Source: Desulfobacteraceae bacterium (GTDB taxonomy: Bacteria > Desulfobacterota > Desulfobacteria > Desulfobacterales > Desulfosarcinaceae). From it: 64,000 bases of DNA. The stretch spans positions 1 through 64,000 of the forward strand of contig JAAERL010000611.1 in NCBI GenBank assembly GCA_024230435.1, given 5' to 3'. Shown in pieces: positions 1 through 64,000 of this stretch. Made by a program: the position numbers and the translations under genes. Every line of letters begins with the position of its first letter. Position 1 is the first letter of the stretch. Below the pieces are notes generated by a model. The model did not search any database. It had not been told where the DNA came from and saw only the letters and a list, made by a program, of their open reading frames with translations.

Positions 1-8
1 GCATCCAT

Positions 9-46
9 GATAAGTATTGTGACAATAGATAAGTATTGTGACAATA
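9..46. repeat. Tandem 19-bp palindrome-containing repeat
   Basis: Two perfect head-to-tail copies of a 19-bp unit lie at 9-27 and 28-46. Each contains the odd-length palindrome ATTGTGACAAT. The spacing of about two helical turns looks operator-like, but no gene start follows closely. The short open stretch after it (29 to about 200) has no recognisable product and reads into the mobile repeat at 123. Confidence 0.5.
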
Positions 47-122
47 GTTATCATTGATGCCCATAGCGGCGTAGATACTATGAAGGATCATTTGCGCAAA
101 AGCCAAGCCTCAAGTTTACAGG

Positions 123-308
123 TTAAGGCGATTGGCGGAAAAGAATATACCAGATTGAGCAGAATTTTTTTTCGTATTCAAGGCGCGCCAAATTTTTGCT
201 GATCAGTTTGCAAGTTTGCATACTTTACGTGTTCGGGCTTTGGCATAACGCACAAGACGGGAAAAAAAGACATACAAGATGGTATATTCTTTAACACAAA
301 TCGCTTAA
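123..308 (+). repeat. R1 interspersed repeat (MITE-like), copy 1
   Basis: First of four copies of an element of about 175-185 bp with terminal inverted repeats. The left end reads TTAAGGCGATT and the right end is its near complement, AATCGCTTAA. Matching inner motifs are AAGAATATACC at the left and GGTATATTCTTT at the right. The interior has GGCGCGCCAA and an inverted GCCAAA/TTTGGC pair. There is no coding capacity. Other copies are at 49122-49300 (same orientation) and at 54809-54979 and 56386-56562 (opposite). The TTA/TAA flanks could be target duplications. It lies directly upstream of the IS110 remnant. Confidence 0.85.
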
Positions 309-353
309 AAACAATCTATATGCAAAAATACCCGTAGTTAAGGAGGCAAAACA

Positions 354-716
354 ATGACTAAAGCGCAAATGATCAACAAGGACAATACCACAAATAATGA
401 CAAAATATATATCGCATTCGAGCTTTCAAACAAAAATTGGAAACTGGTATTTAGTGACGGTGTTAAGCGGCGCCATATAACCGTGATTGCCAGAGACCGC
501 GAAAGCTTGGAGTTACAAATTAAAAAAGCCAAACAACGTTTTGATTTGCCAGAAGGCTGTCCTACATACAGTTGCTACGAAGCTGGAAGGGATGGATTTT
601 GGATTCACCACTATCTTGAATCCATGGGGATAAATAATTTTGTGGTTGCTCCTGCGAGCATAGAGGTAAGCCGTCGCTATCGACATGTTAAAACAGATCG
701 CGTTGATGCCGGCCAC
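354..716 (+). pseudogene. IS110-family transposase, N-terminal fragment
   Basis: An ATG preceded by a good AAGGAGG ribosome site opens a reading frame resembling the N-terminal DEDD (RuvC-like) half of IS110-family transposases. Visible signs are an early IAFELSNKNW segment, a CYEAGRDGFW segment and the characteristic HVKTDRVDA near residue 118. IS110 transposases are usually 300-450 residues with a C-terminal serine-containing domain, which is absent here. After about residue 121 the frame reads into unrelated sequence belonging to a second insertion sequence and stops at 839. This is a truncated, inactive transposase. Confidence 0.75.
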
Positions 717-1006
717 CAAGTCAGATCGAAAAGCAAAAAGCGCCACAGAAACAGGCCCGTCAGGATGAACTTGACCGTATCCCGATTGAAGGAAAATTTG
801 GACAGGGCAAACGGCGGTAAAGTTTGGCAAAGATCATGAGTAAGCTGGACAGCACATCTGAAACAGTTATTGCGGTAGTATTTCTGGTGATAAACTTGGA
901 AAAATGGCTGAAAAGCCTTATTTTTTATTTATTTTTACTTCTCCATGGGTCCGATTTTAGGAATGCAAGGTGTATGCAGAACTGTCAGGCGCCAATTAGA
1001 GCGTAA
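716..1006 (+). pseudogene. IS5/IS1182-like transposase, C-terminal fragment
   Basis: In the frame starting at 716 the translation contains IEGKFGQGKRR, a stop at 818-820, then a segment with SLAKIMSKL and FLVINLEKWL. This pattern is typical of the extreme C-terminus of IS5/IS1182-type DDE transposases. The N-terminal three quarters are missing and an in-frame stop interrupts the rest. It is joined directly to the IS110 fragment, so the locus is a mosaic of two dead elements. Family assignment is from motif memory, not a search. Confidence 0.65.
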
Positions 1007-1064
1007 AATTGGTTATTTGCGGTATCAAATAGGGTTTCTATCACTGTTATATTTGCAAAAATAG

Positions 1065-1229
1065 ATTGTTCAGGAAGCCCTACGTAAGCGTTACTGGGGA
1101 CAACACCTTTGGGCATGAGGTTATTTTTGTTCTACTATTGGACAAGTTACCAATGAGATGATTCAAGATTATATTTCAGGGCATTTATATATATCTCCTG
1201 ATGATTCATTTACAGTTAACGATAATTGA
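1065..1229 (+). pseudogene. IS200/IS605-family TnpA (Y1 transposase), C-terminal fragment
   Basis: The frame at 1065 reads LRKRYWGQHLWA, a TGA stop in place of the expected Arg codon (CGA), then GYFCSTIGQVTNEMI and a short tail to a TGA at 1227-1229. This is the conserved C-terminal block of the HUH/Y1 transposases of IS200/IS605 elements, in which WARGYF is near-invariant. The N-terminal half with the HUH motif is missing. It is the third insertion-sequence family within 900 bases. Confidence 0.7.
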
Positions 1230-1241
1230 TGTTTTTTTCAA

Positions 1242-1296
1242 TTGACTTTAAGTCAAAGAGAGTATACTTTCAGTCCTATTGCTCGACTTTCAGTCG
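1242..1296 (+). promoter_or_regulatory. Spaced ACTTTMAGTC hairpin units / candidate promoter
   Basis: Three related decamers (ACTTTAAGTC at 1245, ACTTTCAGTC at 1266 and 1286) are spaced 21 and 20 bases apart. The first is inside the palindrome TTGACTTTAAGTCAA and the third forms GACT-TTC-AGTC. Right after an IS200/IS605 TnpA remnant, these are most simply the subterminal hairpins of that element's right end. The same stretch also offers TTGACT (1242-1247) and TATACT (1263-1268) with a 15-base spacer, a usable but tight promoter for the sulfotransferase at 1419. The rest of 1007-1418 shows nothing else recognisable. Confidence 0.4.
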
Positions 1297-1418
1297 GCTA
1301 ACTAAATCCCTTACCTTTAGGTGCATATGCATTAAGCTATAATGCTGAATTCAAGATATTACGATAATTTTTATTTAAAGGGTATATCATAATATACTTT
1401 ATACAAGAAGGAACCAAC

Positions 1419-2165
1419 ATGAACATTGCCAAAAGAATCGTCCGAGAGGCCATCGGAAATACGCTGAAACCACAATCCCCTAAACCTCTAATTCTCAACG
1501 AAGCGGTAAATTTTGAAAAGCAATGCATTTTCATTGCTGTGCCCAAGACAGGCACAACGTCTGTTCGGTCCCAACTTAAACAGCAAGGCGCCCCACTGAT
1601 TGGAAACCCTCATCTCAACATTGTCCAGGTGCGGGATTCCCTTTACGTCTACTTCTTGAAGCAAGCTCTGGGGCAAAACAAGAGCTTTCCGTCTGAGTCT
1701 ATTTCTTCAGATGCAGATCTTCGCTCAAAAGCTAAAGAAGTTTTTTACAGCTTTTTTAAGTTCTCTGCAGTTCGTAATCCTTGGGCTAGAACAGTATCAC
1801 TGTATTCAAGGCGTGAGGGAGTGAAAACAAGAGATAAAATTTCATTTGAAGAGTTCTGCAAGAACCACTTCTATGCTAGTGACACCTGCTACCACCCGAC
1901 ATTACATCAAAACCAATTAGATTGGCTGTGTGACGAAAATGGACGGTGCATCGTGGATTATGTTTATAGATTAGAGGACTTCGATCAGGCAATAAATGAA
2001 ATCACAGAACGGACAAATGGTAGAGTGCGCCTTGAGAGCAAGAATGCCAATCGAAATCCTAACTCTGACTCGCGCCTTTATAGAGATCTGTATACAGAAG
2101 AAACCAGAAAGTTGATTGCTAAGAGATTTGAAAGAGACATTGACAATTTCAAATATACTTTTTGA
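1419..2165 (+). CDS. Carbohydrate sulfotransferase family protein
   Basis: The 248-residue protein resembles PAPS-dependent Golgi-type/bacterial carbohydrate sulfotransferases (Sulfotransfer_2 type). These transfer a sulfuryl group from 3'-phosphoadenylyl sulfate to a sugar hydroxyl. The 5'-phosphosulfate loop is visible as AVPKTGTTSV (about residue 40) and the 3'-phosphate site as FSAVRNPWARTVSLYSR (about residue 118), with conserved R, S and the RNPW core. There is no signal peptide, so it is probably cytosolic. AAGGAAC lies a few bases before the ATG. It stands alone between insertion-sequence debris and the scp operon, suggesting horizontal gain. Substrate unknown; a lipopolysaccharide or capsule sugar is plausible given the rest of the window. 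Confidence 0.75.
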   Translation: MNIAKRIVREAIGNTLKPQSPKPLILNEAVNFEKQCIFIAVPKTGTTSVRSQLKQQGAPLIGNPHLNIVQVRDSLYVYFLKQALGQNKSFPSESISSDADLRSKAKEVFYSFFKFSAVRNPWARTVSLYSRREGVKTRDKISFEEFCKNHFYASDTCYHPTLHQNQLDWLCDENGRCIVDYVYRLEDFDQAINEITERTNGRVRLESKNANRNPNSDSRLYRDLYTEETRKLIAKRFERDIDNFKYTF

Positions 2166-2576
2166 ACCAATGCTTGAGACGGGAAATACTGCATAACGAA
2201 TAAGGTTAGTATGAAGATGGGGACAGGTTGATAACGTTTTTCTCTTTACCGAAAAGACTGGTTTGCACTACTTTTTTCTATTTTTCTGTCTTCATAGACC
2301 TCCTTATTTAAATACATTAAAATGAATCATAAAGAATCCGTATATTTTTTGTTGTTCACATTAAATGCCTGTCCCAAATACTCTGCCAAATGTTCCTCCC
2401 TACCCGGTTCCTGCAGTTTTAAGCATATTCATCGCAATAACTATTTTTTAGATGGCCCATGTTAAAACCAAACCCGTTATGTGAGAGATTTTTACTTCCG
2501 GTTTTCTGGAGGGTGGGACCGGTTTGCATGTAATTTGTGCGGTGTTGCTTTGCTTGATTATTCTCAAACGATTTCA
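2166..2576. other. Intergenic region, nothing recognised
   Basis: About 410 bases between the sulfotransferase and the end of scpB, A+T rich. No convincing coding frame, RNA gene or intrinsic terminator was seen. Confidence 0.5.
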
Positions 2577-2980
2577 TTATACTTTTTTATTCGGCCGCAC
2601 AGTATGATCCTGCTTAGAATCTGAATCCACGGTTTCAGGTGTTTCCGGTATTTGAATCGGATCTTTCGGTGCGGCTTTAGATTCGATATGCCGGATGGGC
2701 AATTGTGTTTCCGGCTCTTTTTCGATTTCGTCAGGCCGTACAGTATGATCCTGCTTAGAATCTGAATCCACGGTTTCAGGTGTTTCCGGTATTTGAATCG
2801 GATCTTTTGGTGCGGCTTTAGATTCGATATGTTGGATGAGCAATTGTGTTTCCGGCTCTTTTTCGATTTCGTCAGGCCGTACAGTATGATCCTGCTTAGA
2901 ATCTGAATCCATGGTTTCAGGTGTTTCCGGTATTTGAATCGGATCTTTTAATGTGCCGTCAGTTTCGGTTTCCTGGCGGG
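2577..2980 (-). repeat. 141-bp in-frame tandem repeat in scpB
   Basis: Nearly identical 141-bp units (period measured from GGCCG at 2593 and 2734) repeat about 2.5-2.8 times in the 3' end of scpB, encoding the 47-residue tail unit. The near identity at DNA level, including silent positions, points to recent tandem duplication and likely copy-number variation among strains. Confidence 0.85.
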
Positions 2981-3548
2981 GCAATTGTGTTTGCTGACTG
3001 TCTGAGGTTTGTTCGTTTTCCAGTTCGGGCTCAAGTTCGGCAAGTTGCCTTGGGCTTGGCAGATCTTTTAGATCCTTGAGATCGAAAAGCTCCAGGAAGA
3101 GTTTCGTGGTGGCATAAATAATCGGTCTGCCAGGGATTTCTTTGCGCCCGAGTATCCGGACAAGCTTTCGTTCCATGAGTTGTCTTAAAACGCCCCCACA
3201 GTCCACTCCCCGGACGTGTTCGATATCGGCCCGGATAATGGGCTGCTTATACGCAATGATTGCCAATGTTTCCAAAGCCGCTTTGCTTAGCCGTTGCGGA
3301 CTTGGCTGAAGAAGACGTTTAATCCATTCATGGTATTGCGGCCGGGAGCGCAACTGCCACCCGCCCGCCACTTCGTGTAGGACAAATCCGCCTGCACGCT
3401 GTTCATAGTCTTGTTGCAACTGCTCGAGCGCATTGCGCAGTTCGGAACCGTCAACAGAATCCAAGATAGTCTTGAATTTTTTAATCGTAAGTGGTTCTTC
3501 AGAAACAAATAACAGGCTTTCTAAAATGTTTTTTAAGTCTGTTTGCAT
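2577..3548 (-). CDS. scpB: Segregation and condensation protein B with repeat-bearing C-terminal tail
   Basis: ScpB dimerises through winged-helix domains and binds the kleisin ScpA in the bacterial SMC complex. The first ~175 residues are a normal ScpB: LESLLFVSEEPLT near the start, ALETLAIIAYKQPI, and RGVDCGGVLRQLMERKLV. After about residue 195 comes an acidic, proline-rich tail containing a 47-residue unit present 2.5 times (IQIPETPET, SKQDHTVRP, EIEKEPETQ). Total length 323 versus roughly 180-240 usual. An ATG at 3548, 8 bases past the scpA stop, fits the family start; an upstream TTG at 3602 inside scpA is possible but would add 18 residues of no known role. Confidence 0.9.
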   Translation of the reverse strand: MQTDLKNILESLLFVSEEPLTIKKFKTILDSVDGSELRNALEQLQQDYEQRAGGFVLHEVAGGWQLRSRPQYHEWIKRLLQPSPQRLSKAALETLAIIAYKQPIIRADIEHVRGVDCGGVLRQLMERKLVRILGRKEIPGRPIIYATTKLFLELFDLKDLKDLPSPRQLAELEPELENEQTSDSQQTQLPRQETETDGTLKDPIQIPETPETMDSDSKQDHTVRPDEIEKEPETQLLIQHIESKAAPKDPIQIPETPETVDSDSKQDHTVRPDEIEKEPETQLPIRHIESKAAPKDPIQIPETPETVDSDSKQDHTVRPNKKV

Positions 3549-3555
3549 ATAAGCA

Positions 3556-4266
3556 CTATTGGTAAAAAAGTCTAATGATTCCGTTTTGTGAATTTTGTAC
3601 AATACGGATCAGGTTTATTTTCATTAATTCAAGCAGGGCTAAAAATGTCGCAATGATAAATTTTTTTTCCGGATTATCTTCAAAGAGCTCTGTAAATACC
3701 AATGAACCTTTACTTTCAAGAGCCTCGATTAAACTATTCATACGATCTTTTACAGATATGGTTTCAGCGGCCATGTCAACCGTATGATCTTTAACGGCTC
3801 TGTTGAGTATGTTTTGAAAAGCGTCAATCAATTCAAACAGACCCGCCTGGATCCGGCCTTGGTTCTTAGAAATGTATCCGTCAAGCTTTGCGCGGCGCGC
3901 AAACATCGTATCACCTAAAATATTACGGCAGGCTAATTGCTCCGCCGCTGATTTCATCTGCAAATATTCACTAAGGGGCCGCACAATTTCCATGCGCGGA
4001 TCTTCCTCGTCCTCATCGTCATGGATGGGCAGCAGCGTCTTGGACTTGATTTGGGCCAGAGTGGATGCCATGAGTAAAAAATCGCCCACGTTATCAATGT
4101 TCAATAACTGTATCCATTCCAGGTAGACAAGATACTGCTCGGTAATTAACTTGACCGGTATATCATAGATATCCACCTCATTTTTCTTAATGAGATAGAT
4201 TAGAAGATCCATTGGGCCTTCAAATATGTTTTCCAGTTTGACCCGGTAGTCCTTTTTAATATCCAT
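3556..4266 (-). CDS. scpA: Segregation and condensation protein A
   Basis: ScpA is the kleisin that bridges the two SMC heads and recruits ScpB in chromosome condensation. The 236-residue length is normal. The N-terminal segment FEGPMDLLIYLIKKNEVDIY (residues 15-34) and the following DIPVKLITEQYL are hallmarks; AQIKSKTLLP lies near residue 72, and the C-terminal ~70 residues form the winged helix that closes the SMC ring. It is transcribed just ahead of scpB and only 26 bases after trpS, an operon order common in this phylum. Confidence 0.95.
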   Translation of the reverse strand: MDIKKDYRVKLENIFEGPMDLLIYLIKKNEVDIYDIPVKLITEQYLVYLEWIQLLNIDNVGDFLLMASTLAQIKSKTLLPIHDDEDEEDPRMEIVRPLSEYLQMKSAAEQLACRNILGDTMFARRAKLDGYISKNQGRIQAGLFELIDAFQNILNRAVKDHTVDMAAETISVKDRMNSLIEALESKGSLVFTELFEDNPEKKFIIATFLALLELMKINLIRIVQNSQNGIIRLFYQ

Positions 4267-4292
4267 TTGAATAAATTAGTTTTGACCCTGTT

Positions 4293-5285
4293 CTAATATG
4301 TAATGTTCATGGCATTACGAACCTGGACCATGGTTTGACGGGCTATTTGCCGTGCTTTTTGGCTGCCTTGTTCCACGATATCATTTACAGTATCCTGATT
4401 ATGCACGTAGAAATCTCTTTTTTCACGCATGGGAGCCAACGCCTGAATCAAATTTGCCGCCATAATTTTTTTACAATCCACACATCCAATTTTAGCGCAA
4501 CGGCAATCTTCGTCAATCTGGGCGTTTTTTGAGCTGTCTGTATACAGCTTGTGGAACTCAAATACATTGCATACATCCGGGTTTCCCGGATCACTTCGCC
4601 GCATTCGCTGAGGGTCGGTTACCATTTGCATGACTTTTTTTTGCAGCTGCTCGGGCCCATCCGAAAGAAAGATGGCATTTTCATAGCTTTTGCTCATTTT
4701 TCGGCGGTCTATTCCTAAAATTTTAGGTGTTTGTGTCAAAATGGCATCCGGCTCGGGAAATACGTTTCCATAAAAGTAGTTGAATCTGCGGGCAATTTCT
4801 CTTGTAATTTCAACATGGGGAACTTGGTCCACGCCCACGGGCACGGCATTGGCTTTATAAATGATAATGTCGGCCGCCTGCAGGACGGGATAGCCGAGAA
4901 AACCAAACGTTGACAGATCCTTATTTTGCAGTTGTAAAATCTGGTCTTTATAAGTCGGATTGCGTTCCAGCCAAGGCACCGGCGTAATCATTGAAAGCAA
5001 CAGATACAGTTCAGCGTGTTCGGGTATTTTTGATTGAACGAAAAGTGTGCTTTTTTCGGGGTCTATGCCTGAACTTAACCAATCGATTATTATCTGGCGC
5101 ACAAGATTTTCCAGATCGCCCGGATCTTCATAATTGCTCGTCAATGCATGCCAGTCCGCCACGAAAAAGAAACACTCGCAATCGTCTTGTATATCAATCC
5201 AGTTGGCCAGCGCCCCAAGATAATTTCCCATATGCAATGGCCCCGTGGGCCTCATACCGCTTAACACTCTTTTTTTATTTGTCAT
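4293..5285 (-). CDS. trpS: Tryptophanyl-tRNA synthetase with a [4Fe-4S]-type cysteine motif
   Basis: Class I aminoacyl-tRNA synthetase charging tRNA-Trp. The HIGH-equivalent is GPLHMGN near residue 15 and the KMSKS loop is RRKMSKS near residue 197. Start chosen at the ATG at 5285, which has AGGAGA 9 bases upstream and gives 330 residues; an upstream frame extension lacks a ribosome site. Cysteines 239, 261, 268 and 271 are spaced C-x21-C-x6-C-x2-C in the anticodon-binding region, very like the iron-sulfur motif described for Thermotoga TrpRS (x22-x6-x2). Followed by scpA. Confidence 0.95.
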   Translation of the reverse strand: MTNKKRVLSGMRPTGPLHMGNYLGALANWIDIQDDCECFFFVADWHALTSNYEDPGDLENLVRQIIIDWLSSGIDPEKSTLFVQSKIPEHAELYLLLSMITPVPWLERNPTYKDQILQLQNKDLSTFGFLGYPVLQAADIIIYKANAVPVGVDQVPHVEITREIARRFNYFYGNVFPEPDAILTQTPKILGIDRRKMSKSYENAIFLSDGPEQLQKKVMQMVTDPQRMRRSDPGNPDVCNVFEFHKLYTDSSKNAQIDEDCRCAKIGCVDCKKIMAANLIQALAPMREKRDFYVHNQDTVNDIVEQGSQKARQIARQTMVQVRNAMNITY

Positions 5286-5432
5286 TAACTGTCTCCTGAA
5301 TTGTGTTGTCCTGCCGCTGGCGCCAAAAGCCAAAAAAACAATACTATCGGTTGTGAATCGAATCGTATATCTCTGTAGCTGTTTATAGCATATAGCTTTG
5401 AACGGTTACCTTATTAAACATAACCAGCCAAT

Positions 5433-8135
5433 TTACCGATTTGGTTTCCGGGAATCAAGAAAATTGTTTGAAGTCTCGTTTTGAATCCATCGATAGGCAA
5501 ACATGATTTCATCCTGCCTTGACTCAATAAGGCCATTGAGTTTTGCATTTAAAACGGCTTTGAGAATTTGACTGAAAATGGGACCGGGTTTTAATCCCAA
5601 AGTTTTGAGGTCGTTACCGTCAATGAAAGGCCGGATGTTTTTCAATTGGGTATAAAACTTTGAAATCGAGCGTTTAACAGATTTATTGGCTGTAATGGAC
5701 ATCATATAAAGGATCAGCTCGGTTCGGAAATTTATCAATAAATGATACAGTTCGCTGTTTTGTTTAGGAATCCGGTTCTCCAGTTCAATGAGCCGGGACT
5801 GGGCTTCAAAGCGATCTTTAACTAAAAGCCGTTTTTGGCGCGGGGCAAGTTCCATCGTAGTGCAGATTTCATTGGAAATTTTTATGCTGCAATGCCGAAG
5901 AATCGTCATAAAATAGACGGCCCAGCGAAGATAGGGCTGATCGGTAAACAGCAGATCATGCCAGGCAATAACTCTTTTGGCTGAGTTCAACAACTCAATC
6001 AAATCCATATTCAAATTGATCGAAGGGTGGATCACCTTAAGCAGATCGTAATCTTTCATGCGCTCGATGGCCGGTACGGGATTGTCTTCTTGCATGAGTT
6101 GTTTTATTTCTGAAAAGACTCGTTTGCCGCTAAGGCGCTTGAAAAAATCCATTTTTACTGCGTTTTCAATAAGACTGGCGGTCAATTTGCCGATGGAGAA
6201 TCCAAATCGTTGCTCAAATCGTAAGGCTCGAAAGACCCTTGTAGGATCTTCCACAAAACTTAAGTTGTGTAAAACACGAATGGCCTTGCCTTTAAGATCT
6301 TTCTGTGCTGAAAAAAAATCGATTAACCATCCGAATTTATCCGGATTCAGATGGATGGCCAAGGTATTGATTGTAAAATCGCGGCGGAAAAGATCAAGCT
6401 TGATAGAGCTCATTTGAACATCCGGCAGCGCCGCCGGAGATTTATAGTACTCCAGTCTTGCGGTGGCTATATCGATTTTGAATCCGTCCTTTAAAACAAT
6501 AACGGCAGTTCCAAATTTTTTATGTGTGTGAATGCGTGCGTCAAATTGTTTGGCAAATGTCCTGGCAAAGACAATACCATCACCTTCAATAACAATGTCG
6601 ATGTCCTCGTTAGCGCGATACAGAAACAGATCCCTGACAAATCCGCCAATTGCAAAAGCTTTAAAGGACAAGTCCTGAGCCACACGTCCTGCATTTTCGA
6701 GAATTTTCAATATTTTGTTTGATAATCGTTCTGAAAGGAAGTTGGAAATATTTCTTGTCCGGGCATGAATGGTATCTTTAAGCGGATTGGGCGCATCGGC
6801 CCTGGTGAGTTCGGATTGCTGCACCAATACATTCAGCAGGTCGGTGCGTGTAATTACGCCTAAAATAGAGCCATTTTCCACAACAGGTAAGATACGCTGT
6901 TTATGACCAATGATTTTATCCTGAACTTCCAAAAGGTTCGCTTCCGGTGATACGGAAGCTAATTCCGTGTTCATGTAATCTTTTACAGGCGAGTTGCCGA
7001 GGTTATGAAAGATTGCTTTTTCAATGACCTGACGTGTAATGAAGCCTTTCAATTGATTGTCTGAAGTCGAATTTGCAGTGACAAGAAGTGCATTCATATT
7101 GTATCGGGTGAGCAGTTTTTTTGCCTGAGCGCACGGTACATCGGCGTTTACGGTGATCGCCGGTGACGACATCAGGTTCCGCGCATGCTGGCGGGTGCTT
7201 ACCTGATTGGCTAAAACTGTAAACAGTTGGTGTTCAACCTGGGTCAGCGTTTGCCCTTTTATTGACGCCGATGCCGCAGAAGAGTGCCCGCCGCCTCCCA
7301 TCTTTTTGAGAATCTTACCTACGTCAACATCATCTTTTCTGCTTCGCGCTACGATATAAACCTTGTTTTCCATCATGGCTATAGCGAACAAGGTATCAAT
7401 ATTTTCCATTTTGACCATTTTATGAACAAGGAAGGCGAAATCTGGCAGATAGTTGTCAAATATGGCACGCGTTACAACTATTTCAACACCGTTAATGAAA
7501 TGACGGCTCAACGCCTGTATAAGGTCGTTTAAGATGCTGATTTGTTCGGGGCTGATCTCACGTGCGATCATATTTGAAATGATATTGACGTTTGCCCCCT
7601 TGGAAACCAAATAGGCGGCAGCGTGTAAATCATCAGCAGTTGTGGATGAAAATGTAAAAGAGCCTGTGTCTTCGTAAATGCCTAAACATAAAATGGTGGC
7701 TTCTTCAGGTGTAAGCGGAATTTTTTTTTTTATTAGAATTTCAGTCAGTAGGGTAACCGTTGCGCCAACGCTGCGCCGGGTTTCTTTGGCCGCCTTGATG
7801 TCATCATGTTTTTTGGGGTGATGATCGTAAATGTGGATATCCAAGTGTTTATTGCTCAAAATCGGGGACAGGGCGCCAATTCGGGCCGAGCTGCTGGTGT
7901 CTACCAGGACCAGGCGCTGCACGGTCTTTAAATCAATGGTTTTGATTTCAGCAAGGTTAAACAGGTAAGCCATTGATTGAACGAAAAAATTACGAAGGTT
8001 TTTTTCCTGTGAGCCGGGAAAAACAACCAAGGCCTCGGGATATAGCTTCTGCGCCGCAAGTAATGATCCGAGAGCATCAAAGTCTGCGTTGATATGTGTA
8101 GCAATAATTGTGAAAGGTATGATTTTTGATGCCAT
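5433..8135 (-). CDS. DHH phosphoesterase - CBS pair - tRNA nucleotidyltransferase fusion
   Basis: A 900-residue fusion. Residues 1-310 form a DHH/DHHA1 phosphoesterase (THINADFDALGS near residue 13, VDTSS, DHHPK near 104, and GGGGHSSAAS near 280). Two CBS motifs follow (about 315-435), which usually bind adenine nucleotides. Then comes a poly(A) polymerase/CCA-type nucleotidyltransferase with GGFVRDLFLYR and the metal-binding DIDIVIEGDG, an RNA-binding head and a helical C-terminus. In deltaproteobacteria such fusions act as the A-adding half of a split CCA-adding system or as poly(A) polymerases; which applies here cannot be told from sequence alone. It lies 147 bases upstream of trpS on the same strand, with a 690-base gap before pilC. 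Confidence 0.88.
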   Translation of the reverse strand: MASKIIPFTIIATHINADFDALGSLLAAQKLYPEALVVFPGSQEKNLRNFFVQSMAYLFNLAEIKTIDLKTVQRLVLVDTSSSARIGALSPILSNKHLDIHIYDHHPKKHDDIKAAKETRRSVGATVTLLTEILIKKKIPLTPEEATILCLGIYEDTGSFTFSSTTADDLHAAAYLVSKGANVNIISNMIAREISPEQISILNDLIQALSRHFINGVEIVVTRAIFDNYLPDFAFLVHKMVKMENIDTLFAIAMMENKVYIVARSRKDDVDVGKILKKMGGGGHSSAASASIKGQTLTQVEHQLFTVLANQVSTRQHARNLMSSPAITVNADVPCAQAKKLLTRYNMNALLVTANSTSDNQLKGFITRQVIEKAIFHNLGNSPVKDYMNTELASVSPEANLLEVQDKIIGHKQRILPVVENGSILGVITRTDLLNVLVQQSELTRADAPNPLKDTIHARTRNISNFLSERLSNKILKILENAGRVAQDLSFKAFAIGGFVRDLFLYRANEDIDIVIEGDGIVFARTFAKQFDARIHTHKKFGTAVIVLKDGFKIDIATARLEYYKSPAALPDVQMSSIKLDLFRRDFTINTLAIHLNPDKFGWLIDFFSAQKDLKGKAIRVLHNLSFVEDPTRVFRALRFEQRFGFSIGKLTASLIENAVKMDFFKRLSGKRVFSEIKQLMQEDNPVPAIERMKDYDLLKVIHPSINLNMDLIELLNSAKRVIAWHDLLFTDQPYLRWAVYFMTILRHCSIKISNEICTTMELAPRQKRLLVKDRFEAQSRLIELENRIPKQNSELYHLLINFRTELILYMMSITANKSVKRSISKFYTQLKNIRPFIDGNDLKTLGLKPGPIFSQILKAVLNAKLNGLIESRQDEIMFAYRWIQNETSNNFLDSRKPNR

Positions 8136-8824
8136 TTTCCGGGATTTGGTTTGTCATTTATAATTGTCTTTCAAATCATTGTTGTTTTGACGATATACAC
8201 ATATAATCGGTTTGGCAAGAAAATCCGTTGTGAAACAATTGGGCGCGTGTATTAATCGATAGAGCATTTTTGAATGCAAAGCGGCCTTTGCCTAATTGCA
8301 AACGTTTGTTTTATTTGCCTGCAGTACGTCGGATAGGCGCGTTTGCGAAAGTGTTGTCAGATGACAGGCCTGTAAGTTAATGGCACGATATTTGCTGTAT
8401 CGTTTTTTGTTCCATCATTTTGTTATAAATGATATTTTTGATTATAAATAATACTGTTGTCGTTTAGAAGATATTATGGTACCAAAAATATAAAGATTTC
8501 GAACTGATGCGTCTAATGCTCGGGCTAAACAGGTTGCATTGGTTCACCAGTGTTGAAAGTTGAAAAAGTCTGGGGTTGGATTTGATGCCGTGCAATGTGT
8601 CATTAATAATATTAAAAAACAGCCGATATATCTTTTGGCAGTTGATAGGATGTCATTTTTTCGGCATTTAATTTATAATTAACTGGCTGTCAACAACGGG
8701 AAAAAATATTTTTTAGTATACAACAAGCTGTCTTTGTCCAACACCACTAGCTGATTTAATTGGCAGGTATGTTTGGACGGAATTGTTAGATCGCTTGGGG
8801 ATATTATTAATTAGGGAGAATGCA
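8136..8824. other. Divergent intergenic region upstream of pilC
   Basis: About 690 bases, A+T rich, between the divergent DHH-fusion gene and pilC. The only strong signal is the sigma-54 promoter at 8381-8396. Downstream of it lie roughly 400 untranslated bases with only tiny frames (17 and 29 codons, no convincing ribosome site). A short RNA or a long leader is possible but unproven. Confidence 0.5.
8381..8396 (+). promoter_or_regulatory. Sigma-54 (RpoN) promoter, consensus match
   Basis: TGGCACG-ATAT-TTGCT matches the -24/-12 consensus TGGCACG-N4-TTGCW at every defined position. Transcription would begin near 8408 and run toward pilC, about 415 bases downstream. Type IV pilus genes are often RpoN-dependent with PilS/PilR control, and a PilS-like kinase is the second gene of this unit, which supports the assignment. 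Confidence 0.75.
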
Positions 8825-10030
8825 ATGCCGGTTTATACATGGGTAGGCAAGGATCGTGGCAACCATGCACAAAAAGGAGAACTCGATGCGCCTAACGAGG
8901 ACTCGGTTCGCGCACATTTAAATCGTCTCAGGATCATACCATCCAAAATTAAAAAGAAACCAAAGGACCTTTTTCAAAATGTAGCCTTCCTGCAGCCAAG
9001 GATAAAAGAAAAAGATGTAATCATTTTTGCAAGACAATTTTCTACAATGATTGATGCCGGATTACCTATTATTCAGTGCCTGGATATTCTGCAGTCCCAA
9101 CAGGAAAATGCCACCTTTAAAAAAATGCTCAAGGGGATTAAAGATATGGTTGAGGGCGGTGCAACACTGGCTGACGCCCTTAAAAAACATCCCAAGCAAT
9201 TTGACAATCTGTTTGTCAATATGGTCGCTGCCGGTGAAGCGGGAGGGATACTTGATGTTATTTTAAAACGTCTTTCCGGATACATGGAAAAGGCGGCGAA
9301 ACTCAAGCGTAAAGTCAAAGGGGCCATGGTTTATCCTGCAATTACCATCACCGTAGCTGTCGTTGTGGTTGTCATTATTATGGTATTTGTTATTCCCGTT
9401 TTTTCAAAAATGTTTGAAGAGTTTGGAAGTAAATTGCCAACGCCTACACTTATTGTTATCGCCATAAGTGATTTTATACAGGATAAAATAATCTGGATCA
9501 TTATCGGCGCAATAATCTTTTTTATTGCTTTTCGCCAATACTACAAAACGGAAAAAGGCAGATTGGTTATAGATTCAATCATGCTCAAACTTCCTGTGTT
9601 TGGAATGCTTATCCGCAAAGTCGCTGTGGCAAAATTTACTCGAACGATGGGCACCATGCTCTCAAGTGGCGTGGCCATTTTGGAAGCGTTGGATATTGTG
9701 GCCAAAACATCCGATAACAAGATTGTGGAAAATGCGATTTACAACGTCAGAACAGGAATTGCCGAGGGACGCACCATGGCGGACCCTCTGGCGGCAAGTG
9801 GAGTTTTTCCCGCAATGGTTTGCCAGATGATCGCAGTGGGTGAATCTACCGGCGCCCTGGACGCGATGTTAGAGAAAATAGCCGATTTTTATGACGAAGA
9901 AGTCGATCAGGCTGTAGAAAATCTGACTTCCATGATAGAGCCCATGATGATTATTTTTCTGGGAGTTGTGATTGGCGGTCTGGTTGTGGCAATGTATCTT
10001 CCTGTATTTCAGATGGCTTCGGTTGTATAA
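8825..10030 (+). CDS. pilC: Type IV pilus inner-membrane platform protein PilC
   Basis: PilC is the polytopic platform that couples the PilB/PilT motors to pilin assembly; it belongs to the GspF family. The 401-residue protein starts MPVYTWVGKD and has the first T2SSF domain with ARQFSTMIDAGLPI (about residue 70) and VAAGEAGG. A transmembrane pair lies near residues 170-245 (VVVVVIIMVFVIPVF), and the second T2SSF domain has KFTRTMGTMLSSGV and AVGESTGALD before the last transmembrane helix. The ATG at 8825 has AGGGAGA 7 bases upstream. No pilB, pilT or pilin gene is in the window. Confidence 0.95.
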   Translation: MPVYTWVGKDRGNHAQKGELDAPNEDSVRAHLNRLRIIPSKIKKKPKDLFQNVAFLQPRIKEKDVIIFARQFSTMIDAGLPIIQCLDILQSQQENATFKKMLKGIKDMVEGGATLADALKKHPKQFDNLFVNMVAAGEAGGILDVILKRLSGYMEKAAKLKRKVKGAMVYPAITITVAVVVVVIIMVFVIPVFSKMFEEFGSKLPTPTLIVIAISDFIQDKIIWIIIGAIIFFIAFRQYYKTEKGRLVIDSIMLKLPVFGMLIRKVAVAKFTRTMGTMLSSGVAILEALDIVAKTSDNKIVENAIYNVRTGIAEGRTMADPLAASGVFPAMVCQMIAVGESTGALDAMLEKIADFYDEEVDQAVENLTSMIEPMMIIFLGVVIGGLVVAMYLPVFQMASVV

Positions 10031-10049
10031 GAAAATATTGGTAAGCGTA

Positions 10050-11381
10050 TTGAAAAGCAAGGATACCAATAAGCATTCAATTAATTTGTACGCTAGGCTG
10101 GGGTGGCTTGTTGTTGCCAGATTGTTGCTGGTTCTTTTACTGATTGCTTCGGCTACTTATTCACGTTACTTCGAGAAAGAGGAAGTAGCCGAAACGTATC
10201 TTTCATCTTTTTATTTGCTGATAGGGGTCATTCTTTTTCTTACTCTGGGTTATGCGATAATCGTAAGAAAAAACATAAAAATAATTATATCCACCTACCT
10301 GCAGTTAGCTATCGATACAGTTATTGTCTCGCTTATTATCCTGACTACAGGGGGCTATTACAGCATTTTTTCTTTTCTCTATCTGGTTGTCATTATCTAC
10401 GCAAACATGATTTTTTTCATGAGCGGCGGACTATTCATCGCGGCTTTTGGCAGCGCTCAGTACGTGTTGATTTTAATCATGCAATATGTTTCGAAAACAC
10501 CAAATATTTTAGTTTTTCATCAAAATCTTATTGTTCAGAATGAAACCTGGCAACAAATTATTTATAAATGCTTGATTACCAATGCAGCCTGCTTTGCTGT
10601 GGCTTTTTTGAGCGGGCTGCTTACTGAGCAAAATCGAAAAACCCAAAAAGAGCTTAAAGCCATGGAAGCCAATATCAAACGGGTTGAAAAGTTGGCATAC
10701 ATGGGGGAAATGGCCGCCGGCCTGGCCCATGAAATAAAAAATCCTTTGGCTTCACTGGTCGGATCTATTCAACTGCTTCAGGAAGATATTCGTCTTGATT
10801 CCGATCATCAGCGCTTAATGGAAATTATTTTAAGAGAAACCGACAGACTCAGCACTCTGGTAAGTGAGTTTTTAATTTTTGCGCGTCCGCCGACTGCGAA
10901 ACCGGAAATGCTGGAAATTGAATCCTCACTGGAAGAAATTATTGATTTTTTTAAAAAAGATACCACCCATGCCTATAAATTCATCATAGAAAAGGATCTG
11001 AATGCCGACTCACGGATCCTGATGGATCCAACTCATTTGCGGCAAGTAATGTGGAATTTGCTTTTGAATGCTGCTGACGCCATAAAAGAAAATGGGAAGA
11101 TACGTGTTAACACATTTGCAATGAAAAATAATTGCGTCAGGATTCAAGTGTGCGATAATGGGTGCGGCATGCCTGCCGAGGTGCTCAATTCTATTTTTGA
11201 TCCCTTTTTTACGACAAAATCCGAAGGAACCGGCTTAGGACTTTCCATTGTCCATCGTATTTTAGGAACTTATGACAGCCGTCTGGACGTTGAAAGCCGC
11301 GAAGATGACGGCACGATTTTTTCTTTTGTATTGCAGGGTATTGATTTGCCCTCATATGCAGCGGCCGGACATGGGGCTTGA
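10050..11381 (+). CDS. PilS-like membrane sensor histidine kinase
   Basis: Two-component sensor of the PilS/NtrB type. Roughly six hydrophobic helices fill residues 15-185, then a short linker leads to HisKA with the phospho-acceptor in AAGLAHEIKNPLASL (about residue 230). The ATPase has N box LLLNAADAIKENG, G1 DNGCGMP, F box FDPFFTTK and G2 GTGLGLS. No PAS domain is obvious. The frame is open back into pilC; without an ATG, the TTG at 10050 (or 10038) just after the pilC stop is the likely start, so the exact 5' end is uncertain. The usual partner PilR (RpoN activator) is not next to it. Confidence 0.88.
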   Translation: MKSKDTNKHSINLYARLGWLVVARLLLVLLLIASATYSRYFEKEEVAETYLSSFYLLIGVILFLTLGYAIIVRKNIKIIISTYLQLAIDTVIVSLIILTTGGYYSIFSFLYLVVIIYANMIFFMSGGLFIAAFGSAQYVLILIMQYVSKTPNILVFHQNLIVQNETWQQIIYKCLITNAACFAVAFLSGLLTEQNRKTQKELKAMEANIKRVEKLAYMGEMAAGLAHEIKNPLASLVGSIQLLQEDIRLDSDHQRLMEIILRETDRLSTLVSEFLIFARPPTAKPEMLEIESSLEEIIDFFKKDTTHAYKFIIEKDLNADSRILMDPTHLRQVMWNLLLNAADAIKENGKIRVNTFAMKNNCVRIQVCDNGCGMPAEVLNSIFDPFFTTKSEGTGLGLSIVHRILGTYDSRLDVESREDDGTIFSFVLQGIDLPSYAAAGHGA

Positions 11382-11414
11382 CTTTACAGGGCGATATCGG
11401 TTATTGGCTATGCC

Positions 11415-13037
11415 ATGAATAGCGGTATTCAAAGATACAATATGGCATTGGCTTGTTTGCTGGTAGGGCTGTGTTTTCTATTTCGTTTGTACTACGCGCA
11501 AGCCTTTTTATTAGTACCTGATGAAACCAATTATTGGCAGTGGGCCAGGCACTTGTCCTGGGGATATCATGATCAGGCGCCAATGATTGGCTGGACAATT
11601 TTTCTCAGCACGAAACTTTTTGGACATACCGAGTTAGGCGTCCGGCTTCCTTCCATTTTATCTATGCTCATTGCATCCATTTACCTGGTGTTATTTGCAC
11701 GGCGGTGGTTTAGCAGCAATATCGCTTTGCAAACGGCTATTTTAAGCCAGGTTATTCTGGCTTTTAACGTAGGAGGCTTACTGGCCACGGCTGACGGGCT
11801 GCAAAGCGCGGCCTGGATCGCCGCCAGTTATCATGCGGCGAGGGCTTTTGAAAATAACCACTGGCGGCAGTGGCTTATCGGTGGTTTATGTTTTGGTTTC
11901 GGAATGCTGAGCAAATATACAATGGTTTTGTTCCTGCCTTGTGTTTTTGCTTTTGGTTTGGTTTCGAAAAATCATCGCCGCATGTTTCTCAGTATACGGC
12001 CATATTGTGCTTGTCTGATAGGTTTATTGTTATTTTCACCGGTTGTGCTTTGGAATGCGTCCAACAATTGGAATTCCTTGCGCCATGTCGCATATATCGG
12101 AGGCGTGAATGAGGGATTTGCCCTTAATTTTAATTTTTTGGGTGATTATATCGCTTCCCAGGCCGCACTTTTAACCCCTTTGGTTTTTATTGTTATTTGC
12201 CTATCGTGGTTTGTAACGATTCGCCGTTTTAAAACTGTTCGATGGATCAATGTCTATTTGCTGTTTACCTCGCTGCCGGTCATAGCAGGGTTCGGCCTTC
12301 TTAGTCTGCACACCCGGGTTTATGGAAACTGGCCGGGCTTTGGTTATTTAACGGCCACTGTTCTGGCGGCTTCTTATTTTGCATTGGATTCCCGAAAAAC
12401 AAGTGTATCTAAAAAACCGCAACTGACAGCGCTATGGCGATGGACTACCGCCTCAGCAGCCGTTTTAACCGCTATAGTGCTTATTCATACAGTTTGGCCG
12501 ATATTACCCCTTCCAGTAAAAATGGATCGAACGGCCGGAGAAGTCCTGGGCTGGGATCAACTTGGACAGATAACAGGCCGGGTAAAAAGCAAGATGTCTG
12601 AAACAAAGCCCGTTTTTGTTTTTGGACTCAAATACCAGCTCGCAAGCGAACTGGCCTTCTATATCCCGGGACAACCGCCTACGGTAAGTATCAATCGTTG
12701 GCGCCGGCCAAATGTTTATGATTACTGGTACACGGATCAAGACTTACTTGGGATGGATGCTGTCGGCGTTACCCAAAATAATAACAGCCGGAAGCGGCTT
12801 CTTGAGGTTTTTGAAAGGGTTGAACAAGAGCCGGAAAGCTATACCGTATATCAGCGCCCGGTTTTTGGTGGAAAGTTTTCGGAAAAAGAGCATAAAAAAG
12901 TTAAAATATTTTATATCTACCGATGCTATGGTTTTAAAGGCGGCCTGCGTTGGGAGCCGCCGAATGAAAAAGATATCAGGGGCTCGGCCAGTGTTTCACC
13001 CAATGCTGTACAAGAGCCTAAGTATGAAGTTTTTTAA
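11415..13037 (+). CDS. GT-C glycosyltransferase, ArnT/PMT (GT39/GT83) type
   Basis: 540-residue integral membrane protein with about ten hydrophobic segments in the first 360 residues. The first periplasmic loop carries PDETNYWQWAR, the acidic pair expected for the catalytic Asp of polyprenyl-phosphate-sugar-using GT-C enzymes such as ArnT and PMT. A soluble C-terminal part (about 385-540) follows. It would transfer a sugar from undecaprenyl phosphate to lipid A, a glycan or a protein on the periplasmic face. It is 34 bases after the histidine kinase, and its 3' end overlaps the convergent GT2 gene by 20 bases. A GT2 of the polyprenyl-P-sugar synthase type directly opposite is a plausible donor source. 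Confidence 0.8.
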   Translation: MNSGIQRYNMALACLLVGLCFLFRLYYAQAFLLVPDETNYWQWARHLSWGYHDQAPMIGWTIFLSTKLFGHTELGVRLPSILSMLIASIYLVLFARRWFSSNIALQTAILSQVILAFNVGGLLATADGLQSAAWIAASYHAARAFENNHWRQWLIGGLCFGFGMLSKYTMVLFLPCVFAFGLVSKNHRRMFLSIRPYCACLIGLLLFSPVVLWNASNNWNSLRHVAYIGGVNEGFALNFNFLGDYIASQAALLTPLVFIVICLSWFVTIRRFKTVRWINVYLLFTSLPVIAGFGLLSLHTRVYGNWPGFGYLTATVLAASYFALDSRKTSVSKKPQLTALWRWTTASAAVLTAIVLIHTVWPILPLPVKMDRTAGEVLGWDQLGQITGRVKSKMSETKPVFVFGLKYQLASELAFYIPGQPPTVSINRWRRPNVYDYWYTDQDLLGMDAVGVTQNNNSRKRLLEVFERVEQEPESYTVYQRPVFGGKFSEKEHKKVKIFYIYRCYGFKGGLRWEPPNEKDIRGSASVSPNAVQEPKYEVF

Positions 13038-13761
13038 TCCGGAACAATTCTTGAAATACAAACAAGAATTTTCTTAGGCTGTCATATTGTATTCTCGAAT
13101 CGGCGATATGTGTCCACTGAACAGGAAATTGGGCAACTTTATATCTTTTCTGTTTTGCCAGCCAAAGAATTTCCGGGTCGAAAATAACACTGGAAAGCTT
13201 TTGGCGACCAAAAAGCATATGAGCGGATTTTTTTTTAAAAAGCTTAAAACCGCATTGCGTATCAGGAAAAGAAACACCCAGATAGTAGTTTTGGATGAAT
13301 GTATAAATTCTGGCGCTCAATTCGCGAAAGAAGTTTTGACGGGATTTCACACGGGCTCCGGTGATAGTCCTTGATGCAATCGCAATATCAAAACCTTGTT
13401 CGATTAATTCCATACCTGTTTCACAATACTGCACAGGGACGGCATAATCTGCATCCATGAACATAATGATACGCCCGTTAGCTCGCAGCATTCCGTGTTG
13501 TACTGCATAACCTTTTCCGCGATTCGGGTGGTACTCCAGAACTGTCAGATCCACATGTTCGGGCAACCTGCAAAAACCTTTCGCGGTGGCAGCGGTTTTG
13601 TCGCTGCTACCGTCGCTGACAACAATGACTTGGCTTTTGAAATTTTTTTCTTTCAAATACTCCAGTGTGTTCTTCAGTGTTGGGATAATTCGATCCTGCT
13701 CATTGTAAGCGGGTATAACAATGCTCAGTTCAATCGCTTTTTCTTTTAGTATGTGGCTCAT
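13018..13761 (-). CDS. GT2 glycosyltransferase, polyprenyl-phosphate glucose/mannose synthase-like
   Basis: 247-residue GT-A enzyme resembling dolichyl-phosphate beta-glucosyltransferase (ALG5/DPM1 group). Nucleotide-sugar binding appears at IELSIVIPAYNEQDRI near the N-terminus and VVSDGSSDKT, the metal-binding DxD as MDADYAVP (about residue 105), and FPDTQCGFKLF near residue 175 is a family hallmark. It likely makes undecaprenyl-phosphate-hexose for a GT-C enzyme, for example the convergent neighbour. The ATG at 13761 follows the lpxB stop by 2 bases; a TTG two codons earlier overlaps it. Last gene of the lysS-lpxB operon. Confidence 0.82.
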   Translation of the reverse strand: MSHILKEKAIELSIVIPAYNEQDRIIPTLKNTLEYLKEKNFKSQVIVVSDGSSDKTAATAKGFCRLPEHVDLTVLEYHPNRGKGYAVQHGMLRANGRIIMFMDADYAVPVQYCETGMELIEQGFDIAIASRTITGARVKSRQNFFRELSARIYTFIQNYYLGVSFPDTQCGFKLFKKKSAHMLFGRQKLSSVIFDPEILWLAKQKRYKVAQFPVQWTHIADSRIQYDSLRKFLFVFQELFRIKKLHT

Positions 13762-13763
13762 TT

Positions 13764-14936
13764 TCAATCCATTGCTAAAAATTTATGAGAACAACCCATC
13801 AGCCTGCAAGCGATGTCGGCAACCCGGAGCGACGCCCCGCCTTTCCCCATCATGGCTTTGACCTGATTTAAATTACTACACATTTGCCGGTACAATTGAT
13901 CATCTGTCAACAAATTGCGGGCTGCATGGGCAATGTTTTCGCTTGTTACATCCTCTTGAATCAGTTCGGGCACAATCCTTTTTCCTGCAATCAGATTTAC
14001 CAGTCCAATATGCTCTACGTTCACCAATAATTGTGCTATCCGAAAACTTAAAGGCGAAACAATATAGGTAATGATCATTGGTGTGCCATGAATAGCGGCT
14101 TGAAGAGTTACTGTACCCGAAGCGGCAAAAACCAAGCGGCATTTTTTAAAAAGTTGATCGACCGGTTCGGTTGTCACTTCAGCTTTACGCAGATGCTTGT
14201 TTTGTAAAATACCTTCAATTGCCTGAGGATTCATGGAAGGAGCGCAGGAAACAAGGAAATTCAAGTTGTCCAATTTTTTTTCCAATATGCCTGCTGCATC
14301 GAGCATCAAGGGTAAAAGCTGGTAAACTTCACGATCCCGGGAACCCGGTAAAATACCAATATATTGCTTTGCGTCAACAGATACCGGTTTTTCAGTAGAA
14401 TGCTTTGGGTCAATGCCATCCATTAACGGGTGCCCGACATAGCTAACGGGTATGTTGTGCTTTTCATAGAATGCTTTTTCAAATGGCAGTATGACAGCCA
14501 TATGATCAACGCGTTTTTTGATTTTTTTTATCCTGCCAGAGCGCCATGCCCAGATTTGCGGACTAATATAATACAGAACAGGGATATTGTGCTTTTTCGC
14601 ATGGGCGGCCAAATGCAGGTTAAAATCAGGAAAGTCAATCAGGATCAATAGATTTGGCTGGAACCTGGTAAGCTGTTGTTTGAGGTATTTTATTGATTTT
14701 ATGAGCACTGGCAGTTTTGAAAAAACTTCCGTAATACCTACAACAGCCAACTGGTCTGACTCTATGACGATCTGTGCGCCTGCAGACTTCATGGCCCGGC
14801 CGCCGACACCCATAATCCTTATTTGCGGATGACGTTGTTTCAACAGGCGCACCACATGGGAACCATGTAAATCACCAGATGCTTCACCTGCTACAATGAA
14901 AGCTAATTCCGGCTCTTTTCCATAGGTTTTTTTCAT
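13764..14936 (-). CDS. lpxB: Lipid-A-disaccharide synthase
   Basis: LpxB (GT19) condenses UDP-2,3-diacylglucosamine with lipid X to form the beta-1,6 disaccharide of lipid A at the inner membrane. The 390 residues are of normal length. FIVAGEASGDLHG near the start, PVLYYISPQIWAWR (about 140-155), GILPGSRDREV (about 208) and FAASGTVTLQAA (about 285) are family hallmarks. Its start codon abuts the stop of the Gfo/Idh gene, indicating translational coupling, and the upstream lpxI supplies lipid X. Confidence 0.96.
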   Translation of the reverse strand: MKKTYGKEPELAFIVAGEASGDLHGSHVVRLLKQRHPQIRIMGVGGRAMKSAGAQIVIESDQLAVVGITEVFSKLPVLIKSIKYLKQQLTRFQPNLLILIDFPDFNLHLAAHAKKHNIPVLYYISPQIWAWRSGRIKKIKKRVDHMAVILPFEKAFYEKHNIPVSYVGHPLMDGIDPKHSTEKPVSVDAKQYIGILPGSRDREVYQLLPLMLDAAGILEKKLDNLNFLVSCAPSMNPQAIEGILQNKHLRKAEVTTEPVDQLFKKCRLVFAASGTVTLQAAIHGTPMIITYIVSPLSFRIAQLLVNVEHIGLVNLIAGKRIVPELIQEDVTSENIAHAARNLLTDDQLYRQMCSNLNQVKAMMGKGGASLRVADIACRLMGCSHKFLAMD

Positions 14937-15946
14937 TACACGCCGGTCATTTTCATTGGGTTACGCTGAATCTGCTCAGTGATATTGAGTGCAATTTCAA
15001 GTGCATCTCGACCCATTTGTCCTGTGACGGCTGGTTTTTGGCGGGTTTTTACTGAATGAATAAATGCTTTGATCTCATCATCAAGCGCGTCTGTTTTGGT
15101 AAAACAATGCTCCTTGATGGACATACCGGGAATTATATCATTTTTGCTTGTGCTTGTATTGTCCGGCTGAACTGTGGTGATTTTATGATTTGCAAAATCG
15201 ACTGAGATATAAGCATCTTTTTGGAATAATCGTATTTTTCTTTCATTTTTGGCTGAGATACGGCTGGCTGTCACATTGGCGACGCAACTGTTGGCGAATT
15301 CAAGTCTGGCATTGGCAATATCAATGTGGGATGAAATTACGGATATGCCGGCAGCGTGAATACCGGTGACCTTTTGTTTTACTAAATTTAGTATAATATC
15401 AATATCATGAATCATTAAGTCCAGGATAACACTGACATCCGTACCACGGTCTTTAAAAGTGCTTAGCCTGTGCGATTCGATGAAGCGGGGTTCGTTTAAA
15501 ATTCCGTTCAAGGCCAAAACGGCTGAATTAAACCGTTCCAAATGTCCAACTTGCAGGATGCAATTGTTTTTATCCGCAAGTTTTACCAAATCATCAGCTT
15601 CATGCAGATGAGACGTTATGGGTTTTTCAATGAGCAGGTCAACGCCGTTTTCAAGAAATTCCCGGGCCACAGTGTAATGGGCTTTTGTGGGAACGGCAAT
15701 ACTGATGGCATCAACCTTGCCGATTAAATCGCGGTGGTTGGAAAATGCCTGGGTTTGACATTCTTGGGCGATATGCTGGGCCTGAGATTGTTCAATATCT
15801 ACAACACCAACCAATTTTACATTGGATAAGGCTTTATATTTTTGTGCGTGAAATTTGCCCAGGTAGCCAACTCCAACCACGGCTGCCCGAATAGTGGAAT
15901 CGTCTATTTTGGAGGTGCTCAAGGATAAAGATTCATCCGTTTTCAA
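14936..15946 (-). CDS. Gfo/Idh/MocA oxidoreductase embedded in the lipid A operon (GnnA-like candidate)
   Basis: 336-residue NAD(P)-dependent sugar dehydrogenase. The Rossmann motif is AVVGVGYLGKFHAQKY (from about residue 21), the conserved EKP tripeptide is in LLIEKPIT (about residue 113), and VGHLERFN and MIHDIDIILNLV follow. It overlaps lpxI by 14 bases upstream and abuts lpxB downstream, so it is made with lipid A enzymes. In Acidithiobacillus and Leptospira a Gfo/Idh enzyme, GnnA, oxidises UDP-GlcNAc for 3-amino lipid A precursors; this position makes that role plausible. The GnnB aminotransferase partner is not in the window, so the substrate is inferred. Confidence 0.85.
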   Translation of the reverse strand: MKTDESLSLSTSKIDDSTIRAAVVGVGYLGKFHAQKYKALSNVKLVGVVDIEQSQAQHIAQECQTQAFSNHRDLIGKVDAISIAVPTKAHYTVAREFLENGVDLLIEKPITSHLHEADDLVKLADKNNCILQVGHLERFNSAVLALNGILNEPRFIESHRLSTFKDRGTDVSVILDLMIHDIDIILNLVKQKVTGIHAAGISVISSHIDIANARLEFANSCVANVTASRISAKNERKIRLFQKDAYISVDFANHKITTVQPDNTSTSKNDIIPGMSIKEHCFTKTDALDDEIKAFIHSVKTRQKPAVTGQMGRDALEIALNITEQIQRNPMKMTGV

Positions 15947-16766
15947 TTTGCTGGTCCCTTTCTGTCAAGGCAAAAATGCTTATTTCATGTGAATCGGCAA
16001 GCCGGATCATCTCTTCACGATCAAAAACCACTGCCCGGCCGGCCTCGATAGCCAGCACGCTGACGTCCGACTCTTGCATGGTTTTAATGGTTTGTACGCC
16101 CACAGCCGGCATATCAAAGCGCGTATCTTGTATCGGTTTGCACACTTTAACTACAATCGCATGCCCGTTGCTGAGTTGTCCGGCACGGCGAATGGTTGCA
16201 TCCGTGCCTTCAATTGCTTCAACAGCTAAAATGGTTCCTGCTCCTGCAACAACACATTGGCCTATATCCAACCGTCCGATCTCTTTGGCAATTTTCCATC
16301 CAAACCGGATATCTTCATACTCTGCGCGTGACGGTTTTCGCTTGGTCCAAACACCTTCGGGAGCCAAAAGCTCCGGCATGAGAAAGGTAGAGTGTTTGAT
16401 TTTGATACCTTCTTGTTCAAGAAGATCCGCAAATGCCCTTAATACGGCGTCATCGTGCGTATGTTTCATACGGATAGCCAGGCTGATGGCCTTGATATCC
16501 GGGCGTACATCAGTAAACATTTTTGTTTTAGTGATGGAGCCCACCATTACAGCCTGACGGATGTGGTGTTTTTTGAAAAATTTGAGCAGACGTTTGATTT
16601 GTCCGAGATAGAGCCATTCAATGGCCGATGTGTGCGTGGCAAGCTGCGGATCTGTTTCATTATGAAATCCGGCTGCATATACTTGCAATCCTTTTTCATT
16701 GGCTGTTTTTGCAAAAAGGATTGGAAATTGGCCGCCTCCGGCTATCAAGCCTATTTTAGTGTCCAT
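15933..16766 (-). CDS. lpxI: UDP-2,3-diacylglucosamine diphosphatase LpxI
   Basis: LpxI (DUF1009) hydrolyses UDP-2,3-diacylglucosamine to lipid X and UMP in organisms lacking LpxH. The 277 residues begin IGLIAGGGQFPILFA, the N-terminal hallmark. The C-terminal domain has AEYEDIRFGWKIAKEIG, CVVAGAGTILAVEAIEGTD and VKVCKPIQDTRFDMPAVG, which include the catalytic region. It sits 22 bases after lpxA and overlaps the oxidoreductase, the standard place between LpxA and LpxB in this phylum. Confidence 0.95.
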   Translation of the reverse strand: MDTKIGLIAGGGQFPILFAKTANEKGLQVYAAGFHNETDPQLATHTSAIEWLYLGQIKRLLKFFKKHHIRQAVMVGSITKTKMFTDVRPDIKAISLAIRMKHTHDDAVLRAFADLLEQEGIKIKHSTFLMPELLAPEGVWTKRKPSRAEYEDIRFGWKIAKEIGRLDIGQCVVAGAGTILAVEAIEGTDATIRRAGQLSNGHAIVVKVCKPIQDTRFDMPAVGVQTIKTMQESDVSVLAIEAGRAVVFDREEMIRLADSHEISIFALTERDQQIENG

Positions 16767-16788
16767 ATCAATTTACACAATGCTCTGG

Positions 16789-17559
16789 TTAACGCGTAAT
16801 ACCGCGTTGAGTTGATTTGATGAAATCAATAAAGCTGTTAACCTCCGGCAGATGGTCTACTTCAGCGCCAACACGTTCGATAGCCTCATTTAACGTCAGG
16901 CCAAAACGGAAAATCAGCCGATAGGCTTTTTTAAGCTGGAGGACGGTTTCTTTGGCAAAACCGTGCCGTTTCAAGCCGACTTGATTGAGACCATGGAGTT
17001 TGGCCCGATCACCGGATGCAATTACATAAGGTGGAATATCCTTCGTGACTGCGGATTTTCCACCGATAAACGCATAATCCCCCACACGGACAAATTGATG
17101 AATAGCGACTAAGCCGCCGACCGTAGCATGATTTCCAATGCTAATATGACCGGCCAGCGTCGCATTGTTAGCCATAACCACCTGATTACCAACGATACAG
17201 TCATGGGCAACATGGGTATAGGCCATGAGAAAGCAGTTGTTTCCGATTTTGGTTACTCCCCCGCCGAATTCCGTGCCACGGTGAATGGTGACAAATTCAC
17301 GGATATGGCAATTGTCCCCAATGACAACTTTGGAACGCTCCCCTTTGAATTTAAGGGATTGGGGCGAAGCGCCGATTGCAGCATACTGAAAAATATGGCA
17401 ATTACTGCCGATTTCTACAAACGGGTCGACAACTACATGAGGACCGATGACAGAGCCTTTTTTTATGACAACATGATCACCGATGACCGAATATGGGCCA
17501 ATGGTGACGTCATTTTCGATTTTGGCTTTGGAGCTGATAATGACGGTTTTGTCTATCAT
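16789..17559 (-). CDS. lpxA: Acyl-ACP:UDP-N-acetylglucosamine O-acyltransferase
   Basis: LpxA starts lipid A synthesis by acylating the 3-position of UDP-GlcNAc (or the 3-amine of GlcNAc3N). The 256-residue protein is a left-handed beta-helix of hexapeptide repeats (IGPHVVVDP, IGASPQSLKFKGE). The catalytic His pair is in TYVAHDC-like TEXT: the sequence reads YTHVAHDCIVGNQ near residue 120. A helical C-terminal domain follows (about 190-256). The start is 3 bases after the fabZ stop, so the two are coupled. Confidence 0.96.
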   Translation of the reverse strand: MIDKTVIISSKAKIENDVTIGPYSVIGDHVVIKKGSVIGPHVVVDPFVEIGSNCHIFQYAAIGASPQSLKFKGERSKVVIGDNCHIREFVTIHRGTEFGGGVTKIGNNCFLMAYTHVAHDCIVGNQVVMANNATLAGHISIGNHATVGGLVAIHQFVRVGDYAFIGGKSAVTKDIPPYVIASGDRAKLHGLNQVGLKRHGFAKETVLQLKKAYRLIFRFGLTLNEAIERVGAEVDHLPEVNSFIDFIKSTQRGITR

Positions 17560-17562
17560 ATC

Positions 17563-18003
17563 TTAAACCTCTATAGTTGCCATCAGTTGTGCTTCAACAG
17601 CTACTTGTTCATCAACTTTGGCAAGACCTGTAAATTTCATAATTTTTGAACGTTGTTTGATAATTTCCAATTCCATAATGAGTTGATCTCCGGGAACAAC
17701 CTGTTTTCTAAATTTTACATTATCCATTCCCATAAAATACATCAATACCCCGGAGCCTTCTTCTGCCATGGTTTTAACCGCCAATACTCCGGCGGTCTGG
17801 GCCATGGCTTCTACAATCAGCACGCCCGGCATGATGGGTTTTTTAGGGAAATGCCCCCTAAAAAAAGGCTCATTCATGGTAACGTTTTTTAATCCGGTAA
17901 CGGATTTTCCCGGTTCCAGGTTAAGAATGCGATCCACTAAAAGGAAAGGGTACCGGTGGGGTAAATTATTCATAATTTCAACAACGTCCAATTGCTCGAA
18001 CAT
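17563..18003 (-). CDS. fabZ: (3R)-hydroxyacyl-ACP dehydratase
   Basis: FabZ is a hot-dog-fold dehydratase of fatty acid synthesis. It competes with LpxA and LpxD for hydroxyacyl-ACP, which explains its lasting linkage to them. The 146 residues contain the substrate-entry LPHRYPFLLVDRI (about 15-27), the catalytic His in GHFPKKPIMPGVL (about 50-62) and the catalytic Glu in IVEAMAQ. AAGGAGA lies 8 bases before the ATG. A 354-base gap holding a repeat copy separates it from lpxD. Confidence 0.97.
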   Translation of the reverse strand: MFEQLDVVEIMNNLPHRYPFLLVDRILNLEPGKSVTGLKNVTMNEPFFRGHFPKKPIMPGVLIVEAMAQTAGVLAVKTMAEEGSGVLMYFMGMDNVKFRKQVVPGDQLIMELEIIKQRSKIMKFTGLAKVDEQVAVEAQLMATIEV

Positions 18004-18228
18004 GTGCTTCTCCTTATTGGCCCCTATTCGGAAATATCAATTTATTATGGAGTACGAAAAAAGCTGTCTTATCAAAATTGAGCTAAATTTACCTATTTCC
18101 ATAAGGGCGAAATTTACATACACTTGCGTAACGGTGAGGGCAGTTTTAGGAAAAAACAGTTACACTTCTTATTTCTGGTCAAAGATACTCCGCTTAGCCC
18201 CAATCCATTTTTGGACAGGCACTATATA

Positions 18229-18321
18229 ATATCCATCCATAAATGGCTAATTCTTACGATATCTTCGTTGTGCTCAAAAATTTTATCTTCATATGCCTGT
18301 GGTAAAATTTTTCGCACGCCT
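18229..18321 (-). repeat. R3 interspersed repeat, partial copy
   Basis: On the minus strand this stretch matches the copy at 31614-31783 in several blocks in the same order: GCGTGCGAAAAATT, ACAGGCAT, GATAAAATTTTT, GAAGATATCG and GCCATTTATGGATGGA. The end corresponding to GTGTCCATC is missing and short internal segments are deleted. Confidence 0.7.
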
Positions 18322-18330
18322 TGATCTTAC

Positions 18331-18356
18331 TCTTTATCCGTTATTTGCGGATAAAG
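18331..18356 (-). other. Hairpin at the 3' end of lpxD
   Basis: Perfect 10-base arms TCTTTATCCG and CGGATAAAGA separated by 6 bases start 1 base beyond the lpxD stop. There is no T-run, so it is not a standard intrinsic terminator. It could stabilise the upstream mRNA end or mark a processing site between lpxD and fabZ. Confidence 0.5.
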
Positions 18357-18357
18357 A

Positions 18358-19383
18358 CTATGTATTTCCCAAAGCTTTCAATTTGTTTTCCAACTGATCT
18401 ATTTTCTTTTTCAACTCTGGAAGCTTTGGTAATAATTTGCTTGTTCTGAGCCAAGTTGAATGCGCCATGGCCAGCATTGAGCCTGACACAACTTGTTTTT
18501 CGGGCAGCGATTGAGCAACTCCTGTTCGTGGGCCGACGATGGTTCCGTCTCCTATTGTGAGATGGTCGCCAATGCCCGCCTGACCGGCAATAATAGTATC
18601 CCGTCCTATAGTTACGCTTCCTGCTATACCGACTTGGGCAATAATGAGGGAGTTTTCTCCAATGACGACGTTATGGGCAATATGCACAAGATTATCCATT
18701 TTAACACCGGTTTTTATCCATGTGCGGCCAAAGGTGGCGCGATCGATAGTGCAGTTTGCGCCGATTTCCACATCATCATCAATTTGTACGATACCTGTTT
18801 GGGGAATTTTAAAGCAACGGCCGGAATCTTTAACAAAACCATACCCGTCACTGCCGATTACAGCGCCTGAATGAATAATGACGCGCTGTCCAATGATAGA
18901 TCCGTCCAAGATGGAGGCATTCGGGTAAATAACACTATCGTTACCAATAACAACATCGTTACCGATAACCGTATTGGAATACAGAACAACGCCATCACCT
19001 AAAACAACCTTGTTCCCGATGACTACTCCGGGACCAATGAAAACATCCTTACCCTTTGTAACCCCATCGCCAATAACAGCGGAAGGATGAATTTCCCCGG
19101 CAGGTTTTTTAAAAGGCTGAAATAATGCCAGAACCTTGGCAAAGGCTAACCGGGGATTATCTGCATGGATTAAGTTCGTTTCCGTTAGATTTGTACCTGA
19201 CGGTATGATAACGGCAGCCGCTTTTGTCCGGGAAAGATCGGTCAGTAGAGATTTTTTTTCGACAAAGGTTATTTGGTGATGATCTGCCGCCTCAAAAGGG
19301 GCGGCCCCCCCGATAACTAAATCCGGATCGCCGGTCAGCTTTCCCGAAACAAATTCGGCTATTTTTTTAAGGGTGAATTCCAT
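18358..19383 (-). CDS. lpxD: UDP-3-O-(3-hydroxyacyl)glucosamine N-acyltransferase
   Basis: LpxD adds the second hydroxyacyl chain, to the 2-amine, in lipid A synthesis. The 341 residues show the N-terminal uridine-binding domain (GGAAPFEAADHHQITFVE, about 25-43), a long hexapeptide beta-helix (IGDGV, IGNKVVLGDGV, IGNDVVIGN) with the catalytic His in VHIAHNVVIGENS (about residue 238), and a short C-terminal helix. It is 11 bases after the skp-like gene. Confidence 0.96.
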   Translation of the reverse strand: MEFTLKKIAEFVSGKLTGDPDLVIGGAAPFEAADHHQITFVEKKSLLTDLSRTKAAAVIIPSGTNLTETNLIHADNPRLAFAKVLALFQPFKKPAGEIHPSAVIGDGVTKGKDVFIGPGVVIGNKVVLGDGVVLYSNTVIGNDVVIGNDSVIYPNASILDGSIIGQRVIIHSGAVIGSDGYGFVKDSGRCFKIPQTGIVQIDDDVEIGANCTIDRATFGRTWIKTGVKMDNLVHIAHNVVIGENSLIIAQVGIAGSVTIGRDTIIAGQAGIGDHLTIGDGTIVGPRTGVAQSLPEKQVVSGSMLAMAHSTWLRTSKLLPKLPELKKKIDQLENKLKALGNT

Positions 19384-19394
19384 GATTATCGTTT

Positions 19395-19931
19395 CTATTT
19401 TTTCTTTGGCGGGTTTTCGTTATAGATTTTGATGATTTGATCGGTCACGTCCAGGCTGGGCGGCGCATAAACCGTATTGATGTCTTCAAGGATTAATAAA
19501 AAGCCATGTTTTTTGCCGTAGTCCTTAACCAGTTGCAGGACATCCTTACGAACAGAGTTTACAAGGCGCATTTGAAGCTCCTGGATTTTCCGGTCATACT
19601 TGCGTTTCAGGGCTTTGGCGTCATCCAATTTGCGGTTTAATTGCCATTTTTTTTCGTCATTGGCATCTTTGCTCATAACTGACTGATCACGTTCCAGCGT
19701 CTCTTTAAGCTTTTTAATCTCGTCTCCATGCTTTTTAAGCTCAGCTTCCATACGCTGGCCTTCTTTATTAATTTCTTTTTTAGCTGTTTTTCCAGCATTT
19801 GAATTGTCAAAGATTTTTTGAAAATTTATAATACCTATTTTGGCGACATCCGCACAAAATCCATGTGGAATCCAAACCATGCTAAAAATAAAAGTAATGA
19901 AAACAATGAAACCTATCTTGCGTAAATGCAT
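19395..19931 (-). CDS. OmpH/Skp-family periplasmic chaperone
   Basis: Skp holds unfolded outer membrane proteins in the periplasm and delivers them to BamA. The ATG at 19931 has a strong GGGAGG site and gives 178 residues with a clear signal peptide (IGFIVFITFIFSMVW, cleavage after FCA near residue 24). The mature part starts VAKIGIINFQKIF, the OmpH hallmark, followed by a lysine-rich coiled coil (about 50-130). Located between bamA and lpxD as in many Gram-negatives. Confidence 0.9.
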   Translation of the reverse strand: MHLRKIGFIVFITFIFSMVWIPHGFCADVAKIGIINFQKIFDNSNAGKTAKKEINKEGQRMEAELKKHGDEIKKLKETLERDQSVMSKDANDEKKWQLNRKLDDAKALKRKYDRKIQELQMRLVNSVRKDVLQLVKDYGKKHGFLLILEDINTVYAPPSLDVTDQIIKIYNENPPKKK

Positions 19932-19986
19932 TCTGCCTCCCTTAATATCCATAAACATTTTTTGTGTTTTTTAGTATTATGTGTCT

Positions 19987-22632
19987 TTAGAATTCTCCAC
20001 CGACCGTGAATTCCCAGCGTCCGCTGCTTTCATCCTCACGTCGGTCCAGTATATGGCCATATTCTATACGAATCGGCGCCAGGGGAGAATACCAGCGGAA
20101 CCCGCCTCCGGCGCTTTGACGCATATCCGAAAAATCAATGTTGTCATCATATACATTGCCTGTATCATAAAACACAACCCCCATAAGGCCGAGTTTTTCA
20201 TACAAGGGCACGATCAGTTCAAGATTAAACTGTACCATTTTGTGACCGCCATATTCCTTACCATCTTTCTCTATATTAACAGAATCAAATCCGCGCAGGC
20301 TATTGATGCCTCCAAGCTCAAATTTTTCATAATCCGGGAGATATTTATCTCTATCGTTTGCATGAACATATCCGGTTTTGGCATGGGCATATCCCACAAT
20401 TCCTTTGTATATGGGATAATACGATCCTGTATTGAGGATGTACTTGTTATACCCGATTTTGCCGCCCAAGCCGGCATATTCGAATAGAGCCCTGTGTTTA
20501 GAGCCTTCAGTGGGGTTAAATCGCCGGTCCCTTGAATCGTATTCCAGGGAAAATTGGGCCTTGCTGGTCAGATTAGTGCCCTCAAGAAAAATCATGTCGT
20601 CCGGGGCCTCGTCATAATCATCGATCGCTATATCGTTTAATTCGTAATTGTAGCCCATATACGCTCGCGTATAATCAAAAACCGGATATCCGAAACGTAC
20701 AAGCGCGCCATAAGAATCCCTGTCGTAATAGGTATAATCTTTTTCTAAATTATACGCTTCACCGGTAACACTCAACCGGCTATCCATAAACCATGGCTCG
20801 GTAAACCTGAGTACGAATTCTCTGGTTGAGGATCCAACTTTTCCGCTAAGCTGAAGCGTTTGACCTCTGCCCAGGAAATTACGCTGAGCAATTGAAGCCA
20901 TTAAAAAGATACTTTCTTCAGAGCTATAACCCGCGCCAAAGCTGAAAGTTCCTGTAGGTTTCTCAGTAACATCAATTTTTAAAGACATTTTGTCTTCCGA
21001 ACTGCCCTTGATATGGTTGACCTTGATGTCTTCAAAGTAATCCAGCCGCAGCAGGCTGCGGATACTGCGTTTAATGGAGGCTGCTTTGAAAAGCCCCTGT
21101 TCCTGGACCCTGAGCAGGCGGCGGATGACCTTGTCCCGCGTTCGCGTATTACCGCTGATAATGATGTTTTCCAGGTAAACTTTTTGTTTTTTATCGATTA
21201 CAAAACGGATATCGACCGCAAGGTTTTTTTCGTTCTCTTCAATAAGGGGCCGAATGTCTGCGTGGGCATAACCGTGGTCGCCGTAAATATCTGATAATGT
21301 ATTGATATCGTTTCTTATTTTTTCGCGGCTAAAATAGGTCTCCTCAGTGATGCTTAACTCTTGGAGCAAAACCTGCTTTTTTTTGATCAAATCGCCTTCA
21401 ATTTTTACTTCGCCGACTTTGAATTGAGGCCCTTCATTTATTTTGATCGTGATTTGAATGTGTTCGGTTAGAATGTTCACCGCCGGATCGGCAATACGGG
21501 AACGGATAAATCCCTGATTATGATAAAAAGCGTTCAACTTGGCCATATCCTGGTCCAATGTTGTACGGTCCAAATCTCCCGAGCTGCTGATCCAATAGAA
21601 AAAACCTTTTTCGGAGGTCTTTATTTCTTTGAGAAGTTTTTTTCTGTCGAACGCCTTATTGCCGTCAAAAACGATTTTGGTGACATAAAGTTTCGGGCCT
21701 TCATCAATGACGAATTCCAGGTCAGCCTGATTGTTTTTTAGAGGCAGTACGTTATATTTTATTTTGATCTTATGATAATTTTTTTCTTTGTAAAGTTCTT
21801 CTATCAGAACAATATTATTTCTTATTTTAAAAATATTCAGGATTGAGCCGGTGGTGATGGTGAGATTTTCCTTAATCTCTTCATCCTTATATTTCAGGTT
21901 GCCCTTAAGCTTGATTCGGCGGATGGTCGGTTTTTCCTCCACATGGAAGGTAATTATTTTTCCCTTTTGGGCAGAGGCGGATTCCACGCGGACATTATCG
22001 AAATAGCCCATGGCGAATATATTTCGAATATCTTTAGATAATGTCTCTTTTTTGAAGATTCCGTTAACTTTCGATTGAACAACTCTCAATATCGCATCAG
22101 ATTCAATTCGCCTGTTACCCTGAATTTTAATATCGGCTATGGTGTCGTATTCGAATAATTTTAAGTTGATTTTATTGGCCAGAACTTTTAAGACGCCAAG
22201 AAGATTTTCCAGGGACTTGCCCTTAATGCTGAAAGCAGAAGCTTTGCCGGTATCTTTCGTATTTGTAAGCCGGGCATTAAGAATGAAACGATCTTCAATC
22301 AGCGTAAAACTTCCCCAAACGACCTGATTGGCGCCCAATTTGCGGCCGATACCGGCGGCTGATTTGGAATCCTGTAATTCAGGCACCGTAATGGTGTTGA
22401 AGTCTATTATACGGACGATTGATGCGCCTTCTTTTTCCAGGTGGCCGCTAAGCACCTCTGCTATCTGTGGTTTGAGATAGCTCAGATTCTTTTTTGCGTT
22501 TATGGTGAAAGGAAGCACGGCCACGTTTACCGCTTCTTTGGCATTGGCTGGCAAAGGCGTCAACGTTGATACCAAAAGTATCACCACACCAAAGGTCAAC
22601 AAACATTTTGTAAAGTTTATTTTTCGTATCAT
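19987..22632 (-). CDS. bamA: Outer membrane protein assembly factor BamA with extra N-terminal domain
   Basis: BamA inserts beta-barrels into the outer membrane. The 881-residue precursor has a signal peptide (LLTFGVVILLVSTLTPLPANA, cleavage near residue 32). An extra ~115-residue TolB/FlgO-like domain follows (VAVLPFTINA to about 150). Then come five POTRA domains (from TIADIKIQGNRRI near 165 to about 505; ENIIISGNTRTRDKVIRR opens the last) and a 16-strand barrel containing the conserved loop motif in SLRGFDS (about 795), ending in the outer-membrane signature Phe (VGGEF). Genes lolD and skp flank it. The extra domain is an addition to the E. coli layout. Confidence 0.94.
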   Translation of the reverse strand: MIRKINFTKCLLTFGVVILLVSTLTPLPANAKEAVNVAVLPFTINAKKNLSYLKPQIAEVLSGHLEKEGASIVRIIDFNTITVPELQDSKSAAGIGRKLGANQVVWGSFTLIEDRFILNARLTNTKDTGKASAFSIKGKSLENLLGVLKVLANKINLKLFEYDTIADIKIQGNRRIESDAILRVVQSKVNGIFKKETLSKDIRNIFAMGYFDNVRVESASAQKGKIITFHVEEKPTIRRIKLKGNLKYKDEEIKENLTITTGSILNIFKIRNNIVLIEELYKEKNYHKIKIKYNVLPLKNNQADLEFVIDEGPKLYVTKIVFDGNKAFDRKKLLKEIKTSEKGFFYWISSSGDLDRTTLDQDMAKLNAFYHNQGFIRSRIADPAVNILTEHIQITIKINEGPQFKVGEVKIEGDLIKKKQVLLQELSITEETYFSREKIRNDINTLSDIYGDHGYAHADIRPLIEENEKNLAVDIRFVIDKKQKVYLENIIISGNTRTRDKVIRRLLRVQEQGLFKAASIKRSIRSLLRLDYFEDIKVNHIKGSSEDKMSLKIDVTEKPTGTFSFGAGYSSEESIFLMASIAQRNFLGRGQTLQLSGKVGSSTREFVLRFTEPWFMDSRLSVTGEAYNLEKDYTYYDRDSYGALVRFGYPVFDYTRAYMGYNYELNDIAIDDYDEAPDDMIFLEGTNLTSKAQFSLEYDSRDRRFNPTEGSKHRALFEYAGLGGKIGYNKYILNTGSYYPIYKGIVGYAHAKTGYVHANDRDKYLPDYEKFELGGINSLRGFDSVNIEKDGKEYGGHKMVQFNLELIVPLYEKLGLMGVVFYDTGNVYDDNIDFSDMRQSAGGGFRWYSPLAPIRIEYGHILDRREDESSGRWEFTVGGEF

Positions 22633-22665
22633 TTTTCTTCAGTTCTCATTGCTGTATATGGTCAA

Positions 22666-23394
22666 TTAACGCAGATAATCTAATCGGCCGTCGGCAATCG
22701 TGGCTTCGCGCGCCATATAAGAAGCCAAAGCCAGATTATGGGTTACAACCACAACGGCCATGCCCATTTCCTGATTAAGCTCCATTAGTAAATCGTGAAT
22801 TTGTTCACTGTTTTTTTTGTCAAGGTTACCCGTGGGTTCATCAGCCAGCAAGATGGCAGGCTTTAAGACTAGTGCCCGCGCCAGGGCCACCCGCTGCTGT
22901 TCACCACCGGATAACTCAGTGGCTTTTTCGTCCAATCTGTCGGCCAATCCGACACGGACCAGTATTTTTTCAGCCAATTGTGCAGCCGTTTGTTTGTCCA
23001 GACCTTGTATCAAGGCGGGCATCATGGCATTTTCCAGCGCTGAAAATTCCGGTAAAAGATGGTGAAATTGAAAAACAAAGCCCATGGACCGATTGCGAAA
23101 GCGTGCCAATTGAAGACTGTCGTAGTCAAGCACATCTTCATTTTGAAAAAGGAGCAGGCCTTGGTCAGGCCGGTCCAATGTTCCCAGAATGTGAAGCAGA
23201 GTTGATTTGCCAATCCCGGATGCTCCGACGATTGCAACCGTTTCTTGCTTTTTGATTCTAAAATCAAGTTTTTTAAGAACTTCAAACCGTGCTTTCGTAC
23301 CCGAAAAGCTTTTATACAAGCTTTTGGCCTCCAGCAAAAAGGCCCATGTGTTTTCTGTGGTTGCCTGGTCCGTTTTGTTGTTTGTCTTAACCAT
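22666..23394 (-). CDS. lolD: Lipoprotein-releasing system ATPase LolD
   Basis: LolD powers the LolCE complex that extracts lipoproteins from the inner membrane. The protein shows Walker [13 protein letters not shown] (about residue 50), a Q-loop in [12 protein letters not shown], signature [15 protein letters not shown] and Walker [14 protein letters not shown]. The start was placed at ATG 23394, which overlaps the lolC stop by 8 bases and has GGAGG upstream; a longer in-frame extension into lolC adds nothing conserved. Length 242, usual 220-235. Confidence 0.93.
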
Positions 23395-24622
23395 AACGGA
23401 TAGCCTCCACAGGATTAAGGTGTGCGGCTTTATGGGCCGGGTAAAGTGTTGCTGCAAAACAAATGAGTAAAGTGGAAAACGCAACAAGAATAACATCAGT
23501 AAACTGCAGATGAACCGGAAGCGCGGTTATGTAAAATACATCTCCGGGCAGCCTTATCAGCTTATAGTGGATCTGCAAAAGGCAGATTCCTGTTCCAAAA
23601 ATGACCCCGCCTGTGGTTCCGGTAATGCCGATAAACAATCCCTGCATCATGAAAATTCTTTTGATGCGATTTACCGTGGTCCCAAGAGTCATAAGAACGG
23701 CAATGTCCCTGGTTTTTTCCAGAACCATCATAATTTGTGCGCTTGTGATGCTGAAAGTGGCCACTAAAATAATCAGGGTAAGGGTGATGAACATAGCAGT
23801 TTTTTCCAGCTTCAGGGCGGAGAAAAGGTTGCGATTTAAAGCCTTCCAGTCTTTCATGCGAAATTGGGAAGCAGATAAGCCTGATAGAATGGATTTGCCA
23901 ATATGCGCCGTCTGGAAAATGTCTTTGACACGTATTTCTACGGCGGCCGCAGCATTTTTTTTCATTCGCGAAAGCGCCCGGGCGTCCTGCAGCGTCACAA
24001 AAGCAAGATAGCTGTCGTATTCGTACATCCCCGTTTCAAAAAAGCCGGTAACAAGAAAACGTCTCATGTAAGGAACAAATCCCATCGGCGCCAATGCTCC
24101 GCGGGGCGAAACAACAAAAAGCGTATCTCCCTTTTCCAGGCTCAATATGCGCGCCAGATCTTTTCCTAGAACAATAGGTGAAATGGACCGGCCTTGAACA
24201 AAATTCGTTTTATCGGTTTTAAGGGATTGCAAATTCTTGATATGCAGTCCTTTTTTAGCCATGTCAGGGTCTACACCCTTAATCAGGGCCCCTGAAATAC
24301 GTGAATTTGCGCGCAGCATTGCTTGAAACGAAATCAAAGGCCAGGCGGCAAGAACGCCTTTTGTTTGATTAGCCCTGCGGATCAATTCGTCATAATTGGT
24401 CAAAGGCCGATCATTTGTTTGCTCGATGACCAGATGAGGCTCAATGCCTAATATGCGAGATTTAAGATCCGATTCAAATCCTCCCATTACAGCAATAACG
24501 ACAATAAGGGCTGTTACGCCAATGGTGACTCCGATAATGCCAAGCATGGAAATCAGGGCGATAATCGTCTGTCTTGGGTTGGCTTTGAAATAACGCCGGC
24601 TTATAAAGAGTTCGAAAGTCAT
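23387..24622 (-). CDS. Lipoprotein-releasing system permease LolC/LolE
   Basis: Single LolC/E-type permease (sometimes called LolF) with an N-terminal transmembrane helix ([17 protein letters not shown] near residue 38), a large periplasmic MacB-like domain (about 50-260) and three C-terminal helices (from [14 protein letters not shown] near 280). [10 protein letters not shown] is the coupling helix that contacts LolD. 411 residues, start preceded by AGGAG. Only one permease gene is present, so the complex is presumably a homodimer with LolD. The 224-base gap before lysS shows nothing recognisable. Confidence 0.92.
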
Positions 24623-24846
24623 CGGCTCCTTTTTAAGGTTTGTGGAAAATGCTGCTCATCGGGCACTGTCCCGGATTTGGATCTGTTTTCACGGCGCGTC
24701 GATGGGTGCATAATAATCGTCTGTGCACATTGACGCAACACAGAAAACAAATTTAAGGACAAGCAAGATAGGTATATTCGCATCTTCCGCGACCTTTAGC
24801 GCTTATGTTTACATTTGCAATGGCATTGTTTTTTTCCAAAGCGGTC

Positions 24847-26331
24847 CTATAGCGTTTTAGGCTTCATATGCGGAAAAAGGATGACCTCACGTATGGATGC
24901 CGAATCGGTTAAAAGCATCGCAAGCCGGTCGATGCCGATGCCTTGCCCTGCTGTGGGCGGCATACCATATTCCAAAGCTTCAACATAATCTTCATCCATC
25001 AGGTGAGCCTCAAAATTACCTTCTTTGCGGTCTGCTACTTGCTGCTCAAACCGGCTGCGCTGATCTTCAGGGTCGTTTAACTCTGAGAAACCGTTGGCAA
25101 TCTCGAATCCAGCAATAAATAATTCAAATCTTTCCGTAATCTCAGGTTCGGTTTCACTTCGCCGGGACAGTGGAGATACTTCCACGGGATAACCGGTAAT
25201 AAAGGTTGGCTGAATAAGTTGCGGTTCAACCAGGATATCAAATAATTTAGTGATAACTTTACCTAAGCGGTTGGTTTTTGTGAGTTGAATGTTCTTTTGC
25301 GCGGCAAATTCGAGCAAGCCTTGATGATTGTCCAGTAATTCAGGCGGAACACCTCCCATATTTTCCAAGGCCTGCGCTATGGTCATTTGCTTCCAGGGTT
25401 GCCCCAGATCAATTTCATGACCTTGAAAAGTGAATTTATTTTCGCCCAGTACGTCAGTGGCAACCTGGGCAAACAACTTTTCGGTCAGCGTCATCAGATC
25501 ATGGTACGTCGCATATGCCTGATAAAATTCGAGCATTGTGAATTCGGGATTGTGTTGTGTTGAGATTCCCTCATTTCTGAAATTGCGATTTATTTCAAAA
25601 ACACGTTCAAAACCGCCTACAACAAGACGTTTCAGATAAAGCTCCGGGGCAATTCTCAAGTAAAGATCCATATTTAATGCATTATGGTGGGTCGCAAACG
25701 GCGTTGCCTCGGCTCCTCCGGCAATGGGTTGCATCATCGGCGTTTCAACTTCCATAAAATCATGGTCGATAAAAAACTGCCTGACGGCTTGTATCATCTG
25801 GCTGCGCATTTTGAAGATTCGCCGGGTATCCTCATTCATGATCAAGTCAACATAACGCTGGCGATATCTTTTTTCAGGATCTTTCAATTTGTGATATTTT
25901 TCCGGCAAAGGACGCACAGCCTTGCTAAGTAGCTCAAGGCGTCCGGCCAGCAGGGTCCACTCACCTGTTTTTGTTTGAAACATGCTGCCTGAAATCCCAA
26001 TGAAATCACCAATATCTAATTTTTTAAATAACGCGTAGTCCGAAGCGCCTACTTTGTCTTTGCGGATATAGGCCTGCATTTGGCCAGAACGATCCCGGAA
26101 TCGGATAAAAGAGGATTTTCCAAAATTATTGACAGCCATGATGCGGCCGGCCATCGTAAAAGGCCCCGGTATTTCGGAGGCCTGATTGTGTGATTCAATA
26201 ATTGAACGGATTTCACCTATTGTGTGCTCAACCTGAAATCCGCTAGGATAGGGGTTTGTGCCATCTGCCCGTAATTGTATTATTTTTTGTTTTCTGTTTT
26301 CAAGAAGATCAACGTGTTTATCTGTTTCCAT
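24847..26331 (-). CDS. lysS: Lysyl-tRNA synthetase, class II
   Basis: Charges tRNA-Lys. The N-terminal OB-fold anticodon-binding domain holds AGRIMAVNNFGKSSFIRFRD (about 62-81). Class II motif 1 is in FMEVETPMMQP, motif 2 in FEINRNFRNEG (about residue 248) and motif 3 in GIGIDRLAML near the C-terminus. The ATG at 26331 (METDKHVDLL) gives 494 residues; an in-frame GTG at 26391 would overlap the terminator hairpin upstream and is unlikely. First gene of the outer-membrane operon, and its leader contains an intrinsic terminator-like hairpin. Confidence 0.95.
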   Translation of the reverse strand: METDKHVDLLENRKQKIIQLRADGTNPYPSGFQVEHTIGEIRSIIESHNQASEIPGPFTMAGRIMAVNNFGKSSFIRFRDRSGQMQAYIRKDKVGASDYALFKKLDIGDFIGISGSMFQTKTGEWTLLAGRLELLSKAVRPLPEKYHKLKDPEKRYRQRYVDLIMNEDTRRIFKMRSQMIQAVRQFFIDHDFMEVETPMMQPIAGGAEATPFATHHNALNMDLYLRIAPELYLKRLVVGGFERVFEINRNFRNEGISTQHNPEFTMLEFYQAYATYHDLMTLTEKLFAQVATDVLGENKFTFQGHEIDLGQPWKQMTIAQALENMGGVPPELLDNHQGLLEFAAQKNIQLTKTNRLGKVITKLFDILVEPQLIQPTFITGYPVEVSPLSRRSETEPEITERFELFIAGFEIANGFSELNDPEDQRSRFEQQVADRKEGNFEAHLMDEDYVEALEYGMPPTAGQGIGIDRLAMLLTDSASIREVILFPHMKPKTL

Positions 26332-26348
26332 TTTCCAAGCCCTTAATG

Positions 26349-26395
26349 CAAAAAACGGGTTCACCGGTACTAAGTCATAAAGTACCCTCACCCGT
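26349..26395 (-). terminator. Intrinsic terminator/attenuator in the lysS leader
   Basis: On the minus strand ACGGGT and GGTACT pair with AGTACC and ACCCGT in a two-part stem, immediately followed by six T residues and then 18 bases to the lysS ATG. No minus-strand gene lies upstream, so it acts on lysS itself. This suggests attenuation. A TTGACA at 26466-26461 could be the -35 box, although a good -10 was not found. The leader also contains CTGC-GAAA-GCAG and TCTG/CAGA pairings that might form an alternative structure. Confidence 0.65.
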
Positions 26396-26707
26396 CAACC
26401 AGATTCTCAAATTCTGCTTTCGCAGGTAAACAAACTCAGGTACCCTATTTAACAGGCTTATGTCAAGGTTTTGTTTCAAATTTATCCAATGCTTAGTTGA
26501 CTTTATGCACTAAAGAAAATAGAGTAGGCTGCTATTTTTAGGAGAATTGATAATAACTTTTATAATCAAGAGTCGTGGAATATGCAAATCTTACAATCCT
26601 GCTCGTCTTTGAATTCATTTTTTGTATTGCTCCAATGTGTGCTGACAACGCGCATGCACCCATTAAAGAGACTTGAAAACGAATCCAAATCAGGCTCAAT
26701 TCCCGGA
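26396..26707. other. Divergent lysS/lptF control region
   Basis: This A+T-rich stretch between two divergent operons contains the candidate lysS -35 box and a TATAAT-like hexamer near 26561 without a convincing -35 partner. No gene is supported here. Confidence 0.4.
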
Positions 26708-26731
26708 TATTTGAATCTTCCACGCTCCTAA
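26708..26731 (-). repeat. R4 24-bp repeat, copy upstream of lptF
   Basis: On the minus strand this reads TTAGGAGCGTGG then AAGATTCAAATA. It differs at one base from the copy that starts at the hldE stop codon (54749). It ends 17 bases before the lptF ATG. Confidence 0.6.
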
Positions 26732-26748
26732 CATTAAATAATAGGTTT

Positions 26749-27927
26749 ATGAAGGCCATAATTCATCGTCATATTCTCAAAGAGCTTTTTGGGCTATTTA
26801 GCGTCACATTGGTATTTTTTATCTTAATTTTTGCGATGCTCACATTGCCCGAGCTTACCAAACATATTGTGAGTTACGGTATCGGACTATATAATATTAT
26901 GTGCCTGATTGTTTTTCAAATGCCATATTTTCTTCAATTTGTAGTTCCCATGTCTGTTATGATTGCGACTTTGTTAACGTTTCTGCGTATGTCAGCGGAC
27001 AGGGAGATTATTGCATTGAAAGCTTCAGGCGTGAGCCTGTACTATCTTTTACCGCCTGTCCTGGTTTTTGGTTTGTTTGGCACTTTATTAACAGCCTATT
27101 TAGCTATCATAGGTTTGCCAATGGGCAAAATGGCATTTAAAAGCCTGATAACGGAAATGGTTACGGCTCATATGGATGCGGGACTTAAACCTCGCCAATT
27201 TATTAATGATTTTGAGGGTCTTATGCTATATGCCCATGAAATTAATTCCAAGACTAAATCCATGAAGCATATTTTTATCGAGGATCGCCGGTCCACCAAA
27301 CTGACAACAACCATTACAGCAAGATACGGACAGCTGGTGTGGGATTATAAGAACCAGGCACTGCGTTTTCAGTTATTTGATGGCAGTATCCATCATGTCG
27401 ATGTAAAAAGATACAAAGCCGATCCAATCACTTTTGACAAAAACAGTTTTTATATTGATCTTGGTAAACATTTGAAAAAGATAGGTATTGGCCCTAAAGA
27501 TGAAGAAGAAATGAGCCTTTGGGAGCTCAAAGAGCATATTGAAAGTGTTGTTGAAAAGAATGATCAATATTATTTGACGCTTATGGAGTGGCACCAAAAA
27601 TTTGCACTGCCTTCCGCCTGTATTTTATTAGCCCTGATAGGATTGCCATTGGGGGTGCAGATGCGCATTTCCAAAAGATCCAAGGGAATTGTTCTTGGAT
27701 TAGTATTCTTTTTTTTATATTACATAATGCTTTCGGCCGGATGGGTGTTCGGTGAAGCTGGGGTTTATCCGCCGGTTATTGGTATGTGGCTGCCTAATTT
27801 GGTTACCCTTCTTATAGGATTGATTTTGCTCAAGCGGGCATCTGAGGAAAAGCAATTGCCCAAGCTGGACGTTGACGTGATTTTGCAATGGCTCAAGATA
27901 AAATTGCGCTCATTCATAAATGGATGA
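26749..27927 (+). CDS. lptF: LPS export ABC transporter permease LptF
   Basis: LptF and LptG form the membrane half of the LptB2FGC extractor, which pulls LPS from the inner membrane into the Lpt bridge. The 392 residues have six transmembrane helices, three before (about 12-125) and three after (about 280-375) a periplasmic beta-jellyroll. ILKELFGLFSVTLVFF at the start and MSADREIIALKASGVS in the first cytoplasmic loop (about 83-98) are YjgP/YjgQ hallmarks. Followed by lptG after 86 bases; lptA, lptB and lptC are not in the window. Confidence 0.9.
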   Translation: MKAIIHRHILKELFGLFSVTLVFFILIFAMLTLPELTKHIVSYGIGLYNIMCLIVFQMPYFLQFVVPMSVMIATLLTFLRMSADREIIALKASGVSLYYLLPPVLVFGLFGTLLTAYLAIIGLPMGKMAFKSLITEMVTAHMDAGLKPRQFINDFEGLMLYAHEINSKTKSMKHIFIEDRRSTKLTTTITARYGQLVWDYKNQALRFQLFDGSIHHVDVKRYKADPITFDKNSFYIDLGKHLKKIGIGPKDEEEMSLWELKEHIESVVEKNDQYYLTLMEWHQKFALPSACILLALIGLPLGVQMRISKRSKGIVLGLVFFFLYYIMLSAGWVFGEAGVYPPVIGMWLPNLVTLLIGLILLKRASEEKQLPKLDVDVILQWLKIKLRSFING

Positions 27928-28013
27928 TTTGCGCTGTTGCGCCGATGGACATTAAAAGAGCCGCGCCGGTCGGACCAGCGTGGTAACTCAATACCATCTA
28001 TTTAAAGACCATT

Positions 28014-29090
28014 ATGAATTTATTGGAAAAATATATTACGGTTGAGATACTAAAACAGTTCTGCATCATTTTGGTGGCTGTCGTTGGCATATACTTGGTG
28101 GTGGACTTTATTGAAAAAGTCGATGATTTTATTGAAGCGGGCGCCCCAACATTCCGGGTGCTGATTTTTCTTGCGTACAAAATTCCATTTATCGTTGCCC
28201 AGATTGCACCCGTGGGTGTGCTTTTGGCCTCATTGATCACATTTGGTCTAATGAATAAAAATAATGAGCTGATTGCGCTTCGCAGCAGCGGGATTAATTG
28301 TATCACTTTATTGGGACCGGCTTTGAAATTCGGGATTGTCATAGGGCTTTGCCTTTTTTTGAATTCGGAATTCCTATCCCCTTATACAACAATGCAGTCC
28401 AATAGGGTTTTGCTAAAGGACGTTAAAAAGAAAACCCTGGCGACAACACGCCGAAACGATATGTGGCTTAAAAAGGGCAAGGCTATTTACCATTTTAAGC
28501 TTTTTCATCCCGGAACAAAAACAGCTCAAGGTTTTACATATAATGAATTTGATTCTAATTTTCGCCTGATTCGGCGACTGGATGCACAGTCCGGGCAATT
28601 TAAGGACGGCCGCTGGATTTTAGAAAAGGTTATCGAACAGCTCTATTATGATGAACGTAACAGGTATGGTGTAAAAATTTTTCCTCAAAAAATATACAAC
28701 CTGGGTTTAACTTTGGATAACGTTGCAGAAGCCGCGCCCCATTCCAGCGAAATGAGTATAAGAGATCTTTCCAGGCAAATTAAACGGGTTGAAGAAGACG
28801 GCTATGACGCCTCTATTTATAAAGTGGATTTGTACGCCAAGATCGCTTTTCCTTTCAGTTGCCTTGTCATGGCAGTTATCGGGCTTGGGATTGCCGCTCG
28901 CGGAAGCAAGCGCGAAGGTATGGTCTCCGGAATTGTTTACGGCCTTGGAATTGTCTTTATTTATTGGATATTTTTTAGTTTTTGCAACTCTTTGGGTAAT
29001 GCCGGACTGTTGCCGCCGTTCATTGCTTCCTGGTTGGCCAACATCCTTTTTACATGCTTTGGTCTTGTTCTTGTTTTTCATGCTCAATAG
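28014..29090 (+). CDS. lptG: LPS export ABC transporter permease LptG
   Basis: Second YjgP/YjgQ permease, 358 residues, with the same 3+3 helix plan around a jellyroll. It opens MNLLEKYITVEILKQF, has MNKNNELIALRSSGIN in the coupling loop (about 80-95), and the C-terminal helices include FPFSCLVMAVIGLGIA and the NPGL-like GNAGLLPPFIASWLAN end typical of LptG. It pairs with the preceding LptF. LptF/LptG naming follows gene order and size and could be exchanged. Confidence 0.88.
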   Translation: MNLLEKYITVEILKQFCIILVAVVGIYLVVDFIEKVDDFIEAGAPTFRVLIFLAYKIPFIVAQIAPVGVLLASLITFGLMNKNNELIALRSSGINCITLLGPALKFGIVIGLCLFLNSEFLSPYTTMQSNRVLLKDVKKKTLATTRRNDMWLKKGKAIYHFKLFHPGTKTAQGFTYNEFDSNFRLIRRLDAQSGQFKDGRWILEKVIEQLYYDERNRYGVKIFPQKIYNLGLTLDNVAEAAPHSSEMSIRDLSRQIKRVEEDGYDASIYKVDLYAKIAFPFSCLVMAVIGLGIAARGSKREGMVSGIVYGLGIVFIYWIFFSFCNSLGNAGLLPPFIASWLANILFTCFGLVLVFHAQ

Positions 29091-29106
29091 GCTGTGACAA
29101 TTGGTT

Positions 29107-30441
29107 ATGAATAGACTGCCGAAAATCTTGCTGATCGTTTTGTTGCTGTTAAGTTACAATCTGCTGTTCATTGCCGTTGTCTTTTTTTTCTTGCCAGTGA
29201 TCATTGCTTTTATTTTTGCCGTCCCCAAACGCAGGTATACTTTTTTTCAGCGATTTTTTTGCCGCCGGTATGATTGGGAATCCGAAAAGCCGGATACCGT
29301 TAAAACACCTGTCATATGGGTGCATGCGCTTTCGGTGGGAGAGGTTACAGCGGCTGAACCTGTGGTTGAGCATCTAAAACGATCGGGCAGGTTCGGCAAC
29401 ATTGTGGTTAGCGCATCTACCCATACCGGTTTTCAAACGGCACAAAGGCTTTTCAAGAATAAGGCAGTGCGTCTAATCTATTTTCCTTATGATTTGCTTT
29501 GGCCGGTCCGTAAAATTGTAGCAAAAATAAAACCGGATGCCGTGATACTTATCGAAACGGATATTTGGCCCAATTTTCAATGGGAAATGTCGCGCAGAAA
29601 GATTCCTGTTTTTTTGGCTAATATCCGAATTTCCGATAGCACCTGGAAAGCCTATAAAAGGGTGAAACTTTTTGTAAAACCAGTGTTTTCCACCTTTAAA
29701 ATGATCAGTGTGCAAACTGATCTTGACAAGAGACGGTTCATTAAATTGGGGATCGAACCGGAAAATATCCGTGTCCTTGGCAATATTAAATTCGATGCTT
29801 CTTTTCAGGCCCAGTCCCTTGATGAGACCGGCAAGCTGCGCCGTAAATTAGGAATCGGTAAACGGCATCACGTGATAGTGGCCGGCAGCACCCACCAAGG
29901 CGAAGAAGAGATACTGCTCGATGGCTTTTTAAAGTTAAGTCAAAAGCATACAAACATAATGCTGATCATCGCCCCGCGTAATCCCCGGCGAGCTGATCAA
30001 ATTCTTGCCTTATGCAAAGCCGGGGCGGTCAGTGCAAGTTGCCTTTCCACTATGACCCGGACTTTATCAATGCCCGGAGCCCGGGTGATTGTGGTTGATT
30101 CTCTGGGGGTATTGAAAAATTTGTATCCTTTAGCCAGCATCTGCTTTGTAGGCGGCAGCCTGGCGCCGTTTGGGGGGCATAATCCGCTGGAACCGGCCGC
30201 GTGCAGCAAACCCGTTGTTTTTGGACCGGATATGCGCGATTTTTTTCAGATCGCTGCATGGCTTACCGAATCAGGAGCTGCTAAAACAATTCATTGCGCT
30301 CAAGAAATGGTTCAAGTGATAGGATATTTATTGGAAAACCAGGCCTTGGCGCGGGATATGGGGCGCAGGGCATATGAAGTTTATATTTCCCAAAAGGGAG
30401 TCGTTAAAAGAACATTATCCTGTTTTGGAATTGGAGATTAG
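29107..30441 (+). CDS. kdtA: 3-deoxy-D-manno-octulosonic acid transferase
   Basis: KdtA/WaaA (GT30) adds Kdo from CMP-Kdo to lipid IVA on the cytoplasmic face. An N-terminal membrane anchor (residues 5-42) is followed by HALSVGEVTAAEPVVEHL with the catalytic Glu. STHTGFQTAQ, PYDLLWPVRK, ETDIWPNFQWE, IRVLGNIKFD, GSTHQGEE and the C-terminal GGSLAPFGGHNPLEPA are all family hallmarks. 444 residues, slightly long. Whether it adds one or two Kdo cannot be told. Lies 16 bases after lptG and 30 before lpxK. Confidence 0.95.
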   Translation: MNRLPKILLIVLLLLSYNLLFIAVVFFFLPVIIAFIFAVPKRRYTFFQRFFCRRYDWESEKPDTVKTPVIWVHALSVGEVTAAEPVVEHLKRSGRFGNIVVSASTHTGFQTAQRLFKNKAVRLIYFPYDLLWPVRKIVAKIKPDAVILIETDIWPNFQWEMSRRKIPVFLANIRISDSTWKAYKRVKLFVKPVFSTFKMISVQTDLDKRRFIKLGIEPENIRVLGNIKFDASFQAQSLDETGKLRRKLGIGKRHHVIVAGSTHQGEEEILLDGFLKLSQKHTNIMLIIAPRNPRRADQILALCKAGAVSASCLSTMTRTLSMPGARVIVVDSLGVLKNLYPLASICFVGGSLAPFGGHNPLEPAACSKPVVFGPDMRDFFQIAAWLTESGAAKTIHCAQEMVQVIGYLLENQALARDMGRRAYEVYISQKGVVKRTLSCFGIGD

Positions 30442-30471
30442 GGGATCTGGATAGAGGGGGCAGAAAATTGA

Positions 30472-31614
30472 GTGGATAAAAATTTAAAAAACAGGATCCA
30501 TCATGTCATGTCCAGTCATGAACGTTTTCCATTTTTTTCATTGTCTACAGGGCTTTGGGCAGGATCATTGCTTTATGGTTCGGCTGTCCGGGCACGGCAG
30601 GCATTATACCGTCATCATTGGATTAGACCTGTTAAATTGCCCTGTGCGGTTATCAGCGTAGGGAACCTGACCACCGGCGGAACGGGCAAGACACCTATGA
30701 CGATTTATTTGGCCGAGCTGGCCAAGCGTATGGGATATAGGGCTGTAATTATAAGTAGAGGATATAAAAGCAAAAACAACCGGTCGGCCAGGCTGGTAAG
30801 TGATGGCCGGTCGCTATTGACGGATGTGTGCCAAGCAGGTGATGAACCTTACCTTATGGCGGCTTTGCAACAGGGAACACCTGTGGTTATTGGTCGCAGA
30901 CGCGTGGACGCCGGAAAACTCGCCATTGGTAAATTCAAGCCTGACATCCTGTTGTTGGATGATGGGTATCAGCATATGCAGCTTCATCGCGATGTGAATG
31001 TTTTATTAATGGATGCCCGGCGTCCCTTTGGCAATTGCTGTTTGCTGCCACGCGGCAGTTTGCGCGAACCCATATCCGCTTTACAACGCGCAGACGCAAT
31101 CGTCTTGACCAGATCAGACGCGATGCATGCTCAAGATTGTTCAAAATTACTACGATTGTCGGCAAATAAGCCTGTGTTCAGAGCTTATCATAAAAGCCGG
31201 ATCGCTGGTGTGGTCCGGCCCCAAACAGATTGCCCGGATATGATCAGTTTTGGCAATAACCACTCAGGAGGCCGGGATTGGCTGGACAAGCCGCTATTTG
31301 CTTTTTCAGGACTCGCGGATAATTCCCGCTTTTGGGAATCGATAAAACTGTTTGGCGGAAAACTCGCCGGAACAATGGCCTTCGATGACCATCATTGCTA
31401 TAGCGCAAAAGACGCAGCCGTCATTTGCAAAAAAGCCCGGCATTCAGGGGCGGCTTGCCTGATAACAACCGATAAGGATTATGTGCGTTTCGCCAAGGGG
31501 AGCAGATGGCCTTTGCCGCTGATTGTCATGGGCGTGACAATTGAGTTCAGACAGGATATGGAGCATTGGCGCAGTTTTGTGGAGCATCAACTGAAAAAGG
31601 TTGTTCGTAAATAG
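30472..31614 (+). CDS. lpxK: Tetraacyldisaccharide 4'-kinase
   Basis: LpxK phosphorylates the 4' position of the lipid A disaccharide. The P-loop is in SVGNLTTGGTGKTPM (about residue 62), and LLLDDGYQHMQLHRDVNVLL and PRGSLREP are diagnostic. DDHHCYS near residue 305 also fits. 380 residues (usual 330-370). GTG start at 30472 with GAGGGGG upstream. Its stop codon TAG overlaps the first base of the R3 repeat. Confidence 0.95.
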   Translation: MDKNLKNRIHHVMSSHERFPFFSLSTGLWAGSLLYGSAVRARQALYRHHWIRPVKLPCAVISVGNLTTGGTGKTPMTIYLAELAKRMGYRAVIISRGYKSKNNRSARLVSDGRSLLTDVCQAGDEPYLMAALQQGTPVVIGRRRVDAGKLAIGKFKPDILLLDDGYQHMQLHRDVNVLLMDARRPFGNCCLLPRGSLREPISALQRADAIVLTRSDAMHAQDCSKLLRLSANKPVFRAYHKSRIAGVVRPQTDCPDMISFGNNHSGGRDWLDKPLFAFSGLADNSRFWESIKLFGGKLAGTMAFDDHHCYSAKDAAVICKKARHSGAACLITTDKDYVRFAKGSRWPLPLIVMGVTIEFRQDMEHWRSFVEHQLKKVVRK

Positions 31615-31783
31615 TGTCCATCGGCGAAATAGGAACATTTGTTCGAAATAAATGCGTGCGAAAAATTGTTACTACAGGCATCTGATTAATCTGCCCAGGC
31701 ATTGATACTGCGAGGATAAAATTTTTCAGTACAAATTAGTACAAAGAAGATATCGGGCAAATTGGCCATTTATGGATGGACAC
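31614..31783 (+). repeat. R3 interspersed repeat, full-length copy
   Basis: 170-bp element bounded by inverted GTGTCCATC and GATGGACAC. It shares ordered blocks with 18229-18321 (minus) and both ends with the 37-bp copy at 58124-58160. There is no coding capacity. It fills the gap between lpxK and the next glycosyltransferase, and its first base is the last base of the lpxK stop. Confidence 0.85.
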
Positions 31784-31832
31784 GGACTGTACAATAACAG
31801 CAACGCAGCTCAACGGTAAACAAGAAACAAGT

Positions 31833-32981
31833 ATGACCAATTCAGGAAAAATAGCCCTGGTTAGAAGCACGTATACACCCTACGGTGGAGTTGAAAGGGT
31901 CACGATAGGATTAGCTAAAGGATTGCTGCAAAAAAAGATAAAGGTTTTTGTGTTAACCTTGCCGAATCAGCAATGGCCCATCAACGATCCAAACCTGAGT
32001 GTTGTTCATCTCGGTGTTCATAGTACCCACCGGTTGCACCAGGCGTGGTCTTTTAATAAGGCTGTGAACCAGTATCTATCTCAATCGAATTTTGACTGTA
32101 TTTTGTCTCTGGACAAAGTTACTCGTTTTACCCATTTGCATGCCGGGGGCGGTACACATAAAACGTTTTTAAAAATAAGAAATAACTATTCGCCGCCGCT
32201 GCAGCGTCTTTTTCGCAAATTAAGTCCGTTTCACCGTTACCAGCTTTATCTGGAAAGAAGGGGATTTGAAAATCCCCTGCTGCAAAAAGTACGATGCAAT
32301 TCTAACATGGTGCGCACCGATATCTGTAATGATTACAAAGTATCCCCGGAAAAACTTGTGGTCATTCACAGCGGCATACGTTGGAAGGAAATGGAGGATA
32401 TTTATCGGCGCCGCGCCGAAATCGGCGCACAAATGCGCCGAAAGTATAATATCGATCCTGATTGGCGCCCTGTTCTATTCCTTGGAAGCGGTTTTGAAAG
32501 AAAAGGTTTGGATATCGCCATTCAGGGCCTTCGATGGATGCCGTCGTCCTATCATCTGGTGGTGGTGGGCAAGGGGTCGCCTTTTGCGTATGTCCGGCTT
32601 GCCGATAAACTGGGGGTAAAACAGCGGGTTCATTTTTTAGGACCACAGCCCCAGGGCTGGAGGTTTGCAACGTTTTGCAAAGCATTGATTTTACCGTCCT
32701 ACTATGATCCTTTCGGAGGCGCCAGCGCTGAAGGCCACGCTATGGGCCTGCCTGTTTTGCTCAGTGATACGACCGGTTATCAAGATTTCGTAAGTCATGG
32801 TGAAAATGGTATTATTTTAAAAACTCCCATGACGGCCGAAAATGTTCGAAGCGCTTTTACCGGACTGATTAAGTTGATAGAAAGTCCCAAATTCAGTCAG
32901 GATAAATTACGGCAGCACGCCTATCATGTCGATGATGATGTTATATTGGAGAGGCTTCTGGGTGAGTTTCTCGCCTTCTGA
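31833..32981 (+). CDS. GT4 glycosyltransferase, WaaG-like (LPS core)
   Basis: GT-B fold retaining enzyme with N-terminal KIALVRSTYTPYGGVERVT and a C-terminal GT4 domain: FLGSGFERKGLDIAIQGL (about 228-245), VVVGKGSP, and PSYYDPFGGASAEGHAMGLP with the catalytic-site E (about 305-324). The phrasing is close to WaaG, which adds the first glucose to heptose II. The ATG at 31833 starts just upstream of the first beta strand; an earlier ATG at 31776 lies inside the repeat and is unlikely. Context after kdtA and lpxK fits a core transferase. Donor and acceptor are inferred. Confidence 0.82.
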   Translation: MTNSGKIALVRSTYTPYGGVERVTIGLAKGLLQKKIKVFVLTLPNQQWPINDPNLSVVHLGVHSTHRLHQAWSFNKAVNQYLSQSNFDCILSLDKVTRFTHLHAGGGTHKTFLKIRNNYSPPLQRLFRKLSPFHRYQLYLERRGFENPLLQKVRCNSNMVRTDICNDYKVSPEKLVVIHSGIRWKEMEDIYRRRAEIGAQMRRKYNIDPDWRPVLFLGSGFERKGLDIAIQGLRWMPSSYHLVVVGKGSPFAYVRLADKLGVKQRVHFLGPQPQGWRFATFCKALILPSYYDPFGGASAEGHAMGLPVLLSDTTGYQDFVSHGENGIILKTPMTAENVRSAFTGLIKLIESPKFSQDKLRQHAYHVDDDVILERLLGEFLAF

Positions 32982-33003
32982 TGTCCGTTTCCAATTCACT
33001 GCT

Positions 33004-34611
33004 TTAGGACGGATTTTTTGGCAATCTTTGGAAAAGCTTTATCGATTTGCTGTCAGGATGCTGCCAGGTTCCGAGTAATTTAAAGTCTTTTTTCAGTGGT
33101 GACGCAAGTAAGTCTAGACGCTTTGCGGGCCAGTAGCGCTCTTCATAGAGCACATATTCTATTTCTTCTTGATCCAGAACACCAATCAATTGGTTATAAT
33201 TATCCGGGATTTCGGTCATAAAATTTTCCCCGCAAAGCGGTTTGGGATAGTGGCGGTTTGCGTAAAAAAAGATCCATTCATAGCCTTTGGAGGATTTTGC
33301 CGATAGGATACGTATTGCCTGGTTAGCGGCTTTTTCTTTGGATATCATTTCGGCAGCCTGACGATAGACAGCTTTGTCCTGTTCTTTAGGCCGTAGATTC
33401 TTTGAAAGCCCGAAGATGAGAATAAAGGTTGCAACGGATATGACCGCAACCTTGAGTCCACAGCCTTTTATCGTTTTTAGGCGGTTGGTTATTTTTTCTA
33501 CTCCGAATCCGATGATAACGCAGGCTGATAAAATCAAACTTGCTAAAAAACGATGATAAATTAGCCATGTCTGAAACAAATGAATGTAAACGGTAAAAGC
33601 GCTGCCCGCCATAAGCAGGATAAAATACCATAATCGAGGGTCCTTTTTAATACGCTTGCCGATACCGGCAAAGCCAAGGAAAAAAAACAGGGCGTATAGA
33701 TAAAACAGGGCTTCAATTAAATTGTTGAGAATCACTCCGGCAGGCAATAACCACCGGATCTCCCGAATTCTGCAAAACATTTCTCTTAGCTGCCCGGATT
33801 GTTCAGAGGAGGAAAGTTTGAGATGTTCATTCAATTTCGTATAGCTTGAGAAAAGGGAAAAGATCTCTTTTTTGATTTTATTTATCTGAAAAGCATTTTT
33901 TAACTCTATATCGAATGCCGTCAACAAAACGATTCCCAAGATACCTGCACATAGGAAGGGTAACATGAACGAAAGTATGCGCTGTATTTTTTTTTCACTT
34001 TTACTGAAAATCAAACAGAAAAATGAGACGGCAATAAATACGAATCCTTCAATTCTTGTACAAATAGCAAAAAGTAAAAAAAGCGCACTTAATGCCAAAT
34101 CATACCGGAACCGTTTTGTGTGCGCCTGTATATCCCAGTGGCGTACATACATTAAAATTGCCGTAGTAGTGAAAAACCAAAAAGCAGGATCACGCATAAT
34201 ATCCCCGCTTGGTCCTACAAAAGCCGGAATTAATACGAAAACAAGCGTTGTCAATGCTGCAAAACACGTGTCTTGAAAGCGTCTGAGAATATAATAGATA
34301 TTGATTGTGGCGCCGGTTCCTAAAAAAACGTTTACTAATAGACCGGCAATAACCCAATCCCGGACAACACTAAAGGCGGCGGCAATCAATACGGGTAGTA
34401 TCGAAAAGAAAGTGAGTTGACAGCTTAGTATAGAAGAAAAATCAGCGTAAAAGAGCGCTTTGGCCTGGTAAATGTAATGAATACCGTCAGGATTGATAAC
34501 ACTTCGCATCATTGCGGTGTAAAGCCGCAGGGAAAATCCAAGAAAAATAATCCAAACAATTGGTTTGCTTGATGCGGATTTAATTAGTGAAAATATTTTT
34601 GACACTAACAT
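33004..34611 (-). CDS. GT-C family membrane glycosyltransferase (GT39-like)
   Basis: 535-residue integral membrane protein with about eleven hydrophobic helices up to residue 395 and a soluble tail. The first periplasmic loop has NPDGIHYIYQAKALF, matching the catalytic Asp position of GT39/GT83 enzymes, though the second acidic residue seen in PDE loops is absent. It likely uses a polyprenyl-phosphate sugar. It is a single gene on the minus strand between plus-strand glycosyltransferases, consistent with shuffling of a surface-glycan locus. The 218 bases upstream hold nothing recognisable. Confidence 0.7.
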   Translation of the reverse strand: MLVSKIFSLIKSASSKPIVWIIFLGFSLRLYTAMMRSVINPDGIHYIYQAKALFYADFSSILSCQLTFFSILPVLIAAAFSVVRDWVIAGLLVNVFLGTGATINIYYILRRFQDTCFAALTTLVFVLIPAFVGPSGDIMRDPAFWFFTTTAILMYVRHWDIQAHTKRFRYDLALSALFLLFAICTRIEGFVFIAVSFFCLIFSKSEKKIQRILSFMLPFLCAGILGIVLLTAFDIELKNAFQINKIKKEIFSLFSSYTKLNEHLKLSSSEQSGQLREMFCRIREIRWLLPAGVILNNLIEALFYLYALFFFLGFAGIGKRIKKDPRLWYFILLMAGSAFTVYIHLFQTWLIYHRFLASLILSACVIIGFGVEKITNRLKTIKGCGLKVAVISVATFILIFGLSKNLRPKEQDKAVYRQAAEMISKEKAANQAIRILSAKSSKGYEWIFFYANRHYPKPLCGENFMTEIPDNYNQLIGVLDQEEIEYVLYEERYWPAKRLDLLASPLKKDFKLLGTWQHPDSKSIKLFQRLPKNPS

Positions 34612-34829
34612 GAATAGACCTGTTCATTATTATATTTCATCGTGTTTGGTCCTATAACAAAAAGAACCGGTTTTATCTATTAAAAAACTTTAAAAATGGA
34701 AAGACAAGAAAAGAGCTGGATAAAATTGACGTTTATTGAAATGGCTGGTATATCACAACGCCAGTCGATGCTGGTTTAGACATATGTGGATAGACATTAA
34801 ACTATAGAGTGAGTTTGTTATAGCTAAAA

Positions 34830-35939
34830 ATGCGGCTTTTATTTTTGAATTTTAAAAAATTCTGGGGGGGCGGCGAAAAAATGGCTTGCCTTCTGGCCCA
34901 AGGCGCCCGGAAAAATGGTCATCAAGTCAGATTTCTGGTAAGCCCTGGAACTCCTTTGCAAAAAAGACTTAATAAACTTGGGATTGAAGCGGATTCGGTC
35001 AATTACCGAAATCCTCTCAGGTTATGGTCCGCTTTCAGGGAAAAGGGCCCTTATGAACTTATTTTAACCCAGAGCAGCCAGGAAAATCGTTATGCGTATT
35101 ATCTTTCACTTTTGTCCGGAACGCCCATTGTAACACGGCTGGGAGTATCGGCTAAACCTTCTGTGGATTGGTTAAAACGATGGCTGCATTCGTGGACGGT
35201 TCGTGTTAATTTCGCTAATTTTCAGGCTGGCTTGGACCTGCTGAGAGATGTCTACGCAAAAGGCTTGAATTGTCCTGTATTGCTGCCCAACGCAGTGATC
35301 CCTCCTGTTTCTTTATCCGATACTCCGAGAAAAAATCTTGGCATTCCCGAAGAGGCCATTGTGATCGGCATGGTAGGCCGTCTTGAGGAGCGTAAAGGGT
35401 GCCTGCTGCTCTTGTCGGCGTTTAAATCCCTTGCCGGCAAGTACTCGAATCTGCATATGCTGATGGTAGGGCAGGGGGGGCTTCAAGAGCAGCTCGAACG
35501 TCATGCCAATGATCAGATTCATATTAAAGGTTTTGCCGAAGAGGTCGGGGATGTGTACCGTTGCATTGATATGCTCGCTTTGCCGGTATTGTGGGGAGAG
35601 GGCACCTCAAATGCCGTTTTAGAGGCCATGAGTTTGGGCTGTGCCGTGATTTGCACCAATGACGGTGGTATGGGGGAGGTCATTACCGATGGCCAAAACG
35701 GTTTGTTAATTGAAAAGGGCGATCAGGCGGCACTTGAGCGAGCCATCATCCGATTAATTGAGGATCAAGCCTTACGGTTCCGGCTTGGGGAGCGCGCCCG
35801 GCAATGGGTTCAAGACAATTCCTCAATGGACAAAATGATAGATATTTTTCTTTTCTGGCTGCAGTGGGCTGCATTTCAGAAAAAAGGAACAGGGAATGAA
35901 TCAGGAACTTTCGGAAATTTCCGCCACAATTATCACTAA
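34830..35939 (+). CDS. GT4 glycosyltransferase
   Basis: 369-residue GT-B enzyme. NFKKFWGGGEKMACLLAQ at the N-terminus is the usual glycine-rich acceptor loop, GMVGRLEERKGCLLLLSAF (about 175-193) starts the donor domain, and WGEGTSNAVLEAMSLGCAVI (about 253-272) carries the EX7E-type catalytic motif. Its 3' end overlaps the WaaE-like gene by 44 bases, so the two are translated together and probably act in sequence on the LPS core. Sugar specificity cannot be read. Confidence 0.82.
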   Translation: MRLLFLNFKKFWGGGEKMACLLAQGARKNGHQVRFLVSPGTPLQKRLNKLGIEADSVNYRNPLRLWSAFREKGPYELILTQSSQENRYAYYLSLLSGTPIVTRLGVSAKPSVDWLKRWLHSWTVRVNFANFQAGLDLLRDVYAKGLNCPVLLPNAVIPPVSLSDTPRKNLGIPEEAIVIGMVGRLEERKGCLLLLSAFKSLAGKYSNLHMLMVGQGGLQEQLERHANDQIHIKGFAEEVGDVYRCIDMLALPVLWGEGTSNAVLEAMSLGCAVICTNDGGMGEVITDGQNGLLIEKGDQAALERAIIRLIEDQALRFRLGERARQWVQDNSSMDKMIDIFLFWLQWAAFQKKGTGNESGTFGNFRHNYH

Positions 35940-36672
35940 GGATGAAGAAGCGAATATCGCGGACTGCATAAACAGTCTTTCATGGGCAAATGAAGTCGTT
36001 GTGCTCGACAGCGGAAGCAAAGACAACACTGTGTCCATTGCCAGACAGTACACGGATAAGGTGTTTGTAGAGCAGTGGCGCGGACAGGGCCGCCAGAAAA
36101 ACCGGGCGGCCGAATTGGCCAAAGGGCCGTGGATTGTCTCTATTGACGCTGACGAGAGGGTTTCACCCGAACTGGCCCGGGAGATTTTGAAGCACATCAA
36201 AGAGGATAATCATGCCGCCATGGCCATGCGCAGGAAAAATTTTTATAAAGGGCAATGGATACGCCATTGCGGATGGTGGCCTGATTGGGTAATAAGAGTT
36301 TTTCGTAAAGGCGAGTCCCATTTTAGTACGGATGTGATCCATGACTCCCTGCAAGTGAAGGCAAATATTATCAAACTGACCCATCCGCTGATCCATTACT
36401 CTTTTCATTCGCCGGAAGATTTCCTCAACCGCGCCTACTGGTATGCCTATCATCAGTCCAGGGAAATGTATCGAAAAGGGGAAAAAGCAACTGTATGGAC
36501 GGCGGTTTCACATGCAGTCTTTAACTTTTTGCAAACCTTTTTTCTTAGATTTGGATTTATGGACGGAGCAGCCGGTCTCCTGGTTGCGGTTTCCAACTTT
36601 GTGGGTGTGTTTTACCGGTACATGATGTTACGGGACTTAAACAATAGAAAAAGCCAGGGTGATGAAAGATGA
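35896..36672 (+). CDS. GT2 glycosyltransferase, WaaE/KdtX-like
   Basis: 258-residue GT-A enzyme with ISATIITKDEEANIADCI, VVVLDSGSKDNTVSIA, SIDADERVSPEL (DxD) and the signature GWWPDWVIRVFRKG (about 130-143). WaaE enzymes of Klebsiella/Serratia add beta-1,4-glucose to heptose I. Two hydrophobic C-terminal stretches suggest membrane contact. A good AAGGAACAGGG site precedes the ATG inside the end of the upstream GT4. Confidence 0.85.
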   Translation: MNQELSEISATIITKDEEANIADCINSLSWANEVVVLDSGSKDNTVSIARQYTDKVFVEQWRGQGRQKNRAAELAKGPWIVSIDADERVSPELAREILKHIKEDNHAAMAMRRKNFYKGQWIRHCGWWPDWVIRVFRKGESHFSTDVIHDSLQVKANIIKLTHPLIHYSFHSPEDFLNRAYWYAYHQSREMYRKGEKATVWTAVSHAVFNFLQTFFLRFGFMDGAAGLLVAVSNFVGVFYRYMMLRDLNNRKSQGDER

Positions 36673-37092
36673 AAAATATCCGTTATTGCACCGTGTTTGA
36701 ATCCGTTTTCAGAGTGTCAGGCTTTTAACGAAGTTTAAAAATTAAAAGTATCGAAATTATTAGTGTAAAATCACAACGAGAGATTAATGAGGTTAGAGAG
36801 CTTTTCAGAAAATACTACTTTCTAATAAATTGATGATTCGCAATCGGCGATTGGCTTTTTTTGAATCGGAAAACTTGCAACCGGTTTTGAGTTAATGATA
36901 GCTGATCTAATTCAATAGTGATAATTGTTTCAACTTTTTTGCAAGGGTGTGACGGTTTATCGCTGAAATCTTTACCGGCCCAGAATTTGTATCAAGAAAA
37001 GCAAGCCGTAAACTCGACATATTTTTTATAGTTCGAAAAGTTGGGCTTTTTTAAAATAAGGGATCAGGTGAGCAACATCTCAAGAAAAAACT
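36673..37092. other. Intergenic region before the glycan cassette
   Basis: 420 A+T-rich bases separate the waaE-like gene from the G+C-richer cassette. They contain a possible GNAT remnant (listed) and a weak terminator-like element at 36841-36862 (5-bp stem CAATC-GGC-GATTG followed by seven T). Nothing else was recognised. Confidence 0.45.
36729..36833 (+). pseudogene. Possible GNAT acetyltransferase N-terminal remnant
   Basis: An open frame without a start codon reads IEIISVKSQREINEVRELF followed by RKYYFLIN and a stop. The pattern REINEVRELFRKY resembles the first helix of many GNAT acetyltransferases. Nothing downstream continues the fold. It is too short for certainty and may be chance. 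Confidence 0.2.
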
Positions 37093-38667
37093 ATGACAAC
37101 AACTACAGCAACTACTACTACCAGACAGCCATGTCTTTTTCGCGTTTCGCCTTTTGTAGACCGTATTGGCCTGAGCAGACCAGAGGACCTAGTGTTGTTT
37201 TTTTTCCTGTTAGCGGGCTTGATAGCCAGAATACGCAACTACCTGGCCGGTATTTCGTTTTATGTCGATGAATCCGCCCTTGCCAACAACCTGGTAAATT
37301 TGAACTTAAGCCAACTGTTCGGCCCTTTGGAACAGAACCAGATAGCGCCCATTGGTTTCTGTGTAATTGAAAAACTGATCATCCTTGTTTTTGGAAACCA
37401 TGAATACGCTTTTCGGTTTTTGCCCTTTATAGCCGGTTCGGTAGCTGTAATTTTCGCCTTTGTGGCTGTTTACCGCGCCCTGGGGACAGTGCCGGCCATA
37501 CTTTGCGCGGCCCAACTGGCGGTGATCAAAGAACCGCTCTATTATGCCAACAATCTCAAGCCCTACGCCTCGGATTTGGCCATTGCCCTCGGGCTTGTCA
37601 TTCTGGCCTGGACTTCAGAGCTGCCCGATATTTCCCGGAAACGGTTTTTTTCGCTGTTTATTGCGGGCATTGTAGCGGTCTGGTTTTCCTTTCCAAGTCT
37701 ATTCGTGCTCGGGGCCATTACCATAGTCTATTTAACCGGCTTGTTACGCAACAGACAGTGGCGTCCAGCAGTGCCCATCATTATAATGGGGCTAACCTGG
37801 CTAACCAGTTTCGCCATTCAATATTATCTGCTTAAATCAGGCGGCCAATATGACAATCTGACAGACATCTGGACCAATCGTTTTGCCGTTCTGTGGCCAA
37901 GGAGCCTGGAAGATATAAAGACAAATTACTTTCTTTTGACCTATGTCTTCCGCAATCCCTTGTGGACAAGTCATCCTATCATTTCGGTCCCGCTGTACCT
38001 GGCCGGATGCGTTTTGCTATGGCAAAAGGATAAACGTTTTTTGCTGTTGATTCTACTGCCATTGGTGATCAATTTCATCGCTTCAGGCCTGCATACTTAC
38101 CCTTTCAGAGACAGGCTGCTTCAATATGCTGTGATCTTTCTTTTCACACCCATCGCGTTTTGCCTGACCTGGCTTGTGACGAAGAAATTCAAGCATGGCT
38201 GGGTCAAATGGGCCGGCATTTTTATGATCATCGCCAATCTTGCCGAGCCCACCGTCTTTACCATCAAGCATATTATCACACCCCGCAAATACGAAGAGAT
38301 GAAACCGGTAGTCAACTACCTTATAGATCATAAAACACACAACGACAGACTTTATATCTATGCCCACGCAATGAAAACGTTTACCTACTACCAAAATCAG
38401 TTGCAGCTTGAGTATAAGAGTTTAACCATAAGTCCAGACTGGAACAACTGCACACCGGAAAGCATCGGAAAAGAGATACGCAAGCTTTCCGGCCGGGTCT
38501 GGCTAATATTCGGACATGCTAAACAGTTCAAGGGCGTGGACTACGAAGCACGTTTTCTCAAAGCTGCAGACAAGCATGGCAAGCGCATCGATCAATACGT
38601 TGACGCGGGCGCGTCAACCTATCTGTATGAATTTCCTAAATCCCGGCCACGCATGCAAAATAGCTGA
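37093..38667 (+). CDS. GT-C membrane glycosyltransferase (cassette gene 1)
   Basis: 524-residue integral membrane protein with about ten hydrophobic helices to residue 395 and a soluble C-terminal domain (about 400-524). The first periplasmic loop reads SFYVDESALANNLVNLNL, with the DE pair typical of polyprenyl-phosphate-dependent GT-C enzymes (GT39/ArnT-like). It starts with an unusual threonine run (MTTTTATTTT), so a later start is possible. First of four tightly packed genes (2-base, 4-base-overlap and 6-base junctions). Base composition and codon choice (many CTG, GCC, GGC) differ from the flanking LPS genes. Confidence 0.72.
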   Translation: MTTTTATTTTRQPCLFRVSPFVDRIGLSRPEDLVLFFFLLAGLIARIRNYLAGISFYVDESALANNLVNLNLSQLFGPLEQNQIAPIGFCVIEKLIILVFGNHEYAFRFLPFIAGSVAVIFAFVAVYRALGTVPAILCAAQLAVIKEPLYYANNLKPYASDLAIALGLVILAWTSELPDISRKRFFSLFIAGIVAVWFSFPSLFVLGAITIVYLTGLLRNRQWRPAVPIIIMGLTWLTSFAIQYYLLKSGGQYDNLTDIWTNRFAVLWPRSLEDIKTNYFLLTYVFRNPLWTSHPIISVPLYLAGCVLLWQKDKRFLLLILLPLVINFIASGLHTYPFRDRLLQYAVIFLFTPIAFCLTWLVTKKFKHGWVKWAGIFMIIANLAEPTVFTIKHIITPRKYEEMKPVVNYLIDHKTHNDRLYIYAHAMKTFTYYQNQLQLEYKSLTISPDWNNCTPESIGKEIRKLSGRVWLIFGHAKQFKGVDYEARFLKAADKHGKRIDQYVDAGASTYLYEFPKSRPRMQNS

Positions 38668-38669
38668 TT

Positions 38670-40310
38670 ATGTCCGCTTTCGAAAATCAGGATAAAAGGT
38701 CTGATATGCAAACTGAAAAGAAAAATATCTTCCTGCAAAAGGCTCTGGAAGACATCCCCAAATTATTCACCTTGCTGGACAGAAATCCCCACAGCCCAAC
38801 CTATGGCTGTTTCGACCGCAACTACTGGCATTATAAAATCATCGATTTTCCCAGCGGCATGGCCCAGGAGTTTATCTTCCCGCTGGCCCTGGCCTATGAC
38901 ACTGGCTCGAGCGGCAATCCCTATTATAAAAAACGAGTGCTGAAAGACTGGGTACGCGCGGCCATGGCCTTTGCCGCAAAAAGCGCCCATAAGGACGGGT
39001 CCTGCGATGATTATTACCCCTTTGAACGGGCATCGGGAGCGGCGGCCTTCTCTGTGCTGGCCTTTGTGGAAAGCTACAAGCTGATGGGATTTCATGATCC
39101 GGAACTTGTCGCCTTTTTTTCAAAACGCGCGGACTGGCTTGCCGATCACATGGAAAGCGGCCAGTTGTCAAACCACCAGGCGTTAATCACCCTGTGCCTT
39201 GAACTGCTGGGACGGCTGTTGAAAACTGATCGCTGGTCGCGGCAGAAAAACAAGCGCCTTGAGCTTGTCCTCGCCTGGCAGAATGAAGAGGGCTGGTTTC
39301 AGGAGTACGAGGGTTTCGACCCTGGGTACCATACACTTACGGTGCTGCTACTGGCCTGGCTGCACCAGTTGGACACCGGCAACCAGTTATTGCAACGCGC
39401 AGTTTCAAAAGCCGTTGACCTTGCCCTGGAATGCATGCACCCGGATGGGACCTATGGGGGCGAATACGGCAGCCGCAACACGAACAATTACTTTTCTTAC
39501 GGGTTTGAACTGGCAGGCCGCTGGAAACCCGAGGCTCTTTACATGAACGACAGGTTTTCCCAGGCTCTGAAAAGCAAACAGACCCCGTGCTATTCTGATG
39601 ATCATATTTTAGGGCATCACCTATGGGATCATTTTCTTACCTTTCGTGGATACAATACCACAAGAAACTATCAGTTCACTCCCAAAAAAAGGGTGTTTTT
39701 GAAAAACGCCCAACTTTTGATAGACCGGCGGCAGGATACAGAGCTTTACCTTGCCCTGAACAAAGGCGGCGTCTTTAAACTCTTCAAAGACAACAAACTG
39801 GTTTGCGCCGATACCGGACTTTCCATTGTGATGCAACAGGGCAAAAAAACGAAAAATGCCGTAAGCCACCTGATCGATGATTATGAAATCGAAACAGACG
39901 GCGATACCATTATCATCAGGGGTCAAATGGGGTGGGCCAAACAGCGGCAGATGACCTCGTCCCAAATGATCATCCTGAGAGTGATCATGTTCACCCTGGG
40001 CCGTTTTTTTCCCAACCTTGTCCGCAAGGGTCTGCAGAAACTTCTAATCACTGGCAAAGTCAGGACCAGCGTTCGATTTAAGCGCCGCCTGACCTGGAAC
40101 AAAACAAAGTGGCAGGTGGAGGACAAGCTTGGCTCCATCAACTGGCAACAGGTTAAAAGCGTCTGCCTTGGCTGTGACCAGACATCCATATACGTTGTCA
40201 TGAGCCGCACCTTCCATCCGGGGCAACTGTTCCCAGCAATTGATTTAAGCGGCAAGTTATCCAAACTCGGTCCGGGTCAAGACCTGGTATACAAAAGGGA
40301 TCTGCCATGA
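38670..40310 (+). CDS. Large soluble protein, predicted alpha/alpha-toroid (lyase/epimerase-like), cassette gene 2
   Basis: 546 residues, no signal peptide or membrane helix. The first ~330 residues are helical with aromatic- and acid-rich loops (DRNYWHYKIIDFPSG, DGSCDDYYPFERASG, GWFQEYEGFDPGYHTLT, HPDGTYGGEYGSRNTNNYF). This is the look of an (alpha/alpha) toroid like those of polysaccharide lyases, heparinases and glucuronyl epimerases. The last ~200 residues look beta-rich, as in heparinase II/III-like C-terminal sheets. Not recognised as a named family. A second ATG at 38706 has a better ribosome site. Being cytoplasmic and sandwiched between polyprenyl-sugar enzymes, it may modify a lipid-linked sugar or glycan. 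Confidence 0.75.
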   Translation: MSAFENQDKRSDMQTEKKNIFLQKALEDIPKLFTLLDRNPHSPTYGCFDRNYWHYKIIDFPSGMAQEFIFPLALAYDTGSSGNPYYKKRVLKDWVRAAMAFAAKSAHKDGSCDDYYPFERASGAAAFSVLAFVESYKLMGFHDPELVAFFSKRADWLADHMESGQLSNHQALITLCLELLGRLLKTDRWSRQKNKRLELVLAWQNEEGWFQEYEGFDPGYHTLTVLLLAWLHQLDTGNQLLQRAVSKAVDLALECMHPDGTYGGEYGSRNTNNYFSYGFELAGRWKPEALYMNDRFSQALKSKQTPCYSDDHILGHHLWDHFLTFRGYNTTRNYQFTPKKRVFLKNAQLLIDRRQDTELYLALNKGGVFKLFKDNKLVCADTGLSIVMQQGKKTKNAVSHLIDDYEIETDGDTIIIRGQMGWAKQRQMTSSQMIILRVIMFTLGRFFPNLVRKGLQKLLITGKVRTSVRFKRRLTWNKTKWQVEDKLGSINWQQVKSVCLGCDQTSIYVVMSRTFHPGQLFPAIDLSGKLSKLGPGQDLVYKRDLP

Positions 40311-41296
40311 AGAAGCTAATCTCCCTGGCGGTAAGCCTTTTAATTCTATCCATCATCTTTTACAAAATTGATCTTTCCAAGATGGTGGATATTTTCCGGC
40401 ACTGCTCGCTGACCTGGATGGGATTAGGCGCCGCCATGTTCATTCCCGCCACCATGATCACAGCCTTTCGCTTCAAGATCATCGCCCCTGATCAAGCCCG
40501 CATCAGCTATGCCGAAGCGCTGAAACTGGTGCTGGCGGGCAGCTCGCTGAACATGGTGCTTCCGTCAAAGATGGGCGATATCGCCAAAGGCTACTTTGTG
40601 ACCCAAAAATCCGCAGGCACAAATTTGTCACTGGCCCTAAGCCTCGTGGTCTACGAGAAAGCCTGCGACGTTCTGTCATTGCTCCTCTGGTGCGTGTTGG
40701 GATTGATTTTTTACAAACAGACCGATGTGATATTCTTCGTGCTTTCTTTCATGGTGCTTATGGGATTGATTGGCGGAATTTTGATGATAGGTTCAACTCG
40801 TTTTGCACTGCTAATACTCAAGAGCATGAACAAAATCGCACCGGGAAAAATTAAAAATAAAATTGACACCTTTGCCAACTCCTGGATCAGCATGTGTACT
40901 TTCCTTAAAAAGGACAAACCGCTCATGCTCAAAGTGGCCGCCATCTCTATTGCCGTATGGTTCTTACACCTTGTGCAAATCTGGTTCTTTATCAGGATGC
41001 TCAACGCAACGGCGCCCTTTGGATCTCACCTGGCCCTTACCCCGCTGGCGATTTTCGCTGGCTTGCTGCCGCTGACATATGCCGGTATCGGCACGCGCGA
41101 CGCGGCTCTAATCTATTTTTTAAAGGATTACCTCAGCTCCGGCGCCGCCGCAGCCCTGGGAATTCTATGCACCATGCGCTACATTGTTCCGGCTCTGGCC
41201 GGACTGCCTTTTTTGAACCGCTACATGTTTAAAAAAAATTCCATGAAAAGAACCAATGGGCGCCCCCCAAAATCGCCCTCAATAGACACAGAGTGA
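40307..41296 (+). CDS. Flippase-like UPF0104/AglD-type membrane protein (cassette gene 3)
   Basis: 329-residue polytopic protein of the lysylphosphatidylglycerol synthase transmembrane-region family (UPF0104; relatives in MprF and archaeal AglD). Signs are the two N-terminal helices, KLVLAGSSLNMVLPSKMGD (about 68-86), LSLVVYEKACDVLSLL, and GLLPLTYAGIGTRDAALIYFL (about 250-270). Family members flip lipids or lie fused to polyprenyl-sugar synthases. Start overlaps the previous stop (ATGA) with AAGGGA upstream. Likely role: moving or handing on the lipid-linked sugar made by the next gene's enzyme; inferred. Confidence 0.82.
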   Translation: MKKLISLAVSLLILSIIFYKIDLSKMVDIFRHCSLTWMGLGAAMFIPATMITAFRFKIIAPDQARISYAEALKLVLAGSSLNMVLPSKMGDIAKGYFVTQKSAGTNLSLALSLVVYEKACDVLSLLLWCVLGLIFYKQTDVIFFVLSFMVLMGLIGGILMIGSTRFALLILKSMNKIAPGKIKNKIDTFANSWISMCTFLKKDKPLMLKVAAISIAVWFLHLVQIWFFIRMLNATAPFGSHLALTPLAIFAGLLPLTYAGIGTRDAALIYFLKDYLSSGAAAALGILCTMRYIVPALAGLPFLNRYMFKKNSMKRTNGRPPKSPSIDTE

Positions 41297-41302
41297 GAAA
41301 CC

Positions 41303-42274
41303 ATGAAACTGATTATCCAAATCCCTTGTTATGGGGAGGCTGAAACCATAGAACAAACCGTGCGCGATCTGCCCGTCAACATTGAGGGCATTGATACAAT
41401 CGAATATCTTGTCATTGATGACGGCAGCACAGATGGCACCTACCAAATCGCCGAACGCGCCGGAGTTCACCATGTGATCCGGCAAGACTACAATAAAGGG
41501 CTGGCATCAACCTTTGCAAAAGGCATCGCCCACGCCATTTCCCTTGGGGCCGATATTGTCGTTAACACAGACGGCGACAACCAATATTGCGGCAAGGATA
41601 TTGCGAAACTTGTCCAGCCGATTCTTGAAAAAAAGGCGGATATCGTTATCGGATGCCGCCCCATAACAAACCATCCAGAATTCAGCTTTATCAAAAAAGG
41701 GCTGCAGCATCTTGGCAGCTGGGTGCTGCGCAAAATCTCCAAAACAACGGTACGCGACGCGGCGTCCGGCTTTCGGGCGTTTACAAGGGAAGCTTGCATG
41801 CGGCTTTATGTTCACTCCAATTTTTCGTATTGCATGGAAACCCTGATCCAGGCAGGCAACAGCGGATTGAAAGTCACATCCGTGGATATTGACATCAATC
41901 CCAAAACCAGGGATTCAAGGCTCTTTAGCAACATTTTTCAGTATATTCTCAAGTCCGGCGCAACCATGGTCTCCATGTTCGTCCTGTATCGGCCCGGTTC
42001 GTTTTTTCTGCTCTCTAGCCTTAGCTCATTTTTCATCGCAACCGTGCTCGGCGTTCGATATCTCTATCTGGTCTTTATCGCAAATGCCCCCGATCCATTC
42101 CGGACTTACTTGCCCTCGTTGATCCTGCTTTCGATTTTTGCAACCTTTGGCATGATCCTTACTCTGCTTGGAGTCTATGGTGAGCTGTCGAAAGCCCAGC
42201 GGCGGCTGCTGGAAGAAATTATCATCAATCAGAGAAAATATCTGATCAACGGATCGGACAAATCAGAAAGATAA
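41303..42274 (+). CDS. GT2 glycosyltransferase with C-terminal membrane pair, GtrB/DPM1-like (cassette gene 4)
   Basis: 323 residues. The GT-A domain shows LIIQIPCYGEAETIEQT, LVIDDGSTDGTYQIA, and DxD in NTDGDNQYCGKD (about 90-101); ASGFRAFTREA near residue 154 is the family's acceptor loop. Two transmembrane helices follow (about 232-252 and 270-292, SLSSFFIATVLGVRYL and FATFGMILTLLG), the layout of GtrB and related polyprenyl-phosphate glucosyl/mannosyl synthases. It would charge undecaprenyl phosphate with a hexose for the cassette's GT-C enzyme. Six bases after the flippase-like gene. Confidence 0.85.
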   Translation: MKLIIQIPCYGEAETIEQTVRDLPVNIEGIDTIEYLVIDDGSTDGTYQIAERAGVHHVIRQDYNKGLASTFAKGIAHAISLGADIVVNTDGDNQYCGKDIAKLVQPILEKKADIVIGCRPITNHPEFSFIKKGLQHLGSWVLRKISKTTVRDAASGFRAFTREACMRLYVHSNFSYCMETLIQAGNSGLKVTSVDIDINPKTRDSRLFSNIFQYILKSGATMVSMFVLYRPGSFFLLSSLSSFFIATVLGVRYLYLVFIANAPDPFRTYLPSLILLSIFATFGMILTLLGVYGELSKAQRRLLEEIIINQRKYLINGSDKSER

Positions 42275-42369
42275 GCTATATTCCAAGACCCTAAGTTTAC
42301 CGCGCCCGTGAAAAAATGACTTCTTTTTCGCTTTTGTTCAAAAACGAAGGTAGGGGAGCAGTCACCGCT

Positions 42370-43524
42370 TCAAAGCCCATTAGGCTTTTGCCTGCAGGCC
42401 CGGTAAACAGATTCGAGTTTCCGGCAGCTTGCCTGCCAGGAAAAATCCTTTACAGCTCTTTTACGGCCTGCAATAGACAGAGCCTGGTAAAGATTCCGGT
42501 CATTGAGAAGGCGTTGGATCATCTGTGCTAATTCAACCGGCGAATCAGGATCAACCAAAAAGCCGCTGACACCGTTTTCAACCGCTTCAATACATCCTCC
42601 CTGATTTCCGCCAATAACAGGTTTGCCGCAGGCGTTGGCTTCCAGGTAGGTCAGGCCGAATCCTTCCACATCGCCAATGTTTTCCTCCGACCGGGAGGGC
42701 ATAACGAAGATATCGCATGCCTGGTAATAGGCAACTTTTTGCTCTTCAGGCACAAAACCCTCAAAGCGCACTTGATCCATGACTTTCAATTGCTGCGCCA
42801 ATTGTCTTAACTCCGTTTCATAGGCCCCCTTGCCGCCTATGACGTAAACAACATCTGAGGTTTTTTTAAAGTGCCTGAGGCTTTTTATCGTCAGCTCCTG
42901 CCCTTTTCGCCGTACCATCCTTGCCAGGGTAAGGATAACCTTTTTCCCGGCTAAACCTAAAGCTGCTTTGGCTTTTTCAGTAGACTCAGGTGCAATGAAA
43001 CGGTTGGTATCCACTCCCAAATGAACTGTGTGCTTACGTTTGCAATCCGGAAAATGCTCAGAGAGCAAACCGGCCGTATAGTCACTGACACTTATGTTGG
43101 CGGAAACGTTTTCCATAAGGCGGTTTAGTTTTTTTAACCATTTTGTATCCGCCAAATGCCTATCAAACAACTCGGCTCCATGATACCATTGAAAAATTAC
43201 AGGATTTTTTTTTAGAACGGGCATCAATGAAATACCATCAAAATTCCAGCGCATACACAGAATCCAATCGTAGTTGGCGCGGCCCGTCAGCGCCGAAAGC
43301 TTAAATCTGAGTAGCCAATAGTGCATTACAAAGGCTTTGTGGCTGCGATAGCGATGGATTTCAAATAGTTGTTGCCGGTCCCATTCCTGGGTGTTTTCGT
43401 ATTTGGGCGCCAGCACGGTAACCTGATGATCCAAAAGCGAAAAGTGCCGGGCATATTCGTAGGCGACGTGGGCAATGCCGCCGTCCCATGGTGGAAAATC
43501 CGCAGCGATTATCAGTATTTTCAC
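42370..43524 (-). CDS. GT4 glycosyltransferase, PimB/PimC-like
   Basis: 384-residue GT-B enzyme: ADFPPWDGGIAHVAYEYARH is the N-terminal glycine loop, HLGVDTNRFIAPES precedes the donor domain, LARMVRRKGQELTIKSL follows (about 200-216), and SRSEENIGDVEGFGLTYLEA contains the conserved E-motif with the FGLTYLEANACGKPV block. The insert IGDVEGF is typical of PimB'-type and capsule mannosyltransferases. GTG start. Alone on the minus strand, ending 95 bases from the convergent cassette gene 4. Confidence 0.82.
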   Translation of the reverse strand: MKILIIAADFPPWDGGIAHVAYEYARHFSLLDHQVTVLAPKYENTQEWDRQQLFEIHRYRSHKAFVMHYWLLRFKLSALTGRANYDWILCMRWNFDGISLMPVLKKNPVIFQWYHGAELFDRHLADTKWLKKLNRLMENVSANISVSDYTAGLLSEHFPDCKRKHTVHLGVDTNRFIAPESTEKAKAALGLAGKKVILTLARMVRRKGQELTIKSLRHFKKTSDVVYVIGGKGAYETELRQLAQQLKVMDQVRFEGFVPEEQKVAYYQACDIFVMPSRSEENIGDVEGFGLTYLEANACGKPVIGGNQGGCIEAVENGVSGFLVDPDSPVELAQMIQRLLNDRNLYQALSIAGRKRAVKDFSWQASCRKLESVYRACRQKPNGL

Positions 43525-43912
43525 GAATTGCGAAGCCTTTCTTTCTGTAGTTATTCTTTAGAGCCTGTTTGGGAATTATTAAACCGGCTGCAAAAGCGCG
43601 AGAACGGTCCAAAATGACGCAAATTCCCGGCAAATAGTAATAGACCGGCTATTCATCTCAAATTTGTGACATTTTGGCCTCGCGCTGGCACTTTTTTGCT
43701 AAATTTTATATTTCCCAAACAAGCGCATACAGAGTGTGAACCCTTTACAATTTATTTATTTTATCTGTCAACAGGCGGACTCTGGAATTGAAGCTCAGTC
43801 AAAACAGTGTTAGGGTGCTGGGTCGTTTGTGATCATTGGCGCCAAAAAAACGCAAGATCTAAAAGAATTTTAATTTGTTATATTTAGATTGTTATAAAAG
43901 AGATGAAAAAAA
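43525..43912. other. Divergent intergenic region holding a long palindrome
   Basis: 388 bases between two divergent GT4 genes. Positions 43563-43724 are the R2 palindrome. The rest (43725-43912) shows no gene and no clear promoter. A TGGCAC-T6-GCT string at 43686 resembles a sigma-54 site but its spacing is one base short. Confidence 0.5.
43563..43724. repeat. R2 repeat, 162-bp imperfect palindrome
   Basis: Outer arms GCCTGTTTGGGAA and TTTCCCAAACAAGC are complementary. Inner blocks also pair in order: GCGCGAG with CTCGCGC, CCAAAATG with CATTTTGG, GCAAATTC with AAATTTGTG, and AATAG with CTATT. The whole can fold into one long interrupted hairpin. Shorter relatives sit at 54773-54812 and 58220-58295. 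Confidence 0.75.
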
Positions 43913-45007
43913 ATGTCTAACATAGCTTTTTTGCTAACATCATATGCAATGGGAGGCATGGAGATGCGCAGCGCCCGAATGGCAAAACTTTTTCTGGAGC
44001 GTGGATACCAAATGCACTATTGCTGTCCTAACGGTTCGAAATTGCAGCGGTTTCTTGAAGGCTCAGGTGTAAGGTTATTCGGATGTCATATTCATGGGGC
44101 GCTTGATTTAATATCCTGTTTTAAGTTGACTCGTTATCTCAAAAAAAATCGCATACAATTGCTTATGGCCTTTTCCGGCAGCGACTACTGGATGGCCATT
44201 CTGGCAGCCAGGCTTGCGGGTGTTCCGCTGATTATCAGCCGTTCGACGGCAACCGCGCTCAATCCCTTATCAGCATTTGTTTGCCGTGGCGCCAGCGCTA
44301 TGGTTAGCGTTTCGAATAGCATAAAAACCCAATTGGTCAGCCAAAGGCTGCCGGCAAAAAAAATCAACGTCATTTACAATGGCGTTGACATAGATTTTTT
44401 TTCTGAAGGTAATCTATCTGCCGCCAGACACGATATTCGCAAGGCGCTTGGCATCCCGTCCGGTAAGTTCGTGGTGGGCTGTCTGGGAAGAGCCGAAAAA
44501 GGACAAGACCTTTTATTGGCCGTGGATCAGCAGGTCAGGAATCAATGCCCGAATCTTCATTATTTTTTCGCGGGTCAGAGAATTTCCCGGAAACTTAGCG
44601 GCCATCTTGAAACAAATCCATCATTAAAAGAACATGTAACCTTAAAGGAATTTATTGATTTTGACGATGTGCCGCAAGTGCTGCATGCCCTGGATGTTAT
44701 TGTGATGCTGCCTGAAACCGAGCCGTTCAGCAACGCGGTAATTGAAGCCATGGCCATGCAGAGGCCTTTAATCCTGAGCAAAACGTCAGGAAATATAGAA
44801 GCCGTTGAGGACAACCGGTCGGGTATCCTGGTTGATCGAACGGACAAAGAAGCGATCGTTAAGGCACTCACTCAGCTATACCAGTGTCCGGAAAAATGTC
44901 ATCAAATTGGGGAGGCTGCCGGTAAGCGTGCGCGGACCCTGTTTTCCCAACAGTCCATGCTGGAGCAATATGCAGCGTTATGGCGGCGGCTTGGCTCTCA
45001 TTCATAA
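43913..45007 (+). CDS. GT4 glycosyltransferase
   Basis: 364-residue GT-B enzyme: FLLTSYAMGGMEMRSARMA at the N-terminus, VIYNGVDIDFFSEGN (about 158-172), VGCLGRAEKGQDLLLA (about 195-210), and LPETEPFSNAVIEAMAMQRP with the EX7E motif (about 270-289). Similar to surface-polysaccharide and LPS glucosyl/galactosyl transferases; donor and acceptor cannot be assigned. Stands alone, facing the convergent GT2-waaC-waaF-lpxL block. Confidence 0.82.
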   Translation: MSNIAFLLTSYAMGGMEMRSARMAKLFLERGYQMHYCCPNGSKLQRFLEGSGVRLFGCHIHGALDLISCFKLTRYLKKNRIQLLMAFSGSDYWMAILAARLAGVPLIISRSTATALNPLSAFVCRGASAMVSVSNSIKTQLVSQRLPAKKINVIYNGVDIDFFSEGNLSAARHDIRKALGIPSGKFVVGCLGRAEKGQDLLLAVDQQVRNQCPNLHYFFAGQRISRKLSGHLETNPSLKEHVTLKEFIDFDDVPQVLHALDVIVMLPETEPFSNAVIEAMAMQRPLILSKTSGNIEAVEDNRSGILVDRTDKEAIVKALTQLYQCPEKCHQIGEAAGKRARTLFSQQSMLEQYAALWRRLGSHS

Positions 45008-45043
45008 ATACACAAATCGCTGTTTTTTTTCAGTAGATTGACA

Positions 45044-45844
45044 CTATTTAAGGGTGTTGTCTGCCTTTAAAAGACCATTGGAGCATCGGACTGTTTTATT
45101 TTTGATCGTCAACTCCAATAATTCATCGTTAAATTTCAGCCTGTTACGATTGTTCGCGGCATGCCAGAGGTGAAAACAAATGGCCATGAAGGCATGTTCC
45201 CGGCGTCGTAACCCTTTATTATACAATCGCGCAACGAGTTCAGAATCTTCCCGGCCCCATCCCTGAAAATCTTCGTTAAATCCGTTGACAGATATCAGGT
45301 CCGATTTGCAGACAGCCATATTGCAGCTTCGAATGCCGCCCATTTTTTTTGAAATGCTTGCAGGAAACCAAGTCGCCCTGATCAGATGATGCCGATTTGA
45401 CAGATGGCGGGAAAAAAGCAACCGCAAGCGTTGCTTGCTAATGTCGCTGAACGTAAAGCTCGGGCTCAGGCTCTGATCCACAAGCACCCTTTTTCCCTGC
45501 ACATAATACCCTTTTTGCGCTAACGTAATATGATCCCGAATAAAGTCAGGTTCAGGGATGCAGTCGCCATCCAAAAAAACAAGATAATCACTTGTGCTGG
45601 CCAGTATGGCTTTATTGCGGATTTGAGCCGTTCTGAATCCCTGGTCCGGGCGCCAGACATGCGTTAACGGCAAATCCAGCTTTTCTATAAAAGTATTCAA
45701 GCCTTTGCGTGTATCATCCCCGGAACCGTCGTCAGCCACGATAATTTCATTTGGCAACCGGCTTTGACATGCCAGGCCTTTAAGGACCCGTTCCAAGGCA
45801 TCGGGGCGATTATAGGTGGTCACAATAACGCCAATAGATTTCAT
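45044..45844 (-). CDS. GT2 glycosyltransferase with galactosyltransferase-type C-terminal block
   Basis: 266 residues. GT-A start SIGVIVTTYNRPDALERVL, EIIVADDGSGDDTR, and DxD in FLDGDCIPEPDF (about 91-102). A C-terminal Glyco_transf_7C-like block holds IRSCNMAVCKSDLISVNGFNEDFQGWGREDSE (W-G-R-E-D, about 175-206), known from chondroitin-synthase-like and LPS galactosyl/GalNAc transferases. The start directly follows the waaC stop, so it is co-translated as the last gene of lpxL-waaF-waaC and probably adds a core sugar after the heptoses. Confidence 0.85.
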   Translation of the reverse strand: MKSIGVIVTTYNRPDALERVLKGLACQSRLPNEIIVADDGSGDDTRKGLNTFIEKLDLPLTHVWRPDQGFRTAQIRNKAILASTSDYLVFLDGDCIPEPDFIRDHITLAQKGYYVQGKRVLVDQSLSPSFTFSDISKQRLRLLFSRHLSNRHHLIRATWFPASISKKMGGIRSCNMAVCKSDLISVNGFNEDFQGWGREDSELVARLYNKGLRRREHAFMAICFHLWHAANNRNRLKFNDELLELTIKNKTVRCSNGLLKADNTLK

Positions 45845-46918
45845 CTAATTTCCGATCTTCAATATATCTGCAACAGCCACTTGCACTTGTTCCACCGTAA
45901 TGGCCTGCATACAATGATGTGGCTCACAGTGGCGTTGAAAGCATGGGACGCAATCCAAAAGATTCGTTTGCAATACCTTGTGTCCTTGCCCGTGGGGACC
46001 GGTTCGCCAGGGCGCTGTTGGGCCAAACAGGGCAACTGCCGGAGCGCCAACGGCTGCTGCAATATGCATAGGACCTGTATCGGTGGACACGACACACGCC
46101 ATTTGTTCATACATTGCCGCCAATTGCACCAGAGAGGTTCGTCCGGCCATGTTTTTAGCTTTGTTGCGCATATGACGCTGTATCTGGCTGATAACGCCAA
46201 CATCTTCCGGACCACCAGTAAAGAAAATAGTTACGCCATGCCGATCTATCAAACTATCAGCCAGTTGTGCAAAACGCTCAGGAAGCCAAAGTTTTGTGTC
46301 CCATTTTGCCATGGGATTGATGGCGATGGTTTGATGTTTATTCCGCCAACCGTTGTCTATCAACATTTTGTTAACTTTGTTCCGGTCATCATTGCTGATG
46401 GGAACGGCATATTCAACGGGACCTTTTGGGATGCCGATACCTTCCAGCAGGCGCAGCCCCCGGTCCAGAGCGTGAATTTGCATACTGATTGAGGGTATAC
46501 GTTCGTTTAAAACCAGATGACTGTGTTCCTGATGTTGCATCCCAGGGCCAAAACCGATTTTCCTGCGGCCATGGGCAAGGGCAATCCACAAGGCGCCTTT
46601 GAGTGAGAATTGAAAATCAATAATCAGATCATAGCGTGTATCTCGTAACTGACGTAAAAACCGCCGAATGGCTTGCCAATGGGTGCGCCGTTGCGGGGAG
46701 GCTAAACCCTTGATCCATTTTTTGCGTTTTGAGATAAGAACCCTGTTCAAAGCGTGATGCCCTTGAATAAAGCCTGCGGCGGCTTCTTCAACCAGCCATG
46801 TGATGTGCGCTTGGGGGTAGTGGCGGCGCAGAGCGTTAAGCGCCGGTAAAGTATGTACAACATCACCAATGGCGCTGAGTTTGACGATCAATATCTTAGG
46901 ATTGCCTGTTGTTTTCAT
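45845..46918 (-). CDS. waaC: LPS heptosyltransferase I
   Basis: GT9 family enzyme adding the first heptose from ADP-heptose to Kdo. The 357 residues begin ILIVKLSAIGDVVHTLPAL, the WaaC hallmark with the catalytic Asp; HITWLVEEAAAGF, AINPMAKWDTKLWLPERFAQL (about 195-215) and STDTGPMHIAAAVGAPAVALFGPT near the C-terminus also fit. ATGA overlap with waaF upstream. A C-terminal cysteine cluster (CVPCFQRHCEPHHC) resembles that in some WaaF/WaaQ homologues. Confidence 0.92.
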   Translation of the reverse strand: MKTTGNPKILIVKLSAIGDVVHTLPALNALRRHYPQAHITWLVEEAAAGFIQGHHALNRVLISKRKKWIKGLASPQRRTHWQAIRRFLRQLRDTRYDLIIDFQFSLKGALWIALAHGRRKIGFGPGMQHQEHSHLVLNERIPSISMQIHALDRGLRLLEGIGIPKGPVEYAVPISNDDRNKVNKMLIDNGWRNKHQTIAINPMAKWDTKLWLPERFAQLADSLIDRHGVTIFFTGGPEDVGVISQIQRHMRNKAKNMAGRTSLVQLAAMYEQMACVVSTDTGPMHIAAAVGAPAVALFGPTAPWRTGPHGQGHKVLQTNLLDCVPCFQRHCEPHHCMQAITVEQVQVAVADILKIGN

Positions 46919-47970
46919 GAATTGGCGTTATCCATCAGCGATAGGGCGGCACTGAGTACCTGGTCTACAGTAACGGCAGTCATACAAGGGTGATGAATCG
47001 GACAGTCCGGAAGCAAACATGGGCTGTCTTTACAACTGCCTTTTGCCTGCACCGTCAGACTCGTGGGATTGCTCGGCCCTGTGGCTATTGGGTCGGTGGG
47101 GCCGATGACCGCAACTTGAGGCACATCCAAAGCAGCGGCCACATGCATCAATCCCGAATCATTGGTGATGAAAAGGTTGCACAAACCGATGAGCGCCATA
47201 GCTTGCCGTAAAGTGGTGGCGCCGGCCAGATTACTGCATCCGTCACCGATTTTATCGGCAAGCGCTTGGCCCAAACCGGCTTCACCGGGTGAGCCGAAAA
47301 TCACAATCCTGGCATCGAAGCGTTCTTTTAGAGCTTTGCCCAAGGCTGCATAGCGCTCCACCGGCCAGCGTTTGGCCGTTCCGTGGGCAGCGCCGGGATT
47401 GAACCCCAAAATGATTTGATCTTTCATCACCCCAAGGCTGTTGAGCGTTTGCCTGGCGTGGAGCGTTTCCTGTTTTGTCAGGGTGATTTCAAGTTTCCGG
47501 CCGTTGACGCCGATTCCAAGTGCATAGGGCAGTCCGAGGTAATAATCAATTAAATGGCCTTTTTTGAGCAGCCGCCAGTTATGGATACGTTCAGTAAGCA
47601 ACAGTGTGCGTCCATCGGTAGTATAGCCTGCGCGAAATGGAATTGCCGCCAGCCATGAAAGCAGGGCGGCTTCAAAGGCGTTTTGAAACAACAGGGCCGC
47701 ATCAAAGTTTTGTCTTCTTAAATCCCGCACAAGCCGCAGCAGCCCAAAAGGACCTTTATGGCGGCCATCGGCTTTATAGATCATAAGATCGTCTATGTTG
47801 GGATTGTTTTCAAAAACAGGCCCTACCCAGGGTTTGACCAATAGTGTGATTCTAGCGCCGGGAAAGCCCTTGCGAAGAGCACGCATAGCCGGTGTTGTCA
47901 TAACAGCGTCACCAACCCAGTTGGCGCCGCGGACCAAAAGTTTTTTTATGTTGTTACGATGGTTCATCAT
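46915..47970 (-). CDS. waaF: LPS heptosyltransferase II
   Basis: GT9 enzyme adding the second heptose. 351 residues: KKLLVRGANWVGDAVMTTPA near the N-terminus is the classical WaaF signature; FNPGAAHGTAKRWPVERYAA (about 195-214) and TNDSGLMHVAAALDVPQVAV (about 270) form the ADP-heptose site. Ends in a CLLPDCPIHHPCM cysteine block. Its start abuts the lpxL-like stop and its end overlaps waaC. Confidence 0.95.
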   Translation of the reverse strand: MMNHRNNIKKLLVRGANWVGDAVMTTPAMRALRKGFPGARITLLVKPWVGPVFENNPNIDDLMIYKADGRHKGPFGLLRLVRDLRRQNFDAALLFQNAFEAALLSWLAAIPFRAGYTTDGRTLLLTERIHNWRLLKKGHLIDYYLGLPYALGIGVNGRKLEITLTKQETLHARQTLNSLGVMKDQIILGFNPGAAHGTAKRWPVERYAALGKALKERFDARIVIFGSPGEAGLGQALADKIGDGCSNLAGATTLRQAMALIGLCNLFITNDSGLMHVAAALDVPQVAVIGPTDPIATGPSNPTSLTVQAKGSCKDSPCLLPDCPIHHPCMTAVTVDQVLSAALSLMDNANS

Positions 47971-48912
47971 TTATTTGTTTTTTTGCTGCCGACGATAGTA
48001 GCGATCCTTACGCGCCGGATCAGGCCATGGGCACATGGGGCGGGTTTTCCAGCGCTGGTGCACCCAGAACCACTGGTCAGGATAATTGCGGGCATAATTT
48101 TCAATCACACGGTTGTATTGCCGGGTATTTTCTTCAATATCTTTTATTTTATCTCCGGTTTGAATCAATGGCAATTCCGGGCCGAAGACGGCGTCAAATT
48201 TTCGGCCTTTGCGAATTAAAAAAAGCGGCACCACCGGCGCCCGGCTTTTGAGGGCCAATACAGCCATTCCAGTGTTGGTACAAGCCCGGCGGTTGAAAAA
48301 GTCTACAAAAACGCCATCATACCAATCGACATTTTGATCCATAAGCAAGCCTACGGGATTTCCCTTGCGCAAAGCTTTATAGATTTTGTGCATCGCTCCT
48401 TTGCGGGTAGGAATGGGCACACCGCCGAATCGAGATCTGTTTTTTTTAAAAAAACGGTCGACAAAAGGCGCATCCATGGGGCGGTAAACAATTCTTACGG
48501 GCATTGCCGCCATATGTGCAACGATTGGCAGCAACTCCCAATTGCCAAAGTGAGCGACTAATATGAGAGCCCCCCGGCCCTTGGTTATGGCTTGCCGGTA
48601 TGCGCAAACGTTGTGCAGCCGGAAATAGTTATGAAATTGGCGTTCAGTTAAAGAAAGCGACCAACCGATTTCAAAAATGATCCGGCATAAATTTTCGAAA
48701 ACTTTTTGCGCTAATTCATAAATTTGGCGGGGTGTTTTTTCATTGCCGAATGCCAATGTCAGATTGCTGGCGGCTATTTTGCGGTGTTTTTTATCCAGGC
48801 GGAAAAAAATTCGTCCTAACCATGTCGCCGCGCAATTTTGGATTGAATAAGGCAACATTCCCAGGATTAGAAGCAGGCTCCGAAAAAGTTTGTACATAAC
48901 TGAATCGATCAT
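47971..48912 (-). CDS. Lipid A late acyltransferase (LpxL/HtrB-like)
   Basis: LpxL-type enzymes add secondary acyl chains to Kdo-lipid A at the inner membrane. The 313 residues have an N-terminal hydrophobic anchor, the catalytic HX4E in LVAHFGNWELL (about residue 125), VYRPMDAPFVD, and a second conserved block GLLMDQNVDWYDGVFVDFFN (about 195-214). WVHQRWKTRP near the C-terminus is standard. It heads the lpxL-waaF-waaC-GT2 operon. Chain specificity unknown. Confidence 0.9.
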   Translation of the reverse strand: MIDSVMYKLFRSLLLILGMLPYSIQNCAATWLGRIFFRLDKKHRKIAASNLTLAFGNEKTPRQIYELAQKVFENLCRIIFEIGWSLSLTERQFHNYFRLHNVCAYRQAITKGRGALILVAHFGNWELLPIVAHMAAMPVRIVYRPMDAPFVDRFFKKNRSRFGGVPIPTRKGAMHKIYKALRKGNPVGLLMDQNVDWYDGVFVDFFNRRACTNTGMAVLALKSRAPVVPLFLIRKGRKFDAVFGPELPLIQTGDKIKDIEENTRQYNRVIENYARNYPDQWFWVHQRWKTRPMCPWPDPARKDRYYRRQQKNK

Positions 48913-49396
48913 TATAACGACTCTGTTTTATTGACTATCATTTAAAGCCAAAATAATTTTAGTATAAATTGCATATTAGTTTCAAACCACAAAACGCGAT
49001 TGTTCTATCATGCCGGTTTTTTGGGAACAAGAACCAAATGAAATGATAATTTAGTTGATTTTTTTCTTAACTTTTACTCAGGTAGCCCTGTCAAATTAAT
49101 ATTTAAATACTATTCAACCGGTTAGGCGATTGACGGAAAAGAATATACCAGATTGAGCTTCGATTTTTTTTCGTATTCAAGGCGCGCCAATGTTTTGCTG
49201 ATCAGTTTGCATACTTAACGTATTCGTAGCTTTGGCATAACGCACAAGACGGGAAAAAAGACATACAAGATGGTATATTCTTTAACAGAAATCGCCTTAA
49301 AGCAAAATTGATGAGAATTGATCATTTCCGTTTCAGTTGAACGGTTTTCAGTTTGATCAATTAGCTTGTGCAAGAATTATTTTGCAACAAAGTAGA
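48913..49396. other. Intergenic region with R1 copy 2
   Basis: The lpxL-like gene and the msbA 3' end flank this stretch. It holds R1 copy 2 (listed) and A+T-rich sequence on both sides. It likely contains the lpxL-operon promoter on the minus strand, but no convincing -35/-10 pair was found. Confidence 0.45.
49122..49300 (+). repeat. R1 interspersed repeat (MITE-like), copy 2
   Basis: Same orientation as copy 1, over most of its length nearly identical. Ends TTAGGCGATT and AATCGCCTTAA are inverted and flanked by TTA on both sides. No coding capacity. Confidence 0.88.
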
Positions 49397-49507
49397 ATGA
49401 CGGTGAGAATTTTTCAAATTGTTTCTTTGGCACTTGTGTCAGCAATCATGATTAGTACGGCATTTGCCGAAAAATTTAAAATTGTTCAGCAGTGGAAAAA
49501 CCATTAA
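49397..49507 (+). CDS. Small putative exported peptide (36 residues), doubtful
   Basis: An ATG opens a 36-codon frame whose product starts MTVRIFQIVSLALVSAIMIS and continues with TAFAEKFKIVQQW, ending NH. The first 24 residues look like a signal peptide with an AFA cleavage motif, leaving about 12 mature residues. There is no strong ribosome site. Its last 32 bases overlap the convergent 3' end of msbA. It may be the truncated 5' end of a lost exported-protein gene next to R1 copy 2 or a genuine small protein. Confidence 0.3.
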   Translation: MTVRIFQIVSLALVSAIMISTAFAEKFKIVQQWKNH

Positions 49508-51251
49508 CCGCTCGAAATTGCATGTCATGTAATTTTGCGTATTCCCCGCCTAAAGACAGCAGTTCTTCATGGGTTCCGCGTTCCTTTATACGGCCGTTGA
49601 CAATTACTGCAATTTTGTCTGCATTGACAATTGTTGATAACCGGTGTGCGATGACCACCGTGGTCCTGCCGCGCATAAGATTTTCTAATGCTTTTTGGAC
49701 AACTGCCTCGGCTTCCGAGTCCAGGGATGAAGTGGCTTCATCGAGAATTAAAATGGGAGCGTTTTTTAACAAGGCCCTGGCAATGCAAAGCCTTTGTTTT
49801 TCGCCTCCGGATAAGCGCCCGCCCAGCTCTCCTATAACCGTTTCATAGCCTTTTGGAAAGCGCAAGATAAAGTCATGGGCGTAGGCCGCTTGCGCGGCTT
49901 CAACTATTTGCTCGTCAGTTGCTTGCCGATTACCATAAGCGATATTATCGCGAACGGTTTCATTAAACAAAATAGGCTCCTGGGTCACAATGGCTATCTG
50001 GCTCCTTAAGTCCTTGATGGCAAACTGCCGGATGTCCTCATCATCAATCAGGATTCGTCCCTTCGATACATCAAAAAATCTTGGAATCAGATTTACCAGC
50101 GTGCTTTTGCCGCCTCCGCTCATACCCGCCAATGCCAGCACACGGCCTTTATCGATGGTCAGATCGATTTGATTCAATACTTCTTTATTGCCATAGCTGA
50201 AGCTTACATTTTCAAATTTTAACGCATGAGGGCCGGCGGCGAGTTCTTTAGGTTGTTGCGGATCGTTTATATCCAAAGGCATTTCGATAATATCATATAT
50301 ACGGTCGGTTGCGGCAAGACCTTGCTGAATGGCATTGTTCAGGTTGCTGAGTTTTTTGATCGGATCGTACATAAGCAATGTGCAGGTTAAAAAGCTCATG
50401 AAGCTGCCCGGTGTGGAAACGCCTTTCATAACTTCCCATCCACCGTACCAGATCACAAATGCAATGGCGATGCCTCCAAAAAATTCCATGATCGGAGATG
50501 ACAGGGAACGAACAATGATACCTTTGATTTCCATGTCGAACAGTTTTTGGGTTTTATGGAAAAATCGTTTCTTTTCGTGGTCTTCCATTCCGAAAGCTTT
50601 TACAATTTTGCTGCCGGCCAGGGTTTCGTGTAAAAAGGCGCTCAAATCTCCAATAGCTTCCTGGCAACCCGTACTGACCCGGCGAACCCTGCGGCCCAGC
50701 TCAAATACAGGAAAAAAGGCTACCGGGAGCACCACAAAGGCAATCAGGGCCAATCGCCAGTTCATATAAATAATGACGCTGGCAAGGCCGATGATCGTTG
50801 AGGTATCGCGCAATGAGCTGGTGACGGCGGTGGAAACCATGTTTCGGAGCACGTTGACGTCGTTGGTGATTCGGGACATTAAAACTCCGGTACGCTCTTT
50901 TTGGAAAAATGACAATGGAAGGTCCTGAATCTTGTCATAAAGCTTGTTGCGCAGCAACCGGATGATATCCTGAGCCACTGAATTCATAAAATATTCCTGA
51001 CCATAGGTTGCCAGGCTTTTGGTAAAAAACACTACGATAACAGCTATGGGAAAAAGTATTAGCCCCTGGCCGTTACGTTCAACAAATATTTTATCGATTA
51101 CTGGTTTTAATAAATAACCCATCGCTGAAGTACTCACTGAGATTAACAGCATACTCAGCCCGGCCATAAAAAAATGGCTCTTTTTGGATTTGATCATTGA
51201 CAATAAGTCAATATGGCGAGGGCTAAACTTTTTTTTTAAATATGATTTCAA
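49476..51251 (-). CDS. msbA: Lipid A export ATP-binding/permease protein MsbA
   Basis: MsbA flips core-lipid A across the inner membrane. 591 residues: a six-helix exporter domain (about 25-320), then the ABC domain with Walker A AGMSGGGKSTLVNLIPRF (about residue 375), Q-loop IVTQEPILFN, signature GRLSGGEKQRLCIARALL and Walker B PILILDEATSSLDSEA, and switch HRLST. Starts at TTG with AAGGA 10 bases upstream. It is monocistronic here and divergent from the heptose genes. Confidence 0.93.
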   Translation of the reverse strand: MKSYLKKKFSPRHIDLLSMIKSKKSHFFMAGLSMLLISVSTSAMGYLLKPVIDKIFVERNGQGLILFPIAVIVVFFTKSLATYGQEYFMNSVAQDIIRLLRNKLYDKIQDLPLSFFQKERTGVLMSRITNDVNVLRNMVSTAVTSSLRDTSTIIGLASVIIYMNWRLALIAFVVLPVAFFPVFELGRRVRRVSTGCQEAIGDLSAFLHETLAGSKIVKAFGMEDHEKKRFFHKTQKLFDMEIKGIIVRSLSSPIMEFFGGIAIAFVIWYGGWEVMKGVSTPGSFMSFLTCTLLMYDPIKKLSNLNNAIQQGLAATDRIYDIIEMPLDINDPQQPKELAAGPHALKFENVSFSYGNKEVLNQIDLTIDKGRVLALAGMSGGGKSTLVNLIPRFFDVSKGRILIDDEDIRQFAIKDLRSQIAIVTQEPILFNETVRDNIAYGNRQATDEQIVEAAQAAYAHDFILRFPKGYETVIGELGGRLSGGEKQRLCIARALLKNAPILILDEATSSLDSEAEAVVQKALENLMRGRTTVVIAHRLSTIVNADKIAVIVNGRIKERGTHEELLSLGGEYAKLHDMQFRAVNGFSTAEQF

Positions 51252-51709
51252 TTGATTATATATCCTTAGTGTGTCAGTTGCGCAATTAAGCGAACGCTGT
51301 TGGGTATTTAACCCATCGGTGAAGGTTTGTAAACAAAACCCTTATTTTGTGCTTTAAGATTATCCAGCGGGAATTGCCGGTAATATATTGCCGGATGAAT
51401 CGCTGAATGCTCTTTTGATATCCTTCGCGCAGCGAAGGCGGGAGATGAATCAATATTTTCTAATAAATTGACAATGATAGTATTTTTTTGTATTTGGTAT
51501 AACTGCTGCTTTTCCTGAGGCTTTGTTGCCAACCGGGATTACAAAGCAGCGATAAAGATTTTGCGTATCGGACTGGATACGTTAACGCCGCAGGGCGTTT
51601 AGATGCCCGGTAATTTATTGCCGGTAGCAGCACACTACAAAAATTTATATAATCATCGGCTGAAGATGATCATGTTTTTTAATTCTGAAAATGGAGGTGT
51701 AACAAAAAG
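51252..51709. other. Hairpin-rich divergent region between msbA and the heptose operon
   Basis: Contains two near-identical stem-loops, CCGGTAATATATTGCCGG at 51377-51394 and CCGGTAATTTATTGCCGG at 51607-51624 (7-bp stems with one wobble). It also has a strong hairpin CCTTCG-CGCAG-CGAAGG at 51422-51438 and an inverted pair GCTGCTTT/AAAGCAGC at 51505-51550. No protein gene is supported. It could be a structured leader, a non-coding RNA or a decayed element. Confidence 0.5.
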
Positions 51710-52654
51710 GTGCCTTTTGAAGAAATTAATTTATCAAAGATAATAACCTATTCGGCTGCTGACCGTAGCTCCAAAGTAACTGCTCATCTCGAAGGTAAAC
51801 CACCGGCGGCCGGCATGTCCATGAAAAAATTTCTTGAATGCCTGCCCGATGTTCTCAAAGCAAGGGAGCTCAAAGCTGTGGCCGCCGCCGTTGTCCAGGC
51901 CAGAGAAAAAGGCAAGCCGGTGATTGCTATGCTTGGCGGCCATGTGATCAAAACCGGATGCAGTCCGGTTTTGGCCGATCTTGCGGAAAAAGGGTTTGTA
52001 CAGCACTTTGCCTCCAATGGCAGCGCAGCGGTTCACGATACGGAGTTGGCTTTTTGCGGCCATACCAGCGAAGATGTTGCTGCACATTTAGAAGACGGCT
52101 CTTTTGGCATGGCGGCCGATACGGCTGGTATGATCAATGAAGCGGCGCAGCGGGCGGCCCGCGGCAAAGAGGGATTTGGCGAAGCTTTGGGAGGGCTGCT
52201 TTTAGAGAAAAAGGCTCCCTATCATCAACGGGCTTTGCTTGCCCGGTGCAAGACTTTGAATATTCCGTACACCCTGCATATTGCAATTGGGACAGATATC
52301 GTGCATCAACATCCAAGCGCGAGCGGCGCCGCCATTGGGCAGGCATCGTTTCGGGATTTTAAGATTTTTGCGGCTACAGTGGCAAAATTAGGCCAGGGCG
52401 GCGTTGTCCTGAATTTTGGAAGCGCAGTCATTATGCCCGAGGTGTTTTTAAAAGCGTTGGCAGTGGGGCGAAACCTGGGTCATAAGATTACCCATTTTAC
52501 TACTGCAAATTTTGATATGATTCAGCATTATCGTCCGCGGGTAAATGTGGTCGAGCGCCCTGTTCTGAAAAGCGGGCGCGGATTTGCCATCACCGGGCAT
52601 CATGAGATCATGATACCGCTTTTGGCAGCAGCAATTTATGAGATGGCTTCATGA
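51710..52654 (+). CDS. Conserved protein of unknown function in the heptose operon
   Basis: 314 residues, no signal peptide or membrane helix. GTG start with GGAGGTG upstream. Distinct blocks are VIAMLGGHVIKTGCSPVLAD (about 82-101), HFASNGSAAVHDTELAFCG (about 112-130), the His-rich IGTDIVHQHPSASGAAIG (about 203-220) and THFTTANFDMIQHYR (about 265-279). By recollection the middle block resembles bacterial deoxyhypusine-synthase-like proteins (NAD-dependent Rossmann-type fold); this was not tested. It sits 19 bases ahead of gmhA, so a link to heptose or LPS sugar metabolism is plausible. Function not assigned. Confidence 0.85.
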   Translation: MPFEEINLSKIITYSAADRSSKVTAHLEGKPPAAGMSMKKFLECLPDVLKARELKAVAAAVVQAREKGKPVIAMLGGHVIKTGCSPVLADLAEKGFVQHFASNGSAAVHDTELAFCGHTSEDVAAHLEDGSFGMAADTAGMINEAAQRAARGKEGFGEALGGLLLEKKAPYHQRALLARCKTLNIPYTLHIAIGTDIVHQHPSASGAAIGQASFRDFKIFAATVAKLGQGGVVLNFGSAVIMPEVFLKALAVGRNLGHKITHFTTANFDMIQHYRPRVNVVERPVLKSGRGFAITGHHEIMIPLLAAAIYEMAS

Positions 52655-52673
52655 AAAATCATGAGATGATAAC

Positions 52674-53243
52674 ATGACTGATTTATTAAAAGCGTTTCAG
52701 GAACATCTGGTTTATTTTCAGCAGGTTAAGGCTATAGCCCCGGATGTCGAACAATCAGCAGCTACACTGGCGGCGATCCTGCAGGCTGGTCAAAAAATAC
52801 TCATCTGCGGCAATGGCGGCAGCGCTGCCGATGCCCAGCATTTTGCCGCGGAACTGGTGGGCCGTTTTGAATTGGAAAGGTCTGCCTGGCCTGCAATTGC
52901 GCTGACAACTGATACATCCATTTTATCAGCCATTGGAAATGATTATGGCTTTGATGCGGTTTTTGCCCGTCAGGTCGATGGGTTGGCAATAAAGGGAGAT
53001 GCATTGATCGGCATCTCAACCTCCGGCAATTCACCTAATATAATAAAGGCTGTCGAATCCGCAAAAACTAAAGGTATGCATACCATCGGGCTTCTGGGCC
53101 GTGACGGCGGCAAGCTTGGATCTATTGTGGACACAGCTCTTGTTATTCAGGGGCAAAACACCGCCCGTATTCAGGAGGTTCATATCTTTATTCTCCATCT
53201 TTGGGCCATGCTCATTGAGAAAAAACTCACTAACAAATCCTGA
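52674..53243 (+). CDS. gmhA: Sedoheptulose-7-phosphate isomerase
   Basis: GmhA converts sedoheptulose 7-phosphate to D-glycero-D-manno-heptose 7-phosphate, the first step of ADP-heptose synthesis. The 189-residue SIS-domain enzyme has [21 protein letters not shown] (about 44-64, with active-site residues), [16 protein letters not shown] and [15 protein letters not shown] (about 115-129). Lies between the unknown gene and hldE. Confidence 0.95.
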
Positions 53244-53279
53244 TGGACACTTATTTGAAGCATCAATTTTGGAGCATCA

Positions 53280-54752
53280 ATGCAAATTTCAGTAAATGAT
53301 TTAAAAGGCGTTAAAGTTTTAGTTGCCGGTGATATTATGATAGACCGTTATCTGTGGGGACAGGTAAGCCGTATTTCACCAGAAGCGCCCGTGCCGGTTG
53401 TCAAACTTGACCGCACCGAAGAAACCATCGGAGGCGCCGGTAATGTGGGCGCCAACCTGGCCGGGTTAGGATGCGATGTCACGGTAACCGGGTTGTGCGG
53501 CAACGATCCTGCCGGAGAGTCATTGGAAAAACAGCTTTCAAATAAATCAATCCGTCATCACTTGATTAGGGAAAGATCCCGGCCGACAATTACCAAAACA
53601 CGTATCATGGCTCACACGCAACAGGTGCTGCGGCTTGATGAAGAAATAACAGTTCCGGTTGCTGATCAATCGCTTGATGAGCTTTTATCGATTGTGTTTG
53701 AGCAAATGAAATTATCGCAGGCGGTTGTTTTGTCTGACTACGGCAAAGGTGTTTTTGCCGATAAAAGCTTTACCCAAAAAATTATCCGGCAAGCCCGTAA
53801 ACTGAATTTGCCGGTTTTAGTCGATCCGAAAGGAATAAACTGGCAGCGCTACAAGGGGGCAACCTGCATTACACCCAACACGGCTGAATTCGAGGCCGTG
53901 GCGACAATCAGCATTGAAAATGATGCTGATGCTTTTGAAACGGCCGCCCAACGTTTAAGAACCCAATTGAACTTAAAATGGGTCCTGGTGACCCGGGGCG
54001 CCCAGGGAATGAGCTTGATTGGCAAAGGGGCGTCTACAAACATCGAGGCCCAGGCCCGGGACGTTTTTGATGTTTCCGGCGCTGGCGATACGGTTATTGC
54101 AACATTAGCGGCTGGCCTGGGGGCCGGATACCCAATCGTTGATGCCGCCCGTATCGCCAATTTAGCTGCGGGAATCGTTGTTGCCAAAGTTGGTACTCAA
54201 CCTGTTACGGCATCTGAATTGGAAACCGGGCTTATGCTTGCCGAACAGGGGCGAATGCATCCGCAGGCGGTAACCAAATTAACTTCACTGGATACTGCTG
54301 TCTTAAAAGCCAGGCAATGGCGATCCGCAGGCAACAAAGTCGTATTTACCAACGGTTGCTTTGACCTGCTGCATCCCGGACATATCAGTTTGTTCTACCA
54401 GGCCCGCGCTTTGGGCCATCGCCTCATAGTCGGGTTGAACACGGATGAATCCATCCGGCGTTTAAAAGGAAACGACCGGCCCATATTATCGGAACATGAC
54501 CGGGCGGCGATATTATGCGCCTTGGAGTGTGTGGACCTGGTGGTGCATTTTAATGAGGATACGCCTCTTGAATTGATTAAGGCGATCAAGCCGGACATTC
54601 TTGTAAAAGGATCTGATTATACGCCGGACCAGGTTGTTGGCAAGCAGGAGGTCGAGTCCTACGGCGGCCGCGTCCAACTCGTTGAGCTGATAAAAGGCTA
54701 TAGCACAACCCGCATTACCGAAAAGGTCCTGGATAGAAAAAATCAAGCTTAG
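53280..54752 (+). CDS. hldE: Bifunctional heptose kinase/adenylyltransferase
   Basis: HldE phosphorylates heptose 7-phosphate at C1 and then adenylylates heptose 1-phosphate. The 490 residues show the PfkB-type kinase (VAGDIMIDRYLWG, ETIGGAGNVGANLAGLG, and the anion hole DVSGAGDTVIATLAAGLG near 260-277). The C-terminal cytidylyltransferase-like domain has FTNGCFDLLHPGHISLFYQA (HxGH, about 355-374). GmhB, the phosphatase between the two steps, is not in the window. Its TAG stop lies at the start of an R4 repeat. Confidence 0.95.
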   Translation: MQISVNDLKGVKVLVAGDIMIDRYLWGQVSRISPEAPVPVVKLDRTEETIGGAGNVGANLAGLGCDVTVTGLCGNDPAGESLEKQLSNKSIRHHLIRERSRPTITKTRIMAHTQQVLRLDEEITVPVADQSLDELLSIVFEQMKLSQAVVLSDYGKGVFADKSFTQKIIRQARKLNLPVLVDPKGINWQRYKGATCITPNTAEFEAVATISIENDADAFETAAQRLRTQLNLKWVLVTRGAQGMSLIGKGASTNIEAQARDVFDVSGAGDTVIATLAAGLGAGYPIVDAARIANLAAGIVVAKVGTQPVTASELETGLMLAEQGRMHPQAVTKLTSLDTAVLKARQWRSAGNKVVFTNGCFDLLHPGHISLFYQARALGHRLIVGLNTDESIRRLKGNDRPILSEHDRAAILCALECVDLVVHFNEDTPLELIKAIKPDILVKGSDYTPDQVVGKQEVESYGGRVQLVELIKGYSTTRITEKVLDRKNQA

Positions 54753-54812
54753 GAGCGTGGAAGATGCAAATAGGGCCGCTTTTGCAGCCGATTTAATAGT
54801 TCCCAAACAGGC
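54749..54812. repeat. R4 repeat followed by an R2 half-copy
   Basis: 54749-54773 is the R4 unit TTAGGAGCGTGG-AAGATGCAAATAG, 23 of 24 bases identical to 26708-26731 (minus) and related to 59965-59989. It includes the hldE stop. 54773-54812 on the minus strand matches the left arm of the R2 palindrome (GCCTGTTTGGGAA, TATTAAA, CGGCTGCAAAAGCG). R1 copy 3 begins at its end, so three repeat types are stacked. Confidence 0.65.
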
Positions 54813-54979
54813 TTTTAAATAATATACCCTCTTGCATGTCTTTTTCCCCGTCTTGTGTGTTATGCCAAAGGTGCGAATACGTAAATTATGCAAACTGATC
54901 AGCAAACTTTGGCATGCCTTGAAGACGAAAAAAAATCTAAGCCCAATATGGTATATTATTTAACACAAATCGCTTTAGG
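54809..54979 (-). repeat. R1 interspersed repeat (MITE-like), copy 3
   Basis: Opposite orientation to copies 1 and 2. It contains the whole core: AATATACC, a GCATGTCTTTTTCCCCGTC block, GTTATGCCAAAG, ATGCAAACTGATCAG and GGTATATT. The 5' terminal repeat is shortened, apparently where it meets the R2 half-copy; the other end reads AATCGCTTTA. Confidence 0.82.
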
Positions 54980-55007
54980 CTAATCAACCGGGCTTAAGAG
55001 TCACCTT

Positions 55008-55039
55008 TCAAGCCCCTTGGTCTTAAGCCGAGGGGTTGT
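55008..55039. terminator. Possible bidirectional terminator hairpin between hldE and UDP-xylose synthase
   Basis: CAAGCCCCTTGG pairs with CCGAGGGGTTG (one bulge, one wobble) around a TCTTAAG loop, between two convergent genes. There is no T-run on either side, so the assignment rests on position and stem strength only. Confidence 0.3.
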
Positions 55040-55074
55040 TGACTTTGAATTTGTAAAACAAGTAATGCGAAATA

Positions 55075-56031
55075 TTATTTTGTTGTACTGCTTAGCAAGT
55101 CGTCAAAATAAGCGATGGTTGGTTTTAGCCCTTCATCCAATGTTGTAGAAGGTTTCCATTTCAATTCGGATTCGGCTAATGAGATGTCGGGTTTTCGTTG
55201 TTTGGGATCATCCTGGGGCAGTTGTTTGAAAACCAACTTGGATTTGGAGTTTACAAGCTCCAGGATTTTTTCGCCAAGCTCCAGAATGGTAAATTCCTGG
55301 GGATTGCCCAAATTCACCGGGCCGGTGAGGCTGTCAGCCGAATTCATCAAACGAATCAAGCCGTCCACCAAATCATCAACATAACAAAAAGAGCGTGTCT
55401 GACTGCCGTCTCCATAGATGGTAATGGGATTTCCTTTTAGAGCCTGTACTATAAAGTTTGAGACGACACGGCCATCGTTCGGATGCATGCGAGGTCCGTA
55501 TGTATTGAAAATACGGGCGACTTTTATCTTTAGATGGTTTTGGCGATGGTAATCGAAAAACAGAGTTTCCGCACATCGTTTTCCTTCATCATAGCATGAG
55601 CGCAACCCAATGGGATTTACCCGTCCCCAATAGTTTTCAGGCTGGGGATGAATTTCCGGATCACCGTAAATTTCACTGGTTGAAGCTTGTAGGATTTTAG
55701 CTTTTACACGTTTGGCCAGGCCCAGCATGTTTATGGCTCCATGCACGCTTGTTTTGGTTGTCTGAACAGGGTCGAACTGGTAGTGAATTGGTGACGCCGG
55801 GCATGCCATATTATAGATTTCATCTGTTTCAACATACAGGGGAAAGGTGACATCGTGCCGGAGAAATTCGAAATCGAGACTGTTAAGTAAGTGGCTGATA
55901 TTGCGTTTTGTGCCGGTAAAACAATTATCCACACAAATGACAGCATGCCCCTGAGCAGTGAGTTTATCGCAAAGATGCGAGCCTAAAAAACCACAGCCGC
56001 CTGTGATAGTTATACGCTTTCTTAGGTGCAT
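55075..56031 (-). CDS. UDP-glucuronate decarboxylase (UDP-xylose synthase)
   Basis: Extended short-chain dehydrogenase that converts UDP-glucuronate to UDP-xylose with bound NAD+. 318 residues from the ATG at 56031 (AAGGA 8 bases upstream). Seen are [15 protein letters not shown] (NAD loop, about 10-24), the family-diagnostic [16 protein letters not shown] (about 76-91), STSEIYGDP, the catalytic [13 protein letters not shown] and DDGRVVSNF-like [14 protein letters not shown]. Single gene, convergent with hldE, flanked by R1 copies 3 and 4. It implies xylose, or a sugar made through it, in a surface glycan. UDP-glucose dehydrogenase is not in the window. Confidence 0.92.
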
Positions 56032-56194
56032 GTTTTTTCCTTTCTCATTTTTCCCCATTTTCCCTTTAAATCATTTTTATCATTCGTAGGTACTTGCTTT
56101 TTCCTTGTGGTATTCGTATTCAGAAGCAGCGATGAGGGAACTCGTTGCTAAAAAAAACAATTTTATCTGCCAATGATTCCAATAGGAGGTTTTT

Positions 56195-56389
56195 ATGGCA
56201 ATTGATCAATCTTTGCTTGATATTCTTGTATGCCCAAAATGTAAAGGGGATATTTATTTAACAAAAGATCAAGATGGCTTGGTTTGTGATGCGTGCCAGC
56301 TGCTTTACGAAATCCGCGATCAAATTCCCATTATGCTTATTGATGAGGCTAAATCTATTGGTGATAAAAGTGGTGATAAAAGCTCTTAG
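56195..56389 (+). CDS. Trm112/YcaR-like small zinc-ribbon protein
   Basis: 64 residues: LLDILVCPKCKGDIYL (CxxC) and GLVCDACQLLYEIRDQIPIM (CxxC) form a zinc ribbon of the Trm112p-like/UPF0434 family, often found beside lipid A genes and thought to stabilise methyltransferases. GGAGG precedes the ATG. The TAG stop is part of the TTAGGCG terminus of R1 copy 4. Confidence 0.9.
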   Translation: MAIDQSLLDILVCPKCKGDIYLTKDQDGLVCDACQLLYEIRDQIPIMLIDEAKSIGDKSGDKSS

Positions 56390-56562
56390 GCGATTTCTGT
56401 TAAAGAATATTATACCATCTTGTATGTCTTTTTTCCCGTCTTCTGCGTTATGCCAAAGCCCGAATACGTTAAGTATGCAAACTGATCATCAATCTTTGGT
56501 GCGCCTTGAATACGAAAAAAAATTCTGCTCAATCTGGTATTCTTTTCCGCCAATCGCCTTAG
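56386..56562 (-). repeat. R1 interspersed repeat (MITE-like), copy 4
   Basis: Opposite orientation to copies 1 and 2. Full length (177 bp) with inverted ends TTAGGCGATT and AATCGCCTTA. The left end supplies the stop codon of the Trm112-like gene. Core blocks as in the other copies. Confidence 0.88.
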
Positions 56563-56625
56563 TGTTTATTTCTTAATGGGCGCTGTTTAACGTTTATCTT
56601 TGTGGTAAGGAGGATTTTGTATCAT

Positions 56626-57165
56626 ATGAGCAGGCCAAAGTCTGCCCAGTCAGCAAAATTGGTCATTGGTTTATTTATGCACGACCGGGATCTGTTAATG
56701 CCGGTTACTCAGGCATTGTGCGGGCATTTTGGCGGCATTGATATGGTCAGTGCCTGGATGCCGTTCCATCATACCAATTATTATGCTGCGGAAATGGGAG
56801 ATGTTCTGTTCCGGCGCATGCTGGTTTTCAGAAATCTTATCGAGCAAGATCACTTATCTGATATAAAACTGAAAACCAATGCCATTGAACGCATGTTTAT
56901 GTCTAATGATAAACGCAAAGTGAATCTGGATCCGGGGTATATTTTGCCGGAAAGGTTTGTTTTGGCCACGGGAAAGAATTTTACCCATCGCATTTATATC
57001 GGGCAAGGTATATATGCCGATTTGACCTTGATTTATCGAAAGTCAGGATTTGAGCCCCTTGCCTGGACCTATCCCGATTATATGGAAATGAGCATGCGCT
57101 CTTTTTTACACCAAGTTCGTAATAACTATTTATGTGATTTAAAATCGCAACAATCACAGCCTTAG
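56626..57165 (+). CDS. DUF4416 family protein
   Basis: 179-residue protein of a family found mainly in Desulfobacterota and relatives; function unknown. It shows LVIGLFMHDRDLL at the start, FHHTNYYAAEMGDVLFRRML (about 46-65), RKVNLDPGYILPERFVLATG (about 103-122) and ADLTLIYRKSGFEPLAWTYPDY (about 138-159). AAGGAGG lies 11 bases before the ATG. First of a run with yicC, remA and gmk, a common arrangement. Confidence 0.85.
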   Translation: MSRPKSAQSAKLVIGLFMHDRDLLMPVTQALCGHFGGIDMVSAWMPFHHTNYYAAEMGDVLFRRMLVFRNLIEQDHLSDIKLKTNAIERMFMSNDKRKVNLDPGYILPERFVLATGKNFTHRIYIGQGIYADLTLIYRKSGFEPLAWTYPDYMEMSMRSFLHQVRNNYLCDLKSQQSQP

Positions 57166-57233
57166 ACCGGCGGTAAACAAATAAAACAGGGATGATGACA
57201 ATAAGTCCCCTTTTTTAGAAACGGATGGAAAAC

Positions 57234-58115
57234 ATGTTGAAAAGCATGACGGCTTATGCCTGCACTGAACACAATGAGCAGGATCTTATTGTGAATATAG
57301 AAATAAAATCATACAATAGCAGGCACTTAGATGTGGTATTGCGCCTTCCTGCTGGTAACTTGGCCTTGGAGGATCAGATCAAGCGCATTATTGGTGAGCG
57401 TGTTGTGCGCGGGCGCATTGAAGTCCGGATAAATATTAAAGACAGTTCAGAATCGTCAGTAAGCTATGATCTTGATCTGCCAAGGGCTCGTGCGTATCAT
57501 AAAGCGCTGTCCCAGCTCAGAGATGAGCTGCAAATTCCCGCAACGGTTACATTGGAGCAAGTGGCTTCCAACCATGGTGTAATCCAGGCAGTGGAAGCTG
57601 CCAAAGACACAGAAACCCATATGCCGGCCATTGAAGCCTGTCTGAAAAAAGCTTTAGCCTGCCTTGACGCCATGAGGATCAAGGAGGGTTCCTTTATTGA
57701 AAAAGATTTTCGACAGCGCCTCTTATTAATAGAAAAGGGACTTGAGCATATTGAAAAAATTGCGAAGGACCTTCCAGCGATTTACAGGGAAAAATTACAG
57801 AGCCGGGTAGAATCAATTATTCAAGGGATTGTGGAACTGGATCAAACCCGCATTGTTCAGGAGGCTGCTCTTATGGCCGAGCGTAGCGATATCTGCGAGG
57901 AAGTGGTGCGTACCCGCAGCCATCTCGAACAGTTCAGAAACTATATGGACAATGGTGAATCGGCCGGCAGGAAACTCAATTTTCTATTGCAGGAACTTAA
58001 CCGGGAGTTTAATACCATGGGATCTAAAATCGGACAGGCGGATGCAGCTCACAGTATCGTGAATATTAAAGCTGAGCTTGAGAAACTGCGTGAGCAAATA
58101 CAAAATATCGAATAG
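57234..58115 (+). CDS. yicC: YicC family endoribonuclease
   Basis: YicC proteins are RNases implicated in small-RNA and mRNA turnover. 293 residues from the ATG at 57234 (MLKSMTAYA, the family start); an ATG 9 bases earlier is possible. IEIKSYNSRHLDVVLRLP (about 24-41), RGRIEVRINIK, and the C-terminal VRTRSHLEQF, GRKLNFLLQELNREFNTMGSK are hallmarks. Followed by remA-like and gmk as in many bacteria. Confidence 0.93.
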   Translation: MLKSMTAYACTEHNEQDLIVNIEIKSYNSRHLDVVLRLPAGNLALEDQIKRIIGERVVRGRIEVRINIKDSSESSVSYDLDLPRARAYHKALSQLRDELQIPATVTLEQVASNHGVIQAVEAAKDTETHMPAIEACLKKALACLDAMRIKEGSFIEKDFRQRLLLIEKGLEHIEKIAKDLPAIYREKLQSRVESIIQGIVELDQTRIVQEAALMAERSDICEEVVRTRSHLEQFRNYMDNGESAGRKLNFLLQELNREFNTMGSKIGQADAAHSIVNIKAELEKLREQIQNIE

Positions 58116-58123
58116 GCCAGATA

Positions 58124-58160
58124 GTGTCCATCGGCAAATTGGCCATCTATGGGTGGACAC
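58124..58160 (+). repeat. R3 repeat, 37-bp minimal copy
   Basis: Starts GTGTCCATCGGC, ends CATCTATGGGTGGACAC: both termini of the 170-bp copy at 31614-31783 joined with the interior missing. It lies 8 bases after the yicC stop and forms a near-perfect hairpin by itself. Confidence 0.75.
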
Positions 58161-58219
58161 AAGATAATAAAAGATTAATAAGATACGCAGTGTCCTTAGC
58201 AAGAAGGCAGTCTTTTGCC

Positions 58220-58295
58220 TTAAGAGGTTGTTTGGGAAACAGGAAATTTGACGAAAATTTGCGGCATTTTTAATAGTCTCCAAACAGGCTCTAAG
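58220..58295. repeat. R2 repeat, 76-bp short copy
   Basis: Arms TTAAGAGGTTGTTTGGGAA and TCTCCAAACAGGCTCTAA are complementary with few mismatches, matching the ends of the 162-bp palindrome at 43563. It is 18 bases upstream of the remA-like start, so it lies inside the yicC-gmk transcript. Confidence 0.65.
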
Positions 58296-58312
58296 ATGCA
58301 GGGAGTTAGAAT

Positions 58313-58573
58313 ATGAAAGATAAGAATTTACTCAACATTGGTTTTGGCAACACAGTTGTGGCTGAGCGGGTCGTGGCTATTGTATCACCGAATTCAGCAC
58401 CCATGAAGCGAATGAAGGATGAGGCGCGTGACGAGAAACATCTTGTAGACGCAACTCATGGTCGCAGAACACGCTCCATAATTATCATGGATAGTAACCA
58501 TATTGTTCTTTCAGCGATTCAGGCTGAGACAATTTCACAAAGATTTGAACTTATCAGGAAATCTGATGACTGA
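58313..58573 (+). CDS. RemA-like regulatory protein (DUF370)
   Basis: 86 residues: [19 protein letters not shown] (about 8-26), [20 protein letters not shown] (about 32-51) and [18 protein letters not shown] near the C-terminus define DUF370/UPF0296. In Bacillus RemA is a DNA-binding activator of matrix genes. Gene order yicC-remA-gmk is typical. Overlaps the gmk start by 8 bases. Confidence 0.93.
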
Positions 58574-59201
58574 TCATATGAAAAAAACACTATCATCTGA
58601 TATGGGCGCAGAAAAACAACCGAAAAACAAAAAAGGCCGTCTTTTTATTTTATCGGCTCCTTCAGGGGCGGGAAAAACCACCTTGTGCATGGCGGTTCGG
58701 CAGCATTTCCCGGATTTTGCGTATTCCATTTCATATACAACACGACTGCCCCGTTCAGGAGAAAATGACGGCCAAGACTATCATTTTATATCAAAAGAAG
58801 AATTTCAAGCTGGAATTCAGAATAACCGGTGGGTGGAATGGGCTGTGGTTCATGAGCATTTTTACGGCACATCCTCACAGTGGATTAAAGATACGTTGAC
58901 CACCGGTAAAAATGTTTTGATGGATATCGATGTTCAAGGCGCACGGCAAATCGTGGCGCGGTTTCCCGATTCGATTACCATCTTTGTCATGCCGCCGGCA
59001 TTTGAAGAGCTTGAACGAAGGCTGATGTCCAGAGATTCTGATGATCCGGATACCATTACTGTCCGGTTGAAAAACGCCCGGACTGAAATAGCGCAAAAAG
59101 ACGAGTATAATCATGTGCTCGTCAACGATAACCTTGACGAAGCGATTATAGAATTGATCAGTTTGTTTAACGGTTATATTACCGGAAAAAAAGATCAATG
59201 A
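58566..59201 (+). CDS. gmk: Guanylate kinase
   Basis: Phosphorylates GMP to GDP. P-loop in [13 protein letters not shown] (about residue 30), then [20 protein letters not shown] (GMP binding, about 50-69), [19 protein letters not shown] and RLKNARTEI near residue 165. 211 residues from ATG 58566, which has AGGA upstream; an ATG at 58578 is an alternative. Confidence 0.95.
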
Positions 59202-59953
59202 TTATGGCGGCGTCAAACTCAATGCTATATGGTTATCACAGCGTTGCGGAAGCCCTAAAGGCGGGACGGCGCCGGGTCCATCGCGTTTACCTGGCACAAG
59301 GAAAATCATCGCCGCGCCGTGAATCCCTTGGCTTCATGGCCCGTAATGCGGCTGTCGAAGTCGAGTTCGTTTCAATGCAACGGCTGACCGATATGGTTGG
59401 TCACAGGCAGCATCAAGGAATCGGCGCCACAGTCTCGGCATATCCTTTTTGCCGGCTTGAGCAACTATTGGACTCTGGGCCGGCAGATCCTTTTATTTTG
59501 GTATTGGACCAGATTGTGGACCCTCGCAATTTGGGAGCTATTGCCAGAACAGCGGTTTGTGCCGGTATTCAGGCGATCGTCATGCCTAAGGACAGGTCTT
59601 CTCCGGTTTCACCGGCGGCAAGTAAAGCTTCCGCCGGGGCTCTTGAGCATCTGCCCGTTGCTTTGGTAACAAATATTGTGAAAACAATTAATGCTCTTAA
59701 AGACAAAGGGTTATGGATTGCCGGGGCTGAAGGCCAGGGTACAAAAAGCCTGTTTGAAAGCGACTTGACAGGCCCTTTGGCCATTGTGATTGGCGGAGAA
59801 GAAAAAGGCCTGCGCCCGCTTGTAAAAAAAACGTGTGACTTTACACTTGCTATTCCTCAAGCCGGGCCCATTGATTCTTTAAATGCATCAGTGGCTGCGG
59901 GCATAATTGTTTATGAAGCCTTCCGGCAGCGGCAGATCAGCAATAAGAAATGA
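59198..59953 (+). CDS. rlmB: SpoU-family rRNA 2'-O-methyltransferase (RlmB-type)
   Basis: 251-residue TrmH/RlmB-type SPOUT enzyme methylating a ribose in 23S rRNA. N-terminal substrate-binding domain (LYGYHSVAEALKAG), motif 1 LDQIVDPRNLGAIARTA (about 108-124), motif 2 VIGGEEKGLRPL (about 197), and motif 3 IPQAGPIDSLNASVAAGIIVYE that forms the trefoil knot. ATGA overlap with gmk. Exact target (G2251-type) is inferred from the family. Confidence 0.9.
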   Translation: MIMAASNSMLYGYHSVAEALKAGRRRVHRVYLAQGKSSPRRESLGFMARNAAVEVEFVSMQRLTDMVGHRQHQGIGATVSAYPFCRLEQLLDSGPADPFILVLDQIVDPRNLGAIARTAVCAGIQAIVMPKDRSSPVSPAASKASAGALEHLPVALVTNIVKTINALKDKGLWIAGAEGQGTKSLFESDLTGPLAIVIGGEEKGLRPLVKKTCDFTLAIPQAGPIDSLNASVAAGIIVYEAFRQRQISNKK

Positions 59954-59964
59954 ACAGGTTTTCA

Positions 59965-59989
59965 TTAGGGTTTTGGAAGCTGCAAATAG
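59965..59989 (+). repeat. R4 repeat, diverged copy after rlmB
   Basis: TTAGGGTTTTGG-AAGCTGCAAATAG resembles the R4 unit at 54749 (19 of 25 bases) and begins 11 bases after the rlmB stop. The rest of the gap to icd holds two direct TATATGGCCTTTT copies near 60012-60042 and no gene. Confidence 0.35.
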
Positions 59990-60129
59990 TGCGCTCTTAC
60001 TTGTTTTGATTTATATGGCCTTTTATCTATATGGCCTTTTGAATTCGTTTTCGTCTAACGGTATTTTTTTTATCTTTTAAGACTGTTATATTTTGCTCAC
60101 CAATTCAAGAATATACAAGGGAGTATGTC

Positions 60130-61356
60130 ATGAAAACACAAAATGCCAAAAAAATATCGGTTTCCGGTAAGGGGCGATTAGATGTGCCCGATATTCCGAT
60201 TATACCCTTTATTGAAGGCGATGGTATTGGTATAGACATATGGCCGGCAACGCAATTGGTTCTGGATAAAGCCGTACAAAGTGCCTTTGATGGTCAACGA
60301 GGTATTCTATGGCATGAACTTTTGGCCGGTGAAAAGGGATATCAGCAAACTGGCCAGTGGTTGCCGGACGAAACTTTGGAAAGCCTGCGCGAACATGTAG
60401 TAGCCATAAAAGGCCCGATGACCACTCCCGTGGGAACAGGGATTCGAAGCCTGAACGTAGCCATTCGCCAGAAACTCGATTTATATGCGTGTGTGCGCCC
60501 TGTACGATACATTGATCCGGTACCCAGCCCCATGAAAAATCCCGGCAAAATCAATATGGTGGTTTTTCGGGAAAACACCGAGGACCTTTACGCCGGAATC
60601 GAGTGGCAGGCCGGCAGTCAGGAAGCCGGGCAGGTCATTGGCTTTTTAAATGACAAGCTGGGAACACAACTTTGTGAAAATACCGGTATCGGCATAAAAC
60701 CCATCAGTGAAGTCAATACAAAGCGATTGGTTGCAAGAGCCATACAATACGCAATCGAACAAAATCTTCCCAGCGTAACCCTCATGCACAAGGGAAATAT
60801 AATGAAATATACCGAGGGTGCTTTCGCACGCTGGGGATATGAGGTGGCCAAAGAGCGATTTGCCGATAAGACGATTACAGAGCAGGATCTTTATGACACA
60901 CATGCCGGCGGCCGGCCTGCCGGAAAGATTGTAATAAAAGACCGCATAGCCGATATGCTCTTCCAGCAGGTACTGCTACGGCCCGGCGAGTTTAGCGTCA
61001 TTGCTACCCCAAATTTGAATGGAGACTATATTTCAGATGCCTTGGCAGCCCAGGTAGGCGGCTTGGGAATGGCTCCCGGCGCTAATATTGGTGATCAATG
61101 CGCGGTTTTTGAAGCAACCCATGGCACAGCGCCCAAGTATGCAGGCCTTGATAAGGTTAATCCCAGTTCGCTGATTTTATCCGGGGCCATGATGCTGGAC
61201 CATTTGGGATGGCATAAGGCCGCAGCCGCTGTGAGAACAGCCCTTCAGAAAACAATTCGTGACGGTATTGTAACCTATGACCTGGCCAGGCAATTAGAAG
61301 GGGCTAAAGAGGTTAAATGCTCTGAGTTTGCGTCAGCTATAGCAGGCCGTCTGTAA
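60130..61356 (+). CDS. icd: Isocitrate dehydrogenase (NADP+)
   Basis: Oxidatively decarboxylates isocitrate in the TCA cycle (which many Desulfobacterales run for complete oxidation). 408 residues: [35 protein letters not shown] (about 97-116, containing the serine that is phosphorylated in E. coli), [30 protein letters not shown] (metal site) and [14 protein letters not shown] (about 338-351), where Lys-Tyr favour NADP over NAD. AAGGGAG precedes the ATG. Overlaps comF by 1 base. Confidence 0.95.
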
Positions 61357-62177
61357 TGTCAAAAAACTGGCGCCGATGGTTCCATTCGCTGACCGGCAGT
61401 GCGCTGGAAGCCTTGCTTCCCGGCAATTGCCTGGTCTGTGGGTGTTTATACCGGATCAAAACATCAACCCAAGTGGAACAAGACCCATCTTGGTATAATT
61501 TTCAAGATGTTTTTCACGGAAGCATGTGCCCGGCTTGCGCAAAATTATACAAGCCTGTCGAATCGCCCCTGTGTGCGAGATGCGGACGGCCTTTTGAAAG
61601 CGCCCACAGCCATGATCATATTTGCGGTGAGTGTCAAAAGCAGCCGCACATGTTTGAACAAGCACGCTGTGCCGGGCATTATGAAGGGGCCCTGCGGATT
61701 GTGATTCACCATTTTAAATACCGCAGGTGTGATCATTTGGCCAAACCTTTAGGGCGCTTGCTTTGGCAGGTTTTCACCCGGAACTGGCGCCCGGAAGATA
61801 TCGACCTTGTATTACCCGTGCCTTTGCATCCAAAGCGAATGCGCCAGAGAGGGTTTAACCAGGCTCAATTGCTGACAAGAACCTGGCTGGCCTTATCAAA
61901 ACAGCAGGGAATTATGTATAATGAGGGTGAAAAAAACACGGATCTGCTGATTCGAATCAGGAATACGGCGCCCCAAACGGGTCTGGACCGTAAACAAAGA
62001 ATGGAGAATCTGAAAAAGGCCTTTGAGCTCAAATCGTCTATAGATATAAAGGGCTGTAGAGTTCTTCTGATTGATGATGTTTTTACTACCGGATCAACCG
62101 TTAATGCCTGTTGCCAAGTCCTTATGAAAGGCGGCGCCAGGAGTGTGAGCGTTTTAACCGTGGCTCGCGCTGTTTAA
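61356..62177 (+). CDS. ComF family amidophosphoribosyltransferase-like protein
   Basis: 273 residues. N-terminal Cys4 zinc modules (LPGNCLVCGC, CPACAK, CARCGR, CGEC) are followed by a phosphoribosyltransferase fold with LPVPLHPKRMRQRGFNQAQLL (about 150-170) and the PRPP loop VLLIDDVFTTGSTVNACC (about 230-247). ComF proteins act in DNA uptake in naturally competent bacteria, though in most lineages the role is unknown. Start ATG overlaps the icd stop. Confidence 0.9.
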   Translation: MSKNWRRWFHSLTGSALEALLPGNCLVCGCLYRIKTSTQVEQDPSWYNFQDVFHGSMCPACAKLYKPVESPLCARCGRPFESAHSHDHICGECQKQPHMFEQARCAGHYEGALRIVIHHFKYRRCDHLAKPLGRLLWQVFTRNWRPEDIDLVLPVPLHPKRMRQRGFNQAQLLTRTWLALSKQQGIMYNEGEKNTDLLIRIRNTAPQTGLDRKQRMENLKKAFELKSSIDIKGCRVLLIDDVFTTGSTVNACCQVLMKGGARSVSVLTVARAV

Positions 62178-62187
62178 GGCAATTGCA

Positions 62188-62973
62188 ATGCACTGGATTC
62201 ATCAGGAAAAATTAAGATATCTTCAATTTGCCTCTCTCAGGGCGCAAGCGAGTCTGTTCCATGGTATTTTTTTCCGTTATAGGCAAAGCAGCCAGAATCA
62301 GCGGCGCCCGTTTCATATCGGTTTAAACTGCTCTGAATCCGAGCAACAGGTATGGTTGAACCGGAAGCACATCAAAGCTGCGTTTGGCACAGAGCGCATG
62401 GTGCTGGCCCGCCAGGTGCACGGTACAAAAATCGGTGCGTTACATTCAGATCCTGCTTATCAAAAAGCACAGAAACAAAATGATGTCATTTTTTGCGAGA
62501 CTGACGCGCTTATTACTAACCGGCCCGGGGACCTGTTATTTATTCAGGTGGCGGACTGTCAACCCGTGATGATTGCCGATCCTGAAAAAAAAGTTGTGGC
62601 CAACATTCATTCCGGATGGAGAGGAAGCATTCAAAACATTATTGGCCGCACCATAAAAAAAATGATTGCAGATTATAGGTGTAACGCCCGCAATCTGATT
62701 TGCGCCATTGGGCCTTCCCTCGGGCCATGCTGTGCCGAATTCATTCATTACCGAAAGGAAATTCCTCAACGCTACTGGTCATACAGGTTAAAAGGCGATA
62801 AGTTCGATTTCTGGCGCATTAGCAGGGACCAAATGATACAAGCCGGCGTATTGCCTGAAAATATATCTTGCAGTCAGCTGTGTACCCGATGTAATCAGCA
62901 TCTTTTCTTTTCGTATCGGGGACAACGGCAAACCGGCCGCTTTTGTTCTGTGATCGGATTGAGTAATATCTAA
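62188..62973 (+). CDS. pgeF: Purine nucleoside phosphorylase PgeF (laccase domain, YfiH family)
   Basis: 261 residues of the DUF152/YfiH/YlmD family, which phosphorolyses adenosine and inosine and edits peptidoglycan precursors. RQVHGTKIG (His, about 77-85), VADCQPVMIAD (Cys, about 125-135), NIHSGWRGSIQNI (His, about 144-156) and IGPSLGPCCAEF carry the zinc-binding and active-site residues. Overlaps pyrK by 1 base and follows comF by 10. Confidence 0.9.
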   Translation: MHWIHQEKLRYLQFASLRAQASLFHGIFFRYRQSSQNQRRPFHIGLNCSESEQQVWLNRKHIKAAFGTERMVLARQVHGTKIGALHSDPAYQKAQKQNDVIFCETDALITNRPGDLLFIQVADCQPVMIADPEKKVVANIHSGWRGSIQNIIGRTIKKMIADYRCNARNLICAIGPSLGPCCAEFIHYRKEIPQRYWSYRLKGDKFDFWRISRDQMIQAGVLPENISCSQLCTRCNQHLFFSYRGQRQTGRFCSVIGLSNI

Positions 62974-63794
62974 TGAACAACACAGGTAACTTCATGATAA
63001 AGCAAGACAACGCAACAATTATTTGGAATCGTTCTCTGGCCGGAACAGTTTACAGTATGGGATTAACATGTTCGTCCGCATACCAGTCAGCCGTACCCGG
63101 TCAATTTGTTATGGTTCAAACAAATAAAGACCTTCAACCTTTGTTGAGACGCCCGTTTTCCATTTCCAGCATAGTTGGCAATCAACAGTTACCCAAAGCC
63201 ATCGAATTGCTCTACAAGGTGGTGGGCAAGGGCACCGGTCGCTTGTCCGGACTCAAACCCGGTCAGCAGCTCAGTTTGCTGGGGCCTTTGGGAAAAGGAT
63301 TTGCAATTGATCCACGGCGCCAAACACATTATCTGGCGGCCGGTGGTATTGGCGTTGCTCCGATCAGGTTTTTAGCGCAATACATGAAATCCATAGGGAT
63401 TGACACCTCTTGCATACGAGTATTTATCGGCGGACAGAGCCAGGATGATTTATTGTGCCAAGCTGATTTCGAAGCTTTGGGGATTCGTGCAACCATTACA
63501 ACAGACGATGGCAGTGCAGGTGATCAGTGCCTGATTACAGATCCTTTGGCTCAAGCAGTTCAAAAACATCCGCCTGACATGGTCTATGCATGCGGGCCCC
63601 GCGGTATGCTGGCATGTGTGGCAGGTATTGCCCGGCAATATAATGTGGCGTGTCAGGTTTCCATTGAAACAATGATGGCTTGTGGCATAGGGGCTTGTTT
63701 GGGATGCGCGGTGCAATTATCCCAGGAAGGGCAAAGTTATCTGCATGCCTGTTTGGATGGCCCTGTGTTTGATGCAAAATTGCTTGCCCTGTAA
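62973..63794 (+). CDS. pyrK: Dihydroorotate dehydrogenase electron transfer subunit
   Basis: PyrK carries FAD and a [2Fe-2S] cluster and passes electrons from PyrD to NAD+ in pyrimidine synthesis. 273 residues: FAD motif RRPFSISSI (about 57-65), GKGTGRLSGLKPGQQLSLLG (about 83-102), YLAAGGIGVAPIRFLAQ (about 119-135), and the cluster CGIGACLGC plus a later Cys in YLHACLDGP. An in-frame ATG at 62994 is an alternative start. A partner pyrD does not begin in the remaining 200 bases, which hold nothing recognisable. Confidence 0.92.
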   Translation: MNNTGNFMIKQDNATIIWNRSLAGTVYSMGLTCSSAYQSAVPGQFVMVQTNKDLQPLLRRPFSISSIVGNQQLPKAIELLYKVVGKGTGRLSGLKPGQQLSLLGPLGKGFAIDPRRQTHYLAAGGIGVAPIRFLAQYMKSIGIDTSCIRVFIGGQSQDDLLCQADFEALGIRATITTDDGSAGDQCLITDPLAQAVQKHPPDMVYACGPRGMLACVAGIARQYNVACQVSIETMMACGIGACLGCAVQLSQEGQSYLHACLDGPVFDAKLLAL

Positions 63795-64000
63795 AGTTCT
63801 CGGAATTTGTTGCTTCCAACAGCCTAAGAACCTTAAACGGCGTGAAGGGCAGGGCTTTCCAAAAGAAAAAATAAATTCTGCGACAGAAACTTGCCCCGGC
63901 GGCAGATAGTTCGGAGAAGTCATCACATGAGAGGCCAATGGGCAAGAGATCGAAACCAATTTTGTTTGACATGGCATGTGCCTTATGTTAATGGAGCACT

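Follow-up and report, generated by a model that had tools for sequence, protein, structure and literature searches.

A recurrent three-gene core for a possible Arn-like pathway in bacteria, with a predicted heparinase-fold protein as its putative editing enzyme

In the Arn pathway (ArnC, ArnD, ArnE/F and ArnT), which adds Ara4N to lipid A, a GT2 enzyme charges undecaprenyl phosphate, a cytoplasmic enzyme edits the lipid-linked sugar, and a flippase and a GT-C transferase complete the set. ArnD, the editing enzyme, has a deacetylase fold. Lipid-linked uronates feature in two further precedents: the GT2 enzyme AepG makes dolichyl-P-GlcA (PMC9943897), and Agl32 epimerises lipid-linked GlcA to IdoA prior to flipping (PMC13308652). 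Both Agl32 and AglQ, which act in lipid-linked glycan assembly for haloarchaeal N-glycosylation, are helical proteins of the toroid type (PMC13308652, PMC3827465). Proteins of the PF03706/UPF0104 family have been put forward as flippases for lipids and lipid-linked saccharides, and archaeal neighbourhoods are described in which arCOG00899 (UPF0104) is found with an AglD-like glycosyltransferase and an STT3-like GT-C enzyme; a toroid protein is not reported among them (PMC5898192).

A toroid joined to a beta domain is the architecture of the heparinase II/III (PL12) and PL33 lyases. Where members of their superfamily have been characterised, the reaction takes place at C5 of a hexuronate, a Tyr serving as acid/base and an Asn (or His) lying close to the carboxylate; the catalytic residues of PL33 are N238, Y291 and H444, of which Y291 is orthologous to Y294 of PL12 (PMC11848413). 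The PL33 literature also places human DS-epi1, an enzyme with a biosynthetic role on uronates, in this fold superfamily (PMC11848413).

We analysed a four-gene cassette at positions 37093-42274 of a 64,000-nucleotide stretch of a Desulfobacterota genome (the whole of that stretch is referred to here as the window). The ORF coordinates confirm an earlier reading of the locus as four plus-strand genes with junctions of +2, -4 and +6 bases, which encode, in order, a GT-C-type glycosyltransferase, a toroid protein (TOR), a flippase-like membrane protein (FLP) and a GT2 enzyme. The surroundings are those of a lipid A/LPS-core locus, with LpxK at position 30472, heptosyltransferases I/II at 45845-47970, an LpxL-like acyltransferase, MsbA, several GT4/GT2 enzymes and (recognised by eye) LpxA, LpxD and LpxB. 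The preliminary description had called the cassette richer in G+C than its neighbours; at 48.7% it does exceed the window mean (44.6%) and the 5' flank (43.2%), but the 3' flank (47.8%) hardly differs from it. An AT-rich gap of 420 bases (36673-37092) lies upstream, and a stretch within it resembles the start of an acetyltransferase by eye and is perhaps a gene remnant. Elsewhere the window encodes two further GT-C-type proteins (33004-34611 and 11415-13037; PF02366 weakly, PF13231) and, at 2577-3602, an ORF that by eye resembles segregation/condensation protein B and has a tandem-repeat C-terminal tail (DPIQIPETPETVDSDSKQDHTVRP...).

Three of the four products belong to recognisable families, much as first described. 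The GT2 enzyme (323 residues; 41303..42274, plus strand) is a putative polyprenyl-phosphate sugar synthase with a DxD-type motif (DGD, 41570-41578) and two C-terminal transmembrane helices. It matches PF00535 at 1.6e-22, AglJ and PpgS are the named families closest to it (the AglJ model is matched at 1e-24, below its cut-off), and its relatives of solved structure are the polyprenyl-phosphate synthases dolichol-phosphate mannose synthase (DPMS, 5mlz) and ArnC. From its sequence we infer that its acceptor is a polyprenyl phosphate carrier. FLP (329 residues; 40307..41296, plus strand) is a UPF0104/LPG_synthase_TM membrane protein that matches PF03706 at an E-value of 1.7e-35 (123.4 bits against a gathering score of 33.4) and TIGR00374 at 3.4e-15, above its cut-off. 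The GT-C enzyme (524 residues; 37093..38667, plus strand) is polytopic, and the Asp-Glu pair of its FYVDES motif in the first outer loop (D59 and E60, at 37267-37272) is invariant in all 10 relatives compared. Its AlphaFold model finds ArnT (5ezm) as the best PDB match in a Foldseek search (E 3.4e-7), followed by OST/PglB; the enzyme likely transfers a polyprenyl-phosphate-linked sugar outside the membrane. ArnC-like and ArnT-like enzymes are in this way arranged around a candidate editor and a candidate flippase, which is a resemblance to the Arn pathway in plan only: TOR, with its heparinase-like toroid and beta domains, takes the place of ArnD, and a UPF0104/PF03706 candidate that of ArnE/F.

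The fourth product, TOR (38670..40310, plus strand), is an unexported alpha/alpha-toroid and beta-domain protein of 546 residues, the true start of which may be Met13 (38706), as the N-termini of most homologues fall around residues 14-18. A hydrophobic N-terminal stretch was sought in its homologues by simple hydropathy only and none was found; on that measure an export signal is absent, in keeping with the cytoplasmic location first proposed. No family among the Pfam or NCBIfam models matched TOR, and single-sequence searches of the PDB, Pfam and NCBIfam returned nothing useful. An AlphaFold2 model computed from 60 sequences (pLDDT 84.8, pTM 0.89) consists of helices to approximately residue 326, followed by a beta domain into which a pair of helices is inserted at residues 430-459, and so bears out the toroid and the beta-rich C-terminus that had been read from the sequence. 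The inserted pair (codons 39957..40046, plus strand; placed from the model) is conserved, with a first helix that is hydrophobic and a second that is amphipathic and cationic by hydrophobic moment and charge, and in the model it is a possible membrane-contact element.

In a Foldseek search with the full-length model the top ranks were taken by PL33 hyaluronan lyases (E 3e-7), the glycosaminoglycan lyase GAGase VII and chondroitin AC lyase, the last two of which we take to be members of PL35 and PL8, respectively. Because the toroid fold is common, we also compared sequence profiles. The TOR profile aligned by hhalign with heparinase II/III-like proteins of related genomes at a probability of 96.4 (E 1.1e-9) over 379 columns that span both domains, and did so again with other sampling (probability 92.7, E 4e-7); the best of 30 column-shuffled TOR profiles reached a probability of 0.47, and the reversed profile and the GT2, FLP, GT-C and GH127 profiles all stayed at or below 2.2. 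The heparinase II/III-like set (family A5) itself matches heparinase III (4MMH/4MMI) at 8e-56. The Hepar_II_III Pfam model did not match TOR and matched two of 60 homologues, at an E-value of 0.024 at best. By profile and by modelled fold, TOR, which had been described as unrecognised, is a member of the heparinase/uronate-lyase/DS-epimerase fold superfamily. Profile matches to complement C3/C5 and transcobalamin were set aside as chance similarities between generic toroids, and a kinship with GH127, prompted by weak Pfam matches, was ruled out by the control profile (probability 2.2).

Alignment through family A5 places Asn168-His169 of TOR (codons 39171..39176, plus strand) and Tyr220 (codon 39327..39329, plus strand; within the motif EGWFxEYxGxDPGY) at positions 216-217 and 270 of the heparinase III chain. 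If 24 leader residues are missing from that chain, the positions correspond to Asn240-His241 and the catalytic Tyr294, and both the catalytic Asn (N240) and the catalytic Tyr (Y294) of heparinase III are in that case present in TOR. Asn168, Tyr220, Glu212, Tyr213, Asp217, Arg269 and Arg472 are invariant in 74 of 74 TOR homologues, and His169 is kept in 70 of them. The HxHxD motif of the heparinase beta domain, which supplies the third catalytic His (H424 in heparinase III), was unaligned in TOR in both hhalign alignments; His400, conserved in 69 of the 74 homologues, is a candidate replacement for that His. TOR and the PL12 and PL33 lyases therefore have in common a toroid and beta architecture and an aligned Asn and Tyr, but TOR is unexported, lacks an aligned HxHxD and is encoded among biosynthetic genes. 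The possibility, raised with the original description, that the toroid protein would match an exported enzyme unrelated to polyprenyl sugars is borne out no further than a resemblance in fold to exported lyases; TOR itself stays inside the cell by prediction and is tied to polyprenyl-sugar genes.

At least 527 relatives of TOR are present in GTDB genomes. The best 80 of these are almost all cyanobacterial, at 53-61% identity, in a list that favours cyanobacteria, and a relative with 44% identity is carried by a Phyllobacterium plasmid. The family occurs in 15 of 395 Desulfobacterota genomes and in approximately 9% of the cyanobacterial genomes sampled; none was found in viral contigs. In the TOR tree, the window protein pairs with one from a Desulfobacterales MAG (SH-aLRT 98), that pair is the sister of the cyanobacterial clade and the deeper branches are Desulfobacterota, a topology that does not support transfer out of cyanobacteria.

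The same genes were found together again in other genomes, and we therefore regard the cassette as more than a chance arrangement. GT2 is nearby in 58 of 96 TOR loci, FLP in 50, both in 41 and one or the other in 67; no partner is nearby in 28 loci, many of them on short contigs. Across loci, GT2-TOR-FLP-GT-C is the commonest order, that in the window being GT-C-TOR-FLP-GT2. Among 194 evenly drawn cyanobacterial genomes, 16 contain TOR and FLP, two TOR only, one FLP only and 175 neither (naive Fisher p 2.5e-20, phylogeny ignored), and GT2 is present in 17 of the 18 that contain TOR. An FLP orthologue was found in each of 10 sampled TOR genomes, including ones where the two genes are separate; in one genome (G481), GT2 adjoins FLP and TOR lies approximately 3.1 Mb away. 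GT2-TOR-FLP is a recurrent core. Approximately 50 mostly small cyanobacterial genomes (1.6-2.3 Mb) encode a GT2 that is 42-51% identical to that of the window and neither TOR nor FLP; such genomes may leave that lipid-linked sugar unedited or rely on a different flippase.

The GT-C enzyme is a looser associate, so that the self-contained system of four parts originally envisaged reduces to a conserved core of three genes plus a place that is variable or empty. Its family joins GT2, TOR and FLP in nine of the 96 loci, and a second polytopic family, which matches no Pfam model and is marked by a QDDARQH motif, stands beside the core in 17, among them that of the rhizobial (Phyllobacterium) plasmid and two from Desulfobacterota. 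Since the fourth position is filled by either of two distinct GT-C-like families, or by no neighbouring gene of that kind, the transferase appears to be an exchangeable part of the module, and the differing partners suggest different acceptors. Proteins of the QDDARQH family (approximately 430-630 residues; L064:14279-16012 and homologues in L044, L065, L071, L096, L107, L112, L028, L030 and L006) look like an undescribed GT-C family; a search of the window's genome at an E-value of 1e-3 found no match to it. A second copy of the whole cassette was also sought in that genome, the assembly of which is fragmented (1238 contigs), and only the GT-C gene was found to have a paralogue (G000:C1140:43708-45246, equivalent to L021:7708-9246), which is 55% identical and has no GT2, TOR or FLP nearby.

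We tentatively favour, at somewhat less than an even chance, an Arn-like pathway for the cassette, with TOR editing a uronate carried on polyprenyl phosphate, most likely by C5-epimerisation, before it is flipped. At the cytoplasmic face, the GT2 enzyme would charge polyprenyl phosphate from a nucleotide sugar, most likely that of a hexuronic acid; TOR would act at C5 of the lipid-linked uronate, most likely epimerising it (for example GlcA to IdoA); FLP would bring the edited product to the other side of the membrane; and the GT-C enzyme would pass it to an outer acceptor, in this genome LPS core or another periplasmic glycan. The setting in an LPS locus suggests the former. Cleavage is disfavoured relative to epimerisation because a lone lipid-bound sugar has no 4-linked residue to eliminate. 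We infer the polyprenyl carrier, the identity of the sugar as a uronate, its epimerisation, the direction of flipping and the acceptor. Editing of a polyprenyl-phosphate-linked uronate is the best explanation in view of the Arn-like plan, the C5 chemistry of the superfamily, the AepG and Agl32 precedents and the UDP-glucose/GDP-mannose dehydrogenase genes present in the window's genome, and modification of the lipid-linked sugar in the cytoplasm would, by analogy, best account for the part played by TOR. Weighing against this reading are the unaligned HxHxD motif, the likeness of the toroid alone to AGE-family 2-epimerases, the affinity of GT2 to AglJ and PpgS, the GT2 genes of cyanobacteria that have neither TOR nor FLP, and the 28 TOR loci with no partner nearby. 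A heparinase II/III-like gene of the window's genome is separated by approximately 16 kb from one encoding a UDP-glucose/GDP-mannose dehydrogenase (G000:C138:19156-36175), a proximity that makes a surface polysaccharide locus with uronates likely there. That the favoured reading holds broadly, as a pathway widespread in bacteria, with polyprenyl-phosphate-linked uronate epimerised by an unexported enzyme of DS-epimerase/heparinase fold and then delivered to the surface by a UPF0104 flippase and exchangeable GT-C enzymes, is a possibility that we consider doubtful.

TOR might instead be a cytoplasmic AGE-type 2-epimerase or isomerase, or act upstream of GT2, on a sugar that is free or nucleotide-bound, and so supply the donor, which we judge rather unlikely. 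When the toroid alone was compared (VIA-align), AGE-family 2-epimerases came first, with cellobiose 2-epimerases at Z 25-26 over approximately 300 residues (rmsd 3 Å), and the Haloferax protein AglQ, a soluble glycosylation protein modelled on 1fp3, has been proposed to be an isomerase (PMC3827465). AGE enzymes, however, are single-domain proteins and TOR has a beta domain, its full-length matches are lyases, PF07221 (AGE) did not match it, and the profile comparison, which covered heparinase II/III-like, GH127, GT2, FLP and GT-C profiles, favours heparinases; a single AGE gene, a partial one, was found in the order. The closest full-length matches, which are to eliminases, and the retained Asn and Tyr would fit genuine lyase or hydrolase activity, with TOR trimming or recycling uronate-containing glycans in the cytoplasm, perhaps as quality control of the same pathway. 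This we consider unlikely, since the GT2 and flippase set implies a single lipid-borne sugar with no bond to break and HxHxD is unaligned.

A non-catalytic TOR, serving as a scaffold or carrier that docks GT2 and the flippase at the membrane, would make use of the conserved hydrophobic and amphipathic helix pair and accord with the very strong linkage to the flippase, yet E212, Y213, D217, Y220 and R269 are invariant even at approximately 25% identity, which exceeds what a scaffold needs and renders this explanation improbable. It is very improbable that the four genes are accidental neighbours with no common function: LPS loci often exchange genes, the family is sparse in Desulfobacterota and the GT-C partners differ, but for TOR, GT2 and FLP the recurrent adjacency and the shared presence and absence contradict it. 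The co-occurrence search proposed at the outset, by which the grouping might have dissolved, instead returned these three genes together.

Set against the described systems, a pathway in which TOR edits a lipid-linked uronate would be of a known kind, while the family of its editing enzyme and the module itself appear undescribed. No system of this composition was found in the literature, as had been supposed, nor any named cyanobacterial system with this module, both within open-licence articles. Human DS-epi1 differs in acting on a polymer, and its likeness to TOR is that of a shared fold superfamily. Agl32 and AglQ are single-domain proteins with AGE-like models and belong to archaeal oligosaccharide pathways, and the active site of Agl32 is unlike that of DS-epi1. 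The archaeal arCOG00899 neighbourhoods share with the cassette a flippase candidate, a GT2 and a GT-C enzyme. The shared presence and absence of TOR and FLP offers a rare functional handle on bacterial UPF0104 proteins, the substrates of which are mostly unknown. If TOR does edit a polyprenyl-linked uronate, it would extend the heparinase/DS-epimerase superfamily from polymers to lipid-linked monosaccharides, would, should the editing be an epimerisation, stand as the bacterial equivalent of archaeal Agl32 in a different fold and provide iduronate-type sugars by editing at the lipid level, and would predict a new cyanobacterial surface sugar that can be searched for directly. At one locus (L010:100-2436), TOR carries a fused C-terminal SAM-dependent methyltransferase domain, which hints at possible methylation of the edited sugar.
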